This document shows, piece by piece, positions 1 through 64,000 of a stretch of 64,000 nucleotides of DNA. The DNA lies in assembly GCA_029204225.1 (NCBI GenBank), contig CM055111.1, forward strand, positions 15,068,576 through 15,132,575, read 5' to 3'. This stretch comes from Diphasiastrum complanatum (lineage: Eukaryota; Streptophyta; Lycopodiopsida; Lycopodiales; Lycopodiaceae). A model generated the notes under the pieces. The model did no database searches. It worked only from the letters and a program-made list of their open reading frames with translations, and had not been told where the DNA came from. The position numbers and the translations under genes are program-made. Numbering within the stretch: the stretch's first letter is position 1; each line of letters begins with the position of its first letter.

Positions 1-212
1 ACATAATATGGATCAGTCCTTTTCCAGCTCGGTGCCTTCAAGTACTCTTGTAGTTGCTCATATTATTTAACAACATTACAATCCTCTTTGATTCATTCCT
101 CACTTGTGCTAGCAAAGCTCTTGCGAATTTTTCCCGTGACCAAAGCCTTCCAAACTTCTTGAACTGCTTTTTGATATACTTTCGTGCATCTTACATTTCC
201 TTTCTGCTCATC

Positions 213-3129
213 ATGCCTTACACAAATACTTTCCAGTCTTCGCGTTATACTATCTATCATGATGTCCCATCTGCAACGGACATCATGATCCTGCCTAGCA
301 CAAGCATGGTCACTCAGTGGATGACCCTTGTGGATCCTCTGCTCACTGTAATGGGTATTCATGAGAGAGCCTTTCCTGGCAGAATCAACATGGATTTCAT
401 CACTCTTGCCTTCAGTATGTGGAAGGAAGAGAAATCCAAATTTTATATCACCTTTTAGGGAGCCACACACAAGGTGCGCATCACTGAGGCCGCCCCTGCA
501 GCCATAGGTATTGCATCCAGTACACAGGCCTCACCCAATCATAAGTAGGCCAAACAGGCCATAAAGCCTTACATTGATCTCACCAATGATCTGCACTGGA
601 CTGACGACAAATACTTCCTTGATGCCATCACTGAGCCTTCCATCCATGCTGCTGCCCAACTACTGAACAACTTCCTGATGGTTGGCAACCTCAGGAAAGA
701 CCGCATCACTTTAGAAATCCTTCATAGGAAAGTTGAGTCCTATACCAAGTTGGCCAAATCCCCTCTTGAGCCATATAATTGGTTCAAGACTATTTCTGGT
801 GAGCTCAAACGAGCTATAAAGAGCAATACTAAGCAGCAGTTTGCTGCTAGTTCTTTGTTGTCTCTTCTAGCCGCCTCTCACCTAGAAACCAAAATCCATG
901 CCTTCCACCTGGATTCTGTGCTTTTGGTTTATGAAGAAGCACTGGCCGAGTCATCCCACTAGGCCTCAAGTTTCCATAGTCAATGTTGTCCACGCAGCGA
1001 GATCGTCATTCCTGACTCGCCTTCCACGTCACGACGTCGTACTATGCATACATCGTCAGCTGCGCTTCCGTCCCCTGCTGTTGTTCGCACTGAACTTTCT
1101 ATTCTTCCCACCTCTGATGCTTCCCTCGCCTCTGCTTCCACACAAGGGGATACCATTCTTATCACAGCTGCCCAGGCTGCCTCACCCTCGCACACCAAAG
1201 CCACTTCACCAAAAAACTAATTTTTCATGGATATGTTCGATGATTTCGACCCCCTTGGGGCCACCAAAATTTTTGAAATGCCCCAGAGCCCTATGCCCTT
1301 TGAACTTCAATCCTCAGGAAGAGGATTCGAACAAATCCATGACACTACTGTCGATGTTGAAGATTCAAGCCAGCAACCTCAAACTGAAGATGCCCCAGCC
1401 GCACTTCGGGTCGACCAAGCTGTGAAATCACTGAAGCAGTTCAATGCCACCGTGCCTGAGGGTTTCGAGGAAGAAGATATTTTTGAAGAAGAAGAAGTAC
1501 TGGCACCTATTCCACACCAACCAAGGACAGTACGATCAGGTCCTTCTGCTGTTGCCGCCTCCACGACACTAGATTCTGGTGATGTTCTCGGTTTGGTCTC
1601 AAGCCTTGTGCAAGTCATTCAATCTATGCTTGACAAAAAAAATGAAATGGAACAGAGAATTTCAGATTTGGGATCAAAGAACACTCTGATCATTCAAAGA
1701 AGATTGTCTAGCTGAATCGAGAGTTAAACATTGCCATGCAACATGAAGACAAATCTGAGGCTGAAAAGTGACTGGCACAACAACATGCTGATCGTCTTGA
1801 AGGATATGTCAGCTCCTTGCAAAACACCCTGACAACCACACAGAATCAGGTGGATAAGGTTGTGCAGGATGTAAAACAACAGGTGCAACTGCTGAAGGGT
1901 CAGTTGCAGATGGCGGAGCAGGATCGCACGCGCCTTCAAGGTGAATTGGATGCGACCACCCTTGAGCATGATGCGTATCTTTAGACACAATACCAGATCA
2001 TCCGGTCACTCCGACGGAGATTGCGTATTTGTCCAAGAAAGTGAAAACATACAAAGTGGCCCTTCAGAGATTCCAAGGCCGCTTTGACATGTTCAAAGGA
2101 GCAGCTTCAACTGAGTTGGCCAAGGCTAAAGAAACCATTAGCGCCTATGAAAAAGAAGTCGCTCAGGTGTTGGAAGCCAGACCACAAATCCCCGTACCGG
2201 TCCTCCTGCAATTCTTCCCTATGCACCAAGAAGATGTACCAATGGATATAGGGTTAGATTCGGGCATGGACCAGGGGGGAGCTCCAGGTATAGAAGAACA
2301 ACCGCCAATTTTACCGGCAGTGCAAGTGGGTACATCCTCATCAAGGACCACACCTCTATTCAAACGACCCATCAACGTTGAGGACCAGATCCAAGGCTTT
2401 TTATCACAACATCCGCATGAGTCCTCGCGTGGGGGTTGGGTTCTGAAGTTTAAGACCTCCGAGATAGAGGCCGGCAAAGAGTTGGACAAAATACCTACAT
2501 TGGGAGAGCAGTCGGCATGGAGAATTACTGTTTTTGAGAAAACCTTGGAATCAATTAGGAGTTACATTGCCAGATATTGCCAATTGCGGGTAGATCTCTA
2601 TTATGTGCCAATGCCGAGAAGAAATAAATGGAAAGATATGGGATTGGCTATGGAAAAGATCACAATCCATATGCCCAATTGGCCAACCATCCATCAACCC
2701 TATAGCTGGACAATTTCAGTGGACTTCCACCGAGCTTTACAAGCATACCAGAGAGAGTATGTCCACTCTCCAAATCCAACGGTGTGACAATCGGCACTAT
2801 TTGCAAAAGATCTAACTCTGTTGGTGTCAGTGGCAACCAGATGGAACGATTGCCTACCTCCTCTGGCATTCGATCCAAATAAGTTGATGGCCTCAAAGAA
2901 TATCAAAGATCATCTATCGGTTGCTCGTTTATACTTTTGTGCAACAATGATGGGAGGCTCTTGGGAATCACGCTTCACATCATGGACAACCTCAAAGTGG
3001 ATTGTCGGAGCCCATCGTTGTTTTCTACCACACAATTTAGATTTTAATACTGCACGCCTCAACTTTATGGAGAAGGTGCAGTATCATTTAATAAAGATTC
3101 GGTGCGAAGCCAATAAAAGTCCCCAATAA
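213..3129 (+). pseudogene. Extra 3' ORF of gypsy element, copy A (broken)
   Basis: A long reading frame lies between where pol would end (outside the window) and the 3' LTR. It matches a second copy at 30816-33694 along its whole length. The start ATG at 213 is at the same place as in copy B. Segments in order are a mixed N-terminal domain, a Pro/Ser/Thr-rich middle, an acidic Glu-rich patch near 1460-1500, a Gln/Lys/Glu-rich coiled-coil stretch (about 1640-2160), and a conserved C-terminal domain rich in Trp and Tyr (2380-3129). Stops and frame changes near 456, 960, 1220, 1713 and 2785 break it. Plant Tat/Athila-type gypsy elements carry such an extra ORF between pol and the 3' LTR. I do not recognise the protein family and infer no function. 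Confidence 0.7.
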
Positions 3130-3179
3130 CTGCATCTCATAGGTGTCATGAGACCGCCACCAGTTTTGGTGGGGGATAT

Positions 3180-3932
3180 CATTGGAGGGTTTGCGGATCC
3201 CAAGGCAATCCTAACCCTAGTTAATAAGTGAGAGGGATTTGGCACCCTACGTGTGTAAGTCCAGCCCGATGATCACATAGAGATTTGATTAATTAGAAAG
3301 TCAATAAAAGGACTTTAGGCCTTTTTGCGGGACTTTTAATGTCGCAGGGCCTAAATGTCAAGTTAGTAAATAAAGTTGGGTTTCCCTCCAAATTGAATGG
3401 TTCCCGCTCTTTTTTAGATTTGAATAACTAGAGAGGCAAAAATGGACCAATAGGATTCAGAGGCTAGGGTTCTCCTCTCTACTATAAAAAGGGACCAACT
3501 CGAGTTGCTCCTCATGTTCATTTTCTCATTTCAATAAAGCAGATTGGTTCTCTTCAGGAATGGATTGATGAATGTCCTTGATCTCTATCACTTTTCCTCC
3601 ATCTCTCATGCTTTCTTTGGTTTTTGATAATTGTTGGATCTAAATGTTATTGGGATTGTGTGGTACTATACTTTTTATGAGAGATAAAGGAAGAGAGAGA
3701 AAGGGTAAGTTATCTTTGTTGTGGATTGTAGAGTTAATGGATCATAGTGTTAATGGATCATAGGGTTAATGGATGTTAGAGTTAGATGTGAATCCTCCAT
3801 TCATGATTAAAATCTGAACTATACTATCGCTCTCATGGGAACAAACCTACATGTGACAACTAACTTCGTCTCTTTGATGCTAGATTGACTAGATCTTGGA
3901 TTCAGGTTAGGCAAGGAAAGAAACCCACCACA
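3180..3932 (+). repeat. Gypsy 3' LTR, copy A
   Basis: About 753 bp, closely related to the LTRs at 33745-34487 and 57094-57835. It follows a polypurine tract (about 3165-3178, TTTTGGTGGGGGATA) directly after the extra ORF, which marks it as a 3' LTR. The expected TGTTGG start reads CATTGG here, and the end is CCACCACA. A promoter-like TATAAAAAG stands near 3482. It differs from the other two LTRs at many shared positions, so it belongs to a separate, probably older insertion whose 5' part is outside the window. Confidence 0.8.
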
Positions 3933-5191
3933 ATTGATCACTCTTGATCAAGATGGCAAAAGGTTGGTTAGAGAAGACTACATAGAGCAAATCGAGAGGC
4001 AATTGCTTCAAGGAAAGGGAGATCTCATTGGTGAGCTTATTGAGTTATGTTTTGAACTCAAGAAGGCTAGATTTATCAAGTTTGATACTCATCTTCACCT
4101 ACTCTTCTTCATGTTGGATGGATAGTTTGGAATCTATCTTTTGATTTATGATGGTGAAATTGGTGGCATTGTTTTCACTAACATTTGTGAAAGATCGAGA
4201 TCAAGCATTGATGAGATCTTGTTGGATCAAGATAATATGTTTCTTAGGGAGTATTTCCATATCTTTGATATATTTGATGATCAAGAGAAAGGTAAGCAAG
4301 TGGAAGTGACTCATGTTGCTTTACTCACACATTTTGGAGAATCTTCTTGTGTAGATGATGCTATGCAAGTAGATAGATGTTTTCATGATTTTTCAGCAAG
4401 TAATGGATTTGAAAAAGAGGTCTTAGTCAATGATGTTGATGGTCAAGAGGAAGATCAAGAGGTTGATCTCAGAGGGCTTCAACAAGTCAAAAGGGAAGTT
4501 GGCAATTTGAAGCTAGTCAAGAGCATCAAAGGAGAAAAGATGTTTTAGATCTATTTTTGTAGGTGTTTGAAGACTCGAGTAAGGTCAAAAGAAGGCAAGG
4601 AAGTGTTTTCAAGTTTACTTTACTTATTCTATCTCATGTTTGAGCTATGTGTTCAAATTGTCAAGATATGGTCAAACTAGCTACATTGTCTTGCAATTAT
4701 CTTATTGTTGGAGTTGTACTAGCATTCTTGGCTGGATTTGTTGATAGAAATGAAGCTATTGGAGGTTCATTATGTTAGTCATTCATGGCCAAGTCATCAA
4801 GTGTTGATGATATATTGTGGCAAGATGGCAATGGAGGCTCATTCATGGAGTTTTATGGTGGAGACATATCAAGAAAGGACAAAGTTGGAGGAGACAAGCA
4901 AGCAAAAGGTCATTACTCACGTTTATTGTTTGGTTGCTATAATTTTTTAGAGAGTTCAAAGTTTGAAGCATGGAAGAATCATTTCATTCACATTCTATTT
5001 GGTTCTTACATCTTGATGTGTAAAATTGATGTAAGAGATAATGAAACATCCAATTTGGACACTATGATCTATATCAATTATGGAAGCTACTTTAGAACAT
5101 TAGAGTGGAGATCTATACATAGGATGGAGATCATTAATTCGGATCAAACTTATATGGTTAAAACTATGCCAAAACTAGTTGAATAGGGAGT
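3933..5191 (+). other. Unassigned ORF-bearing stretch upstream of a copia LTR
   Basis: The stretch holds open frames at 3934-4125, 4141-4548 and 4785-5186 on the plus strand, rich in Asp, Glu, Lys and Phe. The last runs into a short purine tract (TTGAATAGGGAG) immediately before the copia family 1 LTR. That position suggests the 3' internal part of a copia-type element, but I see no RT, RNase H or integrase motif. A non-autonomous element or a captured host fragment are both possible. Confidence 0.35.
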
Positions 5192-5499
5192 GTGAGAGAT
5201 TTCAGCTAGTTTAGTTATATTTTGGTTAATTGTCAATATTAGGCCAATATGTATTTTATACTTAGAGATCAACTTTATGAAAGTTATTTTAGTCTACAAG
5301 CATTTGAATAAACACTTCTGGAAAGTGTGTAAAAGTTATTAGGTCAAATTTGGACACATTGAAAGTTGAATGTTAGATGCATTAAGGGTATTTGAACTAG
5401 AAGAGTTTTGGAGGGAAACCAAACTCATTAATGAGGCATGGATATGTAGTGTAAATTCAAGAGAAAATATATTCTTCTTCTTCTTCTTCTTCTTCTTCT

Positions 5500-5595
<96 letters not shown>

Positions 5596-5906
5596 TCACA
5601 TGCTTATACATGAGTTCTCTTGAGTTCATCTATGTTGATGATATCTTGCAATCTTGTGTGTAGAATGCTCATATTTTGCTATTTTTTGATCCACACATGA
5701 GAAATATAGTAGGGTACTGTTATTGTATGGACAACAACTTTATTTTATCATATATTTGATGTTTGATCAAATTCTTATTGAGTTTGCATCTCTTTCATCG
5801 AGTAGATGCTGATTTTTCTACATTGACAATGTTGTTGATTGTGTTGACTTTCTAACCAAAGATTAAGGGACACATTTTGGATCTTAATGATCTGAAATTA
5901 TTCTCA
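5192..5906 (+). repeat. Copia LTR, family 1 (copy at 5.2 kb)
   Basis: It begins TGTGAGAG after a purine tract and matches the LTRs at 25986-26647 (minus), 47845-48255 and 52082-52725. The 3' boundary is approximate, because the expected TTCACA end has decayed to TTCTCA. The copy contains a long internal microsatellite. It is probably the 3' LTR of a degraded element. Confidence 0.65.
5472..5596 (+). repeat. Compound microsatellite (TTC)n(TC)n(AC)n inside a copia LTR
   Basis: Roughly 33 bp of TTC units are followed by about 70 bp of CT repeat and about 22 bp of AC repeat. The same position in the other family 1 LTRs holds a short or long CT/GA run, so the tract expanded inside the LTR. Confidence 0.9.
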
Positions 5907-5968
5907 ATATCTAGAAGTTGTAAAACCTAAAAAAATCAAATCCGATTTGTGTTATAAATAGAATTTGT
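5907..5968. other. Short spacer between copia LTR and CACTA remnant
   Basis: AT-rich sequence with no recognisable feature. Confidence 0.3.
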
Positions 5969-6484
5969 TTAGAAAATAAATACTGCATGCATAAAAAACA
6001 AATATACAAAAATTACAAGTGATCTCATTTTATAGTCACCTGAACAATTGCCCAATCCTGCATAGTCCACATTAAAATCGCATGCAACAAACATATTTTT
6101 TACTTTATGTTTTCCAGGAATTAGAAGTGCTGGCATGAGATTTCCTTTTTTTATGCTTAGCCAAGGTGGAATGTTATAGTTGACCAACACCACTGGCCAA
6201 GTAGACCATGTGCTTGACATTTTTCCAAAGGGGTTAACCTCGTCTATTGCAAGTCCAAATCTTATATTTCTTATTTCACTTGCGAAACATGGATATTATT
6301 TGTCAATGTGTTTCCATGCACAAGAATCTGAGAGTACTCTCATGATCTCATCTGAAGAACGATGACTAGCATGCCAATTCACAAGTTCTGCAAGAGACTT
6401 GCAATGAAACAACCGTTGCAATCGTGGGATTATTGGAAAGTGTCGTAGCACCTTGCATTGTATAGTCCATTCCCATTGCACTCA
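5969..6484 (-). pseudogene. CACTA (En/Spm) TNP2-type transposase fragment
   Basis: Read on the minus strand, the frames give signatures typical of plant TNP2 transposases: a KVLRHFPIIPRLQRLF-like block, an AELVNWHA block, RNIRFGLA, NPFG, STWPVVLVNYN followed by PPW, and a PALLIPGKH-like block. These occur in the order known for the family's central catalytic part. The fragment spans about 130 codons, whereas a full TNP2 is many hundreds, and it loses similarity after about 6100. A stop and frame change between 6300 and 6290 confirm decay. No CACTA terminal inverted repeat was found nearby. Confidence 0.8.
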
Positions 6485-6703
6485 ACATTTTTCATGCCTC
6501 ACCTCTTGTCTCTAACATAGTGTTTCCTTCTAGGAGTAGTTTGCACAATAACTTGTACATAATCAAATGAATTTTCATGATATAAAATAAAAGATCATCT
6601 AGCCAACTAAAACTTTTGACTTGAACAACACATCTACTAAAATCTTAAAAAAAAATTCAATCTTATTTACCCAAATAAGGATGTAACACTTGTATCACTC
6701 CAT

Positions 6704-7177
6704 TTATATTTTTCTTGGAGGTTCAATATAAGCAACAAAGTGGCCAAACGAGATGTCTTTGCTCCAGAATATAATGATGTGTTTGATTCTTCTCTCAATT
6801 TTTTTTTTCTCGGCACTAATAAATGATTCACTATCATGTTCAGTGCGTTCTTCCACGTCTTGATGCTCATAGACATTATTTATCAAGTTGTTCATGATTT
6901 CAACTTCATCTTGAATGCAAAAATCGTTTTCAGCACTTGACCTTGATCCTGAAGAAGAAGAAAAAGAAGAAGCTCGAGGCTGATTTGTTTTGGCACGTTG
7001 TTGTTCATATATTTTCATCATGGCTCTCAATTCCATATGCTCACTACATGATAGTTGATTTATGTGTGGCCCATCGTATGCCAATCTTGTTTTGGATATG
7101 GAGTGATTGTTGTCATCATCACTAGATCTAGACAACAATTCATAGTCTTTCAAACATGGGAAACAAATATTCATCAA
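6704..7177 (-). CDS. Uncharacterised Ser/acidic-rich ORF beside TNP2 remnant
   Basis: A 157-codon open frame with Cys residues near its start, a Ser-rich stretch (about residues 67-80) and an acidic middle. It lies between the SET-domain remnant and the TNP2 fragment on the same strand, so all three may be parts of one decayed transposon. I do not recognise the family. A conserved function is not supported by the sequence alone. Confidence 0.3.
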   Translation of the reverse strand: MMNICFPCLKDYELLSRSSDDDNNHSISKTRLAYDGPHINQLSCSEHMELRAMMKIYEQQRAKTNQPRASSFSSSSGSRSSAENDFCIQDEVEIMNNLINNVYEHQDVEERTEHDSESFISAEKKKIERRIKHIIIFWSKDISFGHFVAYIEPPRKI

Positions 7178-7296
7178 TTAACATATAAGATTGTCATTCA
7201 TGAAAATTAAAACTAAAATTAAGACATGCAAATCAAACACCATATCTTAAATTAAGACATGCAATACGAGATATAAAAAAAACAATTACTTGACAT

Positions 7297-8165
7297 TCAA
7301 CATAACTTGTTCTCACTAAATAGATAAAATGTATTTTGATATTTACATGCTTGAGTTTGGCTCAAAGCCTTTTGTACGCATCTTGGAAGAGGATGATTGA
7401 AGATATATTTGATAAATAGCTCTTCACCACATTTAATGGGCCTTATCGCACATACCATTATGTATGTACCTTTTAAGTTCCTACAAAAGTCTTCTTTTTT
7501 TCCATTGGTGCATTTTTCAAAATCACAATTAGTTAATGAAGGGTGACCAATGGAACTATTTATATATGCAGCAATATTTGCTATGTTTTTCTGGATGCCC
7601 ATCAATATACATACGATGTGATTTCAAAACATTTTCTCCTTGCATAGGCCACTCTTTCAAAGAACAAGCATTAGCATTCAAGCCATAAACCTGCATTCTC
7701 CATTGGTGACGACACAGAGCATGTCAATCACCCCAATTGTATTAGGTCCTGCATAAGACATTAATGTGACAACACTACTCAAAGGGACATCAATGCTAGT
7801 CAAAGAAAATAAACCCAATCCCACGTTAGGAAAGTGCTCACTTGGCTTGATCATATACATATGACCCCAATATGAAAATGATGTTCCACATAATGATAAT
7901 GGTACTCTATCAGGCCAACGTTACATAAATAGTTATCCAATGAAATTGCTTTATCAACAACAAATGTAGATTTCAAAGCATCCCATTTCATTGTCTTGTC
8001 ATACAAAGTAATAAACACCATGGATCTTAAAGGTAAGAAACAAGTCACCCCATGTCTACTAATACTTTCCAAAAAGTATTCAAAGATAGTAGACTCTCCA
8101 ATGCTCACCACCCTTGCAAGATGCACACTTGAATGGACAATTTGCATGCAATTTGATGACTCGGC
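7297..8165 (-). pseudogene. SET-domain protein remnant
   Basis: On the minus strand, two frames together give the outline of a SET methyltransferase domain: a GLGLFS block (usual G-x-G-L-F/Y), then N-I-A-A-Y-I-N-S in place of the N-H-S-C core, then an Asn-Cys pair, and finally an I-R-P-I-K-x-G-E-E-L-F-x-x-Y block that forms the pseudoknot in real SET domains. A frameshift near 7600 and stops near 7678 and 7850 break it. The canonical His-Ser-Cys of the cofactor pocket is lost. The upstream part (8165-7860) looks coding but matches nothing I know. SET proteins normally methylate lysines on histones. This copy is unlikely to be active. Its neighbours suggest capture by a DNA transposon. Confidence 0.6.
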
Positions 8166-8294
8166 CATTGTCATTGAGGACTCCCTTGGAACTCTCATGC
8201 TTTGAGGCTGATCCTCAATATCTTCCTCCTTTTGATGCTCCTCCTCAATGCAAGCAAGATCACACTTTGCCAAGATCTCCTTTTGAGTGATCTC

Positions 8295-9608
8295 CTAATT
8301 TTCCAAGCTCATTCTTTCAAAAGCAACACTAGCTTCCAACTTAAACAATCTTCCATGCTTAAATCCCTTTGCAATGCAAACATCATTCTTCAAGATGAAA
8401 CAAACACCATGCTTAAAGTGGACATCCAAACCACTTTCTAAGAGTAAACGAACACTAAGCATATTCTTGGTGATTGATGGTACATAAAGGACATTTTCTA
8501 GATCCATGCATTTTGAGGATTCTAGACACAAAGAGATGGTGCCAACACCATCTATCCTACACTCTTCATCATTTGCAGTAAAGACAAACTTTTTAGCAGC
8601 ATTGAAAGAGTGTAAGGTTGAGAGAAAGTCCTTTTCACAAGACATGTGAGAGCTAGCCCCACTGTCGATCCACCAATTGTCTCTATAATTGCTATTGCTT
8701 GTTGGTGAGGATGTAGATGCCATCAAGAATACATCTACTTCATCCTCCTCCTCCTTTGCAAGGTTTCCTTGTTTGTCCTCCTCCACTTGTGCTCTTAGCC
8801 TCTTGTAGCATTCAGATGCATAATGCCCCTTCCTTCCACAAAAGAAGCATTTTTGCTTTGACTTGTCCTTTGAGCTTGATGCATCATCCTCTTCTTTGGC
8901 CTCCTTTGGATGCTTCTTCTTTCCATTGGTCTTCTTTTTGCCCTTGAATGAGAAATTGGCTTTCTCATCACCATCTTGCAATGACAAGGAACTCATCCTA
9001 GATTTTGCATGGAGCATCCTACACTCTTCAGCCACTAATACACTGTGAATTTTTTCTATAGTTGGCAAAGTGTCTTGGATGGCAAAACTTTGGACCAAAT
9101 TTGCAAAGTCATCTCCTAGACCATTAAGGACAATTTGTACAAGCTCTCCATTATGAATCTTCTCTCCAATGGAAGCCAACTCCCTATTTAAAGACTTGAT
9201 TCTGAGTACATAATCCTGTGCACTCTCCTCACTTCTCCTCGTGCTTTGCAAAATTTAATTTCTAAGCATAAGAACTCTAGAAGTGTTGCTAGACTCATAG
9301 ATTGATTTTAAAGACTCCCAAGCCTCTTTAGCATTAGTACAAGCTGATACTTCTCTCAACAAATCATTGCTCACATTCATCTTCACACAATGAAGTGCAA
9401 GCCTAGATCTCTTCTTGTATCTAGCTAACTCCTGTGCACCTAGAGGTTCATCTTCATCTTCAATCAAGAACTCATAAAGGTCTTGGAGCACCAAGAGTGA
9501 CTCCATTCTAACCTTCCAAATAGCATAATTTGTAGAATTCAACCTCTCACTAGCTTCTACAAGGTATGCTCCAGCAGATCCCATCTTACTAGTGACTTCT
9601 ACAAACAA
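8295..9608 (-). pseudogene. Copia family 2 gag-protease (5' half of split element)
   Basis: One continuous minus-strand frame with a single nonsense codon at about 9252-9254; a sister gag at 13022-12576 has Lys there. The N-terminal gag part (UBN2-like) has conserved NYxIWKVRMES and SRLALHC blocks. It is followed by Lys-rich sequence, one CCHC zinc knuckle (CFFCGRKGHYASEC) and the aspartic protease motif WWIDSGASSHMS. Sequence downstream of the protease loses the pattern at 8295, close to a proposed inversion breakpoint. Integrase, RT and RNase H of this element are not here. Gag packages the RNA and the protease matures the polyprotein. Confidence 0.85.
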
Positions 9609-10378
9609 GAAATAGATCTGATTGACTTGAAACTCACAAAGGTCTCACACTTGCAGTGTTTCACTCAAATTTGATTTCTAATCCAACAAATGGACTTATA
9701 ATCACAGTTCTATCACTCCCTCACAAAGCTGGAATGAAGATAAGATGAAGTGAAAACTACTTTCAAACAAATCTTGCCAAGAAATGGATTTGATTGTCTC
9801 TAAAAACTCACTAAGGTCTCTCTCTTGTAGTTTTTAACTAAAATTAGATTTCTAGTCCAACAAATGGACTTATAATCTCAGTTCAAGCACTCCCTCACAA
9901 AGTTGGAATGAAGATAAGATGATGTGAAATCTACTTACAATCAAATCTTGCCAAATTTGGCTATTTTTGGACAAAAAAAATGACTTAATCTCTTTCTTCC
10001 TTCTTGGTGTACTTTCAAGATCTGTTTTTAACCTTAATAGGACCTGAACTCAGCCTAGATTAATTAGATTCCATGAAACAAATTCAAATCTAACCAATGG
10101 CAAATGATCTTGGTAGATTATCCTAGGATCTCCACCAAAAATTACACCAATAGCTCACAAATTGAATTTTTTTGAATCAAATGAATACCATGCATTAAAT
10201 GCATGTTCAGAGGTGCCCACACATGTGGACAGTGCAGATTTGGACCCCTACCAAGTTTGGGATCAAATCTCCTCACCAAAATCAAGATTCTAGCTTGCCC
10301 TCTCAATACTAGTTTTTAGCACCAAAACTTGCTAAAAATGGATTTGCATTAGATCAATGGCTTATGCTCTTGTACTTG
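9609..10378 (-). other. Copia family 2 leader
   Basis: Untranslated leader between primer site and gag on the minus strand. It contains two similar segments (about 9640-9720 and 9800-9960, both with a TCTAATCCAACAAATGG-like core), which indicates an internal duplication. Confidence 0.5.
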
Positions 10379-10390
10379 GCTCTGATACCA
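10379..10390 (-). other. Copia family 2 primer-binding site
   Basis: Minus strand reads TGGTATCAGAGC directly after the LTR end TATCACA. This is the classical initiator-Met tRNA primer site of plant copia elements. Confidence 0.85.
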
Positions 10391-11039
10391 TGTGATAGTA
10401 CTGTACTTTAGGACCATAAATGGATCTACAAAAGATCTACAAGAGTGATTGGATGCTTGCTTAACAATCTATCAAAAAACTAGACACAAAAAAGTTGATC
10501 TAGATTGGCAATTTGACAAACAACAAGCATTAACAATCAAAAGCATTGATAAACATGAAATCCCCACAGGCTGTAGTACGGCCTTCAACCTGAGAAACAA
10601 GTAGAAATTGATTTGGTTTCATTTGGATCACAAAAACTCAATGTACATAGTGAACTAGCTTGAGATTGCCAATGAGCTCCAAAAATTTTCTATCTTCTCA
10701 CTATGGAGAGAGGGAATACATACCAAATTCGACTTCCTTCTTGAAGTTAGGTGGATTTCCAGCATGTAATAAGGAAATTAACTCACTCTCCTTGACCTAA
10801 AATGAAATCCTAGTCTATTTCCTAGAGTTATGCTTGGTAGGTAGCTAGTTGGTCAAATTTTCACGTTAAACTTAGGTGTAGGTCCTATAAAGTAGGGATT
10901 GACCTAACCTACATTAGTATGGGTTTCCCATGTGGCATCATGGCCTCACATGTGCGGGACCCACTTGTGTACACAATTTACACTATTCTACATGGTTTTT
11001 GATCAAGCTAGATTTGCCAATTTTTGGCAATTCTTCACA
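10391..11039 (-). repeat. Copia family 2 LTR, 5' copy
   Basis: 649 bp from TGTGAAGAATT to TACTATCACA on the minus strand. It is nearly the same sequence as the plus-strand LTR at 25216-25916, apart from a few insertions or deletions. The five bases outside its 5' end (minus-strand reading) are ATACC, which equals the five bases after the 3' end of the partner LTR. Confidence 0.85.
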
Positions 11040-11449
11040 GGTATCAATACTAGAGCATGCTAGATTGATTTCTAACCAAAAATCGAGTTTCTTGCATATG
11101 TAGATTGGATCTTTTGTAGATCAAAACTCATGTTAGGCAATTGATAATCAATTTTTTGTGATTTTGTCAAAACCCTAATTTTGATTGGATCTCTAGATTG
11201 TGAGGTTACTGAACTTCATTTTGAGTGTGTTTGAATCTTAGGAAGTGGCAAGAATCATTATATTGAGGATATATCATAGGTTGATCAAGATTTCTACATT
11301 CTATGTGTTGATTTGCTAGATACAAGTGCTAGAAGAGAATTGAGAGGTTCCATATCTTTGTGATTTCTTCTTGGAAACATTTGTTGTATTTCAAAAGAAT
11401 GCTTTGTGCATTGGAAAAGGTTGAAAGAGAAGGATTAGGTCATTTCAAC
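11040..11449 (+). other. Leader of copia family 1 element P (continues from 25922)
   Basis: Plus-strand leader ending at the gag ATG. Its first five bases, GGTAT, are one copy of the duplication made by insertion of family 2. It appears to be the continuation of the leader that starts at the primer site at 25974-25985 and runs to 25917 on the minus strand. Confidence 0.55.
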
Positions 11450-11865
11450 ATGGCTACATCAAGCGGATACATGTTGGAAGGCAATGATAGGTTTACCTCA
11501 AGCAACTATTCATTGTGAAAAGTGAGGATGGAATCACTTCTTGATTTGAATGATGTTTTGGATACTTTTGTAGGTTTGGAGGAGAGGCCAGCAACACAAC
11601 AAGAACAATTGACGTATGACAAGAGGGCCAAAAGAGCTCTACACATGATCAAGATGAATGTTACCAATGAACTTCTCAAGGAACTTGGTAAGAGTACTTC
11701 ATCAAAGGATGCTTGGGATTCATTGAAGGAGCTTTATGAATCCAAGTCTACTTCTAGAGTGTTGACTTTAAGAAGGCAAATCTTTTAAATTTTTCAAAAG
11801 AATGAAGAGAGTCCAAATATTTTTGTTTTGAGAGTGAAGGCTTTGAATGATGAGTTAGCTGGTCC
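11450..11865 (+). pseudogene. Copia family 1 gag, N-terminal part (element P)
   Basis: Starts at the ATG at 11450 and shows the copia gag pattern: NYSL-stop-KVRMESLL, KRAKRALHMIKMNV, SRVLTLRR. An in-frame TGA stands at about 11517 in place of the conserved Trp, and another stop is at about 11786. The frame is recognisable to about 11863, where it abuts an inverted integrase segment. The rest of gag and the protease are missing. Confidence 0.75.
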
Positions 11866-12385
11866 TTGGTGTCGTATACTCCATCTTGATCCCATGCTCA
11901 TCACAAAAATCCTTAAACTTGGTAGATATGTACTCTCCACCATTGTCGCTCCTTAAGCACTTGATCCTTGTGGAAATTGGTCCTCCCTTGCATTCATGAA
12001 CTTAATAAAGACATTATACGGTTCATCTTTGCTCTTTAGCAAATAGATCCAACAATACATCTTAGCTCCACTATTGCTGATTGTAGGAATTCCATGAATA
12101 TCCGAATGTACAACTTGAAAAGGCTTTGTAGATCTAGCATAAGGTAGTCTATGTGACTTTGACAAAGCACAAGAACATGATTGATGCTACTTAAGGATTT
12201 AAGAAGACCAATCACAACTTGCTTCTTAGCCATTACCTCCAATGGCTTGAGTTGAGGTGCCCCATCCTTCTATGCCAACCTCTTGAATAGGTATTTGCTC
12301 ACTTGCCACAAATCCAACTTGGTTAGCAATAACACAAGCATCTAATTTGAACAACTTCCCTTGTCTTTTCCCTTGCAATCAAGAT
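11866..12385 (-). pseudogene. Copia pre-integrase and integrase core, locally inverted
   Basis: Minus-strand frames give the GKLFKLDA pre-integrase start, a decayed LWH/GHLN zinc-binding part, the catalytic region HSDIHGIP, and SDNGGEYIS, which holds the second catalytic Asp. The segment stops at about 11867 just before the expected N-G-x-x-E-R. It sits between plus-strand gag and a plus-strand post-integrase segment whose first residues (GRTPFEMLF) are what should follow. A flip of only this block restores normal gene order. Confidence 0.75.
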
Positions 12386-12575
12386 AGGATGGAAGGACAC
12401 CTTTCGAGATGTTATTCAAGAGGAGGTCGAGTGTCAAGTCTCTTAGAAATTTTGGATGCACATGCTATGTCAACATAACTCCTGATGATAGGACCAAGGA
12501 GGATCCGTCTTCAAGAAAAGGTATATTTGTTGGATATAGTGAGGTGAGTAAAGCCTACAAGGTTTACATTATTTG
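12386..12575 (+). pseudogene. Copia post-integrase segment (element P)
   Basis: Plus strand reads GRTPFEMLF, then SVKSLRNFGCTCYV, then KGIFVGYSEVSKAYKVY, the conserved stretch between the integrase core and the RT linker in copia. It ends abruptly at about 12575 against a minus-strand gag. Confidence 0.75.
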
Positions 12576-13022
12576 CACAAGCTCATCATCTTGTATTTTC
12601 TCACTTATGATGGAAAGTTCTTTATTGAGAGATTTTATCCTCAAGACATATTCTTGGGCACTCTCTTCACTACCTCTAATGCTTTGTAGAACCTTATTTC
12701 TAAGCATAAGCACTCTAGAGGTGTTCTTGGATTCATAAATCCCTCTCAAGGAGTCCCAAGCCTCCTTGGTTGAGGTACAAGATGCAACTTCTTTAAGAAG
12801 TTCATTACTAACATTCATTTTAAGACAATGCAATGCTAGCCTAGATCTCTTCTTGTACTTCACTAGATCTGGTCCTCCTTGAGGCTCTTCCTCTTCACCA
12901 AGAACAAGATGATACAAATCTTGGAGCACTAGAAATGACTCCATTCTTACTTTCCAAATTGAGTAGTTACTTGAACTGAACTTTTCACTAGCTTCAAGAA
13001 GATAGTCTCCAGTTGAACCCAT
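12576..13022 (-). pseudogene. Copia X gag, N-terminal part
   Basis: An uninterrupted minus-strand frame from ATG 13022 with NYSIWKVRMES, SRLALHCLKMNV, EAWDSLRGIYES and EESAQEYVLRIKSLN. It closely resembles the family 2 gag at 9608-8295 but is open where that copy has a stop. It ends at about 12576 at the junction with element P. The zinc knuckle and protease are absent. Confidence 0.8.
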
Positions 13023-13632
13023 TTTACTAGTAACAAGTACAACAAATGTACTATTTAAAGGTTCTCCCTTCTCTCTTTCTCAAAATTTAGCCACAAAGCT
13101 ACTCGCTTGAATCTCACAAAACTCAAGAAGTAAGATCTATAATTATCTTAAACTCAAAAAGACTTGGGAAATAATATTCTACACACACTATCCTCTTGGA
13201 AAATTTTGATTTGACTCTTGGAAGTGCCTATGCCTCCCTATGGTGTTAAGAATGGTCTTAGTCTCTTTCTAAAACTAAAAACATCAGCCTCAAAGCTCAC
13301 TCTCAATTATTTAGAGGTTGATCAAAGATCTAACACCATTTCACATCAATTCTACAATGAGATGATTGGATTTTTACAAAGCAAATCACTAGTTTCACTC
13401 TCACAATTTTGTTTGAAGCACAAATATGGAAAAATCACATAGATATGGTGAAAGTACAATTCCAGCAGCCTCTCACACGTGTGGGAAGTAAACCTGAACT
13501 TTACACACTCATTTGAACTTCAAATCTTCAAGTAAACTATTGGTTAGAGTCGCCCTCCTTCAAATTAATTTTAGCACCAATTCTTTGTGCAAAATAAAGA
13601 GTTTTGGATCATTATCAAAGCTCTTAGACTTG
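13023..13632 (-). other. Copia X leader
   Basis: Non-coding sequence between primer site and gag. It includes one exact CACACGTGTG palindrome at 13474-13483. Confidence 0.5.
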
Positions 13633-13644
13633 GCTCTGATACCA
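13633..13644 (-). other. Copia X primer-binding site
   Basis: Minus strand TGGTATCAGAGC follows the LTR end AAATTTCACA. It is an initiator-Met tRNA type site. Confidence 0.85.
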
Positions 13645-14893
13645 TGTGAAATTTCAAAGTAATGGACTCCATTTGATCTACAAAAGATCAATAAGAGAGA
13701 TTGGAAACTTGGAATTTTGATCTATATCAAAACTAGCATCACATCTAGCTTCTACTTGACAATTTCTATAGATCCAAGCCATTAGAGGAGTTTTGAGCTC
13801 CAAAAAAGACCCTTTAAGAATTTGCAAGATGTAGTTTATATTATTAAAATATTATAACACTAATAGTTTTGACTTTCCAAAACTTTTTAATTGTAGCTCA
13901 AAAGTGTATCATGTAACATATCATTGGAAAGCCCTTGTTGAGCGCTTTTCCATGCACCAAACTCGGCTAAATTCGGACTTACCACTAAGAGGTTATGCCA
14001 TTTTTAGTGTGGAATCAAAATGTGGACTCAAAAAGTTACATTACGTAGATTTCAAATTTGAGTGTTTTGATTGGTCCATGTGTAAGAAAAAATATAAAAG
14101 AAATCTTTACAAAGGGTCTTTTTTGGATTTCGAACTCCTCTAATGAAGAACAACAAAAAATAATGATCCAAAGGCTTCACACGTGTGAATTACAACCACT
14201 ATATGGCCTGCTAAATAACATATGTTTACTTAACAGATCCTAAGCATACATTCAAAAAGAACATGCATAGAGAGTTGAAATCACCAAGATTGCTCCCAAA
14301 TCAATGTTTCTCATCATTGACCTCCAAATGGATCTCACATGGATGATATACAAAATCTTCATAGTCTCTCTCTAAGCTATATCCAGCACGTGTGAGACAT
14401 TTCATAGTGCTTATCCATCAACTTTGGCTAAGATTTCACTAATTTGCCACATCATCATTGGTGGCTAGTGTTGACCTTCTAGATTCATACAATCTAGGAG
14501 ATAACTCCTACAATTTAGGAGATTTGACATTTGACTCAAATGAAATATATATACAATTGATCTGAACTCTATGCTTGACATTTCACACGTGGGAGACCAC
14601 TCCTGCCCATGTGATATAGTATTTTCTACCACTAGAATGGTGCCAAGTGGCATGGTACTATTAAACTAGTTTTTGGCCAATTTAACCACTAGTTTCCAGA
14701 TCAAATGAGATGTACAACCTATATGATCTATCTAAATGACTTGGGCATAGATTTCACATGTGGAAAAAGGTTCGACACATGTCTAACGATGATAGGTACA
14801 AGTCATTATGGTATTACAAGATTTGATCAAGTTACCTTTTGCCAATTTTAACATTAAACACTGGACTTGCAATATTTTGTCAAAATTCACCTA
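13645..14893 (-). repeat. Copia X LTR, 5' copy
   Basis: The minus-strand LTR ends at 13645 next to the primer site. Its start near 14893 is approximate (GGTGAATTTTG instead of TGTGAA). The block around 14560-14720 is clearly related to 53430-53600, the matching part of the LTR at 52876-53870. It contains CACACGTGTG at 14178-14187 and several CACGTG or CACATGTG variants. Confidence 0.6.
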
Positions 14894-15120
14894 GAGGACC
14901 TAGGGTTTGAGCCCGAAATCAGTGTTGCCTCTTCCTACATGCTATTATACTCATTGCTACACATTATAGCCCTTCATAATGCCATTCTAAGCTATTTCAA
15001 GTGAAGACACAAATTTGGACAAAAATAACATGCTCAAAGTGTGTACAAATGACTTGCTTTTGGACTTTGGTATAATAGAAAAGTACAACAAAACATATAA
15101 TCTTAATGAGCTCTGCTAGA
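14894..15120. other. Spacer
   Basis: AT-rich sequence in which I see no gene or repeat structure. Confidence 0.3.
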
Positions 15121-15500
15121 GGAATTCAAGCCCATTACATCATAGTGACAACAAATTATTTTACTAAATGGGCCATTAGAGTAGCTAATGTAGCCATCCG
15201 AAGCTAAGTTTCTCTATGAAATGTAATTATGTGCTTTTGATGTCATTTAGAGCTTGTGAGTGATCGTGGCACTAACTTTCTAAATGAAATAATACAAGTA
15301 CTCCTATTTGACTTTCTTGTGATCAATCACTAGAGTACATTTTACTACCCCCATTTATAAGCTTGCCACCGGTCACACCCCGTTCCAACTCATTTATGGT
15401 CTCGAGGTAGTTGTGCCTACCGAAATTGTTGTCTCCAGTCTCCAACTGGCCACAAAAGAATGGTTTGACAATATTAAGTCTACAAAATGACTTTTAGATT
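15121..15500 (+). pseudogene. Gypsy integrase remnant
   Basis: Plus-strand frames give HYIIVTTNYFTKWAI at about 15130-15180, a weak SDRGTxFLN match at about 15260, and TPFQLIYGLEVVVP at about 15373-15420. This is the order of a Ty3/gypsy integrase core and C-terminus. The same blocks are much better kept at 29160-29590. Stops and frame changes are frequent and the element is old. Confidence 0.7.
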
Positions 15501-15749
15501 TACTTATGAATCTATGTAAAACTAGAACAACTGCCTTGCATGCCCTGCACACTGAAAAGAAATGATGTAAAGCTTGGCAATTTTCTACTCCATTGTCTTT
15601 GGTTTTTTTGACCATATTTGTAGGGCTCTCGCCTGTCACGACTTGTAGTAGTTGCGTTCCCAAGGGAGCATGACCTCACCTTCAAACTATTAGCAAGAAG
15701 TATGGAGAGTGAACCTGTGAGAGAGAAGAGAGAAACACCAAGAGAGATG

Positions 15750-16252
<503 letters not shown>

Positions 16253-18619
16253 ATATTTTTGTTTGTAGGGACACGGAGCATTATGGTAGATTAACTGGTC
16301 TGCACATTGTGAATGTGACAGTACCTAGAAAACTTGCAATGTTGGAAAGTGACATACTCGGTCCAGATATGACCATCAAATTTCGACTCCATTCTAGACA
16401 TTAAATGCTTGTCATCGGAGTCTGGCATTATAAGGAAATATTTCAGGACATGCTTTAAGTAGTTTGAAAAAAACAATCATATCTATGTGCATTTTTTATG
16501 ATTTTACTTGATATTATTTTGAAAAACATTTTGTTAATGGCAAAAATTCTTAAAGTTACAAATACACATAAGATAAGATATCCTTTATAACAAGTTTGTA
16601 GCCTTAAAGAGTTGAGATTAATGAGTCTAGAAGAAATGGGTGGATTGACATTTTCCGAGTAGAGTTTTGCGAGTTTGTAATTGCAAACAATACGAATTGT
16701 GGCTATTACCATTTTTTCTAAAAAGAAATCAAATATACATGGAATATTCCCTACATACCAAGGTACACGGAAAAACATCAATGTTGTATTTGACAGTATT
16801 GATGATGCAAGTTTCAAGATGCACAATTTTTTTTCAAATATCAATACATCATTGTACATGTTTGATATATATTAAAAATTTTCCAACTATTTGTAGCCTT
16901 TCAGAAGACATTTTCTATTTACCAGAACTTATCGGGTAAGCTCTAAGGGTCCAAAACATCAATAGTGCATCACATGTTAACTACATCATCATTCGAAAGC
17001 AATAACAAAAAGGACAAAAATACATCTCGAAATCGTACTGTAAAACGTAATGAGTTACATCCCGAAATTTGTTGCATCATGAAACTATTAGAAAGGCACC
17101 CCTTCGAGCAATTCCAAAATGAACATAAGATTTGTTCGAGACGTAAATCCAATACGTGCAAAAACCACAATCCTAGGAATCTATGTAACTATCTATCTTC
17201 TAAAATGTTGCTATCAATCATGTCTTCGACAATACATGAAACAACTCTTGGTCATCCATAATGGGTTGATGAATGGACATGTTCTCAATCACATCCAATC
17301 CCTTCACATGCAAATGAATGGAGTACATATGTTTACATGGAATATATATTTTTATTGGCAATGGACTTTTGGAAATCCATGCACGTGCATGATGGCTCGG
17401 CAAAAATCACAACATTATATTTTGTACATGATTTGTTGCTATCAAAGCTTTCAATGACAAACAATTCTTTTTTCTATTGTGGTGTCCTTGTTATTTTTCG
17501 AACATCGACATCCAAAAGCAATGCTCTTGCTACTCTGTCCTTTGTCTCTTCAAAGAACCTGATCTCTGTCTCATTTTTTTACATGTATGCGACATTGGGT
17601 TTTTAGGATCCATGTCTTGGTTTGATACCTAAGGATTAAAATTGGGTATATTAGCAGTTCCAATAGTAGCGCCAATACCAGGATTTGTAGATCCCTCTGA
17701 TTCTTTCATTTTCCTTTCGCCACTAGATATCCACCCATAGTTAATATATCAAGTTCATTCTGTGTTAACGAACTGCCTTTCTGCACCATCCAACAATTTT
17801 TTACTCTAGCTAGAGCATCACAAATATTTTTATTTAAACTCCAGGTGCATCGCACATCGTTTTCACAAAACCACATGTCCTTATTGCACTCATCACAATT
17901 GTATTTTCATCTTCCATAAAAAGTAGGGCCTATAGATGTTGTGATTAACTTGTTGCAACGTCCTCTACCCTCTGCTTTCATTCCTTGACACCTTATTTGC
18001 TTTTTTGGGCTCAAACAACCCACTAGCTACTATTTATAACTCTCTCGATCTCATGTTTTTGCAAAATGTTGTCTGAATGAAATCTTGACACCACAGGATG
18101 CGGAACTAGACTTGCAAAAAAATTAGGAGGACAACTATTTCCATGATGTCCTTGATAACTCTTTCTATGATGCCTTGATATATATTCCATATCTGGGCGA
18201 CGAGATACAATATCTTTTTCATTGTTCCTTTATTGCATTGGACATTTTCTTCTCAATGTTTGCATGTTTTTTACATTGGCGTCTTCAGAAGTAAGGTCTC
18301 TTGTCTCCACGAAGCTGTTAACAGATTCTGAAAATGAGGCACCAACAAATGAAGCACGACGACCTGCACACACTCGAGCAAGCAAATCTTGTAGATTTAG
18401 ACCTTTGCCTATGAACATCCCAACCCGAAAATATTTTTCTCTTGAACCCTAAACTATGGCATTTGCCATATCACCCACCGATGCCTCGTATAGGGGTACT
18501 TTTGTGCCTTGATTGTCCATTATTTGCCAAAGACTAATATTGTACAACCTCCACCAAATTTGTTGTGGGTATCAAAGCCTCATCCACATCATTCATCATC
18601 TAACATACATGCAAACAAC
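16253..18619 (-). other. Decayed transposon interior, low coding signal
   Basis: There is no intact frame. On the minus strand a Cys-rich piece (about 17970-17840) contains CDECNKDMWFCENDVRC, a zinc-finger-like pattern. Further coding-like scraps lie near 18420-18230. Strand and position suggest the 3' part of the MULE-like transposase gene just upstream (19514-18636), but no domain can be named with certainty. Confidence 0.35.
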
Positions 18620-18635
18620 AAAAAGAGATTAGCTA

Positions 18636-19514
18636 TTATCTTGTGTGTTCAATGATCATAACCACAATATGTTGAAGATGTACCTCACAAATGAACTTTT
18701 TCCATCGAAAGATCCTATTTCTCCACCATGCAAGCCAACTCTCCAACTCCTTGTAACTATTTTCATATGTGTGTCCAATTTCCCACCAAACAGATATTTT
18801 GTTGAAGACATCCGCATCTGATCTGATAACTACATTCCTCCACTGAAGACACAGTCCAATATGTTCATCTCTATAATCAATCTTGATATATTTCTTAGTG
18901 TTTTTTCTTACACTATCCATGAAATGAAAGAGACAAGATTCTTTTCCAACCAGGGGGACTTTTGGATCTTCTTCCATAGATAATGCATACTGCCAGCCAA
19001 TTTGCCTATGCTTCATCTGTCATAAATCCTCTAAACTATATTGGCTTATCCCAATGTCTAGCCATCACGTGGTTCATCAATTCCCAAAAGAGTACTTGTG
19101 CCTGAACGTCTTGTAGTTTCATTTCCCAAAAAATTGCAACTTCCTTTTAGACATCAAATATACAAAAAAAAAAGTGACTTAGGAGACTTTACAATATTAC
19201 CTTGTATCATATACATGGCATGCCATGGTCCCCTAGTCTCGTACACGATACACATGATCGAAACAACACCAAGCTTTTGTCAAATCTCCTCCTAGTTGCA
19301 TTCTTCTCACAAGATCTACCCCAGAAACAAGGCCCATAGTTGACATCTTGAACACATAACATCTGTCATTTTTGTCATGAAGTTGTCCAAGAAACATGGA
19401 TCCTTGAAAGAAATTGTATTTAGAATGTTCCTTTAAATAGATAAGTGAAGTAATATCTTGTGACAAATCCACTAGCTGCAGCTCCTTTCTAGCCGTAACA
19501 ATCCATCTTTTCAA
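18636..19514 (-). pseudogene. MULE-like transposase remnant
   Basis: Minus-strand frames line up as one protein: VDLVRRMQLGG, then KAWCCFDHVYRVRD, GTMACHVYDTRYCKV, a block with FRGFMTDEA-x-ANW where a catalytic Asp of a DDE transposase would be, then ESCLFHF, TKKYIK, a DEHIGLCLQW block and KELESWLAWW. I know this arrangement from large uncharacterised transposase-like families of seedless plants. The MULE label is an inference from the DDE-like spacing. At least four frame breaks and stops occur. Confidence 0.5.
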
Positions 19515-20460
19515 CCTGTATCAATCAAAACAACCAATCCACTCAAATAAAGAACTTAATCATAGGTTTAGTTATTGCAACATAAGGTTCTCTAAACCAA
19601 CAGTTTTTCCTATTTGGTTTTCCATATTCTTGAGCTGATCACTTGACTGTGCCCAATCTTGCAAATGGAAGTGTTTGCAGAACATTTGAAATGCTCCATT
19701 GATTAGATATGATACTTTTTGAAACAAAATCACTTCTTCTAATCTCCACTACACTATCTTCATCTCCAAAAATGGACTCCGTGCAATCCATTGGAGAGGC
19801 AGACATCTTTCTTATATTGATTGATTTCATGAAATTCTCCTATCAAACAAGAAAACAATTCTCCTATCAAACAAGCCACAATATACTTCTACACTAGGCT
19901 ACTATGAAGCCAATGAAACATATGATCGTCTTATAATTTAACAATTCCTTTATTAACAATATTCCAATTTTAGTTGTGGAATTTTGGTTTTCTTCAAGGA
20001 CCAAAGGCAGATGGTCAAACTACACGAGAAATAATAGAGCACCTAATCTATTATGCATGTAACTTAATTTACAATTTATTAGCCGTAACTGTAATTAATG
20101 GCTGCAATTTGTTTATGTCAACTTCATTAAACCAATGACGACCTGTAATGATATTTCGGCTCACAAACCTAGTAGTATCTAATCCATATGTGCAAGGCTC
20201 GTTATTGAACATGGAAGGTTTAATAAATGACTTTTAATGAGCACCTAAAGAGATAGATGCCAATCCGGGAATAGGGTTTAGGATTTTAGACCACAATGTG
20301 AGAAGGTGAAGCAAGAGCTTGAGAGAGTAGGAGCAAACCCTAAACTCCAAAGAGAGAGCAAGCCAATGCCATTGAGAGAGAGAAGGGGAAGTCGTCCTCA
20401 AGCCCTCATTCACCACAATAACCAGTTGGAGTGCAGAGTGAGAAAGGAATGCAAGGAAGG
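19515..20460. other. Intergenic, no recognisable gene
   Basis: AT-rich. A short GA-rich, coding-like patch at 20300-20420 does not belong to any family I know. A 16-bp direct repeat (about 19840-19875, TTCTCCTATCAAACAAG-like) is present. Confidence 0.3.
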
Positions 20461-21223
20461 CTACAAATTTTTTTGCAGCAGGTGCAGCAGGGGTACTCGA
20501 TAGCCAAGTACCTGCTGCAAATTTTTTTTGACAATGACCAGTCTATAAATCTGGGAAACAGCCCACTAGAAGAAGTTTTAAACTTTGATAAGGTTTTGAT
20601 AGAAATTTGTTCTCCTATCCCTACACGATAACGTCAACGCACATTAGTGCAGACGATCCAGCACTCATGCATCTTGTCACTGATGCTGGCAGGTCCTTGG
20701 AAAGATTTTAATGTTCTAAAGCATATTGAAGTTCTCAAGTGCCAAGAAAGTTGATGCGAACAAGTGCCATACCACTAGACAACTGCACCTAACTTCTGGT
20801 TTGCAAGTGTTACATATATAGCCAGTTGCTCTCCACCATAGCTCACATCAATTGTGATCATGTATCTTGATATCTGTAGAACGGGCAATGGGCCCATCTT
20901 TGTCATATCTGCTGGTATGATGTCTGTAGTGGCCTTGCCTTAATAGTATTTGCATTTGAAAGCTCTATCAGAAAATAGAGTATTATTCCCAATCAGTTAT
21001 AAAGAAAAATAATACATTAGGAAGGTGAAAGTCCTTGTTGAATTTGTTCAGTAGTGTTTTGTGACTGCAACCATACCATTGCCAAGGAAGCTTTATTAGG
21101 ATCTCTTTTCGGTTGATTCTCATGTGTGACTCATTGTTATATGCATTGAGAGCAGGCATCACTCCAACTATCAACTTTGCAGCAGAGGTCTCGCGACCTG
21201 CTGCAAAAAAAATTTGTTTGTAG
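20461..21223. mobile_element. Putative TIR element with subterminal hairpins (about 763 bp)
   Basis: The left end reads CTACAAA, T-run, GCAGCAGGT. The right end, on the opposite strand, reads CTACAAACAAA, T-run, GCAGCAGGT. Each end also holds a hairpin: 20484-20518 (GCAGCAGGGGTACT pairing with AGTACCTGCTGC) and 21179-21204 (GCAGCAGAGGTC pairing with GACCTGCTGC). The interior has coding-like minus-strand frames (20955-20630 and 21174-20983) that match nothing I recognise and may be captured sequence. I see no clear target-site duplication. Confidence 0.5.
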
Positions 21224-21942
21224 AAAACTGATTGACAAACAATTATCTTTACAAGAAAATCAACAAAATTTTCTCTTTACACTGGTTGATTGATGTCCAA
21301 ACAGTTATCCTAGTTTGAGACAAGTGTATACTAGTCATCAATTTTCCATGCTTTACATAATGGTTGTCTGCAATATTTCATTTATAACTTGCTATTAGAC
21401 ATTTGCATTGTGGATGAGACAATTACCATGCATGGCTTTTTGCTTCTCATCACACTGCAAATTATGCTTTTTGCTTCTCATCATACTACTGCAGGTTGAG
21501 CATGGGATTATTTTCAATGTTACTGATATGAATCCCCATGCATTTGCAATCCAAATATTTTATATGAAAAGTAATATGTATACAAGAAGATCAGTTTATC
21601 TCTGACAATCAGTTTATTTTTAGCTTAACATTTTGAACTAATTTTGTTGATGGTCATCATGCACTAAACATTTTTTTTTATTGAGAATGTTGTTTATTGT
21701 GAAAATATGTTGTAGTATGGTGTGCACAAGATAGACAAAAAAAGCATCAATGATGGCTGAGGGATCACATGCAACAAGCACATCTGGCTTAGTTGAGAGT
21801 TCCGTTTTAGATATGGTTTGAATGCAAAAAACACATTTGATTGTAGTGAGTATTGTATCTTCAATTCATTACTAAAGAGATTTTGATACTTTTGCGTATA
21901 CAAAATAATCTATACTTATAATGGCATTCGTTGTCATGTGCA
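21224..21942. other. Intergenic, nothing recognised
   Basis: AT-rich. A short near-duplicate (TGCTTTTTGCTTCTCATCA at about 21437 and 21466) is the only structure seen. Confidence 0.3.
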
Positions 21943-22111
21943 GGATTTTCACGTGCCTGCTACATCCAGTGGCACTGTAGTTGTTGAGCCTTTGGTGGTG
22001 GAGACAGTTCCTATTGAAGCTATTAGTATGGAGGGCGCTTTGCCTGATGCAGGTATGGATGAAATTGGGATTGAAGAGGGTGATGATGAGATTAAAAGAA
22101 ACAAGGGTTGA
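21943..22111 (+). other. Exon-like island, acidic
   Basis: An acceptor-like TTGTCATGTGCAG precedes an open frame starting DFHVPATSSG and ending in an acidic Glu/Asp stretch. Codon composition looks protein-like. There is no known domain. It may pair with the island at 22929-23048. Confidence 0.3.
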
Positions 22112-22928
22112 AAGAGACTAGATTTTGCTGGTGAGATGGGTGAAGTTTCCTTATCATTTCATTTGGATATGTTATCTGTCACTCTAGACAAATTGATTGT
22201 TAGGAGAGAGAGTTTGTCTTGTAAGCAATGGTACTTTTGCGATTTGGTACTACCGGTTGGTAATACTGGAATTTTTTAGGTTTGGTACTACTGGTACTTT
22301 TTGTAATGCTGGAATTTTTGCAGTTAATACTATCTGAACCTTTGACAATTTTGACAATGGATTTGAACTTCTAGTCTGTTTTGAACTTTTTCGCTATTAC
22401 TTGGTAGTTTCTACGTGTTGTTTAATAATTTTGGTGGTTTTGCACTTTTCACAAGTTCGTTAATTCGAAACATTTGAGATTGAGGTATTATTTTGAATCA
22501 AAACTATTGGCACTTTACTAACTAATGGTACAATTGGTAATTCTACAGTTTGGTACTAATGTAACCTTTCTAACAATTGATATTTTGCAGTTTGGTAGTT
22601 TTGACAAAAAATTTACTATTGGTTTTAATTTTTTTTGGTCTATTTGGAATTTTTAAGATTTTTTTTTGTACTTCCTGGTACTTTTGGATTCACTTTTTAA
22701 TACTGTTTGGCATTTTCTATGCTTGGTTTGGTAGTTTTAAGATTCTGTTTTGTACTTTTGGTACTTCTGGCTTCATTTTTTAGTAGTGTTTGGCACTTTT
22801 ATGCTTTGTTTGATAGTTTTTTGTAAATGCTTGATAGTTTTGAAGCTAATGTATAGTATATTCAGTGTTGGCTATTGTTCATTGTTTGGTGCTATTTTGT
22901 AATAATTCTATTTTGGATTTTCATTGCA
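22112..22928. other. T-rich low-complexity tract between exon-like islands
   Basis: Dozens of irregular copies of TTTTGGTACT and TTTGGTAGTTTT units make a degenerate minisatellite (about 22230-22860). It could be an intron of a host gene fragment. Confidence 0.45.
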
Positions 22929-23048
22929 GAGGAAATAGAAAAGCTGGAGTCAGATTGGAAAGATGCTCAAGGGCACACTGATTTTGTGAACTTCATGCAA
23001 GAGAGAATCAGCCAGGGGCACAAATTCACTTTGTTTTCGAGACTCACA
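22929..23048 (+). other. Exon-like island
   Basis: Preceded by TTTTCATTGCAG (acceptor-like) and followed by ATG-GTGGGT (donor-like). The open frame EEIEKLESDWKDAQGH continues for about 40 residues and is amphipathic. The family is not recognised. Together with 21943-22111 it suggests a degraded or captured host gene. Confidence 0.35.
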
Positions 23049-23259
23049 TGGTGGGTGGGGCAGACTATATCCACACCCTTGGGTTTCGCATTGCATGCGG
23101 CAAGTCTTTGGACTCCAGTTTTCTTCTCGGATCATTCATGTGTGCTTGCATGCATTCTTACCATCCATTATGTTTTGTTATGACCATAAGCATCAAAGAC
23201 TTTTGTGTGAAACCAGGGTGCAGTGAGAAGTGTTGGAGAAAGAGGGTGTGTGTCGTGCA

Positions 23260-24192
23260 TGTGAAACGAAAATAGCTCAAAAAGAAAATAAACACGAAAA
23301 AAAAGCGAACTCGAAACTCGAACAAGAAACGAACTCGAATAGAAAGCGTTCGTGCGCAGCGGATTGAGCTATATTACTCTTTCTTTAAGCATGACTATGC
23401 CTATAAGAAACAAACAGATCATTAGTGATAGAAATCACAATCGTTCGGATTACGTAGCCAAACATTAATAAAACACCAAAAGAATAATTTGTTGCGAGTA
23501 GCTAGACAAATTATTTATTGTGAACGATTCACGAAGTGCTAGAATGAACTCAACTGATAATCAATCACGAACGATTCGTGAAAGGCAAGACTAAATATTA
23601 GTCATCAACAACTGACTAATAATCACTCGCTAAAAACTGATTACCAGATTGAGCAACAAGAAATTCAGACATAATGAAGAAAAACATAGCAATATCGACG
23701 CAAAATATGAACACAGAACAAAAGAGCTGTTATCAGATTAAGTATAGCAAAATATACATGTCAATAATGCGGTAGAGTACAAGACAATAGCGAACGAAAC
23801 CGCGTGCTCTACAAAGCGAATTCAATTTGTAAAGGAATGAATCTATTACTGATAATAAAAAATCAATGCACAAGGCATCTACTTCGTCTATCTCTGATAA
23901 GCTTCTGATGCTATATTTTACACACTTGATCTTCGATCTCTTAATCAACTGAATATGCAAGTGGTATTCAATATATGTACACAATGTTATAGGTGTGCAG
24001 ATGAAAAAAGTACAAAGTGGATGTGCTGTCTGTAGGAGATCGTGGGTGGCTGCAGTCGTTGTCAAGTATATTAGCGTAGTTGCATGGGGTGAGCATGAAA
24101 AGGACGTGACGTCAGCCTTTGCTGAAGTGAATGTTGGTGAAGATGCAGAAAAATACGTCACTCTGACAAAATGCCTTAGGATTTGATTTACA
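23260..24192 (-). repeat. Copia family 4 LTR (3' copy, truncated element)
   Basis: The minus-strand LTR starts TGTAAATC after the purine tract CCTAGGAGGG and ends near TTTCACA at 23260. It is related to 48760-49520, most clearly over 23700-24060. An RNase H fragment of the same family lies directly upstream. Confidence 0.6.
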
Positions 24193-24509
24193 CCCTCCTA
24201 GGGCACCTTTGGCATTTTGTAAGGCAGTGTCATCTTTTTTGCTTGTCACAAAACACAGTCTGATTATCACAAAATAAAATTGTAGGGCTGTACTGATACA
24301 GATTAATGTTTGACAATAAATTTCTCAACCAAAATGCTTCCTTAATAGATTGAGAAGCAGCAATGTATTCTGCTTTTGTAGAAGAAAGTGCGATAGAGGT
24401 TTGCTTACGACTGTTCCATGAGATAGGACCATCGTTCAAGAAGAATGTAAATCCAAATGTGGACTTATGATTGTCTACATCTCCTCCCCAGTTTGCATCA
24501 AAATATTAG
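24193..24509 (-). pseudogene. Copia family 4 RNase H fragment
   Basis: Minus strand reads DGPISWNSRKQTSIALSSTKAEYIA, the copia RNase H core with its SSTKAEY block, then decays near a CDNQ motif. It closely matches 49935-49780. Homology to that copy stops at about 24509, close to the proposed right-hand breakpoint of the 16-kb inversion. Confidence 0.75.
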
Positions 24510-25215
24510 CATCTCCTCTTCTTTCTATCCCATCTAGAACATGACTTGGACGCATTTTGACAAGATTTGAAAATGAACAACCTAATTTACGTATTGTTGA
24601 CTTATCCAAGAATGTTTTAAATTCATTGACTGAGTCTCCCCTTCCTCCCTACCTAGAAGCATTGGTTAAGGTAGAATCTACTTGTTTTCAACCAAAGAAT
24701 TTGTCAATGGTGGAAATGTGATCTTTCAAGAGTGGAAGATTTGTAAACTTGAAGAAGCATCTTTGGATCAACACATTATTCAATTCATTGATGTTTTGGA
24801 GTCAAGTCAAGTGGAGGATCAAGCTCAAGACCCGAGGACTCCAAGAAGGATCTTGAGTATCAAGATGGAGCCATCTAGGCTCAATCATATGGATCAAGCA
24901 AGACAAGTTGTCTTTGGCAACATTATTTATGCACTTAATATTTTCATTGATGTATCTTCAAGTGCACAAAATGCCTTGGAATCCATGGCTTGGCATGATG
25001 TTTAGTTTTGAAGTGTGCTACATGTATATAGACACATTTATGGAACATCTTGTAAGGGATCCTCTAAGAGGTGGTGAAAGATCCTTCATGGACATCATTC
25101 TCTATTGGAGTCTCAAAAGTTCCTTCTTTGTAGCTGGATTTTTTAGAAACTTCTAAAAGCTTTCATTGATCTATCAAGAGAGTTGTAAATAGATCAAGCT
25201 AAATTTGAGGAGGAG
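24510..25215 (+). pseudogene. Copia family 2 3' internal region (3' half of split element)
   Basis: At 24680-24840 the plus strand reads STKEFVNGGNVIFQEW followed by an acidic VLESSQVEDQ linker, as found between integrase and RT in copia. RT and RNase H are deleted. The remaining sequence ends in the purine tract TTTGAGGAGGAG right before the LTR, so this is the 3' end of an element. Its 5' half is proposed to be 8295-11039. Confidence 0.55.
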
Positions 25216-25916
25216 TGTGAAGAATTGCCAAAAATTGGCAAATCTAGCTTGATCAAAAACCATGTAGAATAGTGTAAATTGTGTACACAAGTGGGTCCCG
25301 CACATGTGAGGCCATGATGCCACATGGGAAACCCATCCTAATATAGGTTAGGTCAAGTCCAGAGAGTTGGTCATGTCTATTTGGTGGTCATCCCTACTTT
25401 ATAGGACCTACACCTAAGTTTAAGGTGAAAATTTGACCAACTAGCTACCTACCAAGCATAACTCTAGGAAATAGACTAGGGTTTCATTTTAGGTCAAGGA
25501 GAGTGAGTTAACTTCCTTATTACATGCTGGAAATCCACCTAACTTCAAGAAGGAAGTCGAATTTGGTATGTATTCTCTCTCTCCATAGTGAGAAGATAGA
25601 AAATTTTTGGAGCTCATTGGCAATCTCAAGCTAGTTCACTATGTACATTGAGTTTTTGTGATCCAAATGAAACCAAATCAATTTCTACTTGTTTCTCAGG
25701 TTGAAGGCCGTACTACAGCCTGTAGTACACATGTGTGGGCTCGGATTTCAATGTTTATCAATGCTTTTGATTGTTAATGCTTGTTGTTTGTCAAATTGCC
25801 AATCTAGATCAACTTTTTTGTGTCTAGTTTTTTGATAGATTGTTAAGCGAGCATCCAATCACTCTTGTGGATCTTTTGTAGATCCATTTATGGTCCTAAA
25901 GTACAGTACTTTCACA
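25216..25916 (+). repeat. Copia family 2 LTR, 3' copy
   Basis: 701 bp from TGTGAAGAATT to CTTTCACA. It is nearly identical to the minus-strand LTR at 10391-11039. It is followed by ATACC (25917-25921), the same five bases that precede the partner LTR. Confidence 0.85.
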
Positions 25917-25973
25917 ATACCTTCACCAAATCCTTGATAGATGTGCTTGATCCTTTCACAACCTGCAACACAA

Positions 25974-25985
25974 GCTTTGATATCA
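25974..25985 (-). other. Copia family 1 primer-binding site (element P)
   Basis: Minus strand TGATATCAAAGC directly follows the LTR end TTCTTCACA. It matches the initiator-Met primer site with two changes. Confidence 0.7.
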
Positions 25986-26647
25986 TGTGAAGAATTTCAA
26001 ATCATTTAAGATCCAATTCCATAACCCGATCTTTGGTTAGAAATAGATCAACTCTATCCATCTTGCCAATGTGGAAAAATCAATATCTACTTAAAGAAAA
26101 AGATGAAAACTGACTAAGAAATTGATCAGATATAAACATAAAATATGATATGAAGTTGTTGTACAAAAATAGTACCCTACTATATTTCACACTTGTGGAT
26201 CCGAAAGTAGCATAAGATAAGCATTCTACACACAAGATTGCAAGATATCACCAATATAGTGCACCAATGGATAGTAGAACCCAAAGAGAACCATGTATAA
26301 GCATGAATGAGATAAGAGAGAGAGAGAGAATATGTTCTCTCCCCATGAGTTACATCCTTTTATAATAGGTCCAAACCTAAATTTAAAGTTTGGTTTCCCT
26401 CCATAATAAAAACCCTACTATTTTCGTGAATAGATTCAATGTCTCTACTACTCAAACTGAATCTCGTCAAAACTCATGTTCTATAGTTTCCCACACTTTC
26501 CAAAAGTGTTTATTCATATGCTTTTAGACTAATATAGCTTTGGAAAAGTCAAACTCTACGTCTAATATGAAAATTGGCCTCAATTGTGTATTCGACAATT
26601 TATCAAACTATGACCAATCATGACTAAACTAGTTGAAATCTTTCATA
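25986..26647 (-). repeat. Copia family 1 LTR, 5' copy of element P
   Basis: 662 bp on the minus strand, start TATGAAAG (other copies TGTGA), end TTCTTCACA. It is homologous to 5192-5906, 47845-48255 and 52082-52725. It has only a short GA run (26311-26329) where others have long tracts. Its 5' end cuts into a copia reverse transcriptase at 26648, so element P inserted into that gene. Confidence 0.75.
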
Positions 26648-26917
26648 GTTCCATTCATAAGTATAAGGCTAGACTTGTAGCAAAAGGATTTTTGCAAGTC
26701 AAAGAAATAGATTATGATGAAACCTTTGCTCTTGTTGCAAAGCTTGTAACCATTAGATTGATCATATGTCTTGCTACTTCTTTCAAATGGGAGTTCTTTC
26801 AACTTGATGTGACAAATAATTTCTTGAATGGATTCTTGGAAGAGAAAATTTAGATGTGCCAACCCGAGGGATTCATCAAACATGGAGAAGAAGACAAAGT
26901 GTGCTTTTTGAAGAAGC
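26648..26917 (+). pseudogene. Copia X reverse transcriptase, N-terminal part
   Basis: Plus strand reads HKYKARLVAKGFLQ, DYDETFALVAKLVTIRL and FFQLDVTNNFLNGFLEE, then PEGFIKHGEEDKVCFLKK, the canonical first third of copia RT with its LDV-x-NAFLNG block. There is an in-frame stop at 26851. At about 26917 it switches abruptly to gypsy protease sequence. The missing C-terminal RT half appears on the minus strand from 54600. Confidence 0.85.
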
Positions 26918-29900
26918 ACCGCATACAGAATTACTCATGAATATTTTGTCTAGCAAGATCAATATCTCATTGGGAGAGTTCCTAAAGTTGGTGCCAAAAA
27001 CAAAAGAAGTCTTAACGCAAAAGTTAGCTCAAGAAGAATCAGAAGACCATCAGGAGCCGCTTTTTTGTGCTGGATTTGAAGAATCTAACGATGTACTCCA
27101 TGTTGGAGCCGCTTGGGAAAGTGAACAAAAGAATATCACTCTGTCGATACAATATAGACAATTTTCTGAAGAAGCAGTCGTGATAGATGGCGGTTCAGGA
27201 GTTAACCTGATTTCTACAAAGCTATGTACAAAATGGGGCCTTACAAAGATTAAGCCTGCTACTTTTGCTATTAAACTAGCTAATCAAACGACAGTTCGTC
27301 CACGAGGAATGGTGGAAGATATACCTGTCAGGATTGTAGGAGTACAGTTCGTCATTACTTTCATCGTGATGGACTTACCAGAAGCACCAAATGTCTACCG
27401 AGTTCTCTTAGGACGTCCATGGTTACGAGTTGCACAAGTAATTCATAACTGGGGTACCGGCAAACTCACTTTTGAAAATCGTGAACGTGCAGTTAAAGTT
27501 GATCCTACAACTTGGACTATCAAGCTAGTGGTTGGAAAATTGCAAATCTGTGTGAATCTCAAAGCATTGAATAAAGTGACACGGAAGGATCACGTTCCGT
27601 TGCCTATTATTGAAAGCATTTTGGATCGCCTTGCTGGAACGGAAGCTTATAGTTTCCTGGATGGATTTAGTGGTTACAACCAGGTTAAGATTGCACCTGC
27701 CGATCGCCACAAAATTGCTTTTGCAACAAAATGGGACACCTATGCTTACAAAGTAATGTCATTTGGACTCTGTAATGCACCAAGTTCATTCCAAAGAGTA
27801 ATGCAATTTACCTTTAAAGATTATCTGCAGAAATTCCTTGAAATTTATTGGACGACTTGGGAGTTCATAGTACAGATACAGACCACCTGGATCGATTAGA
27901 GAAAGTCTTTGAAAGATGCCGCAAATATCAGATTTCTCTAAATCCAGAAAAATGCCAGATATGGATTTCTCATGGAGTGGTGCTTGGACATGTGATATCA
28001 AGACATGGTATTACCACCGATTATTCTAAGATCAAAGTTATTGTGGAATTTCCACTGCCAGCAACAATTCGAGGAGTTTATGTGTTTATGGGTCATGCGA
28101 ACTACTATTGAATTTTTATTGTCTTCTTTGCGAATTTAGCACGACCTATATACAAATTAACTACTGTTCCTATTTGGACAGTAGAGGCGTTAGAAGCCTT
28201 TGAAAAATAAAAAAAAGCATTATCTTCAGCACCAATTCTGCGTTCTCCAGATTGGACATTAGAGTTTCATGTTCATACGGATGTCTCAAAATACGCCATT
28301 GGATCATTTTTAATGCAGCCAGGTGACTATAAGAAGGATTATCCTATACGATTTGCAAGCAGACAACTTACAGATCCAAAGAAGAATTATTCAACAACAG
28401 AACGTGAAGCACTAGCCATGATTTTTTCTGTTCGGAAATTTCGTCACTACCTCATGGAAATGCACTTTGCATTTCATACGGATCATCAACCGTTACTTTA
28501 CTTGTTAAATAAGACATGTAATACTGGACGTATTGCAAGATGGTTATTATTATTGACTGAATTTGACTTTCGAATTGTGGTCAGAAAGGGAAAGCAACAT
28601 TATCTAGCCGATCACATTTCGCAAATTGAATCCGCACCAGTTAATACTGAAGTGGATGATGAACTGCCAGATGCTACGTTGTTCTATGTTGAAGCAATAC
28701 CTGAGTGGGCGGCAAATATTGTTGAGTACCTAATGCTAGGACAACCGAATGACTCTTTGACAAAAGTACAGAAAAGACAATTGATTCATAAGGCTCAACC
28801 TTATCAATTAATTGCAAGACAATTGTATTGTCGTGGATCAGATAATATTTTACGAAGATGTGTTTTACCGCATGAAGTACCAGATTTAATCATGTTTTCA
28901 CATGATGGCATGGGTGGAGGACACTTCTCTATAGATATTACTGTTTGCAAACTTTTGCAATTCGGTTGTTGGTGGCCTATGCTTCATAAGGACACAGAAA
29001 ATTTTATTCAGACATGTGATGTCTGCCAGCGAGCACGACGACCTACTCGACAGAATTATGAACCCTTACATCTGGTTTTATCGCAAGCATCGTTTGAAAA
29101 ATGGGAACTTGAATATGTTGGTCCTATTCATCCCGTTGTGCAAGGATCTCAGGCCCGATACATTATTGTCGCAGCTGATTATATGACCAAGTGGGTTGAA
29201 GCCAAAGTTGTCAAAGTGACTGATGTGAAATCTACGGCCAAGTTTCTATATGAAAATATTATAATCAGATTTGGATGTCCGATTGAAATTGTCAGTGATC
29301 GGGGTACACACTTTGTTAATCAAACAATAAATTGTTTATTGGAAGATTTTTTTGTTATACACAGATTTAGTACTCCCTATTATCCCAGAGGGAATGGCCA
29401 AGCTGAATTTTCCAATAAGATTCTCTGCACCATTATGACAAAGACAGTTGAAGCAAGTCGGTCTGATTGGGAACATAAACTGTATGCAACATTATGGGCA
29501 TTCAAAACCGCTTACAAAAATAGTACAAATCAAACACCTTTTCAATTGGTTTATGGTCAAGATGTTGTTATGCCAATTGAATTTTTAATCCCATCTTTAC
29601 GCATAGCAGCAATAGAACGATTAAATGATGATCAGTTTTTACAACTTCGTCATGAAGCGGTGCACAAATTATGTGAAACCCGATTGATGGCAGTTCATGC
29701 CTTAGCAGCAGAGAAAGCCCGCCGCAAGGCATGGCACGATTGTCGATTGCACAAGAAAGATCTGGAAGCAGGAGATCTTGCATTGATGTACAAAACCAAG
29801 CTAATTAAGGGTAAGTTGAAGTTTACTGGTGAAGGCCCGTATAAAATGAAGGAAATCCTGAACTATGACGAAGTAATTCTTGAGCACTTGGATGGAAAAC

Positions 29901-29974
29901 GATTTGATACTCGAATCAATGACAACCGATTACGCAAGTTTTGGCAGCCTGCTCTGCCAGTTCAGCAAGTCTGA
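26918..29974 (+). pseudogene. Gypsy pol: protease, RT, RNase H, integrase (copy B)
   Basis: Domains in order are an aspartic protease (VVIDGGSGVNLIS, Asp codon at 27186), RT (RKDHVPLPIIESILDRLAG, FLDGFSGYNQ, FGLCNAPSSFQR), an LDDL catalytic box shifted by one base at about 27845, RNase H (HTDVSKYAIGSFL, TTEREALAM, HTDHQPLLY), and integrase with an H-H-C-C zinc site (CDVCQRA) and the second Asp in VSDRGTHF. The first catalytic Asp of integrase (usually DFVGP) reads EYVGP. The first part of the RT is deleted near 27525. Stops occur near 28110 and 28207. From 28313 the frame is open for 553 codons. Gag, primer site and 5' LTR are absent here and match the minus-strand piece at 54601-57835. Architecture with a further ORF after pol suggests the Tat/Athila side of gypsy. 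Confidence 0.9.
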
Positions 29975-30815
29975 TCTCAATATATATTTTTATTTTATTT
30001 GTTTTCAATTTTTTGTTCTCAGTATTTAATTTGCTGACTTTTTTTGGAAAAAGACAGTTAAAAAAAAAAAACAAGAAAAAGAGAAAAAAAATAAAATAAA
30101 AAAAGACTGATGAGCAAAAGTCAAGAAGTCATCAACATAAGGAAAAGGAAGCACAGTATTTTTTTTTTTTTAATGAAAAATGACTTAGAAAACCACTGTT
30201 TGGACAGAATTGGCCAATACAGTATTAGAAACCTGCGCTGAGCTCTCAGACTGTACATCCACCCTTCATTTATTTGAATTGAAGTGGGCGAAGGTTTTGA
30301 CAAGAGAAAAATCAATTTTTGAGTCAGGCGAATGTTCAGTGATATTTCATTTTGAGAATCTTTGTCGAGTATCATAACCTCATTATGAACCTTCGCCGAC
30401 CTGCTAGATGATTTTAAAATGTCAAAATTAGGTTGTCAATAGGTTCAGATTGTGGAAAAAAATATTTATGACAGTACCTGGGCGAAGGACCCTCCTGGGC
30501 GAAGGTTCATCCTTCGCCAGCTCTGGAAAACGTTCGCCTGATAGGTTCAGATCCCTAGAAACCTTCGCCAAGATTTCTATAGCCTATTTTTACAGTATTG
30601 TACATGCTTGCAAATTTTTGTTTAGAACTGATCAGCCCAACTACTATTCAGTGTAATGGACCCACCAAATTCACCTATAAGTTGGTTGAATTTGATTCAT
30701 TCCTCACCTATGCTAGCAAAGCTCTTGCGAATTTTTCTTGTGACCAAAGCCTTCCAGATTTCTTGCATTGCCTTCTGATACACTTTCACGCATTTATAAT
30801 TCCTTTCTGATCATC
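29975..30815 (+). other. Gypsy post-pol spacer with A-rich tract and GGCGAAGG motifs
   Basis: Non-coding. An A-rich run at 30057-30116 is followed (30280-30575) by about eight copies of GGCGAAGG or its complement CCTTCGCC and close variants, in both orientations. The same motif recurs in the leader of the other half of the element (56120-56770). Confidence 0.6.
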
Positions 30816-33694
30816 ATGTCTTCTACCAATACTTCCCAGTCTCCACGCTATACTATCCATCGTGATGTCCCATCTGCAACGGACATCATGATTCTTCCTA
30901 GCACAAGCATGGTACTCAGTGGATGACCCTTGCGGAACCTCTACTTACTACAATAGGTATTCATGAGAGAGCCTTTTCGGGATGCATCAATATGGATTTC
31001 ATCACTCTTGCCTTTAGTACGTGGAAGGAAGAGAAATCCAAGTTTTATATCACCTTCCAAGGAGCCGCACACAAAGTGCGCATCACTGAGGCCGCACTTG
31101 CAGCTATAGGAATCTCATCTGGTACGCAAGCCTCACCCAATCACAAGCATGCCAAACAGGCCATCAAGCCATACATTGACCCACCAATGATCTGCACTGG
31201 ACTAATGATGGCTACCTTCTAGAAGCCATCACTGAGCCTTCCATCCACACCGCTGCCCAGTTGTTGAATCATTTCCAGATGGTTGGCAACCTCAGGAAAG
31301 ACCGCATCACATCTCAAATCCTTCACAAGATAGTGGAGTCTCACACTAAGTTGGCCAAAGCTCCTCTTGAACCATATAACTGGTTCAAGACTGTTTCTGG
31401 TGAGCTCAAGCGAGTTATTAAGGCCAATACAAAGCAGCAGTTCGCCGCTGGCTCTCTATTGTCCCTCTTAGCCGCTTCTCACTTAGAAAACAGAATCCAT
31501 GGCTTCCACCTGGATTCTGTGCTTTCGGTTTACGAAGAAGCACCGGCTGAGTCATCTCATCAGGCCTCAAATTCTCATAGTTGTCGTCGTCCACGCAGCG
31601 AGATCGTAATTCCTGACTTGCCTTCCACGTCACGACGTCGCACTAGGCATACCTCGTTAGCTGCGCTTCCACCTCTTGATGTTGTTCGCACTGAACTTCC
31701 CATTCCCCTCGCCTCTCATGTTTCCCTCACCTCTACTCCCATACAAGGACAAACTGTGACCATTGGGCCTACCATTCCCATCACATCTGCCTAGGCCGCC
31801 TCACCCCTGCACATCGAAGCAACCTCACCTAACACACAGTTCTTCATGGATATGTTCGATGATTCCGACCCCCTTGGGGCCACCGAAATCTTTGAAATGC
31901 TCCAGAGCCCAGTGCCCTTTGAACTCCAATCCCTTGGAAGAGAATTTGGGCATATCCATGAATCTACGGTTGGTGTCGAAGATGTCAGTCAGCAACCACC
32001 CACACAGGGTAGCCCAGCCACACTTCGAGTCGACACAGCTGTAAAGTCACCAAAGCAATTCGATGCCACAGTGCCTGAAGGGTTTGAAGAAGAGGATACT
32101 TTTGAAGAAGAAGAGACCTTGGCACCTAGTCCATGCCTACCAAGGACAGTACCATCAGGGTCTCCTGTTGCTGCCACCTCCACGACCGTTGATTCTGGTG
32201 ATGCTCTAGGGTTAGTTTTCAGTCTTGGGCAAGTGATCCAGTCTATGCTGGATAAGAAGAAGGAAATGGAGCAGAGGATCTCTGATCTAGGATCCGAAAA
32301 CACTCTGATCAGCTAGAAAATTGTCCAGCTGGATCGAGAGGTGAAGATAGCCAAGCAACATGAAGAAAAGGGCGAAAGTGAAAAGACATTGGCCCAGCAA
32401 CAAGCTGATCGCTTGGAAACCTACATCAGCTCCTTGCAAAACGCCTTGACAATCGCACAGGATCAGGTAGATAAGGCAGTGCAAGAGGCCAAGCAACAAG
32501 TGCAGCTGCTGAAGGGGCAATTACAGATGGCCGAACAAGATCGCACATGGCTTCAAGGTGAATTGGATGCGACCACCCTTGAGCGTGATGCCTATCTGCA
32601 AACACAAATACCCGATCATCTGGTCACACCGACGAAGATTGCATATTTGTTCAAGAAAATGGAAACATACAAAGTGGCCCTTCAGGGATTCCAAGGCCGC
32701 TTCAATAGGTTCAAAGGAGCAGCTTCAACCGAGCTGGCAAAGGCAAAAGAGACCATCAACGCCTATGAAAAAGCCGCCACTCAAGTGTTGGAAGCCGGAC
32801 CACAAATCCTTGTCCCAGTCATGCCGCAATTCTCCCCTTCACGCCAAGAAGCTGTACAAATGGATACAAGGGTTGATTCGAGCATGGACCAGGGAGGAGC
32901 TCCAGATCTAGCAGATCAACCGCCAATCATACAGGCAGTACAAGTGGGTCCATCCTCATCAAGGACAAGCCATTTATTCATAAGGCCCATCAGCGTTGAG
33001 GACTAGATCTAGACCTTCTTAAAGCAACATCCACATGAGTCCTCGCGTGGGGGATGGGTTCTCAAATTTAAGACCTTCGAGATCGAGGTCGGCAAAGAAT
33101 TGGACAAAATACCTGCACTGGGAGAGCAGTCGGCATGGAGAATCACAGTTGCGGGTAGATCCTTATTATGTGCCAATGCCACAAAGACATAAATGGAAAG
33201 AGTTGGGATTGGCTATGGACAAAATCACCATCCATACGCCCAATTGGCCAATCATCCATCAACCTTACAACTGGAACATTTCAGTGGACTTCCACCGGGC
33301 CTTACAAGCATATCAGAGAGAGTATGTCCACTCTCCGGATCCAACGGTGCGACAATCGGCAATGTTTGCAAAAGATCTAACTTTTTTGACATCAGTGGCA
33401 ACCAAATGGGACGATTGCCTTCCTACCCTGGCATTCGATCCAAATAAGCCGATGGCCTCAGAGCAAATCAAAGATCAGCTGTCGATTGTTCGACTGTATT
33501 TTTGTGCGGCTATGATGGGAGGCTCTTGGGAATCCCGCTTCACCTCATGGACAAGTTCCAAGTGGATTGTCGGAGCCCACCGTTGTTTCCTGCCGCATAA
33601 TTTGGATTTCAATACTACACACCTTGATTTTATGGAGAAGGTGCAGTATCATTTAATTAAGATTCGGCGCAAAGCCAATAAAAGTCCCCAATAA
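30816..33694 (+). pseudogene. Extra 3' ORF of gypsy element, copy B (broken)
   Basis: The same ORF as at 213-3129, starting at ATG 30816. Relative to copy A it has a one-base deletion near 30914, stops at about 31792, 32315, 33004 and 33010, and a deletion of about 60 bp near 33150. The Gln/Lys-rich coiled-coil region is 32330-32790 and the Trp-rich C-terminal domain is 33150-33694. Comparing both copies shows that stops fall at different places, so the parent encoded one protein of roughly 900-950 residues. The function is unknown. A structural or nucleic-acid-binding role is only a guess from the coiled coil. Confidence 0.75.
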
Positions 33695-33744
33695 CTGCAT
33701 ATTGCAGGTGTCGTAGGACCGCCACCAGTTTTGGTGGGGGATAC

Positions 33745-34487
33745 TGTTGGAGGGTTTGCGGATCCCAAGCCAATCCTAACCCTAGTTAATAAGTGAGAGG
33801 GATTTGGCACCCTGCGTGTGTAAGTCCAACCCAATGATCACATAGTTATTTGATTAATTAGAAGTCAATAAAAGGACTTTAGTCCTTTTTGCGGGACTTT
33901 TAATGTCGCAGGGCCTAAATGTCAAGTTAGTGAATAAAGTTGGGTTTCCCTCCAATTTTGATGGTTCCCACACTTTTTTAAATCTGAATAAAAAGAGAGG
34001 CAAGACTGGACCAATAGGATTCAGAGGCCAGGGTCCTCCTCTCTACTATAAAAAGAGACCAACTCAAGTTGCTCCTGATGTTCATTTCCTCATTTCAATA
34101 AAGCAGATTGATTCTCTTTAGAAATGGATTGATGAATGTCCTTGCTCTTCCTCTCTTTTCCTCCATTTCTCATGCTTCCTTTGTATTTGCTAATTGTTGG
34201 ATTTGATCATTATTGGGATTGCTATTTCTTATGCTTTTTGTGAGAGAGAAAAGGAGAGAGAGAAGAGTAAGTTTCTATCATTGTTGTGGATTTAGGGTTA
34301 ATGGAAGTAGGGTTAATGGATGTAGTGTTAATGGAAGTTAGTGTTAGATCCTCCATTCATGTTGAAATCTGAACTATACTATCACTCTCATGGGAACAAA
34401 CCTCCGCGTGACAACTAACTTCGTCTCTTTGATGCTAGATTGACTAGATCTTGGATTCAGGTTAGGCAAGGAAAGAAACCCACTACA
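33745..34487 (+). repeat. Gypsy 3' LTR, copy B
   Basis: 743 bp, TGTTGG to CACTACA, preceded by the purine tract TTTTGGTGGGGGATAC. By eye it differs from the minus-strand LTR at 57094-57835 at about 25-30 positions and from copy A at clearly more. It is followed by AACAT (34488-34492), identical to the bases preceding the 5' LTR of copy C. TATAAAAAG near 34044 is a likely core promoter. Confidence 0.9.
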
Positions 34488-34512
34488 AACATTGTCCCCT
34501 AACAGTTTATCT

Positions 34513-35499
34513 TTATTTTCTAATTCCTATGTCTCTAGCGAAGTCATGGTATGATAAGAGGAGATTGAAAATTGTAATGGGGACGAAATATTTTAGATGA
34601 GTAGAAAGTAATTGATCGTACTGTACATATTTATTAGAATCTACAAAAGTTAATGAAGGAGGGGCGGGAAAAGATACAAAAATATGGCTCAATGTATCAC
34701 TCAGGAAAAACGATTTAGAGAGTTGTGTGGACTGTTCAATAGATTTGGGAGGGGATTTAGAAACTGATTTATGTGTATTGGGAGGAGATTTGGAAGGGGA
34801 TTTAGAAACTGATTTTTGAGGAGATTTGGAAGGGGACTTGGATGGGTACTTGAATGGGGACTTGGGAAAAGATGATGAAGAGGAAGAAGAGGGGGGAGAA
34901 GGGGTTGGTGTTCAAGGAGAAGCTACTAACTTTAGAATAGCCCTCACTTTCTTTGGAGGGGCTAAGGATCTTTTCTTTTTGATAGCAACATGTTGAACGA
35001 TTCCTGGTAGCCTCTTTGGTTCAACCTACTTCATCTTCCTTGCTAAAGTGGTGGTAGCAATAGCTGAAGCAGGATGAGGTGGCCGAAAATTATGGGCAAA
35101 TGTCTCATATGCATCCATCATATGAAATATCAGCACAAAATCTTTGGGACTTATTGTTATCCTTCTTCCATGTATTGCAGCTACAACACAATCTGAAAAG
35201 AGTTTTATTTAAAAATTTTCATAAAATTTGTGCAGTGTTTCAACTGCAGTCACAGTCCATCTTACATCTGCTGAAATATCCTTGGTCACCTACTTGATAC
35301 ATCTTTGCATGTGAGCCTTGGGGATGAGGAGGTTCATCGTTTTTTGAAGCCTCTTAATATCTTTCAGCCATGCTGGATCTCTGGGCCAACCCACTCTCCT
35401 TGGTGCTACTTGTTGCCTTTGAGATGAAGGTGGAGGTGGAGATGGCTATGGAGATGCAACTACACTCACAAGATCTACATTTCAAGCCAAATTTTTCAT
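34513..35499 (-). pseudogene. Histone H3/CENH3-like ORF with SPKK tail, retroelement-associated
   Basis: One minus-strand frame runs from an in-frame ATG at 35499 to a stop at 34515-34513, broken by about six stops (for example 35446, 35290, 35209, 35026, 34912) but no frameshift. Residues coded by 35370-35116 align with the whole H3 histone fold: LKDIKRLQK (alpha N), NLLIP, QRCIK, DVRWT, a middle helix, LFSD, AAIHGRRITISPKDF. The AIHxxRxTIxPKD block is diagnostic of H3. NLLIP, RW, LFSD and KDF are the forms usual in plant CENH3 rather than canonical H3. The usual N-terminal tail is replaced by a Pro/Ser-rich stretch. After the fold comes a basic segment (KKKRSLAPPKK) and a Ser-Pro-Ser-Lys repeat tail (34914-34682), like DNA-binding SPKK motifs of linker histones. 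A copia LTR and primer site lie immediately upstream. Confidence 0.75.
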
Positions 35500-35532
35500 C
35501 ACTCTTGATGCATGGATTATTATCTTAGGTAG

Positions 35533-35544
35533 GTTCTGGTACCA
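35533..35544 (-). other. Copia family 5 primer-binding site
   Basis: Minus strand TGGTACCAGAAC directly follows the LTR end AAAACTTCACA. It has ten of twelve matches to the initiator-Met site TGGTATCAGAGC. Confidence 0.6.
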
Positions 35545-36478
35545 TGTGAAGTTTTCACACGTGTGGGGACAGTCTCCTAAGATGTGGGTGATTGCACAAA
35601 GATCAAGGACTTGGTGGATTTCAAGATCTATCGTCAAAAATCTAAGGCAAGCGCACATAGAATATGCATAAATCATTCACCAAAGTACATACACATGTAA
35701 AGGCAACTCATGATAAAAAAAAGTAAGTATAGAATACAAGGACTAGCTCTTGAGTAGAGAGAGAAAGCAACAAAATCTCTAAGTGTAAAATCTCACACAA
35801 TCTCCAAAAAACTAGGTGTAGAATGGTTCCCTCTCACATACTAGTAGTAACTCGAGGTAGGGAGAGTGAAATATGATTGGACCCCTTCTTTTCCTCATCC
35901 TAATTTGATTAGCTTAGTGACATAAGGGCCCTCAAATTTGATTGGACCAATTTCATGGATCTCTCTCTTTTGATTAGTCACATGATCTCAAGACAACTCA
36001 TAAGAGATTGCCACTCACCCTCTCTCATCATGACAAATGTAGAAAGCCTAAGCTAGCTCGAGCCACAACACGTTCCAAATTTGTGTATAAGGACTAAAAA
36101 ATTCTAGACACCCCTAAACTCAACATAGATTGATTTTACCAAATTTTCACAAGAATCACCTCCTACTTTGATTGGACCACTTACATGCCACATCTTACAT
36201 TGATTGGACCATTTTGGGCATCCTTCACTATGATTGGTCCATATTGACAAATAAGATTATGAGGTGCAATGTCACTAGCCCTCTACAATCAAGCCAAGTG
36301 TAAGTAACCTACACTACCATGAGCTAATCCAAGTCTAAATTTGGCCTAATCATATAATTACAAGTGTACAATGAGTGGTTTTGATAGAGGACCCCTAAAC
36401 CTCAACTTTAAGGCCTATTGACTATTCAAGCTCAAAATAAATGAACTAAAGTGATTATGCCTACCGTCCACATGTAAG

Positions 36479-36551
<73 letters not shown>

Positions 36552-36806
36552 CAACACCTTTGATGCAAACATCATGAGAATCAGTTAATTGGATGCTCTC
36601 AAATTTGGTGATACATTAATTGGTTCATTGTAGAAATGGAAAAACCTATGTAAGGAGCCCATAATGGACTAAGAAAAAGCTCACTTCAATGGACAACTTT
36701 CAATTTTTTTCAACTTGACCTTTTGAAGCTACTTCATAATACTCTATTTGAAACTTCAATAACTATCCTCTTTCAAAAAAGTTTCCTAATTTTATCAAGA
36801 TTCACA
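35545..36806 (-). repeat. Copia family 5 LTR (5' copy)
   Basis: About 1.26 kb on the minus strand, start TGTGAATCTTG at 36806, end ACTTCACA at 35545. It interrupts a copia gag at its tenth conserved block. It carries CACACGTGTG at 35556-35565 and a CT tract at 36482-36548. No partner 3' LTR is in the window. Confidence 0.6.
36482..36548 (+). repeat. (CT)n microsatellite
   Basis: A pure CT run of about 67 bp within the family 5 LTR. Confidence 0.95.
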
Positions 36807-36933
36807 TACCAAGCACAATATCCATAACATCTTGGAGTATCAAAATAGACTCCATTCTGAACTTCCAAATTGAGTAATTAGAAGTGTTTAGTCTTTCACT
36901 GGCTTCTAGAAGGTATCCTCCCTGAGATGCCAT
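36807..36933 (-). pseudogene. Copia gag start, interrupted by family 5 LTR
   Basis: ATG at 36933, then GGYLLEASERLNTSNYSIWKFRMES on the minus strand, ending where the LTR begins. The rest of the gene is not seen. It belongs to the element whose 5' LTR is 37704-38410. Confidence 0.7.
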
Positions 36934-37691
36934 TTTAATGAAGACTTCTTAGTTATTGGACTGAGATATGTTTGAGCTTGTTCCAATTAGACTTAAAGTT
37001 GTTGCTCTCTTTCACTATAGGTATTTTCAAGGATGTACTACCTTCCTATGTGAAACACTTGCAACTGTATTTGAGATGACTCTCAAATATTCCACAAAAC
37101 AAGTTATCTAGATCAGACACACAAAGTGGATTGAGACACTTTGGCTAGTTTGAATCCTACTTTTGGCACGAGTGAAATGCTTCAAAAGAAAACACAATTG
37201 ACTCTCAGAAGGCTCAAAAGGTGTTCATTACTTCAAACTCAGTCTTGATCTTCAGTTTCTTGTGTAGGATGCTCAAAACAATGGATTCAGAACAAAGCAA
37301 GATTGAATCAAATCAAAATGCTGTCACTCGGATTTTGGACCTATCCCTATCCTCTTTAAGAGCTTATAACTCTTGCTAGACACATCGGATTGATTTGGTT
37401 TCAATTTCTATGGAGAGAACAGATCATAAGCTTTCCATCAAGCTATAACACTGCTATCTTTGGATCTATAAGCAAGGAGAACAAAGGTACTGAAAATCTC
37501 TGATTTTCACACGTGAGAAATTCCAGAATTCCGTACTACCACATTTCAGGTCTGAAAATTCAGTTCCAATCCGATTTGATCCAAAATACACTTCAGAGAA
37601 GGGTGAGAAAAAGTGCAAAACTGTTTTTTTGCTTGATTTAGCTCTCAGTTTCTTGTACAATCAGAGATGTTAGCATGCAAAGCTTAATTTG
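36934..37691 (-). other. Copia leader
   Basis: Non-coding sequence between primer site and gag start. It includes a CACACGTGAG site near 37507. Confidence 0.5.
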
Positions 37692-37703
37692 GCTCTGATA
37701 CCA
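37692..37703 (-). other. Copia primer-binding site (element at 37-38 kb)
   Basis: Minus strand TGGTATCAGAGC next to the LTR end TTTTGTCA. Confidence 0.8.
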
Positions 37704-38410
37704 TGACAAAATTTTCAGAATTCACACGTGTGGGGAATGTCCACAGTAACTTGATTCTAGATTGATTAGCAGGATCTAGTTCAGAAGAAATGGCTTAACC
37801 ACAATCTAGCATGATAAACATCTGAATATGATAGCAATGAATCAATAATGAGCAAAAGTACAAGATATTAGTGTATAAGCATTTGCTTCAACACGAGTTA
37901 GAGAGAGAAACATAGAGAGATAACAAGCAAAATTGTTTAGATCCAAAATGGCATGAGGTAGATACAAAACTTTGGTTCTTCATCATTGATTGTGAGAAGA
38001 GCTACACATATTTATGGAGTTTGAGGTAGCTCGAGGTAGAACCACATCCATTTATTACAAAATGACATCTAAAGTGACATCTAGAGTCTATGTGACATTT
38101 GTCACTTGCCATGCATGAAATTTTACCAACTTTTAACAAGTGTGCTAGTTCTAACTAACAAAGTACAAATCATCATGCATGTGTCCATTACACTTTGTGC
38201 ATGCCTTGCATGTCACTATGGATCACTTACAATTAATGCATGTGAATTGCCACGAGTTTCTACAAGCATGACTTTGTTAATTCTATGTCTACAAACTATA
38301 TGCAAGTTGTATTCTTCAATTTAGACATTACATAGCCATGTAGCTCGAGTTTTATCTAGGCCAAACTTGGCATTTTGCATTTATGAGCTACATACTTGCA
38401 TGGTACAACA
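37704..38410 (-). repeat. Copia LTR, family 6
   Basis: The minus-strand LTR ends at 37704 beside its primer site. The start at 38410 (TGTTGTACC) is my best guess. CACACGTGTG at 37723-37732. Confidence 0.5.
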
Positions 38411-38470
38411 TTTGTAGCAAGCCAAGAAATCAATATGGATTGTTTTTCCAATTTTAACCCTTCCTAAGCT

Positions 38471-39476
38471 CCCTTTACCTACAGGATTCAATACTCCGGT
38501 TGATGAGATTCGAGCGTTTGGTATTCCTATAGGTTTCTCGGACTTTGTGGCTTCCTCTTTGCGGGACACTTTGGGCGCACATCTTCGTCACGCTGATTTG
38601 CTACCAAAGCTTGGCAATGCTCAAGTTGCTCTAGGGATTCTCACTCAATGCTTCGCTCAACGACCAAGTTATATTCTACGATGTGTTCCTCCCTCTCTTG
38701 ATGTTTTGGCTTTGCTACAAGATTTCGATAACACTTTATCAGATATTCTGGGTTGCTTGATGGGTTCAGAATCCTTTCGTATTCCCAATGGTCAGTTCGT
38801 TAAGCGACAAGTCTCTCTTCCCGCTTCGTCTGGAGGTGTTGGTCTTTCTTGCACAACTTCTATTGCTCCAGCTGCTTTTATGAGAAGTTGGGCCCTTGTT
38901 GCCTCTGCACTTATCTCTCGGTTTCAGCAGGACAACAAGCCCATTCTTCTTGATTCAGTAGCTCATGTGAAAACATACATTCTTCCTTTCCAACAACATC
39001 TTCGTGCTGCCAAGGATCACATCCCTCCACCTGTGCGAGCTTCCCTTTGAGACTTTGCTTAGCCATCAGCGTGCTCATTTTCAAAAGTATCTTTAGGAGC
39101 GCTTCCACTCAAATGCTTTCACTCAGCTTCTCAGTGATTCACCTTCCGATGAGACTCGGGCTTGCCTTCTGTCTTGTGCAGGCCCGGGTGCTGGTGCTTG
39201 TCTTGTTACGCGCCTTATTGTTCCACACTTGCGCCTTTCTTCAGAGCTGTTTTTCACCGCTCTTCGGGTTAGGTTGGGTCTCCCTCATCCAGTGCTGGCT
39301 GGTTTGACAAAATGTTCCTGTGGTCATCCTGTTGATCCTATTGGCACTCATCTCATGCGTTGCCCTTCTGGCGTAGAGCGCATTGTGACTCATGATTCCA
39401 TTCGTGACGTATTTGACGTATTGGCATCTATTGCACATGAGCTTTTATTAATAAAAATAAAAAGTTTCTTCTTCTA
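38471..39476 (+). pseudogene. C-terminal part of a non-LTR-type reverse transcriptase protein
   Basis: Plus-strand frames begin FNTPVDEIRAFGIPIGFSDF (a 'lead to new cluster of primers' block after the RT core in several non-LTR RT proteins), continue with LPKLGNAQVALGILTQCFAQRP and SLPASSGGVGLS, and after frameshifts near 39050 and 39230 end with a putative zinc motif (CSCGHPVDPIGTHLMRC) and DSIRDVF. The RT core itself is missing. 5' truncation is typical of LINE-like insertions. The clade is not certain. It ends only about 180 bp before the riboflavin synthase start and so may overlap its promoter. Confidence 0.55.
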
Positions 39477-39534
39477 GATGTTGTAATGTGAATTGATTGT
39501 ATGGTAGTTTAGGGTTAGGGTTAAATTTTGAGCG

Positions 39535-39538
39535 AGCG

Positions 39539-39574
<36 letters not shown>

Positions 39575-39592
39575 CGAACGAACGAACGGGGC
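39535..39592 (+). repeat. GA-rich and AACG-rich 5' leader repeat of riboflavin synthase
   Basis: GAGC units, about 30 bp of GA, then five AACG units, 65-120 bp before the start codon. CT/GA runs in plant 5' leaders often influence transcription, but no specific role can be read here. Confidence 0.7.
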
Positions 39593-39657
39593 GGGCAAGG
39601 AGGGGATTGAGGGGAGGAATCGCTGCTGTGGCATTGTCAGCAAAAGTGTGAGCGACT

Positions 39658-40545
39658 ATGCCTACGCTTCCAGGCATTTCTTCTGCAGCAGCATCTGTTG
39701 CTGTGCAGTTGCCATCTCAGGCAGAAGCAGAACCCCAACACTGTCCAACAGTTTACTCGCTCTCGCGCCCATTTCTCAGGCAAGATGCTTCCCTTTCCCT
39801 TGGGCTGCAGACATGGAGGGGACTCAGACCCATTGGGAAGAAGCCTTCCCAGCTTTTGAGACAAACAACAGCAGCAACACATTTTGTAGCTCGCAATAAC
39901 GACAGGGGACGATCCGAACAATTAGGGTTACGGGCTTTGTTCACAGGCATTGTGGAAGAGCTGGGAAATGTGCGAGAGGTGCGATTGACGGAAGATGGCG
40001 GCTATGAGATGAGGATAGACGCAAACATTGTTATTGAGGATGTGAAGCTTGGGGATAGCATCTCCGTGAACGGCACATGCCTCACTGTCACGCATTTTGA
40101 TTCCAAGGGTTTCACCGTCGGTTTGTCTCCAGAAACCCTTCGAAGAACTTCCTTAGGGGAGGCATTTGCTGGATCTCCGGTCAATCTGGAGCGGTCGCTG
40201 CAGCCAGTGTCCCGGATGGGGGGCCATTTCGTGCAGGGACATGTGGACGGCACAGGAACTATTGTATCCTTCAATCCAGAAGGGGATTCATTATGGGTTA
40301 AGATAAAAACATCGGCAGATCTACTGAGATACATTGTGCCGAAAGGCTACATATCTGTGGACGGGACCAGTTTGACAGTTGTTGGGGTTTATGATGAGGA
40401 GAGCAGTTTTACATTTATGCTGGTGGCTTACACACAGCAAAAGATTGTGATTCCAGTGAAGAAGCTTGGGAGCAAAGTCAACCTTGAAGTGGACATTGTG
40501 GGGAAGTATGTCGAGCGGCTACTCAAGGGTTATAGCAAAGCATAG
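39658..40545 (+). CDS. ribE: Riboflavin synthase (alpha-type), plastid-targeted
   Basis: The 295-residue intact protein converts two molecules of 6,7-dimethyl-8-ribityllumazine into riboflavin and 5-amino-6-ribitylaminouracil, the last step of riboflavin synthesis (ribE/RIB5 type). Residues 1 to about 90 are Ser/Arg/Gln-rich and poor in acidic residues, as in a chloroplast transit peptide. The mature part starts near LFTGIVEELG (94-103). Two lumazine-binding barrels follow: the first with SVNGTCLTV (136-144), the second opened by MGGHFVQGHVDG (187-198) and carrying SVDGTSLTV (233-241). It ends VGKYVERLL (281-289), a trimerisation helix typical of the family. Length and both barrels are normal. 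The ATG at 39658 is the first that gives a targeting sequence. The coding region has no intron. Downstream, AATAA near 40647 may serve in polyadenylation. It is the only clearly functional enzyme gene in the window. Confidence 0.96.
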   Translation: MPTLPGISSAAASVAVQLPSQAEAEPQHCPTVYSLSRPFLRQDASLSLGLQTWRGLRPIGKKPSQLLRQTTAATHFVARNNDRGRSEQLGLRALFTGIVEELGNVREVRLTEDGGYEMRIDANIVIEDVKLGDSISVNGTCLTVTHFDSKGFTVGLSPETLRRTSLGEAFAGSPVNLERSLQPVSRMGGHFVQGHVDGTGTIVSFNPEGDSLWVKIKTSADLLRYIVPKGYISVDGTSLTVVGVYDEESSFTFMLVAYTQQKIVIPVKKLGSKVNLEVDIVGKYVERLLKGYSKA

Positions 40546-41896
40546 AGCCGTTTTTTGCGAGATGAGCATGGAGGATTTCTTGATTGAAAGTTGTGTTTGA
40601 GATTTCAGTCTTCACGTTGTATCTCAGTTCGCAACCAATGGAAACAAATAAGTTTTATTTATGTGTATACTAACTTCTGTCCATCAAGAGGTGCTGAAGC
40701 TATTGCACACATCTTAAATCCGCAATTCTCTTACTAATACTATTCAACTCTAACTTGTCTTCCCCGCAGCCATCTGGTTATCAACACTTTCTTTCAATCC
40801 CCTGGGTTTTAATTTCCTCCATTATTTTTTTGGGTGCTGATGCTATGTTGCTATTCACAAAAGAGATCATTATTGTTCAGCACATTAAAATATATCTGAT
40901 GTGATTGTTCAGTCACTAGAGTTAAGTCACATTGGTGCAATACTCAGAGGAACTTTCTAGCTCCTCCGTGCTATATAGCTTTCCATGGTGTCTAAGATGT
41001 TACGCCTATCCCTACAACGGCCGGATGGCCTTCTGCTGGCTTTCATTTTATTGCAACTTGTTTTAGTCTGTTTTTGTCAAAAGTGTTGAAAAATGTTTCT
41101 GTTGCTCAAATAAGATAACAAGGGGTTTCCATATGTATTTAATCAGAAATATGTCTGATTTTTCATATAGTACTGCTAAAATTAGAAGAGCATTATGGGC
41201 TCTCTTCTCTCCAAAGTGTTACTTTGACCCATGAATTCATGATTCAACTTTAATCAGATTTCCATCAAGTAGCTCATGTAAACAGACAGGTCATCTACTG
41301 CCAAATTGCAATCAATTTTTCACCTATGAAATGTCTTCCTTTTAATTTGTTCTTATGCCCGATGTCAGAGGAAGTGTATGAGGATGTGAGATGCATTTGA
41401 TCATTTGGTTCAAATAAGTGTCATTCATCAATAAGGTGATTAAATCTCATGGTGAAGAGTGTTCGTATTTAATGTATTGATCTTACTCTTCTATCAATTG
41501 TTAGTGAAGTGATACTTTCTGGAATAAGGGAAGACAATTTATCAATGAGAGATGATCAACTATCTTTATAAAGTCATTTCTTACATGACCTGCCTTTCTT
41601 ATTTTATATTCTTACATCTTTTCTCAAAAATATATGTTTGAAGCACATTAGGGCTACTTATATGATAAACCTTAGTCCTTAATTCCTTCCATATCAAGTG
41701 CCGATTTGGAGATCATACATTTCTTCGCTTTTGTTTTAAGCATGCTCTGTTTTCAATACCTGAATGTAGTCATAGGATGGTTGTGCAATTATTTTCAAGA
41801 ACCTGTACCAATTACACTTTTCACAGTCATTTTGGAAAAACTTTAGAGTCTGTTTTAGAATGTAAGATAGAACATTGCTTTCTACAATTTGTTGGC
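40546..41896. other. Intergenic, nothing recognised
   Basis: 3' flank of riboflavin synthase. AT-rich, no long frame, no repeat recognised. Confidence 0.3.
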
Positions 41897-41908
41897 TAAA
41901 TAGTAATG

Positions 41909-41996
41909 CTTCTTGGTTTCCAAGGGGAGGCTTGAACTTGCGATCAAAGAAACTTTGGATGGCAATCTAACCAACAAAGCCAATCCCATTGGGTGT
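41909..41996 (-). mobile_element. tRNA-like mini-retroposon, copy 1
   Basis: 88 bp on the minus strand with a tRNA-type A box (TGGCTTTGTTGGTTAG) and a B-box-like GTTCAAGCC, ending GGAAACCAAGAAG. It is flanked by a 12-bp direct repeat TAAATAGTAATG (41897-41908 and 41997-42008). The length and promoter boxes match a tRNA-derived retroposon. There is no poly-A tail. Confidence 0.75.
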
Positions 41997-42008
41997 TAAA
42001 TAGTAATG

Positions 42009-42944
42009 GAAGTTGTCAAACAAAATCACAAATAGAGCATCTAATATTACACAAGCAAACAATAAACAAAGAATAATATAACAGTTTGCTATTAGAATAT
42101 AATCTATGTTTTTTAATATCATGCATTGCATGTACGTAATTGTATATTATACTTTATAAATGTTTATAGAATCATATATCAAATACAAGAAAATGCTGTA
42201 GCTCAGATTAAGAGCAAACAGTCATTAATGTCTCTTTATAATAATAAATAGAAAAGATTTAGGTAAGAACCCCCCCTGCATTGTGAAGAGTCTGAGGTGG
42301 GACCTGTAACATCCTTCAACTTAGCAATGACTACCATATGCAGGGATCATCTAGAAAGTTCCATGATAGCATATAAGTAAATGCTCCCACCTTTGTATGT
42401 GAGTAATAATCTAGTATCCAATTATGAGGTTAGAGAATATTTTTGTTATTGTCGAATCTAGTGAGAGAATATGTCAAATAAACATATCAAAGGGAATCAT
42501 CATCCATTACATATGTAAGCACAAGTTTGCAAGGATGCTTGATCTTCGGAAACACTTTGTTTGGTACGACATAGCTCAAACATAATTCAAACTAGCAATT
42601 AAGAATGGTACAATTCACCATTCCAAATATGCATATGATATTCAAGAATCATAATTAATAACACGAGAATCAAATCTATTTCTAGCACGACATCAATTCA
42701 CTCGCCATAAGACATTATTCGATGGGGATGTCCCCATCTTTGGCAATTCCATCAACCTATAATGAGATAATAGGATGATGTCCTATCGATGAGTCTTACA
42801 CATGACTATCTTGATTTCTTAAACATATCAATAATTCAAAGTTATCTTTGGCATGAGAGGATGGACATCTGAAATGGAGCGAGAATGTCTTGTCAAAGGT
42901 GGAGTAGCTTCTTCTTCTGGAGAATCCTCATTGTTGTTAGATTT
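42009..42944. other. Intergenic, nothing recognised
   Basis: AT-rich sequence without a coding signal that I can support. Confidence 0.3.
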
Positions 42945-43745
42945 CTATCTTTGACTTGGAAATGTGGACTTCCGCTTCCTCAAAACCTTTTCCAGATTAA
43001 TGAAGTGCTGGGCTGAGGCTTGGGCCTCTGCCAGCAACATCTCGAAGGTTTCGGTAAAGTTCTTCATCAACAACAGCTGGTTCGATATCATCATCCTGCT
43101 CTTGCTGGACATTAAGATTTTCCTGTTGTGTTGGTTCTTCTTCAACATGCTGGATGTCATGGTGTGTCGTCTCTTCGTCTTGCTCAGCATCATGAAATCT
43201 GCTCTCCGTCTCCCTGTACTTGTGGGTTGAATCCATCCTATATTGTGGTGACGATGATGATGCCTTAATAGAACTGACATTCTTCAGAGTAGCCGATGAT
43301 GCCGCTATTTATGTGGCTGATGTGGTTGAAGTCTGCATTACTGAGTCAACAACTTTGATTGACGGAGTTACTTGCTGGTGTACTAGAGCTAACCGGATAT
43401 CTTCCTACACAGAGAGAACACCTGCATGAAAGCATAATATTCCAAACTGGAAACCTAGTCAAGAAGACTATTTATCTTTAATCATTTTACAGAATTGCCT
43501 AAAAGCAATATGTCTGAAAGCAATTACCTCTCCATTTAGAGCTCTAAGAAAATATCCTATATTCTTATTGGATATTGTATACTCTTGCTCAGGTAGAAAT
43601 ATCGAAGCAAAAGCGAAGCGGACAAAACTTTTCAGATTAGAATCTTTGATATAGGATAGTCTGTACCCTTTCTTCTCAAGGTATGCTTCATCTTGGAAGA
43701 CTCCGCTTCGGGTAATATAATCAAGCTTGGTTTTTATATAATCAA
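42945..43745 (-). other. Decayed coding-like stretch downstream of zinc-knuckle ORF
   Basis: Minus-strand frames at 43280-42945 and 43236-42997 overlap. One is acidic and Gln-rich (QDEETTHHD, EEEPTQQENL), the other ends ASAQHFINLEKVL. A further frame at about 43740-43530 reads TKLDYITRSGVFQDEAYLEKKGYR, then PEQEYTISNKN, and looks protein-like. Same strand as the zinc-knuckle ORF, so all may derive from one retroelement, but no domain is recognised. Confidence 0.35.
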
Positions 43746-43795
43746 GACCAAGATTGGCCTGATTATATAATAATATAATCAGGCCAATCTTGGTC
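43746..43795. repeat. Perfect 23-bp inverted repeat with 4-bp loop
   Basis: Arms 43746-43768 and 43773-43795 are exact reverse complements (GACCAAGATTGG...), separated by AATA. The structure lies exactly at the 3' end of the zinc-knuckle ORF. Confidence 0.9.
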
Positions 43796-44170
43796 GTGAT
43801 TTTCTATGGTCTTGGACTCTACTTCTACCCTTTGGAATACCATGTCAGTGTTAGATTTAGATGGCGGCTCATCTTCTCTAGGTGTATTAACAAACTGCGG
43901 TTTAGATCGTGGTTGAGGACATTTGGCAGTTACATGTCCTATGCCTTTACAATTAGCACAAAGTGGCACATATCCTACTGACCTCCTAGGTTTGGGACAG
44001 TCAGGCGAATAGTGACCAGGGGCTCTGCAATTATAGCATGAATCCTTTAGTCTCGATGGTGGAGTGAAATCCCTTGTCCCTCTATGCTCTTGTTCAGATT
44101 CTGGCTCTAATGGTGGATCAGGGTCTTGTTCAGACTTGGATTTAGAACTAGAATCAAATCTATGTTCCAA
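43763..44170 (-). pseudogene. Gag-like protein with two CCHC zinc knuckles
   Basis: A 135-codon minus-strand frame with an acidic, Ser/Pro-rich start, then CYNCRAPGHYSPDC and CANCKGIGHVTAKC, both perfect C-x2-C-x4-H-x4-C knuckles that bind nucleic acid in retroelement gag proteins. Similarity-like sequence extends upstream in other frames to about 44340. It probably belongs to a gypsy-type element different from copies A-C, because the knuckles differ. The frame ends in the palindrome at 43746-43795, which may mark a rearrangement. A host CCHC protein is possible but less likely in this setting. Confidence 0.6.
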
Positions 44171-44399
44171 AGATGAAAATTCAGATGGATTTGATAAACT
44201 AACAAGCTCTCATTCAAATGTATTTAGAAGTGCTATAGAGTGTTGTAAAGAGTATCAAACGCTTCAGGACTTAATCTAATCCTTATTGGTGAATTTTGTA
44301 GATTATGGAAATACAAATCACGTGCCTTTCTATAAGTTTCTAATCAATATGCTCATTCTAAATGTTTCTACTCAATAGTTGTCCATGGCTAGTCTCTTG

Positions 44400-45693
44400 G
44401 CATATATTTGAAGACACCTTTGCACCAGTTGCGAATATGGTAACAATTTGAATACTCATCTCTCTTGCATGTTTTCACAAATGGAGTATGTTCCAGCTTG
44501 ATGTTTCTAATGCATTTCTCAATGGTTACCTTGAGGAGGAGATTTATATGGAGCAGCCTCCAGGTTTTGTGAAGGAAGGTGATGAATCAAAAGTTTGTCT
44601 TTTGTTCAAAAGTCTGTATGAACTGAAACAGGCACCAAGGTCTTGGTATGCAAGGCTCAATTTCTATCTCATATCACTTGGATTTTGTCTAAGTGAATAT
44701 GACCCTTCTCTATATTATAAGTTTGTAGATAACTTTGTAATTATTCTTCTCATCTATGTAGATGATATCATTCTTTGTGGAAACAATGAGAAGTTAGTTG
44801 AAGAAACTAAGCATGCACTTGGTACTGAGTTTAAGATGCATGACTTAGGAGTTCTTCACTATATTCTAGGCCTTGAAATAGATTTTTGGAAAGGTCATAT
44901 ATTTATATGCCAAAGTAGATATGCACTTTCCATGCTCAGAAAATTCCATATGGAAAACTGTAAAGGCATAGATACACCTATGGAGCACACTGTAAAAGTT
45001 CCTATTAAAGATGATGAAAAATCCTTTGAGGACATCACTCTTTATAGGAGTCTTATTGGCTCACTTATTTGGTTAACAGTGACTAGGCCTGATCTAAGCT
45101 TTTGTGTTCATAAGCTAAGTCAACACATGTAGGATCCAAAGTTATATCATTGGAAGTTGGCTAAAAGAGTCTTGAGGTACATATACAAAGGAGAAGATCT
45201 GACTTTGATTGCCTTTTCAGATTCAAATTTTGCAGGAGACAGGTTGGATAGGAAATCCACAAGTGATTAGACTATATTTCTTGGAGGAAACTTGGTTTCT
45301 TGGCTATCAAAGAAGTAGGCAATTATTTCCTTATCATCCTATGAAGTTGAGTACAAATCTCTTACAACCACAACAAAGGAGGTTTTATGGATCAAAAGGC
45401 TACTTTTGGAGCTAAAGTGTTATGCATATGAAGATTTACCAATTATCAAGAATGATAACATTTCTACTCAGGCTCTTGCAAATAATCCAGTCTTTTATGC
45501 AAGGAGCAAGCATATTGAAGTGGCTCATTATTTTTTAAGAGAAAAAGTGATTGGGAGAGAGATCTCATTGGAGCATGTTTCATCTTCAGATTGTGTTGCA
45601 GATCTTCTCACCAAACCTCTACTCAAAAATGTGTTTATGAAGATGAGGTCTAACCTTGGCCTAATTTCAAAGTCTATGTTGATGGGAACATAA
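44400..45693 (+). pseudogene. Copia family 3 reverse transcriptase and RNase H
   Basis: Plus strand starts with FEDTFAPVANMVT and runs through FQLDVSNAFLNGYLEEEIYM, LKQAPRSWY, the catalytic YVDDIIL, LGLEI, RSLIGSLIWL-TRPDLSF, then RNase H with FSDSNFAGD, SWLSKK, a decayed SLSSYEVEY and ARSKHIEVAHYFLREK. There are a few in-frame stops and shifts (45131, about 45270, 45318). Gag, protease and integrase are missing upstream. A purine tract leads into the LTR at 45708. Confidence 0.9.
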
Positions 45694-45707
45694 ATTTTAA
45701 GGAAGAG

Positions 45708-46730
45708 TGTGAAGATTATTAAAATATTATCTTCATATCTCGAGTTTGGGGCCATGTCCATGGTGATTTCCACTAAAATTCATGTTGTATATAAAAGGAG
45801 TGTGAATTGAGCACATATCCTTCTAGTGTAGCTCGGATTTGAGTTAGATAGGTTCAATTATGATGACATGCAAATGTTTAGATAGCATGCAAAGTCTTAC
45901 TGTATGCATGCAAGCCACATGCAACATGCAAAGTAGTTTCAGTGATCTACACATGTCTAGGCAGTTTTATGAGTTGACATGCAGTACATGCAACATACAT
46001 GCATGCAGTTACACATGTGGATCTCTGGTCGGTAAATTAGTTCAATTAAGTGGACTTTCCATGCAACTCCACTGTAGGAATTCGAGTCTCTCTCATGTAG
46101 GAAAAGCTGGGCATGTTTTGCCACATTGTGAATATTGAGATTTTGGTGTTTTGGACTCATTCTCTCTCTATCCGAGTTTAATATGCTTGATTTTCTCTCT
46201 CTACTCGAGAGCAGCCTCTTTTTCCCATACTGAACACTTAAAATTATTTCTGACATTCATTTCTCATAGTGAAGAGTTAGATTTTTTCAACTGATGTATG
46301 CCATTGTGCTCTTGCCTTAGATTTTTCAAGCATACTATTCTTTGATCAATCTTGTGCAATCACAACACCTCAGTAAGATCCTGTAGGGTGTGTGGTGAAG
46401 TTCACACGTGCTAAAAACTTCACATGCCATATTGTGAATATTGAGATTTTGGTGTTTTAGACTCATTCTCTCTCTATCTGAGTTTTCTATGCTTGATTTT
46501 CTCTCTCTACTCGAGAGCAGCCTCTTTTTCCCATACTGAACACTTAGAATTATTTCTGACATTCATTTCTCATAGTGAAGAGTTAGATTTTTTCATTAGA
46601 TGTATGCCATTGTGCTCTTGTCATAGATTTTTCAAGTATATTGTACTTTGATCAATCTTTTGCAATCACAACACCTCAGTAAGATCCTGTAGGGTGTGTG
46701 GTGAAGTTCACACATGCTAAAAACTTCACA
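45708..46730 (+). repeat. Copia family 3 LTR with internal 306-bp tandem duplication
   Basis: TGTGAAGATT to ACTTCACA, 1023 bp. Units 46125-46430 and 46431-46736 are near-identical tandem copies of the LTR's terminal part. The LTR follows RNase H and a purine tract (3' LTR character) and is itself followed by a primer site (5' LTR character). Confidence 0.8.
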
Positions 46731-46742
46731 TGGTATCAAAGC
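46731..46742 (+). other. Copia family 3 primer-binding site
   Basis: TGGTATCAAAGC immediately after the LTR end. Confidence 0.75.
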
Positions 46743-47844
46743 TTCATGCTTTGAAGAGGTGAGGGTGCATACATCAGATTTTCAGTGCTTTTGCTTGCAG
46801 GAACTTGGATTTGGGAGAGAGATTCAAACTCGCTGAGAGACAAGATATTTGTGGAACATAAGTAGATCAAAACGAGCTTGATTTGCTCCAACAGAGCCCT
46901 GTACGAACAGAGAGCTCACACGTGTGAAATCATCCCTCATTAATTGAGTGCTACTTTTCTAGATTTGATCCAAATTTGATGTTCTATAGCTTGTTGGATA
47001 GGTATTGAAGAGTAGAATGTGTTGTCCACGTTTCTAAATCAATTTGATTTGTTCTGGAAAAGTTTTAGGCAATCAGAGAGTCTGAGAGGGTACTCAACTC
47101 GTGGGATATGCCAAAGTGAGCACACATCAGTTCTTTTCATCATTTTCATCAATTTCCATTAAACTGATCGTTGTCTTAGATAAGTTTGGATTGGAAAATT
47201 TATAGTCCACTTTTTGACTCGTGCATAATTTGGCCTTGCTTTCAAAGTTGAAAGAGCAAGAGGGATTAAAAAACATTACCTACATTAAGAAAGAGAAACA
47301 TATCCTCCCATATCCAAAAAAAGAAAAGAGAGTGAGCATTACCATTTCTAAACTGGAATTTGAAATTGGCTAGCTTTCAAAGTTGAAAGAACGAAGAATC
47401 TAAGAAAATGCAAAAATTAGCTACATTGAGAAAGAGAGAGAGACATCCCCTGAGTTCCATAGGGAAAGGAGAGAGAGTGCCCCCAACTCATCCCAGAATT
47501 ATAGTTTTTGCTAGATTAGCCTCACAATTGAGAAGGAATGCTATGAATTATGTAGGTACCAACATGTATTGATATACATGGATTTGAAAATTTTGGTATT
47601 TTGACATCATGGAGATTGCAATATGAAAATTTGATATATTATAAATAGTTTGATAAAGACTTTGTACATACTTTTACCATATGGGTATGATAAAGACCCA
47701 TATGGATACTTTGCACATTGTAGATATGCACTAGACACCTGATAGATATAAACATATACCTAAACTATTGCCAAACTAAAAATCCTAACCTCCAATCACC
47801 ACATTATTTATTTATTTACTTATTTAATTGAAAATGGCAGATTC
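46743..47844 (+). other. Copia family 3 leader
   Basis: Non-coding leader downstream of the primer site, with CACACGTGTG at 46917-46926 and a repeated AGTTGAAAGA-AAGAG pattern (about 47240 and 47370). Gag is not reached before another LTR begins. Confidence 0.45.
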
Positions 47845-48255
47845 TGTGAAAGATTTCAACTAGTTTAGTCAAATTTGCTACATTTGTTTATTTGGCAATT
47901 GAGGCCAATTTCATATTAGACTTAGAGTTTGGCTTTTCAGAGTTATATTAGTCTAAAAGCATTTGAATAAACACTTTTGAAAAGTTTACACGAGTTTCTG
48001 GTAGATTCAATTTGCGTAGTAGAGACATTGAATCTAGTCACAAAAATAGTAGGGTTTTTCATTATGGAAAGAAACCAAAGCTTGAAATTAGGTCTGGACC
48101 TGCTATGGGAAGAGAAAATTTCTCTATCTCTTATCTCATTTCATGTCTATACATCGTTCTCTTTGGGTTATCTATCCATTGGTGCACTATATTGGTGATA
48201 TCTTGCAATTTTGTGTGTAGAATGCTCATAAAATGTTATATTCGGATCCACATGT
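47845..48255 (+). repeat. Copia family 1 LTR, truncated (copy at 47.8 kb)
   Basis: Starts TGTGAAAG at 47845 and follows the family 1 LTR to about 48255, where similarity stops. The microsatellite position holds only a short CT-rich stretch. Confidence 0.65.
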
Positions 48256-48411
48256 GTGAGGCCGCTCATGATGTTTATTGATGTTTACACGTGTTGATCT
48301 TGCTAAATAGTTAAGCATCTACATCTAGATCTTGATCTAATCAATAGAACTTGTTAGATCACTTGATTTGGCAATCAACACCTCTTGAAGATTGATTAGT
48401 ACAATCAATCA

Positions 48412-48650
48412 TTGTCCGAAAATCAAAAAATTCACAAATCTACATCAACATCGCAAGTTGGAGAGGAGGCTATGTTCATCAAGGGCAAATTCAAGGGCAA
48501 AAAGCAAGATCAAGGGGAGGCTTCTTCAAATGACAAAAAGAAAGATAGGTCAAAGCTCAAGTGCTTCTATTGTGGCATGAAAGGACACTTTGCAAGTGAG
48601 TGCTACAAGAAGAAGATGTCGGAGAAATTGGGGAGAGGAGGATTGATCAA
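48412..48650 (+). pseudogene. Copia gag fragment with zinc knuckle
   Basis: Lys-rich sequence followed by CFYCGMKGHFASEC, a CCHC knuckle, and CYKKKM. The knuckle region is repeated at 51610-51660, flanking the minus-strand family 4 element. Confidence 0.75.
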
Positions 48651-48759
48651 CCCCTTCAATTCTCTAGGTGCGTGGACTACTGGTGACTTAGTAGGCGAAC
48701 ATAAGAACATAATAATTTTAAAGCTTCTAATGCATGGTGGTAGTAGAAGCGGTGAGTAG

Positions 48760-49520
48760 ATAACTAGACAAATCAATTAGATAGTCAGACAGAACATGGA
48801 AAAGCATGGCAGTATTGACACAAATCTGAACGCAGAACCAAACAGAGCTGTAATCAGATCAAGTATAACAAAATATACAAGTCAATAATGTAGGTAAGCA
48901 CAAAACAATAGTGGATGTAACTATTTGCTTCACAAAGCTAATCACAATCTATGAGGGTTATGAACCTATTGCTAACAATCTGTTTGAAAGAAAGAATCGA
49001 TGTGTGAAAGCATCTACAATGTCTATCTCACATGTTACAAATCATGCTTCGTTCTCTATATATGTGATGAATCCTTGAAAGGTATTCAATATATATACAA
49101 ATGTTACATATGTGCAGATGAAGAATATACAAAAGTGATTGTGCTATCTGTAGGAGATCGTGGGTGGCTGTCGTCATTGTCAAATCTGATTGCACAGTGC
49201 ATAGAACGAGCGTGACGAGGCCGCAACATCGGGCTTCACTAGAATTGACGCTAGTGAAAATGCAAAAATTGCGACACCCTTCGGCCTTCAGCCTTGTCCT
49301 TACCTAAAGGCAACTTTTGCCCTTATAACAACAAGTGTCGCATTTTTCGCCTGTCTAATTTTACATGTAAAAATGCAGTGTCGCATTTTTCACATTTTTT
49401 GCCTATTCAAGTTTGCTTGTATTTATGCAGACTATGCGACAACATGAGTAGAAATGCAGTAGCATTGAATGGAGGCAGATTAACATAGGATTTAGGAGAA
49501 TAGAGAAAATAAATCCAACA
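48760..49520 (-). repeat. Copia family 4 LTR, 3' copy
   Basis: Minus strand starts TGTTGGATTT at 49520 after the purine tract AGATTAAGAGGGGG. It is related to the LTR at 23260-24192. The left boundary is approximate. Confidence 0.65.
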
Positions 49521-49598
49521 CCCCCTCTTAATCTGGATCCCTGAATGCCTTGATCTTCAGACTAAGCAATGCACAAAATTTGTTATGCGCATTAACAC

Positions 49599-51605
49599 TT
49601 AATGCTTTGTAAATATATTTGCAACCATGTCCTGTGTTCTACAATACGTTAAGCTTACCTCTTTGTTGAGAACCTTGCCCCTAATATAGTGACATCGAAT
49701 CTCAATGTGCTTACTCCTAGAGTGAAATCTAGGGTTGGTTGATAAGACAATAGCACTCTGATTATGACATAATATGATAGTAGGGCTGCACTGATTCAAA
49801 CTAATGTCTGACAGTAAATTTCTCAACCAAAATGCTCCTTTAATAGATTGAGAAGCAACAATGTATTCTGCTTCTATAGATGAAAGAGCGATTGAGGTTT
49901 GCTTACGACTGTTCCATGAGATAGGACCATCATTGAAGAAGAATGTAAATCCAGATGTGGACTTATGATTGTCTACATCTCCTCCCCAGCTTGCATCAGA
50001 ATATCCACTGAGTTGATGAAGAATGTCGTTGTTGACTTCTCCATAGCAGATGCACTGGTCCATGGTAGCTCAAATATACCTCATGACTCTTATGAGAGAC
50101 TTCCAGTGGGTAATGCCAATATTAGCCATAAATTGGCTGAGTGAGCAAACTACAAAAGAGATGTCAGGTCTTGTACAAACCATTGTGTACATGAGAGATC
50201 CAAGTATCAATCGATAAGGATACTCTCTCATCTGCTCCTCTTCCTGCTTGGTCTGAGGACATTGGTCCCTTGACAAACGTAGGCCTGGATCCATCGGTGA
50301 GTGAGCTAACTTACAATTCATCATATTATATCTGTCAAGAACATTGTGAAGATAACTTTGTTGAGTAATATAAATTAGTCTTCTCGCTCTGTCACGGTGG
50401 ATTTGAATGCCAAGAAAAAAGTGAGCTTCACCTAGATCAGTCATGTCAAACTCAAAAAACAATATCTGTTTAGCATCCTTAACCAAATTGGTATTGGTGC
50501 TGAAAAATGATAATGAAGGATTGTTGCACTGACTTGGAATAGATGTTGCAATCATCAGTGCTTGGTTGAAAACCTTGTTCGATGAAGAATGTGTTGATCC
50601 TCTGAAACCAAGCTCTGGCAGATTGTTTCAAGCCATAAAGTGCCTTATGGAGCTTACATACATGATTCTTCATACCTTCCAGAATATATCCTTCGGGCTG
50701 GATCATGTAGCTATCTTCTTCTATAACTTTATCCAGATAAGCTATTTGCACATCAAGTTGATGCACTTCAAGGTCGGCTGCTACAACATATGATAGGAGG
50801 GCTCAGATCGATAAATGCTTGACTACTGGACTGCAAGTCTCACTATAGTCAATATTGGAAATCTGAATAAATCTTCATGCTACCAGTCTTGCCTTCCTTC
50901 TATCAATCGTTCCATTGACATTGTACTTGATCTTAAAGATCCGTTTGCAATCGATGATATTGTAGCCACCCCCAAGAAGAGCTTCGCCTAATGACTATGT
51001 TTGGTTCTTGATCAGAGAGAAATATTATTTGTCCATGGCTTCTCTGCAGAGTTCAGAGTCTGGTTGGCTAAGTGCCTCTTCGACCATTGTCGGTTCTTGT
51101 ATCAAAAGATAGGTAGACTCAGGTTGGATGGTTTTGAGACCTTGAAAGTCAAATTTTTTCCTCGTCTCTTTCAGGATCTGCGCTTAGGCGATGCATCCGA
51201 ACACTTGTAGGTTCTTCACAGAAGGCTTAGAGCTTGTCCACATCTCATGGAGTGTTCTGCCTGAGAGGGCCTTGGTTGAACATCTGTTCTAGACATAAGC
51301 TACAGTGGAGATAGCCTTGGCCTAGAAGCTCTTGGGCAGTGATGCATGTGCCAGCATACTTTTAGTTGATTCAACTAGGGTATAGTTCTTTCTCTCGGCC
51401 AAGCCATTTGATTGAGGAGAATAAGGAGTGATAAATTGTTGCTCAATGTCTTGGCTTTGGCAGTACTCCTTAAATTCGGTAGAGATGTACTCTCCACCGT
51501 TGTCAGACTCAGGGCTTTGGTCATTCTCCCAGTCTCTTTTTCTGCACGCTCCTTGAAGATTTTGAAGCAACTAAAAGCTTCTGATTTCTTCTTGATAAAA
51601 TACAC
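49599..51605 (-). pseudogene. Copia family 4 pol: integrase, RT, RNase H
   Basis: On the minus strand, integrase (SDNGGEYISTEFKEYC, TPYSPQSNGLAERKN) at 51570-51322 is followed by decayed sequence. RT follows at 50766-50070 (HQLDVQIAYL, LYGLKQSARAW, GEAHFFLGIQI, YRLILGSLMY, RPDISF) and RNase H at 50063-49599 (SDASWGGD, SWNSRKQTSIALSS, RSKHIEIRCHYI). The YVDD region of RT is lost at about 50490, which disables the enzyme. It is nested in plus-strand copia pieces on both sides. Confidence 0.9.
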
Positions 51606-52081
51606 CATAGAGCTTCTATTGTGGCATCAAATGACACTTTGCAAGTGAGTGCTACAAGAAGGTGATGGAGCTATATCATGGATGTCGAAGAAACAAGCCA
51701 CTATCTCATTGTCATCTAGTGAGGCTGTGTACAAAGCCCTTACTCATTGCACAAAAGAGATGGTATGGATCAAGAGGATGATCAAGTCGGATATTCACTT
51801 GCTAGATTTTTCAGAGTGACCAATCATCTTTTGTGACAACCTATCAACCCAAAAGTTGGCAAGCAATCCTATATTTCATGCTAGGAGCAAGCATATTGAG
51901 ATGGCATATCACTTTGTGAGGGAGCAAGTCATGGCAAAGGAGGTGGAGCTTCAACATGTCTCCTCAAGAGAGTGTGGCGCTGATATCTTCACCACAACAT
52001 TGGTAAAAGGCTTGTTCATAAAGCATATGACCTCACTTGGAGTGTTTTCAATGTCTATGCTAAAGCTAGTTGAAGAGGGAG
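51606..52081 (+). pseudogene. Copia family 1 remnant: zinc knuckle joined to RNase H
   Basis: A knuckle fragment (51610-51660, near copy of 48560-48615) is fused directly to RNase H sequence (SWMSKKQATISLSSSEAVYKA, FCDN, ARSKHIEMAYHFVREQ), so everything between gag and RNase H is deleted. It ends in a purine tract GTTGAAGAGGGAG before the LTR. Confidence 0.75.
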
Positions 52082-52375
52082 TGTGAGAAATTGTCAACTA
52101 GTTTAGTCATATTTGCTACATTTGTTTATTTGGCAATTGAGGCCAATTTTATATTAGACTTAGAGTTTTACTTTTCAAAGTTATATTAGTCTAAAATAAT
52201 TTGAATAAACACTTTTGGAAAGTTTAGTACACAAGTTTTTGGTAGATTCGATCTGAGTAGTAGAGACATTGAATCTAGTCACAAAAATAGTAAGATTTTT
52301 CATTATAGAGGGAAACCAAAGTTTGAAATTAGGTTTGGACCTGCTATGAAAGGATGTAACTCATGGAAAGAGAAG

Positions 52376-52458
<83 letters not shown>

Positions 52459-52725
52459 TCATTTCATGCTTATACATGTTTCTCTTTCGGTCATCTATCC
52501 ATTGGTGCACTATATTGGTGATATCTTGGAATTTTGTGCGTAGAATGCTCATTAAATGCTATATTCGGATCCACACATGTGAAATACAGTAGCTTATTAA
52601 TTTTGTATGGAAATCAACTTCATTTCCTGTTTTGATTGATGTTTGATCAAGATCTATTCGAGTTTGCATCCCATTCATAGAGTAGATATTGATTTTTCTA
52701 TATTGGCAAGGTTGGTGATTTGTTG
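52082..52725 (+). repeat. Copia family 1 LTR, 3' copy (52.1 kb)
   Basis: Starts TGTGAGAA and matches the other family 1 LTRs to about 52725, after which other copia LTR pieces follow. It contains a long CT tract (52378-52455). Confidence 0.7.
52378..52455 (+). repeat. (CT)n microsatellite inside copia LTR
   Basis: About 78 bp of CT at the same LTR position as the tract at 5503-5574. Confidence 0.95.
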
Positions 52726-52875
52726 ACTTCTACTTTGGTCTATTCTCTCTCTACTCAAGAGCAACCAATTTTTCTCTCTCTACTTGAGAGCAAGGTGTTT
52801 GGTTGGGTCTCTCGTAATGAAAATTATGTAGTTTTTCATGTGGATGTAAGAAACTTGCTTGTCTTTGGACGATCA

Positions 52876-53870
52876 TGTGAAAATACAGAAAATGAGGACC
52901 AAGAATGGATCCAAATCAGATCCACAAGAGTGATTGGGTGTTAGATTAGATTGATCTACCAATCTACACAAGATTAGATCAATTCTACATCAACAAATCT
53001 AACAAGAACAATTAATTATAATTAAAACTATGACTTGCTGGTTTCACACGTGTGAAAACCTGTCAGAGTACGACTACCGACAGAGAATGAAGTACACAGA
53101 TTAGAATCCAATAGAAGCATAAAATCACAAGACAAATAGTGAAATTACTCAAGAAATGCTCCAAAACAAAGATTTCACTTGCGTGTTGATTATGGCCAAA
53201 TGAGGCTCTATATATACACAAGAGCTGCTAGTACTGAGTTGATTTGGCACGTGTGAGAGTGCCTAGTCATCATAGGATCCACCAATAATCATCAATATGG
53301 CACATAGTCCAAGATTCCTAACTTATAGCCACCTCCCCCTTGATTTGAGGCAATTTTCCTAATTTATAGGGACTTGCACAAATATCTACTACAAGTGGAA
53401 TCTCACCTAATACTAATGTTTTCACACGTGTGAGTAGGTTTACACACATGTGAGATCACTCCTACCCATGTGAAATAACTTTTTTTTACCAATAATATGA
53501 TGCCAAGTGGCATTTAGCTAGAAAACTAGATTTTGGCCATTTTAGCCACTAGATCTCAAATAAAATGATATGTAAAACCTACATGACTATTCTAAAGGAC
53601 AAGTGCATTTTCAAATTCTAGCTTGGTAAATCTAACATACATATATCTACAACTCCAAGTGCTAATATTAACTTTACACTAGACCAACTGTCTCAGTGAG
53701 CATGTGATGTGTCACATTTGACTGGTCAACACTTGGATTGTGGGCTGCTTGATTTCACAATAAATGCATGGAATTTCTCATACACTGGACCAAGTGTCTC
53801 AGTGAGCATGTGATGTGTCACGTTTGACCGGTCAACCCTTGATTTCACAATAAATGCATGGAATATCTTC
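52876..53870 (-). repeat. Copia X LTR, 3' copy, with tandem duplication
   Basis: The minus-strand LTR ends TATTTTCACA at 52876. Its middle (53600-53430) matches the 5' LTR block at 14720-14560. Two CACACGTGTG palindromes are at 53045-53054 and 53423-53432. Its first part is duplicated in tandem (about 53684-53775 and 53781-53862). The start near 53870 is approximate. Confidence 0.6.
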
Positions 53871-53878
53871 AGCCTGGA

Positions 53879-54600
53879 TCACATTAAGCTCCTCCAAAGT
53901 CTTCTTAGCCATAGGATCTCCTTTGTTGTTATTGTCATAGCTTTGTACTCGGATTCTGCTGATGAAAGAGAGATGGTATCTTGTTTTTTGGAAAGCCAAG
54001 ATATAACTCCTCCACATAAGAATGTAGCAAAGGCACTTGTGGATCTTCTATCCACTTTGTCACCTACAAAATATGAGTCCGAGTATGATCTCAGACAAAT
54101 ATTAGTCCCTTGATAAACAATGCCAAAGTTTCTTGTAGCCAAGATATATCTTAACACTCTTTTGGCACTTTTCCAATGACATATTAGTGGACTTTGCATG
54201 TATTGACTCAATTTGCCAACACAAAAGCTAAGATCTGGTCTAGTGATGTTCAAGTAGATCAAATAACCAATAAGCTTTCTATAGGTAGTTATGTCCTCAA
54301 AGGATGCTTCATCACTTTTCTTGAAAACTTTTACACTTAGTTTCAAGGGAGTTTCAACTGCTTTACAATCTTTCATGCAAAACTTTTCTAAGATGGATCT
54401 AGCATACTTACATTGACATATGAAAGTAAAATCATTACTTCTAGTGACTCCTATTCCAAGTATAACTTTTAGAAGTCCTAAATCTACCATCTTAAATTAA
54501 CTAGACGAGAAAATTTTTACATCTCTAATGCCATCAAGATCATTTCCTGTGAGAATTATATCATCAACATATAAAACCAAAATAATGATCTTCCCATCAC
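53879..54600 (-). pseudogene. Copia X reverse transcriptase C-terminal part and RNase H
   Basis: The minus strand starts within RT just before the catalytic YVDDIILTGND, continues LLKVILGIGVTRS, CQCKYARSILEKF and YRKLIGYLIYL-TRPDLSF, then RNase H with SYSDSYFVGD, SWLSKKQDTISLSSAESEYKA, ending at about 53879. A stop and shift near 54496 break it. Its RT content begins about where the plus-strand fragment at 26648-26917 stops, with roughly 35-40 residues missing. Confidence 0.85.
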
Positions 54601-54603
54601 TAC

Positions 54604-55874
54604 GCAACTCTGTGATTTTCTCCACATGAAAAGCATCCAAGTGGTGCTCTGGCCCAATTTCTCGAGGCTTGTTGTTGAGTGGCAGCATAAATGGCATACT
54701 GTTATGAAGATCCACCTTCTTGATCATTACCGTAGCTCCATTGCTCAGCACTTCCGTAAGGTTTTGGTTCCATCAAATTGGTAGGAGGAGCAGAGTGTTT
54801 TGGTGGGGCAAGCAAAGCTAGACATTCCGGGTATCCAAGAGTAGAGTGTCGTAGTCTTGCTGCTGGATTGCCTCCATACTGTGGATCTCGATATCCCATC
54901 TGGGCATACCATTGTTGAATTATCCGAGGGTTGAAATTGCAAAAGGCAGTCTCATGGTCAGGTGAATTACACAAATGGCAAATACTGATTTCCATTCGTT
55001 TTTTCAATTGAGGACACTCGTTCACTGTGTGATTTTCTGTACAAATAGAACACCAGACATTTTCCCTGGTAGGAAAAGTCTTTGCAAACTTCTCAAGTTC
55101 CTTGTTCGCTTCTCCATGGAAAATTTCTAATGCTTTGATCTTCTCATCAAATTGCAACTGCAACTTTTCCATCTGTTTCTGCTGGGTCTTCCCAAGTTTC
55201 TCGAACTCATTGAGCATCATTTCTGCAATAGCATTGGCATTCGTTGATGCAATAATGATGGATGTCGTAGTAATCTGTCCTACTGTATAAGGCAACATAC
55301 TGACATTCGGCTCATCATCTGAATCTTCATCCTCCTCCCGAATTGCATCGTCCATCGCATTTTGCAAAAGTGCATACTCATTATGGCGTTTCATCTCACG
55401 TCTGATGTGTTTAGGTAGACCTGACAAAAACCACATAACCATGGCATTGTCATTAATCAGCTCAGGCTCACATTCAGATATAAGACGTTTCACCCTTTCA
55501 ATGTAATCTCAAACCATTTCCCACTTTCCCATTTTAATTTTACTTAAAAGTAGGAAAGGGTCTTTCATAAACTTCCGCGGTTTGAACTGTGTGATAAGGG
55601 CTCGTTTAACAACCTCCCAATCTGTACGTTCAGTTTCATCTTGGTTATAGTACCAATCTTGTGCTACGCTTGTTAAGGCCATAGGAAACAACTTAAATCT
55701 ATCTTGAGGATAAATCTCACCATAGACCTCACAGGATTCAGCATAGATCTGAAGAAATCTAACTGGATCTTTTAATCCATTATATTTGGGTAGATCCAAT
55801 CGGGGTGCTCTTCTAACAATAATTGGATTGATTTCCTGTGGAGCACCTCCAGGAGCAGCTCCAGGGGCAGCCAT
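54604..55874 (-). pseudogene. Gypsy gag with zinc knuckles (copy C)
   Basis: ATG at 55874, Ala/Gly/Pro-rich start, then a retrotransposon gag domain (PRLDLPKYNG, DPVRFLQIYAE, AQDWYYNQ, WEVVKRALITQF). There is one in-frame stop at about 55510, then the frame continues through an acidic patch to knuckle-like CSICTENHTVNEC and CHLCNSPDHETAFC, and after another stop at about 54702 the beginning of a third, CFSCGENHRVA, cut at about 54604 where copia RT starts. Gag forms the particle around the RNA. Protease and everything downstream are absent here and correspond to copy B. Confidence 0.9.
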
Positions 55875-57071
55875 CTTTACAAATTTAGATCAAATCGATA
55901 ATGAGATTGGATATAGATTTTTCCAAAAAAACTATCTCAGATTACATCTGCTAGCTCTATTCCACTTTTCAAGAATCGGATTCTATATGATGAAAAACTA
56001 CCCAAAATTTGATCAATCGATACTTCTCAAAAATGTTAAATCTCTCAGAGTCCAATTCAGAATATATCAGATTTGATCCAAATTTTGACAGAGACTTGAT
56101 CTGGAAAATCAGAAACTAAAAATAGGACTGGCGAAGGTTGTCTCGGCAAAGGTTCAACAGTGCTATTTTGGAATAAAAACTCTCTGAACACTTTTCTAGC
56201 AATTTCTTGGGAAATAACCTTCGTCGACTTCTCAGATGAAAGATCTGACACAGATAAAACTATGGTCAACCGGATGAAGGTTTCTGACACAAGAAAAAAC
56301 AGTTTTTGTAAACTGACGAGGGTAAATATCAAATTTTTTTTTGATCTGATCAAGATGAATCTTCGTCGAACTCAAAAATAGTATTTTTTTATAAATAGAA
56401 TGTTCTGGAAAATCGGCGAAGGTTCTGGCGAAGGATCAAGAGTAATACTGGTAATTTTGCAAAAAAGTGACTTTTTTGGCAAAAATATGACAATATGACA
56501 ACTGATCCTCTGAAAACCTTTCTATTTTTGGTATTATTCTTCGCCGACCTGGCAACAGATAGATCTGAATCACATCTAAGCACATTGGATCAAGTGAAGG
56601 TTCTTTTTCTGTATTTTTTAGGGTTTTGATAAATTTTGGTATTTTTTTGGTGGTTTTTCTAATGTTTTTGGAAATCTGCTGGGAATTAATCTTCGCCCTT
56701 CAAACTGAAGGTTCTGTAAACAGAACCAAAGGTGTCTGAAACTCGGCGAAGGTTTCCTGAAAGAGGGTAAAAAGTTCTGAACTCTGATGACGCTTTTTGT
56801 CTCTTTTTGACTAAATTTGGTAGATTTGACCAGTTTTTGTTATTTTCTCTGATATCTCAGATCCAAGTGAATTTTAAGATTGGTGATCTGAATAGCCTTC
56901 CCTGTTTAATAATCAGATTAGATTTCAAACAAGCAAATCCACTCAAATCTAGCGAAATCAATCCCAAACTAACCCTACAATGTAGATTTAACACTATTCA
57001 TGCCATGACAAGATGCCTGATGCAAGCTAACCATCAACCAAACATGCTGCAAATTGAAAAATTGGAGTAGC
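55875..57071 (-). other. Gypsy leader with GGCGAAGG motifs
   Basis: Long untranslated leader between primer site and gag. Between 56120 and 56770 GGCGAAGG-type motifs and their complements recur about ten times, as in the post-pol spacer of copy B. Confidence 0.65.
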
Positions 57072-57089
57072 TCCCCGACAACGGCGCCA
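57072..57089 (-). other. Gypsy primer-binding site, tRNA-Asp type
   Basis: Minus strand TGGCGCCGTTGTCGGGGA lies four bases inside the LTR. It matches the complement of the plant tRNA-Asp 3' end at 17 of 18 positions; the single difference still allows G-U pairing. Confidence 0.85.
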
Positions 57090-57093
57090 AAAC

Positions 57094-57835
57094 TGTAGTG
57101 GGTTTCTTTCCTTGCCTAACCTGAATCCAAGATCTAGTCAATCTAGCATCAAAGAGACGGAGTTAGTTGTCACGCGGAGGTTCGTTCCCATGAGAGCAAT
57201 AATATAGTTCAGATTTCAACATGAATGGAGGATCTAACACTAACATCCATTAACACTAAGCATTAACACTACATCCATTAACCCTAAATCCACAACAAAG
57301 ATAGACACTTACTCTTCTCTCTCTCCTTTTCTCTCTCACAAAAAGCATAAGAAATAGCAATCGCAATAATGATCAAATCCAACAATTAGCAAATACAAAG
57401 GAATCATGAGAAATGGAGGAAAAGAGAGGAAGAGCAAGGACATTCATCAATCCATTTCTAAAGAGAACCAATCTGCTTTATTGAAATGAGGAAATGAACA
57501 TCAGGAGCAACTCGAGTTGGTCCCTTTTTATAGTAGAGAGGAGGACCCTGGCCTCTGAATCCTATTGGTCCAGTCTTGCCTCTCTTTTTATTCAAATTTA
57601 AAAAAGTGTGAGAACCATCAAAATTGGAGGGAAACCCAACTTTATTCACTAACTTGACATTTAGGCCTTGCGACATTAAAAGTCCTGCAAAAAGGCCTAA
57701 AGTCCTTTTATTAACATTCTAATTAATCAAATAACTATGTGATCATTGGGTTGGACTTACACACGCAGGGTGCCAAATCCCTCTCACTTATTAACTAGGG
57801 TTAGGGTTGCCTTGGGATCCGCTAACCCTCCAACA
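57094..57835 (-). repeat. Gypsy 5' LTR, copy C
   Basis: 742 bp on the minus strand, TGTTGG to CACTACA, followed by the primer site, so it is a 5' LTR. It is preceded (minus reading) by AACAT (57836-57840). Closest relative in the window is the LTR at 33745-34487. Confidence 0.9.
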
Positions 57836-57840
57836 ATGTT

Positions 57841-58525
57841 GGAGAGGGGTGTATTTGATTTTTCCTAGAATATCATCAGACACCAATTTTTGTAGATTTA
57901 GAACTATTGCCTATCCCTTTTTTTTTCTAGTATTCATTATCCTGATTTTCAAGACACTTATCTTAATGGATACATGAAAAATGTGAGAACAAAAGCACCA
58001 TTGATTATGGCGCCATATTTATACAAGTAATTGAGTTTTTTTCACAAATTAGCTGATGCTATATTTTTTGAGATATCATGTTTAGACTTTTATCCGGACT
58101 CACCTGCCAATTTGTCACTTTAGTGGCCATTGGTGTTTATATGTTTTGTCATTATATGTAAATATTGACGATATATGCAACCTGGTGTGCATAAAAATGA
58201 ATTCGATCACGCACACACACATGGATGCAAAATAACTTGTGGGAGCCCTTTTGCCCATGGGCTAGAGCCCAATGGCAAGGCCCAACACCTTAGGCCTTCA
58301 TTATGTAATGTGGACTTATGTTTTCCCCAAGTGAACTTGACATGCTCTTGGAAGAGATCTTCCACTTGACGGTATAACTTGTTCTAGTGAGTGATCTTCC
58401 ACTTGAAGGTATAACGTGCTCTAGTGAGTGACTAACTTTGGAAGGTCTATGTACATGGTTGTCTATTGCACAACTTCAAGGAGAAGGGTTAAGATTGTCA
58501 ATAGCAAAAACATAAGTGTTTGGTG
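57841..58525. other. Intergenic, nothing firm
   Basis: No supported gene. A 25-bp stretch near 57885-57910 resembles 18385-18410 in the MULE-like region and may be a scrap of the same family. Confidence 0.3.
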
Positions 58526-58541
58526 TGACCACGTACAAATG

Positions 58542-58620
58542 CTTCTTGGTTTCCAAGGGGAGGCCTGAGACCAAAGAAATTTTGGATGTCAAGCTAACCA
58601 ACTGAGCCAACCCCTCATGA
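58542..58620 (-). mobile_element. tRNA-like mini-retroposon, copy 2
   Basis: 79 bp on the minus strand: GGGGTTGGCTCAGTTGGTTAG (perfect A box TGGCTCAGTTGG), weak B box, end GGAAACCAAGAAG. Flanked by an exact 16-bp duplication TGACCACGTACAAATG (58526-58541 and 58621-58636). Same family as 41909-41996. Confidence 0.8.
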
Positions 58621-58636
58621 TGACCACGTACAAATG

Positions 58637-60451
58637 AAACAATGTCAATTGGCATCATATAAAAGTAAACTTTTTGTGTTGCATAGATAAATCTTTTATT
58701 TAATTTTATGGCTTGCGATGTTTAAGGGTATCGACGAAACTACAATCTCCAAAAATAAAGACAATGTCTAAAGTTCCTCCATGCCTTACAAAAGGATGTG
58801 CATGTAAACAATTCTTATGCCATAAGAATGTGCTCCTATACTAGAAAATTTACCATAAATGACTAGCTCATAAATTGAGACAACCTTGCTCATCCTTATG
58901 TAAAGAAATATAATTTCATGTGACCTTGATGTAACTCTACAATTAGCTTAGTAACAATTTCGCTACAAAAACCATTCTCCCATAGGTTGAGGTGAGGCAA
59001 GGAGCCATTTACCAACAACCGACATACTTTTAGGACATACATTTCCTATTAAAAAAAAGTCTAATAGACAAGCACTTTATGATCATCCCCACAATTGGTT
59101 TGCATGTTCAAACTCCTCGAAGGCCTTTAAAGTGTGAACAAGGGTCCACACTCCAATTCTAATCTATCAAATCATTGGTCGTCGCCCTCAAAAATTTGTC
59201 AAGCTATTAAAATTGCATGTACTATCGTGGAGATTCAAAAGGATGCATATTATCATATTGTTGAGATCGAGAGAGCTACTTTTTTAGAATGTTCATACAC
59301 TTTACTTGATCGCGTAAGGGTGGTTTCAATTTGGTTGCCTAGAAAGTATCTCGAATTTGCCAAGCAAGTTAGTATACTTTTAAGACCTAGTGAGGGTTGA
59401 GATACTACATAAGGATGATGGGTAGCAAGTGAGGAGGCATGAAGGAGAAGTTGTCAAATAGTGACTCCTTTTTAGCTAGTTCAAGGTAATTAGGAGGCAC
59501 ACAAAAAAATGGTTGGATCACTTTCCCCTACAAGGGCAAGCCCAAGGTGCCACCTCATGTAGCAAGTAGGGCCATCTGCATTGTAGTTTGAAGGGAAGGT
59601 GGTGGCTCTATTTTCCCATATGAACGAATAGAAGTTGATAAGTTCCACTTGGACTTGACGAGTAATCGGTATAAAATCAGCCCAATATTGCCTTTCTCTT
59701 GAGGTCTAGAAATGAGAAAGGGGTTCAATGTCACACCCTAATAGAACTCCACATTTATGATCACCTTTTGATCTTGGTATGACTTTATAAATGGTGTGCA
59801 AGAAATTTACCAATGATAAGGTTGTAGTCAAAGCGGGACAATAGGCAAAACAAAGAAAATCTTACAAAAGTAGTTGACTAACGTGTGTACTCCATGGTCT
59901 CAAAGCTTTGGAAAGAGCACGTTGTCCATGCTTTTGGAAGCATTTCTGAGCAAATCCATGTGCTTTTTAAAGTGTTAAAGTGTCAAAAAGAATATAACTT
60001 TTAAGTTTTTTAATCTATTTTTAACTTCCGATTGTGGAGTGAAATTGGTGTTAATTCAAGGCTTACATAAAAGATTTTGGCTACCATGATAGATAAATAA
60101 TGATCGTAAAACAGAAAAAAAAATATCAAGTGATCATGAAGGGAGATAATTTTTCCCATTCACGTTAGATTGAAATCATTTAATAGTAAGTGAAGAGTTG
60201 GCATGTTTAGCAGGTTCTAAGAGATAATGGCCGGTCTAGCTTGGAAAATGGTTTTATAGACAGATTTCTGGGAAGTGTTAGCCACGCGCACACAAATACA
60301 TACATATGTTTGCTTCGTGTGTATCATAAATAAACGTGTTTTTTTAAATGCTATCCAAAATAGTTAAAAATGGAATGTTACATGGAAATTAGACATATCC
60401 TAACAATCCGTTAACAAGCACAAACATCCACTACTGAATCTGTTTAGGAAA
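58637..60451. other. Intergenic, nothing recognised
   Basis: AT-rich. The plus-strand frame 59134-59400 is the longest but has no known motif and I do not call it a gene. Confidence 0.3.
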
Positions 60452-60974
60452 CTATGTATTAGGATGACAAATGTAAACGACCAATGAGTTGACAAACCTG
60501 AAATTTACCATTATTTGCCATGGATTCAATTCGGTCTTTATTTTGACACGATCTGCCACCGTATTTAATTCTAAAAGCGGATCAAAGGTCAACTCCTTGT
60601 TTGCAACAGCTTTTGAATCTGTGATGATTGTATCAAAGCGTGGGTGCATTAAAATATGCTTTATTTTCCAATCTCAAAAGGTTATAGTTGAAAGTTCAAA
60701 GCTCCAGCTAGAAATTATATTAGCAAAGCATTTAGCGATAATCAGAGATCAGGACTTTCAACGTTACTGTCAAAAACTTCTCCATTGTAAACTCAAATGC
60801 TATAGAACTAGATATTTCATCGTCTGAAGTAAGGGTGACGTTTTCACATATTCTTGTCACTTCTAAGAAGTACCGATTTCTAACAATCATGAGTTCCAAA
60901 CTGCAACTCGGAAAAAATGGAACATCACTACATAAACTTGGGAGTATGAACAAGCCGAATCTTTTAAAATTCAT
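60452..60974 (-). other. Possible exons of an unidentified gene
   Basis: Two minus-strand frames (60974-60732 and 60649-60452) have protein-like composition. The second reads HPRFDTIITDSKAVANKEL and ends near a donor-like ATG-GTAAAT. No domain is recognised. They may be a neighbour of the small gene at 61327-62150 or a pseudogene. Confidence 0.25.
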
Positions 60975-61326
60975 GAAAGTTTATATTGTATATATATGAG
61001 AGAGGAAGGCCTTCATACTGTGACATTGAATAGTATGGCCACTGAAATAATGAGAAATCCTTTTGTTTTCTGGATTAATTTTATCTTTAGCCTCATTGAG
61101 ACTTTATTCTCAAGAGGCATGCAAGCCAGAAACGTAGCTTGTTCACATAAAATCATCTTCCATCTCGCTTTTCTGTATCATTTCTGAAGTGGAAGCCGTA
61201 AAGATTTATCTTGCAACGAAGAGTCTGCATCCCTTTGCAGCTTTGCCAATTTGTAATTGATCAGTCTCTCCTATATATTCTCTCGCATCCTTTACGTCAT
61301 CCGAAGTACGCTGTGACTCAAGGGCT

Positions 61327-62150
61327 TTAATGATGGGGAGGATGCCGTCTATCGAAGCCATCATAGATATAATCCACATGATCCTGTGCGGTATTATCAG
61401 CATGGACTAAAAGCTGCCGTTCGTTGTCTGAGGGAGGTATTACGTGTAGAAACTTCCTTGCCAAAGTTCCCTCCGCTTCATTCAGATGTGCCTGAATTCA
61501 ATTCATACAGAAAGGTAAATAATATTGGGAAATGAAAGATAAGCTCAGAAAAGAAGAAAGAATCGACAAATTTATTTCCTAGCCGGGGCAGATACCCGCA
61601 GGAACTGTGCAATTATATCTTACCGTAAGACGCTTCTGAGCTCCAGAATGCAAAGAATGGTTTGCGGTACCTGTAGCAGGAAAAAAACCGCACAGTAATT
61701 ACGATTTCAAGGAATTATAGACCACCGACCAAGATCTAAAAGCATGTCAAGGAAGACAGCTGACGGTGCTGATTTAAAAGCAAATTGACAACACCTACAT
61801 TTGAAGTAACGAGTACGTGCATTTAGACATTCTTTCAGATAAAGAGCCGAGTCCAATCAAGTAAACAACACGCTCATACCAGATCTTTAAAATAAAGACT
61901 TCCAGACGAATAACGACCATTACAGATTTTACTATTTACAGCATCAAAAGATCTAAAAACAAGACTGACCAGTAGAATCATCAGGCAAGTCTATCATGAG
62001 CCCGGGTGCAGTCGAAGCATGATAAGACGTGGGCAGCTGCCGGAACAAACCAAAGCCGCCGATGACGAGGAGGAAGGAAGCGAGGCTGCCTAGGAGTAGG
62101 CACGACCTCTTAGCAGCATTCCGCTTCGATCCAGAGAAGCGCATCGACAT
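61327..62150 (-). CDS. Small three-exon gene: membrane-anchored or secreted protein with C-terminal Asp-Tyr motif
   Basis: Exon 1 is 62150-61970, exon 2 is 61670-61624 and exon 3 is 61491-61327. Donors are G/GTCAGT and G/GTAAGA, ac­ceptors CTACAG and ATTCAG. Phases join cleanly to a 130-residue protein. Residues 1-15 are basic, 16-36 form one hydrophobic helix (CLLLGSLASFLLVIGGFGLF), so it is a signal anchor or signal peptide. The rest is polar and not conserved in any family I can name. The C-terminus reads HVDYIYDGFDRRHPPHH. Asp-Tyr followed by a Pro-Pro-His end recalls tyrosine-sulfated peptide hormones: DYIY as in phytosulfokine precursors (which continue TQ) and HPPxH as in RGF/GOLVEN peptides (which have shorter spacing). 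Neither motif matches exactly. GA-rich 5' leader with an upstream ORF. No cysteines in the mature part. Confidence 0.65.
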
Positions 62151-62171
62151 GGGGACTCGAAGAACAATCAG

Positions 62172-62276
62172 TCACCGTGCTCCCTCTCTCTCTGTCTCTC
62201 TGTCTCTCTCTCTGGGGGCGTGAAGGAGTACAGGTGATCGCTCTCTTTTCTCTTCTCGTGTGCTCTGAGCTCTCTC

Positions 62277-62312
<36 letters not shown>

Positions 62313-62369
62313 TTTCTTTTCTTCTCTTTGTTTCTTTGTTTTCGGCGTGACTTGAGTTTGGGTGCTCAT
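62172..62369 (-). CDS. Possible upstream ORF over the GA leader
   Basis: ATG at 62369, 65 codons, mostly Arg-Glu dipeptides read from the GA microsatellite. It lies in the 5' leader of the small gene and ends 21 bp before its ATG. If transcription starts upstream of 62369 it could reduce translation of the main ORF. The protein itself is low complexity and probably meaningless. Confidence 0.3.
62277..62309 (+). repeat. (CT)n microsatellite
   Basis: A pure CT run of about 33 bp in the leader region of the minus-strand gene; related CTCTGT units at 62183-62214. Confidence 0.9.
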
Positions 62370-62400
62370 CTTGAAGGCCTTTATGGAGCTGCGAGGATAT

Positions 62401-64000
62401 TGACTTTACAAGGAGTGAAATATGGGCCCCAGGCCAGGCCTCTTTGCTATGATTGATTATATATTATCCCATGGTGGGCCTTCCGATGCTTCTAGTCTAG
62501 GGCCTGTGAGATATTATCACACGCATTACCCACTATTCAAACTCATATATATGCTACCCACTTTCAGAATCCACAATGTTACTTTAATGTTACAAGTCAA
62601 ACTAGGATTTCTTTTTAGATGCTAGACACCCCAACATCATCATGAATCAGGACCATGATTCATGATTTCTAAACCAATCGAACCTTGCCACGTTGCTCGT
62701 ATTCACTAAAGGCTTTATTTTCAAGGTAAGCCTACCCCTTGCTATAGATGCAAGCACTTTATGCATTAAGTAATAAGCACATTCCTATTCCCTTTGAAGT
62801 GTTGGGGCATCACAAAAAGCACATTTTCATTCCCTCAGTGTAGGCCTTCTACTAAAATAAACCTACTAAGAAATAATTCAAGGACCACACTAGTCCTACT
62901 AATGCCCTAAAGCATATTGTTGCTAATGCAATACCTTCATCGTCACCTCTTCCTAATCATGAAGTACATTTCTCATCTAGTTTACCTTCATTGGTATCTC
63001 TTGTCGATTCCTCAAAAACTAATATGCTTCCTCATGCATAATTGCCTATGGTCCTTAATGTTACTATGGGGAATGACGAACTACAAAGCAAGTCAAATGA
63101 TCAAGGTGAATTATGAGATGAGCAAGTGACAAAATACACTATTAATAGACTCAATATACTCCACGATTGTTGGCGAGTTAGATTCCTTCAACAAAGGTTC
63201 CTATGCAATAGATGCATCACAAGGTGAATGAGGGTATTCAAATTAGCTCTGTGGAAGATACTAAGCATTCTGGCATTGAATATTAAAATAAATGATCAAT
63301 AGAAGTAAGGTAGATAAAGATCATATCATGAATATGCTTTTATAAGTTGACACCCAGAATTCTAAAACATGTTTGTGTGGCCTCCCTACGTGGTGCATGC
63401 CTTTTGCTTATGTTAGAAGTTGTTGATTTGATTGAATGAAGCAGGGTTTTCAATCTCAAAATATAAAATAGCTAAATTATCACACACTAGTAATCTATTT
63501 CTTGTTGAAATTTGTATATATAGAAAAGTTAGGCGAATGAGATTTTATATATAGTCTATATTTGCTTTAATGAAATTAAAATTTAAGATCTACAAAAGGA
63601 AAGCATCTTGTTTTGAAGGACTTGATATGACCCATGAGGTTCTTAGAAGCATTGGTAGACTAGCCATGAAAGCAATACAAATTGCAATCATTATATTCTA
63701 GATTGATGTTTAGTTTTATCACGATGGTGGTAAGCTGTCATGATGATTTTCTCAAAGTTGACATCTCTTTTTAGGCAAGTTTGAATGAAAAAGGCTTTAC
63801 TTTAAACCTTTTAAGTTTTTTCATTTTCAACATGCATGATAAACTTTGAGCTACTCACGATCTTTCAAATAACCTTATGCACAACAAAACACAAAGGTAC
63901 ATATCTCTATGAAATCTCCTCATCTCATTAGGAGGTTTCCAATCAATAAAACCCAAAAATTTCATGTAAGTAGCAAATTTAGAGAGTATATGAACACATA
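62401..64000. other. Intergenic, nothing recognised
   Basis: No supported gene. The plus-strand frame 62917-63129 overlaps a second coding-like frame (SSLPSLVSLVDSSKT) but has no known motif. Confidence 0.3.

Follow-up and report, generated by a model that had tools for sequence, protein, structure and literature searches.

A minus-strand reading frame at positions 34513–35499 of the window (the whole 64,000-nucleotide stretch of Diphasiastrum complanatum DNA analysed here, C20:15068576–15132575) encodes a histone-like protein close to a retroelement LTR, and raises the question of whether a mobile element carries its own histone and, if so, which element and which histone. The first-pass annotation had suggested a copia retroelement with a CENH3-like gene. 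Searches of the genome (1.74 Gb, 5,176 contigs) show that the gene behind this histone stretch exists in hundreds of copies, of which the window holds a decayed one. We consider it likely, with a probability of about 0.77, that this copy is an old, broken fragment of the third gene (ORF3) of a large mobile element with several genes, and that the element is most likely a DNA transposon. The broad idea of a mobile element with its own H3-like histone holds; the element is probably not the copia one.

The histone fragment and its borders

The minus frame 35499–34513 matches the Pfam Histone family over residues 28–123 (E = 6.1e-17, 62.5 bits against a cut-off of 26.4, with internal stops entered as X), and its best matches in the PDB are H3 chains (5.2e-14), as are all of the best 60. 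The H3 fold that had been read by eye, with an HMM search named as its check, is thus borne out by a significant match above the cut-off. The Pro-rich N-terminal part and the Ser-Pro-x-Lys C-terminal tail are both present, and the several internal stops that had been reported number six. Two details of the first reading need correction: small indels relative to the related locus L010 shift the frame around 34,580, near its 3′ end, where no frameshift had been claimed, and the frame is not histone from its very start, as the homology of 19 fetched loci opens no earlier than query base 55.

Three parts of an H3-like gene can be followed on the minus strand. A 5′-truncated piece at 35131–35445, homologous to 20 fetched loci, comprises a Pro-rich segment and the H3 fold (Pfam match 35418–35131). 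It is followed by a basic stretch and a Ser-Pro-x-Lys linker at 34650–35130, which lie in the same order as in the younger locus L039 and are under weak constraint, and by the start of a conserved C-terminal domain at 34492–34649 (FVDSNKYVQYDQLLSTH..), in which the frame is changed near 34580. There the copy is cut off by a plus-strand gypsy LTR (33745–34491, TGTT..AACA), the ends of which can be read. This LTR has a 96% identical relative at 57094–57835, which in turn is 88% identical to 3182–3935.

At the other border, the copia-type LTR end and primer site that had been reported upstream of the frame are present. The 3′ part of the LTR (35545–36150, minus strand) ends in ..CTTCACA, and a primer binding site of tRNA-iMet type with two mismatches (35533–35544, minus strand) is read directly 3′ of it, starting at 35544. 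When the LTR end and leader were searched against the genome, there were 3,100 first-look candidates, of which 40 were scored, 38 of them at other places. At 15 of these 38 places the match stops at the LTR end (query 605–609 of 705), supporting that end, and the pattern of LTR end plus primer site occurs 15 times in the genome with up to three mismatches. The next stretch, 35446–35532 on the minus strand, is not histone and includes about codons 1–18 of the earlier frame. It belongs to the LTR element as leader, because the matches of 7 of the 38 other LTR places continue through it up to the junction with the H3-like copy.

The same border is seen from the histone side. Homology to the window copy in 19 loci (without L009, discussed below) starts at window position ~35445 or later and ends at ~34491; one unfetched match reaches further, to query base 43. 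Homology among the copies therefore opens ~100 bp inside the LTR element, which means that the first 18 codons of the earlier frame are retroelement leader and that the gene's own start (MARTKQTAR) has been lost. The junction sits in a CCACCT run, and a deletion that joined the LTR remnant to the H3-like copy is probably the simplest account of it. The copia LTR remnant and the gypsy LTR border the fragment by chance.

This is also what the other copies indicate. Among the 20 old copies fetched outside the window, the same LTR and primer site accompany L009 alone (G000:C20:14743047–14744033), which is 99.9% identical to the window copy, lies 360 kb away in the opposite orientation and is probably a segmental or assembly duplication. 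With L009 excluded, 18 of the 19 fetched loci have no primer site within 2.5 kb upstream at up to two mismatches, and the remaining one, L028, has a primer site of another kind 930 bp upstream. Conversely, none of the 38 other LTR places has a listed H3-like neighbour within 10 kb (nearest, 44 kb), a comparison in which the H3-like lists are lower bounds and 6 of the 38 LTR places are on small contigs that have no listed H3-like place. A search for copies inside the same LTR pair, which the first-pass annotation had put forward, found 0 among the 19 independent fetched copies. Its placement of the frame where gag would be expected also fails, as gag begins ~600–800 bp past the primer site in three copia elements of the window. 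We therefore reject the capture of a histone by the copia element: among the copies and LTR places examined, its LTR stands beside an H3-like copy only in the window and in the duplicate L009.

Several other features of the window were recorded. The three copia elements in which the distance to gag was read, at 37703, 13644 and 10390 (minus strand), have intact iMet primer sites. A plus-strand gypsy element at 26820–33694 encodes reverse transcriptase, RNase H and integrase, as well as a long further coding region with no Pfam match in the three pieces scanned, and its part from 30691 onwards is repeated at 87–3933. A plus-strand frame at 39652–40542 encodes a riboflavin synthase lumazine-binding domain (Pfam Lum_binding, 6.8e-47) and is probably a host gene or gene copy.

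A repeated gene for a divergent H3

The gene is abundant. A DNA search with the window copy gave at least 90 match rows from the best 40 of 421 first-look candidates. A second H3-like search had 11,031 first-look candidates, the best 150 of which were scored, and by our count 48 of the ~150 listed rows are free of stops. Besides the window, 20 old loci were fetched, together with three younger ones (L039, L040 and L041). One young H3-like subfamily occupies 660 places in the genome (pattern search, up to two mismatches; reversed control, 0). A search with the P0001 fold separated its 150 listed places into 13 at 69–71% identity, which are probably host H3 genes, and 137 at 49–55%, mostly without stops and with open frames of up to 417 amino acids, which may represent a third, younger H3-like group that is less diverged than that of the window. 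Five H3-like copies lie within 190 kb at G000:C23:24881892–25071836, two of them 3.25 kb apart; this cluster is a local tandem duplication.

The residues RW, LFSD and KDF are linked to CENH3, and the first reading had relied on them. They are present in the family, which shares the H3 fold and these single residues with CENH3/CENP-A, yet the classification does not rest on them. A tree of 16 fold sequences places the nine family rows in a single clade (100/100) that has a long stem and no CENH3 rows inside; the other seven rows (H3 and CENH3, the host CENH3 not among them) are mutually unresolved. The identity of the family fold is ~33–45% to H3, CENP-A, Cse4 and three H3-like proteins alike. 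Loop 1 of the family has the canonical H3 length, whereas CENP-A is longer by two residues and Cse4 by three in the alignment, and the N-terminal tail is of H3 type. The family is a divergent H3. The assignment to CENH3 is unsupported: the tree, partly unresolved as it is, gives no grouping with CENH3, and loop 1 and the N-terminal tail speak against it. With it, the proposed targeting of a retroelement to centromeres also loses its support.

The complete gene can be read in better-preserved copies. In many of them an H3 start, MARTKQTARLSSGGVPLHAAA or a variant of it, opens the frame further upstream. In the younger copy L039, one uninterrupted frame of 417 codons runs from an H3 N-terminal tail through the H3 fold (Pfam Histone, 72.0 bits; cut-off, 26.4) and a Ser-Pro-Lys linker into a C-terminal domain. 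Its product aligns with H3 over residues 1–131, and the 60 PDB chains listed are of H3 type. The domain after the linker is conserved (..KYVQYDQLLSTHLKSF..LDT.ELENKDKMLGDN..PYIYK). Three short exons come after the 417-codon frame. Their boundaries can be read, the exact limits being our own reading, and intron-like stretches separate these later exons. A protein of 223 amino acids from another public assembly (P0113) keeps the linker and C-terminal domain at 47% identity, on a contig too short to hold the H3 fold; this part of the architecture therefore exists outside the present genome.

Both ends of the protein have distinctive features. We examined 22 H3 starts (19 old loci and 3 young), 17 of which are readable (14 old and 3 young). 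Lysine is kept at K4 in 17 of these 17 starts, in a largely conserved ARTKQTAR, and is found at K9 and at K14 in none (0 of 17). In the later exons of L039 and L040, the motif HW..N..QQ..SCG is readable in order. Proteases of the Ulp1/C48 type follow the order His-Trp, Asp/Asn, Gln, Cys-Gly, and from this pattern the C-terminal domain may be Ulp1/C48-like. When exons of our choosing from L017 and L020 were blended into one query, it reached 17.9 bits for PF02902 (C48), below the cut-off of 20.7 (E = 0.0028), and neither the L039 query nor an earlier joined ORF3 query matched this family.

Substitution patterns differ along the protein. Among the old copies, the median omega is 0.34 for the fold (171 pairs) and 0.74 for the tail (149 pairs), from 19 aligned rows that comprise the window and 18 loci (L014, in which part of the region is missing, and the duplicate L009 were dropped). 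For L039 and L040 against L041, omega is 0.22–0.23 for the fold and 0.25–0.32 for the C-terminal domain, with 0.40–0.68 for the N-terminal tail and 0.74–1.24 for the linker. For the very close pair L039/L040, omega is 1.17 in the fold, where there are four synonymous changes, and 0.55 in the C-terminal domain, values that might be expected of dead copies. ORF2 (0.19–0.24, two pairs) and ORF1 (0.38–0.75, four pairs), which lie upstream of the H3-like gene, were compared as well. Taken with the fold and C-terminal domain, these values suggest that the proteins were constrained while the family spread.

The probable carrier element and competing explanations

On the putative carrier, the genes are ordered ORF1 (+), ORF2 (−) and the H3-like ORF3 (+). 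A tblastn search of the 19 non-window loci (L009 set aside) found the H3 fold in 19, ORF2 in 9, ORF1 in 5 and the C-terminal domain in 13 (L010–L012, L015–L017, L019, L020, L022, L023 and L026–L028). Order and orientation are constant across the 19 loci except for an inverted segment in L023 and an inverted exon match in L028. These neighbour counts are not all independent, because L020 and L023 are recent duplicates and L016 and L028 are very similar. Among the young loci, L040 and L041 have ORF1, ORF2 and ORF3, and the 9.9 kb of L039 has ORF3 alone. In all, ORF1 is absent from the fetched stretch in 14 of the 19 old loci and 1 of the 3 young ones.

In a pattern search of the genome, ORF1 itself occurs at 2,200 places (up to two mismatches; reversed control, 0). 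On contigs C1 and C2, an upstream zero-mismatch ORF1 site accompanies 4 of the 21 zero-mismatch H3 sites, on the same strand and no more than 10 kb away; ~0.055 would be expected, a figure for which the length of C2 was assumed, and one of the four is L041, which had already been chosen. No site (0) showed the pair in any other arrangement. The other 17 of the 21 have no such ORF1 site within 10 kb and may be truncated or diverged copies. In the 49–55% identity group, the member C2:20203095(−) has a zero-mismatch ORF1 site on its own strand 3.8 kb upstream. Copies share DNA for up to several kilobases upstream and ~2 kb downstream. Within the fetched stretches we found neither terminal inverted repeats nor target-site duplications, and no end of the element. 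One 20-bp inverted match, which pairs the start of ORF1 in X19 with the right-hand parts of L017 and L025, was considered as a terminal repeat and set aside as weak and lying by coding DNA.

ORF1 has 111 homologues in public assemblies, including a fern prediction from Adiantum (P0109) that is homologous over 23% of the query. Neither the ORF1 pieces nor the homologues match a Pfam family above the cut-off in the ORF1-like part; a DUF7794 match in P0109 falls outside that part. The 21 homologues scanned have no hAT match and a single Zw10_N match at 0.0091, and the MULE family of mudrA-type transposases matches neither them nor the ORF1 pieces. A comparison with the PDB gave no convincing chain, and none of 88 pattern matches for ORF1 among IMG/VR viral contigs was confirmed. 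Conserved residues of ORF1 (..KLDE.., ..AGDLKTLKC.. and ..HICTLH..) would suit a DDE transposase.

ORF2 is a conserved gene on the minus strand, opposite to ORF1 and the H3-like gene, at 2236–3749 of L019, 2344–3571 of L024 and 1629–2918 of L040 (H3 orientation). Its stretch LAHYLKxxLNNEICVYHTSYSPCA resembles deaminase motifs by eye; ORF2 has no Pfam match, and we do not claim a deaminase identity. Signs of a fourth gene are present on the minus strand at the right side of the element (L040, ~7530–8057; L025, ~5740–5930; H3 orientation). The carrier would thus comprise ORF1 (+), ORF2 (−), ORF3 (+) and perhaps a fourth gene, moved as one unit by a putative ORF1 transposase.

Other explanations place the gene in the host, in a retroelement or in a virus. 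A lone host CENH3 pseudogene beside an unrelated LTR, the alternative named in the first-pass annotation, is unsupported because the gene exists in hundreds of copies, often with other repeated genes beside it. A broader version, in which a host H3-variant family made many segmental pseudogenes and ORF1 and ORF2 are unrelated repeats that lie nearby by chance, is unlikely and is still the strongest competitor: a master gene can give constraint, and many copies have no ORF1 in the fetched stretch. Against it, the order and orientation of ORF1, ORF2 and H3 recur in old and young subfamilies, DNA is shared for several kilobases upstream and ~2 kb downstream, and four coupled sites stand against ~0.055 expected. 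The copies are also not processed, as the intron-like stretches between the later ORF3 exons indicate. A conserved host master gene would mimic the signal of ORF3 alone, and not readily that of three neighbours moving together.

An endogenized DNA virus rather than a transposon seems more doubtful again. Genes packed densely on both strands of a unit of at least ~7 kb, among them a histone and a possible protease, would suit a virus, and viral H3 genes are known (PMC9145170), whereas no ORF1 relative was confirmed in IMG/VR, the copies are dispersed over thousands of places and no capsid or polymerase was noticed in the parts read. Very improbable, finally, is the model of a copia retroelement that exchanged its gag for a captured CENH3-like gene and put the product to work at centromeres. 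In its favour, the frame begins just downstream of an LTR end and primer site. Against it, the arrangement was seen only in the window copy and in L009, the gene's genuine start is absent where the two pieces join, no copy was seen with this LTR on both sides and the CENH3 identity has no support. We thus favour a multi-gene DNA transposon, of which the window retains part of ORF3.

Proposed function and known systems

The silencing of transposons works through marks on histone H3. In the transposon reading, ORF3 would enter or mimic host chromatin: its H3 part would join nucleosomes with host H4, or imitate the H3K4 tail, and without K9 it would be closed to the silencing mark placed on that lysine. 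Proteins bound to chromatin could be the targets of the C-terminal domain. On the basis of sequence features, we tentatively propose that ORF3 may be an anti-silencing H3 that pairs with host H4 and escapes K9 methylation, or else a decoy for binders of the H3 tail, with a C-terminal domain that acts on chromatin proteins. A wider proposal, to which we give slightly less credence, is that these plant DNA transposons form a superfamily not yet described, whose own H3 variant has the K4 tail but neither K9 nor K14 and is fused to a conserved effector domain. K9-less nucleosomes, whether built or imitated, would shield its elements from silencing and so have allowed them to reach thousands of copies. 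If this is true, a family that kept a constrained H3, lacking the silenced lysine and joined to a second conserved domain, throughout a long expansion would offer a direct test of whether mobile DNA can rewrite the chromatin code of its host. In such genomes, histone counts and searches for CENH3 risk being swamped by repeat copies.

A search of the open-access literature found no plant transposon with an H3-like gene. Transposons of the hAT group make 8-bp target duplications; neither such a duplication nor any other was found in the fetched stretches, as noted above. Three known systems invite comparison. Histones encoded by viruses likewise provide cases of mobile genomes that carry H3 with altered or extended tails (PMC9145170). 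They reside in viral genomes, whereas ORF1 here has no confirmed viral relative. The KIU (Kaonashi) and VANC proteins of Vandal MULEs are products of plant accessory genes that counter silencing, some of them with a Ulp1 domain (PMC13317346), and the word ‘histone’ is absent from the main text of that review. The likeness, that of a plant DNA transposon with an accessory gene, concerns only the way in which the system would work; by contrast, ORF1 here has no MULE match, and the C48 match is below the Pfam cut-off.

The closest comparison comes from a fungus. In Pyrenophora tritici-repentis, a hAT transposon of ~5.6 kb bears an H3-like gene, H3L, and the reference contains 26 H3L genes that are very similar to one another (Manning et al. 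2013, PMC3538342). H3L matches neither H3 nor CenH3 completely and has changes in its tail (PMC3538342). Both cases combine a repeated DNA element, a transposase (here putatively ORF1), a further open reading frame and an H3-like gene with tail changes. The present family differs in that ORF1 matches neither hAT nor another Pfam family, in that a linker and a conserved C-terminal domain are joined to its H3, and in that it comprises hundreds of copies of several ages, with signs of purifying selection, in a plant.
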